DNA of 8,336 nucleotides from Candidatus Mcinerneyibacteriota bacterium. GTDB lineage: Bacteria > AUK180 > JAQVHJ01. Each line of letters starts with the position of its first letter. Within the stretch, counting starts at the first letter, position 1. Location: NCBI GenBank assembly GCA_030630935.1, contig DAOVMD010000115.1, positions 1 to 8,336 on the forward strand, read 5' to 3'. The position numbers were made by a program, and so were the translations under genes. The notes beneath the pieces are model-generated. The model made no database searches. It was not told the DNA's origin and was given only the letters and a program-made list of their open reading frames with translations. Positions 1 to 8,336 of this stretch are shown here, piece by piece.

Positions 1-58
1 CTGCTCTCTGTTCTCTGCTCTCTGTTCTCTGCTCTCAGTTCTCTGCTTTCTGCTATCT
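1..58. repeat. Pyrimidine-rich tandem repeat, 14-bp period
   Basis: The segment consists of four 14-bp units: CTGCTCTCTGTTCT at 1-14 and again at 15-28, CTGCTCTCAGTTCT at 29-42 and CTGCTTTCTGCTAT at 43-56. Each unit is itself two related 7-mers (CTGCTCT/CTGTTCT). The + strand is almost purely C, T and G, with A only at the variant positions. The array is cut by the left window edge, so its full length is unknown. The same type of sequence fills the spaces between the palindromic units downstream (104-135 and 181-214), so it belongs to one composite repeat locus. No coding function is supported. Confidence 0.9.
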
Positions 59-103
59 GCTCAAGCAACTTTGTTGCTTGAGCCATGTACGTCCCCCTTT
101 TTA
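59..103. repeat. Palindromic repeat unit, copy 1 of 3
   Basis: This 45-bp unit has a perfect 11-bp inverted repeat, GCTCAAGCAAC / GTTGCTTGAGC, around a TTT loop (59-83), followed by the 20-nt tail CATGTACGTCCCCCTTTTTA (84-103). Two further copies are identical over all 45 bp. Read on the - strand, the unit is an A/G-rich arm ending in GTAC-ATG and then a strong hairpin. That arrangement recalls the tetranucleotide-plus-hairpin form of REP sequences handled by IS200/IS605-like (RAYT, Y1) transposases. No transposase gene is present here, so the link is inference. Confidence 0.88.
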
Positions 104-135
104 CTCTGTTCTCTGTTCTCTGCTTTCTGCTATCT

Positions 136-180
136 GCTCAAGCAACTTTGTTGCTTGAGCCATGTACGTCCCCCTTTTTA
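136..180. repeat. Palindromic repeat unit, copy 2 of 3
   Basis: Identical over 45 bp to the unit at 59-103: 11-bp stem with TTT loop (136-160) and tail CATGTACGTCCCCCTTTTTA (161-180). It starts 77 bp after copy 1. The pyrimidine stretch before it ends in CTTTCTGCTATCT, as it does before copy 1, so the flank was duplicated together with the palindrome. Confidence 0.88.
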
Positions 181-214
181 TACTCTGTTCTCTGTTCTCT
201 GCTTTCTGTTCTCT

Positions 215-259
215 GCTCAAGCAACTTTGTTGCTTGAGCCATGTACGTCCCCCTTTTTA
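215..259. repeat. Palindromic repeat unit, copy 3 of 3
   Basis: Identical over 45 bp to the other two units: hairpin at 215-239, tail at 240-259. It starts 79 bp after copy 2. The 2-bp difference comes from an extra TA after the T-run of copy 2 (TTTTTATACTCTG against TTTTTACTCTG). Its upstream flank ends CTTTCTGTTCTCT rather than CTTTCTGCTATCT, so this spacer has diverged slightly from the other two. It is the copy nearest the operon, ending 157 bp before the first start codon. Confidence 0.88.
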
Positions 260-270
260 TTGCTTAAATT
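258..270. repeat. 13-bp direct repeat, left copy
   Basis: TATTGCTTAAATT occurs here and again at 379-391, flanking a 108-bp G/T-rich segment. The left copy overlaps the last two bases of the third palindromic unit. It could be a target-site duplication or the trace of a local duplication. At this AT content, chance is also possible. Confidence 0.5.
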
Positions 271-378
271 TGAACAGGGATTTGTTTGATTTTGGTCAAA
301 GTTCTGGGAGATTGGCGGATATGGATTTAGAAGTATTGAATTGTTGGGAGGATTTAGTGTTTGATGTTTTGGCATTAA

Positions 379-391
379 TATTGCTTAAATT
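379..391. repeat. 13-bp direct repeat, right copy
   Basis: Exact second copy of TATTGCTTAAATT, located 26 bp before the start codon of the first pilin gene and just upstream of its ribosome binding site. Confidence 0.5.
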
Positions 392-403
392 ATAAGTGAA
401 AAC

Positions 404-410
404 AAGGAGA
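404..410 (+). promoter_or_regulatory. Ribosome binding site of the giant pilin gene
   Basis: AAGGAGA lies 6 nt before ATG 417-419, an ideal spacing. A second ATG at 411-413 directly abuts the site and is followed at once by TAA (414-416), so it could only make a start-stop pair. This fixes the start at 417. Confidence 0.8.
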
Positions 411-416
411 ATGTAA

Positions 417-3400
417 ATGAAAAGCACTAAACGCAAGAGATTTCTAAAAGGAAGTTCTTTAATTGAGGTATTGGTAGCAGTTGTAATCATTGTTATTGCT
501 ATCACAGCGATTGTCAAGATAATTATAATAGGTGGTCGAGCCGGTCGCTCAGCTCATCATTCCTCAGAAGCTCTTATAATTGCACAGAAGTGGATTGAGA
601 AGAGCAAGGCAAGCAGATTTGAGGATAATTTATTCTTTTCTACGGTATGGAAAAAGGAAAATGATCAGGATGAATATAAAGATCGACCTGAATATTTAAG
701 TTGGACATACTGGGTTAAGAGAGAAGAAAGGTATGTTGTTTTGGAGCAGTTGACTACTGATAAAAGTGCAGATACACCTTATAAAGTTCGGCTATTCAAG
801 GATGTAAGTCCTGTTGACGGTTTTGATGAACCGACCGGTCAGGCAAAGGATTTAAAGCAAATAATAATTACGGTTGGTTGGGCTGAGAACAAACTGGTGG
901 AAAATTTAAATGACCTTGACACGGAAAATACCTCCTGGCGTAATGACGTATTCTGGAAGGAAGTAGAGTTAAAAACACTTATATCAAAACAGAGTCCCAG
1001 CGAGACTTCATGTTGTGACGCTCCCGGCGTCGGAGTCCCGGAAATTTATGTTACAAGTCCGGATGAGCAGCTAATTGAAATTACCCCTGCTTCCGAGACC
1101 ATTGAAGCATGTACAGATGTTACAATTCGAGTTAGGGTTCAGGATTTTTGTCCGAATCCCAAGTTACATGTGGTATTATATTACATTGGTGCTAATGAAT
1201 CTGATACCCAGTCAGTTACGATGGAGTCAATGGGTGGTTTAGGATATCATGAAGCTTTAATCCCATGGGAATATGTCAAGAATTATGATGGAGCATGTGA
1301 AGTTGAAGACCCTGACGGTAATCCGGATTTAAAGATCAAAGTCATTGCAACTGATAGCTATGTTGCCCCTGAATGTTCTACAGGTACAATCAGGACTTCA
1401 GCGAGTTCCTGGGTATTGATTGATATCAAAGACACTTCAGTTCCGAAAATTAATATCACTACAAACTCTAGTCTTGTTGAGGGCGGTAGTGGTGTTGGAT
1501 GTCATGGTAAAATAGAAGCTGAGATCGAAGACGGCTGTAATGGAGTTAATGGAATAGATGTAGGGAACTTAAAGGTTGAGCTTGCACCGATGGATGAGAA
1601 TGAGCTTTATAATGAATCAGACTTATTTGAAATCCCCCTGACTGACCAATCAGATTTTACATTTACCTGGGCTATTGATGAGAGTTATATCAAGGATTAT
1701 TCCAATCCTGATACTACTCCGGGAGCTCCGCTTGATGATTTGCCTGATATTTATTATAGGATTACAGCTTATGACACATGCGATCAATATACAGTTGTCT
1801 GGAGTTCAATGACAGTTACTCCTAAAGATACAAAAGCTCCTGAATTTGAAGAAATTTATAGTATGCCATCATGTCTGCCATGGGGTACTAATATTACATT
1901 CGGTTCCAAGTTCACTGATGAGTGTACAGTCGTTTCTGCGGGTTTATATGTTCGAAATCGCGGTTTAGCTAATACTAAAACGATACCTTTATCCTATTCT
2001 GTACCTGGACTTCCGCACTCAAGTCCTCAAATATATGTAGAAGTTACACCTGCGGATATTGATTCCCCGGATGATTTAATTATTCAATTCTGGGCAGAAG
2101 ACGATTCAAATCAAAGAGGGGAGTCTGAAGAATACATTTTTTATTTTGAAGATGCAATTGCCTGGGATATTGATAATGTTTCAAGTGCTGCGACTTATGG
2201 TGAAAGCCACGACACTATTGCGATAATTATTAAGAATATGCGATCTGAACCTACTTATCTTGGTTCTCTTAAGCTGGTAGACCCTACGAGGATAGATATT
2301 TATAATGAAGCGATGGGTAATACATATACGGTAATTCCATTTATAGATAAGGTAGTAATTGAAAGTTTAACAGATACAACATCCTCCGGAGTCCTTTGGG
2401 ATTGGAAGACATCTTATCCGAGCCCCGGTTCCCGAGAGCGTGCTCCGGTTACACTGGACTTTTATAATGCGGATATTGAAGCTCGAAAACTTGATCCGTT
2501 CGAGAGAGCTGTTATTAGGATTCATTTTCTTGATTCATTTAATGATAATCCAATCCCCGCAAATCCAATTGATATGAATAACCTGCATTTTGAAATGTAC
2601 TTAATTGGTGATGCGAATTTCGAGTATGAATGTAAAAGTCTATTTGATTTTTTTACAGTTGGGAATTCGTGTCCTTATGCTGATGCCGGTTGGGATCAGA
2701 TATCTTGTATGACTGTAGGTCATCCTATGAAAGTAGGTTCTACATTTTATTTCTGGGGCGGGAACTCATTTGACCCTGAGGGTGACCCGATAACATTCAC
2801 CTGGGATTTTGGAGATGGTCATACCAGCACTGATGTTTGGACAAATCATAAATTTGCTACCACAGGTTTACATAAAGTTACCCTCAAAGTCTCAGACGGG
2901 TTCTGTACTTCATACGATAGTATTTATGTGCAGGTTTCTGAGAATGAACCACCTGTTGCGAGGATGTGGTACAGCCCCAATCCTACGGGAGTTGGTATTC
3001 CGGTTAATTTTGATGCCTGGAATTCTTATGACCCGAACTGTGAACAATGGGCATGGCCTGTCGGATTAACTTATCATTGGGATTTTGGAGATGGAGATAC
3101 CTCGACTAATGCCTGGGAGTCTCATCCATATATAAATACGGGGACTTATACGGTTACATTAACAGTTTGGGATTCTGATAGTGCGACTGATTCAATCTCC
3201 ACCGACATTGAAGTTCTTGATGCTTCAACATGCTTCTTAACAAATGTAGGTGCATGGCCTTCAGCCTGGAGCTTCAACGGCTTGGTTGGAACCCAGATTA
3301 CCTTCTGGGGCTGGGTTGGTGATGGAGTCTCGCCATATATCTTTAACTGGGATTTTGGAGACGGTGATACCGCTTCTACAGAGGAAGCTTTCCATACTTA

Positions 3401-4124
3401 TAATAGTACGGGAACTTTTGAGGTTCGATTCTCGGTAATTGATAGTTCCGGATGTATAGGTTCAACTGGCTTCTACCTTACGATTTATGATTTGGATCAG
3501 ATGGTCTGTGATTTTGCATTTGTATGTGCAGGAAATAGGGAGTATGTGGAACTGAACGATATATTTGTTAATACAGGATTTATTGACCTGGAATCCGAAG
3601 TAACAGGTGGATTCTCCGGCGGGTACTGGTTTAACTGGAACATTGCCGATGCGGATCCGAATTGGGGTTGGGAGCCTAATATCAGTGATGTCGTATTCCT
3701 TGCATATGGAGATAAGGATGTTTGGCTGCAGGCCTGGGACAACAGTGCAGGTTACTGTGAATCTACTAAACAGGCTCATGTCTCGGCAATCGAGCCAATT
3801 GCAGTCAAAAGTTTTACGAATTCAACCACAATGACAATTACGTTCAATGTGCTCGGTGCTCCAATAAATATTTCAAATGTTTATCTTGAAGGATATGATA
3901 TGCCCAGTGGCCAGAAAATTAAACAGGTTTACCTGAATGGTACTTTAATATACTTAGGAAATGCTGCAACTATGCTGAATGTTGCGACTGCCCAATTACT
4001 TAACCTTGGAGAAAATGTCCTTACAATTGTAGGGAGTTATGACTATAACGCTACTTCTTATTTCAGGGTTCAGGTAACTTCCGCTAATGAATGTGGTGGA
4101 ACTGCCGCCTTTGAAGCACCATAA
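417..4124 (+). CDS. Giant modular PilV/GspI-like minor pilin with Ig-like and PKD domains
   Basis: A 1235-aa prepilin-like protein, probably a surface-exposed tip component of a type IV pilus or related filament. The N-terminus has a basic leader, then a prepilin peptidase motif GSSLIEVLVA (cut after Gly, Glu at +5, Ser instead of Phe at +1) and a hydrophobic helix to about residue 40. Residues 40-195 resemble the PilV/GspI core, including SEALIIAQKWIEKSK and a final beta segment. After that come three Ig-like modules (about 206-338, 339-470, 471-580), each with a Cys pair near its start (232/245, 362/374, 486/503). Residues 580-748 are another beta-rich region. PKD domains follow with WDFGDG at 796, 888 and 978, and a degenerate fourth has WNIADAD at 1074. 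Residues 1128-1235 form a last beta domain. Ordinary minor pilins have 100-200 aa, so about 1000 residues are extra. It is first in a tight four-gene operon. The pilin call is firm; an adhesive role is inferred. Confidence 0.88.
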   Translation: MKSTKRKRFLKGSSLIEVLVAVVIIVIAITAIVKIIIIGGRAGRSAHHSSEALIIAQKWIEKSKASRFEDNLFFSTVWKKENDQDEYKDRPEYLSWTYWVKREERYVVLEQLTTDKSADTPYKVRLFKDVSPVDGFDEPTGQAKDLKQIIITVGWAENKLVENLNDLDTENTSWRNDVFWKEVELKTLISKQSPSETSCCDAPGVGVPEIYVTSPDEQLIEITPASETIEACTDVTIRVRVQDFCPNPKLHVVLYYIGANESDTQSVTMESMGGLGYHEALIPWEYVKNYDGACEVEDPDGNPDLKIKVIATDSYVAPECSTGTIRTSASSWVLIDIKDTSVPKINITTNSSLVEGGSGVGCHGKIEAEIEDGCNGVNGIDVGNLKVELAPMDENELYNESDLFEIPLTDQSDFTFTWAIDESYIKDYSNPDTTPGAPLDDLPDIYYRITAYDTCDQYTVVWSSMTVTPKDTKAPEFEEIYSMPSCLPWGTNITFGSKFTDECTVVSAGLYVRNRGLANTKTIPLSYSVPGLPHSSPQIYVEVTPADIDSPDDLIIQFWAEDDSNQRGESEEYIFYFEDAIAWDIDNVSSAATYGESHDTIAIIIKNMRSEPTYLGSLKLVDPTRIDIYNEAMGNTYTVIPFIDKVVIESLTDTTSSGVLWDWKTSYPSPGSRERAPVTLDFYNADIEARKLDPFERAVIRIHFLDSFNDNPIPANPIDMNNLHFEMYLIGDANFEYECKSLFDFFTVGNSCPYADAGWDQISCMTVGHPMKVGSTFYFWGGNSFDPEGDPITFTWDFGDGHTSTDVWTNHKFATTGLHKVTLKVSDGFCTSYDSIYVQVSENEPPVARMWYSPNPTGVGIPVNFDAWNSYDPNCEQWAWPVGLTYHWDFGDGDTSTNAWESHPYINTGTYTVTLTVWDSDSATDSISTDIEVLDASTCFLTNVGAWPSAWSFNGLVGTQITFWGWVGDGVSPYIFNWDFGDGDTASTEEAFHTYNSTGTFEVRFSVIDSSGCIGSTGFYLTIYDLDQMVCDFAFVCAGNREYVELNDIFVNTGFIDLESEVTGGFSGGYWFNWNIADADPNWGWEPNISDVVFLAYGDKDVWLQAWDNSAGYCESTKQAHVSAIEPIAVKSFTNSTTMTITFNVLGAPINISNVYLEGYDMPSGQKIKQVYLNGTLIYLGNAATMLNVATAQLLNLGENVLTIVGSYDYNATSYFRVQVTSANECGGTAAFEAP
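2661..3520 (+). other. PKD domain array within the giant pilin
   Basis: This part of the gene encodes three PKD domains (about residues 749-842, 843-935 and 936-1030). Each shows the family signature WDFGDG followed by a Thr/Ser-rich turn, an H-x-Y/F position, a TGT/TGL-type turn and a final V-T-L or V-R-F strand with D-S/D-G. PKD domains are Ig-fold modules of extracellular proteins that often serve as stalks or binding modules. The core codons are nearly identical at DNA level in all three: TGGGATTTTGGAGA begins at 2802, 3078 and 3348, a period of 276 and 270 bp. This suggests tandem duplication. Confidence 0.85.
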
Positions 4125-4139
4125 TAGGAGGACTGAAAT

Positions 4140-4841
4140 ATGAAAAAGAAAAAAAATGAGAAGGGTTTTACAATTATCGAGATGTTGATTGTGCTTGCAG
4201 TCTCTTCAATAATGTTGGCAACACTTGGAGTTGCAATCGTTTCTTTCCAGAGAAATTTCGGGGAGAAGACAGAAAAGCACCACACCGCAATGTACCTTGA
4301 GCAAATAATTAAAATGATTCAGCTCGAATTTCCAGGAGCGAACACTGTTCCCATTGTTGGTACTTGCCCCACCTGTACTTTAAGTTTTGCACCTTTTCCG
4401 TCTGATGAAGATAATTCATTCCAGGAGGCAAAATTTGGAACAGTAAAATTAATTTTTGTAGCACAGTATGATGACCTTTTTGATAACAACTGGAATTATG
4501 ATACAACAAAATTTCTTTTCATCTCGCAGATTGAAAGTGGAACATTTACTCAGCAGAGTGATATAGGGATTAAGGTTTTTGATCTCAATATTTATAAAAC
4601 AACAAACAATCTTACAATGGCAGTAACACGAATGAATTTATTATCAGTAGACCGTCCTGAATCGGCATATCTTGAAGAAGTAAGTATTACAAATGAAGAT
4701 GGTAATTGGTATCTAATTGGGTTCTTCTTCCGGCTTAGAAATTACTGGTATAAGGATAAATCAATTGAAATCGCGAGTGGAAAAAAGAATCCTTATAATT
4801 TTGACTTTACATTAAATACAAATTTAAAAATTAGAAATTAG
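4140..4841 (+). CDS. PilW/GspJ-like minor pilin
   Basis: A 233-aa type IV prepilin-like protein, probably part of the minor-pilin tip complex in the inner membrane and periplasm. It has a lysine-rich leader of nine residues ending in Gly, then FTIIEMLIVLAVSSIMLA: cleavage after Gly9, Phe at +1 and Glu at +5 (Glu14), followed by the usual hydrophobic helix. After the helix, HHTAMYLEQIIKMIQLEF resembles the region of PilW/GspJ after the N-terminal helix. A CPTC motif sits at residues 76-79 and may form a disulfide. The C-terminal part (SAYLEEVSITNEDGNWYLIGFFFRLRN, written here in two parts: SAYLEEVSITNEDG and NWYLIGFFFRLRN) is beta-rich. AGGAGG lies 8 nt before the ATG, and the gene begins 15 nt after the giant pilin. 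The position second after a PilV-like gene and the length support PilW/GspJ; the exact subfamily is not certain. The leader is coded by an A8 run that could slip. Confidence 0.85.
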   Translation: MKKKKNEKGFTIIEMLIVLAVSSIMLATLGVAIVSFQRNFGEKTEKHHTAMYLEQIIKMIQLEFPGANTVPIVGTCPTCTLSFAPFPSDEDNSFQEAKFGTVKLIFVAQYDDLFDNNWNYDTTKFLFISQIESGTFTQQSDIGIKVFDLNIYKTTNNLTMAVTRMNLLSVDRPESAYLEEVSITNEDGNWYLIGFFFRLRNYWYKDKSIEIASGKKNPYNFDFTLNTNLKIRN

Positions 4842-4849
4842 AAGGAGGA
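4842..4849 (+). promoter_or_regulatory. Ribosome binding site deciding a GTG start
   Basis: AAGGAGGA, a near-complete Shine-Dalgarno match, ends 7 nt before GTG 4857-4859. It directly follows the stop codon of the preceding pilin gene. It fixes the start of the PilX/GspK-like protein at GTG, which is also where a typical short leader before the hydrophobic helix would begin. Confidence 0.85.
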
Positions 4850-4856
4850 AAATATT

Positions 4857-6149
4857 GTGAAGGTTTATAGAACAAAAAGTGAACAGGGCAGTGTCCTTAT
4901 TCTTGCATTGTTATCAATTGTAGTCTTCTTTGTTCTTGCTACTGCTTTTCTAATGATTGCACAACAGCATTTAAAGATGCAGGAAAAAGAATCAAATCGG
5001 GCAACTGCTTTTTATAGAGCAGAACGCGGCATCAATGCTGTGGTTAATCTTTTAATGCGTGACGGGGACGATGATTTCAGAACCGCAGGGGAGAAGAAAC
5101 CCCCTCTTTCTCCGAATACTGTTCCGTATGCATTTGACTTTAGCAATGTAAATTTTCAGGTTGATAGGTTGGATACGCGCACTAATCCAATAAGTGATGT
5201 TATTGATAAAAACATTCATGTAGAAGAAATGTTCGAAACCAAGAAGGATTCAATCTGGATAAAGGTAACAGGCTTTTATTATCCGAGGGATGAGTATAAT
5301 AAAACTAAGATTGAAACTAAAGACGAAGACTATATGAAACAAATTATCAAAAGAACAGTTATCGTTAGATTGAGTAAATTCCCCCTTGATGCATTTGATT
5401 ATGCTTTTTATACTTGTAATGATATGAAAGTAAATGGTAGTACCGAAGTCAGCGGTCCAATCTGGGTGGGGGGAACATTAGATGTTGTAGAAACTCCAGG
5501 TCCACATGGACAACATTTTGAATATGACACTTCCGGGAGTACAATTTCAGATGATCCGGATGATCAAGCAAAGTGTTTTAGCTATCTTCAAAATATCCAG
5601 GCTTGGGGTGAAACATTATGTAGTGATCCTAATACCATTAAGATACCATCCGGTACGAAAGCAGGTAATGACAAATATCCTGGCGGGACAATCCTCTGCT
5701 GTGAAGGTGATTTGAAGATCACCGGAGGTTTAACACTATTAGATACCGATCTTGCAGGAACTAACTATATAGGCCCGTCAATGCTGATAGTTAAAGGAAA
5801 CTTAGATATTCAAGGTAATGTTGAGGTTCATGGTCTGATAATGACATTTGGTGATTTTCTTGGTGAAGATGGTGAGGTAGATACTGGTGATGAGGATACA
5901 TCGCATGTAAGCGGTAGTGCCGGGAGCCAGGGGAGTATCATTTCATTACAGGATTTATGGCTTTCAGGTGGGAATGGTTTGGAACTTGAATTTAAAGATT
6001 ATGGTGATTTTGGTTACGGTAGAGCAATCTCTACATCAAAATGGAGAGAGACCTGGGATAAATTCTATGTTGAACGAGGCGGTACGACTTATACAATTGA
6101 AGTTGAAGATGTCGCGGTACCTACTCCTGATGACCCGGTTATAGATTAA
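4857..6149 (+). CDS. PilX/GspK-like minor pilin with beta-rich ectodomain
   Basis: A 430-aa protein with a PilX-type N-terminus: short basic leader (MKVYRTKSEQG), then SVLILALLSIVVFFVLATAF and the amphipathic continuation HLKMQEKESNRATAFYRAERG, where PilX and related proteins have the typical A-x-x-A-E-x-G pattern. The +5 glutamate of ordinary pilins is replaced by Leu, as is usual for PilX/GspK, proteins that cap the pseudopilus tip. Residues about 179-390 contain repeated short Gly/Asn/Asp-rich strands (MKVNGSTEVSGPIWVGG; LKITGG; IVKGNLDIQGNVEVHGLI; SAGSQGSIISLQDLWLSGG), which look like a beta-solenoid. Vicinal cysteines occur at 281-282. The tail is Pro/Asp-rich. The gene starts with GTG 15 nt after the PilW-like gene. 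The N-terminal family call is firm; the ectodomain fold is inferred from pattern only. Confidence 0.8.
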   Translation: MKVYRTKSEQGSVLILALLSIVVFFVLATAFLMIAQQHLKMQEKESNRATAFYRAERGINAVVNLLMRDGDDDFRTAGEKKPPLSPNTVPYAFDFSNVNFQVDRLDTRTNPISDVIDKNIHVEEMFETKKDSIWIKVTGFYYPRDEYNKTKIETKDEDYMKQIIKRTVIVRLSKFPLDAFDYAFYTCNDMKVNGSTEVSGPIWVGGTLDVVETPGPHGQHFEYDTSGSTISDDPDDQAKCFSYLQNIQAWGETLCSDPNTIKIPSGTKAGNDKYPGGTILCCEGDLKITGGLTLLDTDLAGTNYIGPSMLIVKGNLDIQGNVEVHGLIMTFGDFLGEDGEVDTGDEDTSHVSGSAGSQGSIISLQDLWLSGGNGLELEFKDYGDFGYGRAISTSKWRETWDKFYVERGGTTYTIEVEDVAVPTPDDPVID

Positions 6150-6151
6150 GC

Positions 6152-6155
6152 AAGG
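6152..6155 (+). promoter_or_regulatory. Weak ribosome binding site before a TTG start
   Basis: AAGG, the only purine-rich Shine-Dalgarno-like stretch between the two genes, lies 10 nt before TTG 6166-6168. It is much weaker than the sites of the three pilin genes. The first in-frame ATG is at 6211 (residue 16), without a visible binding site, so the TTG start is preferred but not certain. Confidence 0.5.
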
Positions 6156-6165
6156 TCATTAACTA

Positions 6166-8133
6166 TTGCATAAAGATTTAGAATCGATAAAAGTATCAAG
6201 AATTTTCTATATGCTTCTAATTGTGTTACTGCCTTTAGTTGTAGTTCCTCAATATTATAATGCGTTTTCATTTCCTAAAGAGACCATATTCAAATTAGGT
6301 TTAATATTAATTGCCCTAACAATTGGCTTGGAGTTTATCCTCGGGCAAAGAAATAAAATTAATAAGAATCAAAATCTAAAAACAATTGTTTTTATTTTCT
6401 TGACCGGGATTATTATTTTAACGATTGTAAGCTTCCTTGCAAATAATAAAGAAATTTCATTCAGAGGCTTTGATAAGTATGTTTTCCTCTTCCTGCTGTT
6501 TATCCTTTCAACAATAATATTTAATGATTCGAAGGACTTCAAGAAAAATGTTTTGATTTTTCTGGTTTTATCAGGAACCGTGGTCTCTTGCCTGGGTATA
6601 TTGAACCTGTTCGGGGTAACAATTTTTAAAATGCCTGCTTTCGCAGGAAGATGGAGGTTTATCTCCACGATTGGAAATCCGAATATGTTGGGTGAGTTTA
6701 TTTTACCAATGAGTATATTATCTCTCGGGTTAGCCTTTTTTGAGAAGGATAAAAAAAAGAAGATTTTTTTCGGGATATTATTTTTATTAAATTCATTTAT
6801 CGTTTTATTTACTCAAAGCCGTGCAGTTTTTATTAGTTATTTCATCGCATTAGTTATTTTCTACCTGATAATATTAAGGAATAAAAAAGTTATTTTTCAG
6901 GTAAAGCGCAAATTTCAACCATTGATTATTCCTACCATAATAGTACTGATTCTGATATTGAGTATGATACCATTAGGGAAGAATAAGAGTTTATTCGGTA
7001 GATTAAAAGAAGGGATTAGATTTAGAGATTATAATACCCGCCTTAGAATACTGCATGTGAAAACAAGTATTAATATGTTCATGGAGAAACCCTTCGGTCG
7101 CGGGATAAATAATTATAAAATTGAAAATTATAAATACCTCTATAAAATTCTGAAGACAGAAGATATTAAACTTCCGGACAGACTTTCATTTTTTAATCAT
7201 CCACATAATGAATATTTAAATATCCTGGTTGAAACAGGGATATTTGGGTTTTTATTATTCTGCGGAACAATCGTTTTTATAATCTTTAAATTTAAAAGAC
7301 GCCGGGAAATAGACTTTATAGATATCGCATGTTTTAGTGCATTTATTGGGATTCTTATAAATGCATTATTCTCCGGGAACCTGCACCAGGTATTGATACA
7401 GGCTGTGTTAATAATAATTGTAACTATATTATTAGAAGAATCATATAAGCAAAAGGAGATAACGTTCTTTAAAATCCTAAAAGAAAAATTCAAGCCTGTA
7501 TTCTTTATTTTTCTATTTTCATATTTACTTATGGGGCTGACAGTTATTGCATTGTTCTCTGTTAGAACATATCAGAAAACTCAAGCAGAAATCAATATGA
7601 ACAGCGGAATTTATTTTTATAATCATAAAATGTATGCCGGGGCAATTAAAGAATTGAGAAAAGTTCTAATCTATGATAAACATTACGGTGTTGCATATCT
7701 TTATCTTTGTACTTCATTTTTTAATGAAGAACAGTATTTTCAATCAATTACTTATGCAGAAGAGACTCAAAAGTATTTAGGACACCCGCAACTGGACTAT
7801 ATTTTAGGGATCAGCTTTATAAGAACTAAGCAGTCATATAAAGCAATAGAACACCTTGAAATCGCAAGGTATCTCTTTCGAAACAATAGAAAGATTGAAC
7901 TTGATATTGCAAAGGCTTACATGGATATCGGGATGGTTAAAGCTGCAAAAGTTATAGTTTGGGAAGTCTACAAAAAAGAAGAGGATAACGTTAAGTGTCT
8001 GATGTTAAGAGCATTAATTTTTGAAATGGAACAAGATTATATGAGTATGTTTGTAACACTAAAAAAAATAATCAAGTTAGACCCTTACAATATTTATGCG
8101 AATAAAAAATTATTCGATTATGGGTATAAATGA
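6166..8133 (+). CDS. O-antigen ligase/polymerase-family (Wzy/WaaL/PglL-like) membrane protein with TPRs
   Basis: A 655-aa polytopic inner-membrane protein with about a dozen hydrophobic segments between residues 13 and 465. Family signs are the GNPN motif (170-173), TQSR with Arg219, a large hydrophilic loop (about 271-350) with GRG (311-313) and HPHNEYLN (345-352), and a membrane segment right after it (ETGIFGF). This is the usual form of the Wzy_C/O-antigen ligase superfamily, which transfers or polymerises lipid-linked glycans on the periplasmic side. Five TPR repeats of 33-34 residues follow: 474-507, 508-541, 542-575, 576-608 and 609-642. Homologues act as WaaL ligases, Wzy polymerases or PglL/PilO O-oligosaccharyltransferases, and sequence alone does not separate these. 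Its place 16 nt behind three minor-pilin genes makes pilin glycosylation a reasonable idea. The gene looks more AT-rich than the pilin genes. The start is probably TTG; ATG 6211 is the alternative. Confidence 0.82.
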   Translation: MHKDLESIKVSRIFYMLLIVLLPLVVVPQYYNAFSFPKETIFKLGLILIALTIGLEFILGQRNKINKNQNLKTIVFIFLTGIIILTIVSFLANNKEISFRGFDKYVFLFLLFILSTIIFNDSKDFKKNVLIFLVLSGTVVSCLGILNLFGVTIFKMPAFAGRWRFISTIGNPNMLGEFILPMSILSLGLAFFEKDKKKKIFFGILFLLNSFIVLFTQSRAVFISYFIALVIFYLIILRNKKVIFQVKRKFQPLIIPTIIVLILILSMIPLGKNKSLFGRLKEGIRFRDYNTRLRILHVKTSINMFMEKPFGRGINNYKIENYKYLYKILKTEDIKLPDRLSFFNHPHNEYLNILVETGIFGFLLFCGTIVFIIFKFKRRREIDFIDIACFSAFIGILINALFSGNLHQVLIQAVLIIIVTILLEESYKQKEITFFKILKEKFKPVFFIFLFSYLLMGLTVIALFSVRTYQKTQAEINMNSGIYFYNHKMYAGAIKELRKVLIYDKHYGVAYLYLCTSFFNEEQYFQSITYAEETQKYLGHPQLDYILGISFIRTKQSYKAIEHLEIARYLFRNNRKIELDIAKAYMDIGMVKAAKVIVWEVYKKEEDNVKCLMLRALIFEMEQDYMSMFVTLKKIIKLDPYNIYANKKLFDYGYK

Positions 8134-8164
8134 AGTGTGACATCTGAGAAAATACGCACAATAT

Positions 8165-8250
8165 TTGTCATTGTCCCGACGCATCGGGATGACTTAGCCA
8201 CGCGCTAAAGTAAAGTGCGGCAATCTGGGAGCAAGCTCCCCTTTCAGATT
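8165..8250. repeat. Composite palindromic (REP-like) repeat
   Basis: The segment opens with TTGTCATTGTCCC and forms a hairpin with stem TCCCGA / TCGGGA (8174-8179 and 8184-8189) around CGCA. It is extended by GTCA (8167-8170) pairing with TGAC (8190-8193) across a TTG bulge. A second two-tier hairpin at 8222-8250 pairs AATCTG with CAGATT outside, and GGAG with CTCC around CAAG inside. The start TGTCATTG and the later GCAATCT (8220-8226) resemble, from memory, the widespread GTCATTGCGAG...GCAATCT family of intergenic palindromes. The right boundary is approximate. It may affect mRNA stability, but no T-run supports termination. Confidence 0.65.
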
Positions 8251-8323
8251 GAGTCAAAGTATTGTTAGCATTTAATACTATATGGAAGCTGTTCGATAAC
8301 TCCATTTTAAAAGAACGTCTGTA

Positions 8324-8336
8324 TTGTCATTGTCCC
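8324..8336. repeat. Start of a second copy of the downstream repeat (cut by window edge)
   Basis: TTGTCATTGTCCC matches 8165-8177 exactly and begins 159 bp after the first copy. The window ends here, so whether the hairpin follows cannot be seen. The match covers the exact beginning of the first unit, which supports a repeated element over chance. Confidence 0.55.

Follow-up and report, generated by a model that had tools for sequence, protein, structure and literature searches.

Modular pilins are numerous: more than 1,200 proteins with 264 architectures have been described, and the extreme multi-domain case named among them has 860 residues (PMC8179133). In Streptococcus sanguinis, PilB (vWA) and PilC (lectin) join an N-terminal pilin module to a grafted effector module, which is presented at the pilus tip. 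The I, J, and K minor pilins have been placed at the pilus tip, a position argued to be the only one, or the best one, that can accommodate bulky modular pilins (PMC9934059, PMC8179133). Where the I subunit has been studied, it initiates the filament and displays an effector borne by a different protein.

The stretch of DNA analyzed here (the window) is a complete contig (C425) of 8336 bp from a 3.16-Mb, 80%-complete metagenome-assembled genome. Its first gene (417–4124, forward strand) encodes a giant modular I-type (PilV/GspI-like) minor pilin of 1235 residues, with a pI of 4.3 and a mass of 137.5 kDa. This protein is probably a modular I subunit of the I-J-K tip complex of a type IVa pilus, with a stalk of Ig and PKD modules that serves as the pilus's own tip adhesin.

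The pilin module

The ORF is a single frame without internal stop, and its ATG is preceded by AGGAG. Judged from the sequence, residues 1–12 form a prepilin leader (417–452) that reads MKSTKRKRFLKG before the predicted cut and SSLIEVLVAV after it, with the cleavage Gly at residue 12 and Glu at mature position 5. The N-terminus thus combines the short basic leader, Gly, Glu5, and hydrophobic alpha1 of the type III signal of type IV pilins; Gly12 and Glu17 are invariant in the six aligned sequences of the family. The N_methyl model scored 15.6 bits in a whole-protein scan, below its cut-off, and 23.1 bits in a genome scan, above it. The NCBIfam PilV model TIGR02523, an equivalog model built for proteobacterial-type PilV, matches residues 12–67 (E = 4e-5), but at 24 bits against a curated cut-off of 52.2 and over its N-terminal part only. 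Because the match falls below this cut-off, sequence alone identifies the ORF only as a pilin, and the claim made here is of an I-type fold rather than of PilV orthology. Profile comparison of the pilin part with small PilV-like pilins of other lineages gave E = 9e-18 in full and 3.5e-6 without most of alpha1; against PDB sequences, the pilin profile returned just weak N-terminal matches to Geobacter-type pilins.

A structural model of residues 1–208, built from an alignment with five relatives, reached middling confidence (mean pLDDT 62.6). Within it, the pilin module (residues 13–193; 453–995) consists of helix alpha1 (15–65) packed on an antiparallel beta-sheet (strands 98–111, 122–126, 146–156, and 180–190), the arrangement of the pilin superfamily, and its nearest relatives are GspI and XcpV. 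The best structural match was XcpV (5vtm; Z 8.3, 81 residues aligned, 2.4 A), followed by chain B of the XcpV-XcpW complex (5bw0; Z 8.2), chain R of XcpGHIJK (9a1f; Z 8.0), the EpsI-EpsJ complex (2ret; Z 7.5), and the I-like PilA of S. sanguinis (7o5y; Z 5.8). These five top matches are all GspI-type or I-like, and the next was unrelated (Z 4.7). A Foldseek search with the same model found no significant match; the GspI likeness was resolved only by the second aligner. As modeled, the pilin domain is of the I (GspI/PilV) type specifically. It is followed by a linker (996–1034) with a Cys-Cys pair (residues 199–200) that is invariant in the alignment of homologs.

A preliminary description of this DNA had reported a prepilin motif and a PilV/GspI-like core fused in one frame to about 1000 residues of Ig and PKD modules; the uninterrupted frame, the I-type fold, and the three PKD domains described below bear this out, and the N-terminal part does model as a pilin closest to GspI, as that description required.

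The stalk

The pilin domain is followed by about 1030 residues of beta-sandwich modules. With borders that are approximate throughout, about nine can be counted: four Ig-like, four PKD or PKD-like, and one terminal. Three Ig-like modules (residues ~207–340, 341–471, and 472–586; 1035–2174) are assigned from the structural model, and a fourth beta-sandwich module (~587–751; 2175–2669) is kept across the class, with no Pfam match. Three PKD domains (~753–1022; 2673–3482) are identified by domain matches over three stretches of the protein (PKD_4, E = 6.6e-35; PKD, E = 6e-26) and by WDFGDG motifs at residues 796, 888, and 978; sequence comparison also matched this region to collagenase PKD structures. 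A degenerate PKD-like module (~1030–1127; 3504–3797) has no Pfam match and carries a WNIADA version of the motif at residue 1074. The C-terminal module (~1128–1235; 3798–4121) is lineage-specific, without counterpart in the five complete relatives; its matches to CBM35 and archaellin-like families were all sub-threshold, and the domain search recognized no known adhesive domain within it. The presence after the pilin module of PKD_4 and PKD domains, which are not specific to pilus biology, makes this a modular pilin.

In a 1200-residue model, residues ~205–515 form Ig-like sheets at moderate confidence, the remainder is of low confidence (mean pLDDT 45), and the whole is too uncertain to give an overall shape. 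The modeled ~205–515 segment matches tandem modules of fibronectin-III, titin, and the bacterial adhesin SiiE. The Ig assignment of the stalk modules rests on this model, which is moderately confident just for ~205–515, and only the three PKD domains are certain by sequence. The earlier count of eight or more Ig-fold modules was therefore fair as a number, with certainty by sequence confined to those three, and the full-protein prediction then proposed gave Ig-like sheets in the first part of the stalk alone.

Operon structure and neighboring genes

The four genes in the window lie on the same strand (417–4124, 4140–4841, 4857–6149, and 6166–8133) and are separated by gaps of 15 or 16 bp, so they probably form one operon. 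By gene order and N-terminus, the second encodes a J-type (PilW/GspJ-like) minor pilin of 233 residues and the third a K-type (PilX/GspK-like) minor pilin of 430 residues that lacks Glu5. An I-type pilin is thus encoded alongside J and a K without Glu5, both in the window (4140–6149) and in five relatives of the same class. Lack of Glu5 is a mark of the K subunit that caps the tip, and its absence from this K supports assignment of the set to an I-J-K tip complex (PMC9934059).

The fourth gene, 16 bp past the K gene, encodes a Wzy_C (O-antigen ligase-like) membrane protein of 655 residues with C-terminal TPRs. It matches the pilin oligosaccharyltransferase TfpM weakly (E = 9e-6, far below cut-off) and could glycosylate the pilus; in the five class relatives with a complete operon, no Wzy_C gene lies beside it. 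Just upstream of the operon (27–260) are three tandem copies of a 77–79-bp repeat with a palindromic core (CAAGCAACTTTGTTGCTTG) and CTCTGTT-type filler; the 36-bp core does not occur elsewhere in the assembly.

Homologs within the class

In a survey of 386 genomes, the full-length family was found in this class only, in all seven of its members. Each of the six relatives found has a collinear homolog; five of these are intact and complete (958–1120 residues), with genes for J and K pilins next in line. The gene order, to the extent that each contig covers it, is leuS-lptE-I-J-K: an LptE-like lipoprotein gene lies immediately upstream of the homolog, with a leucyl-tRNA synthetase gene before it in five of the six (partial in G001), both names having been assigned by reading translations. 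The sixth homolog (G001, 60% identical) ends where its contig stops inside the second PKD domain and contains one in-frame TGA (L010:2149–2151). Its position is a variable one (P*IEDY compared with P[KT]I..), so recoding is not suggested; the codon may be a sequencing error, a polymorphism, or decay.

Residues 1–750 align in all relatives, and the tail varies between them. Three homologs (L049, L050, and L051) carry an insert of four CxNGxDDDGDGxxDCxDxDC repeats within the PKD tail (residues 880–1010), and in a fourth (L048) the DDDGDG repeats of the PKD region are fewer and degenerate, without the full Cys-Asp pattern; in the alignment of homologs, the insert is absent from the window protein and from L047. 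By their sequence, these repeats are probably metal-binding, with calcium as the ligand. A search of a plasmid collection returned matches confined to the PKD region. The survey of homologs proposed earlier thus recovers the same architecture across the class, collinear and with a variable tail.

Proposed function and alternatives

If the protein is the I subunit of a tip complex and its own adhesin, prepilin peptidase would cut it after Gly12, and filament assembly would begin with the packing of alpha1 and the small sheet against J and K. From the last strand of the pilin sheet, the stalk would go first through the PilQ pore and project from the pilus tip as a fiber of about nine modules, roughly 35 nm long if each module spans 4 nm. 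The end modules, which are changeable, would then touch surfaces, polysaccharide, or other cells, and retraction would draw the cell towards them. Tip location, extension and length of the fiber, and adhesion are properties that we infer for the giant I pilin.

The alternative that survives best, though we consider it unlikely, makes the stalk a spacer and priming cap that takes the pilus tip across the envelope or surface layers, with binding proper left to K or to some secreted partner, on the model of CofB and its CofJ. The lack of a recognizable binding domain in the C-terminal module would fit such a role, as would the large K, whose sequence from residue 181 has weak ice-binding-like matches (pAdhesive_15, choice_anch_A); ComZ, the Thermus tip pilin whose beta-solenoid these matches recall, has an ice-binding-like solenoid and binds DNA (PMC6561018). 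However, the K match is weak and is seen in just one of six members of the K family, and no obvious gene for a secreted partner lies beside the operon in the relatives, as judged by eye. The conservation of residues 1–750 together with a variable tail has also been counted in favor of a spacer, but an adhesin would also be expected to pair a conserved stalk with a variable end; this pattern fits a surface-binding fiber and is compatible with a plain spacer too.

It is much less probable that the operon serves a T2SS-like pseudopilus, in which a long I subunit would act as a substrate-recruiting piston in the periplasm. GspI is the nearest fold, I-J-K sets are common to T2SS and T4P, and on contig C208 a further secretin gene is located close to a different pilin pair. 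Against this, a search for T2SS GspL that was positive in its Escherichia coli and Caulobacter controls found none in the seven class genomes, and a nine-module stalk of about 35 nm would be at least as long as a typical periplasm is wide. Outside this operon, the genome encodes two major-type pilins, PilD, PilM, PilN, PilO, two secretin-domain proteins, and PilC on contig C338, the parts of a type IVa pilus machine, as well as nine matches to the T2SSE ATPase family of both PilB-like and PilT-like lengths. Given these genes and the missing GspL, the T2SS reading is not favored, and a type IVa pilus is the most likely home of the I-J-K operon. Since contigs C190 and C208 carry two more small sets of minor pilins, the particular pilus that owns the giant I pilin is one that we infer. 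The idea that an assembly error joined two unrelated genes, or that the long frame is a decayed gene, might be raised by a window that is a whole contig of a fragmented assembly and by the in-frame TGA of one homolog, but it has next to no probability: the same fusion occurs in six other genomes, with an intact frame in five, which disposes of the joining error that the preliminary description had named as a refutation.

The tip adhesin reading also bears on PilY1. No match to PilY1 (PF05567) was found in the 1235-residue protein or in any of the seven class genomes, five of which are more than 90% complete. The same search was positive in 18 of 116 sampled genomes; with 84% of these lacking PilY1, its absence from the class appears genuine yet unsurprising, and is weak evidence, and no proof, of replacement. 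PF05567 was likewise missing from all seven further genomes in which large I-type frames occur, including G297, where the frame is known just as an open frame. Zero in 14 genomes would be expected by chance about 1 time in 10 at the sampled rate, and the genomes lack independence from one another, so the association falls short of being established, and loss of PilY1 was rejected as proof of a role swap. That the adhesin role moved from PilY1 into the giant I pilin is plausible.

Large I-type pilins in other lineages

Large I-type pilins also occur in other lineages, matching the window family mainly in the pilin part. They comprise proteins of 1160, 1161, and 1235 residues that form one family (L081:4670–8149, L082:6751–10233, and L084:6243–9947) and others of 1284 (L083:5123–8974), 806 (with Big_5; L070:958–3375), and 697 residues (L085:6049–8139). 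These represent several unrelated families, adjoin other pilin genes, and mostly have extensions without a Pfam domain. Members of the 1160-, 1161-, and 1235-residue family are encoded beside J and K pilin genes. Their K-type pilins (L081:8164–10239, L082:4563–6737, and L084:4132–6240) are themselves about 690–725 residues long, so that both tip subunits are enlarged.

The pilins of 1160–1284 residues show no similarity to the window family beyond the pilin part, which suggests that giant I-type pilins arose separately in these lineages. An enlarged I-type pilin beside J and K is a strategy that recurs across lineages. It is possible, though we hold it only tentatively, that the I subunit independently became the tip adhesin in several lineages of bacteria that lack PilY1, by way of a C-terminal chain of about 500–1100 residues; in this class the chain would combine an Ig stalk that is conserved with a PKD/Cys-Asp-repeat end that is open to change and held tens of nanometers off the tip.

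Comparison with known systems

With GspI, XcpV, and PilV, the I subunits of the H-I-J-K tip complex, the window protein shares the signal, alpha1, the sheet, and the gene order I-J-K. Known I subunits have about 120–200 residues, whereas the giant I is several times larger through its C-terminal stalk. In S. sanguinis, the one case studied in depth, the adhesive function is borne by modules of PilB and PilC, which a bare, I-like PilA presents; in the window protein such modules belong to the I subunit (PMC8179133, PMC9934059). The modular pilins of S. sanguinis have one grafted domain, as against about 1030 residues of Ig and PKD modules here. The earlier statement that known modular pilins are much smaller comes down to degree, given the 860-residue case (PMC8179133) and the giants of other lineages.

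CofB of enterotoxigenic E. coli and ComZ of Thermus thermophilus are likewise large minor pilins with extra beta-rich domains that are proposed to sit at the tip. CofB has two extra domains and is an adapter for CofJ (PMC8179133), where the giant I has a C-terminal Ig/PKD chain; in ComZ the beta-solenoid is inserted in the pilin sheet (PMC6561018), whereas the extension of the giant I is C-terminal. No description of this architecture turned up when the open-access literature was searched for PKD-containing pilins.

The proposed role, that of a large modular tip adhesin borne by the minor-pilin complex, is the one also held by PilY1/PilC; PilY1, however, is a non-pilin with a beta-propeller, and no protein of its family was matched in this class. 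If the proposal is correct, a single polypeptide, a modular I stalk of 130 kDa, can both initiate the filament and bind surfaces, and this would explain how the PilY1-less pili of outer-membrane bacteria could have a tip adhesin; the homologs of the class provide a defined set of proteins for testing this idea. Modular pilins as such are already known. What is new here, relative to the literature searched, is an I subunit that carries modules at such a size and is conserved across a little-known class.
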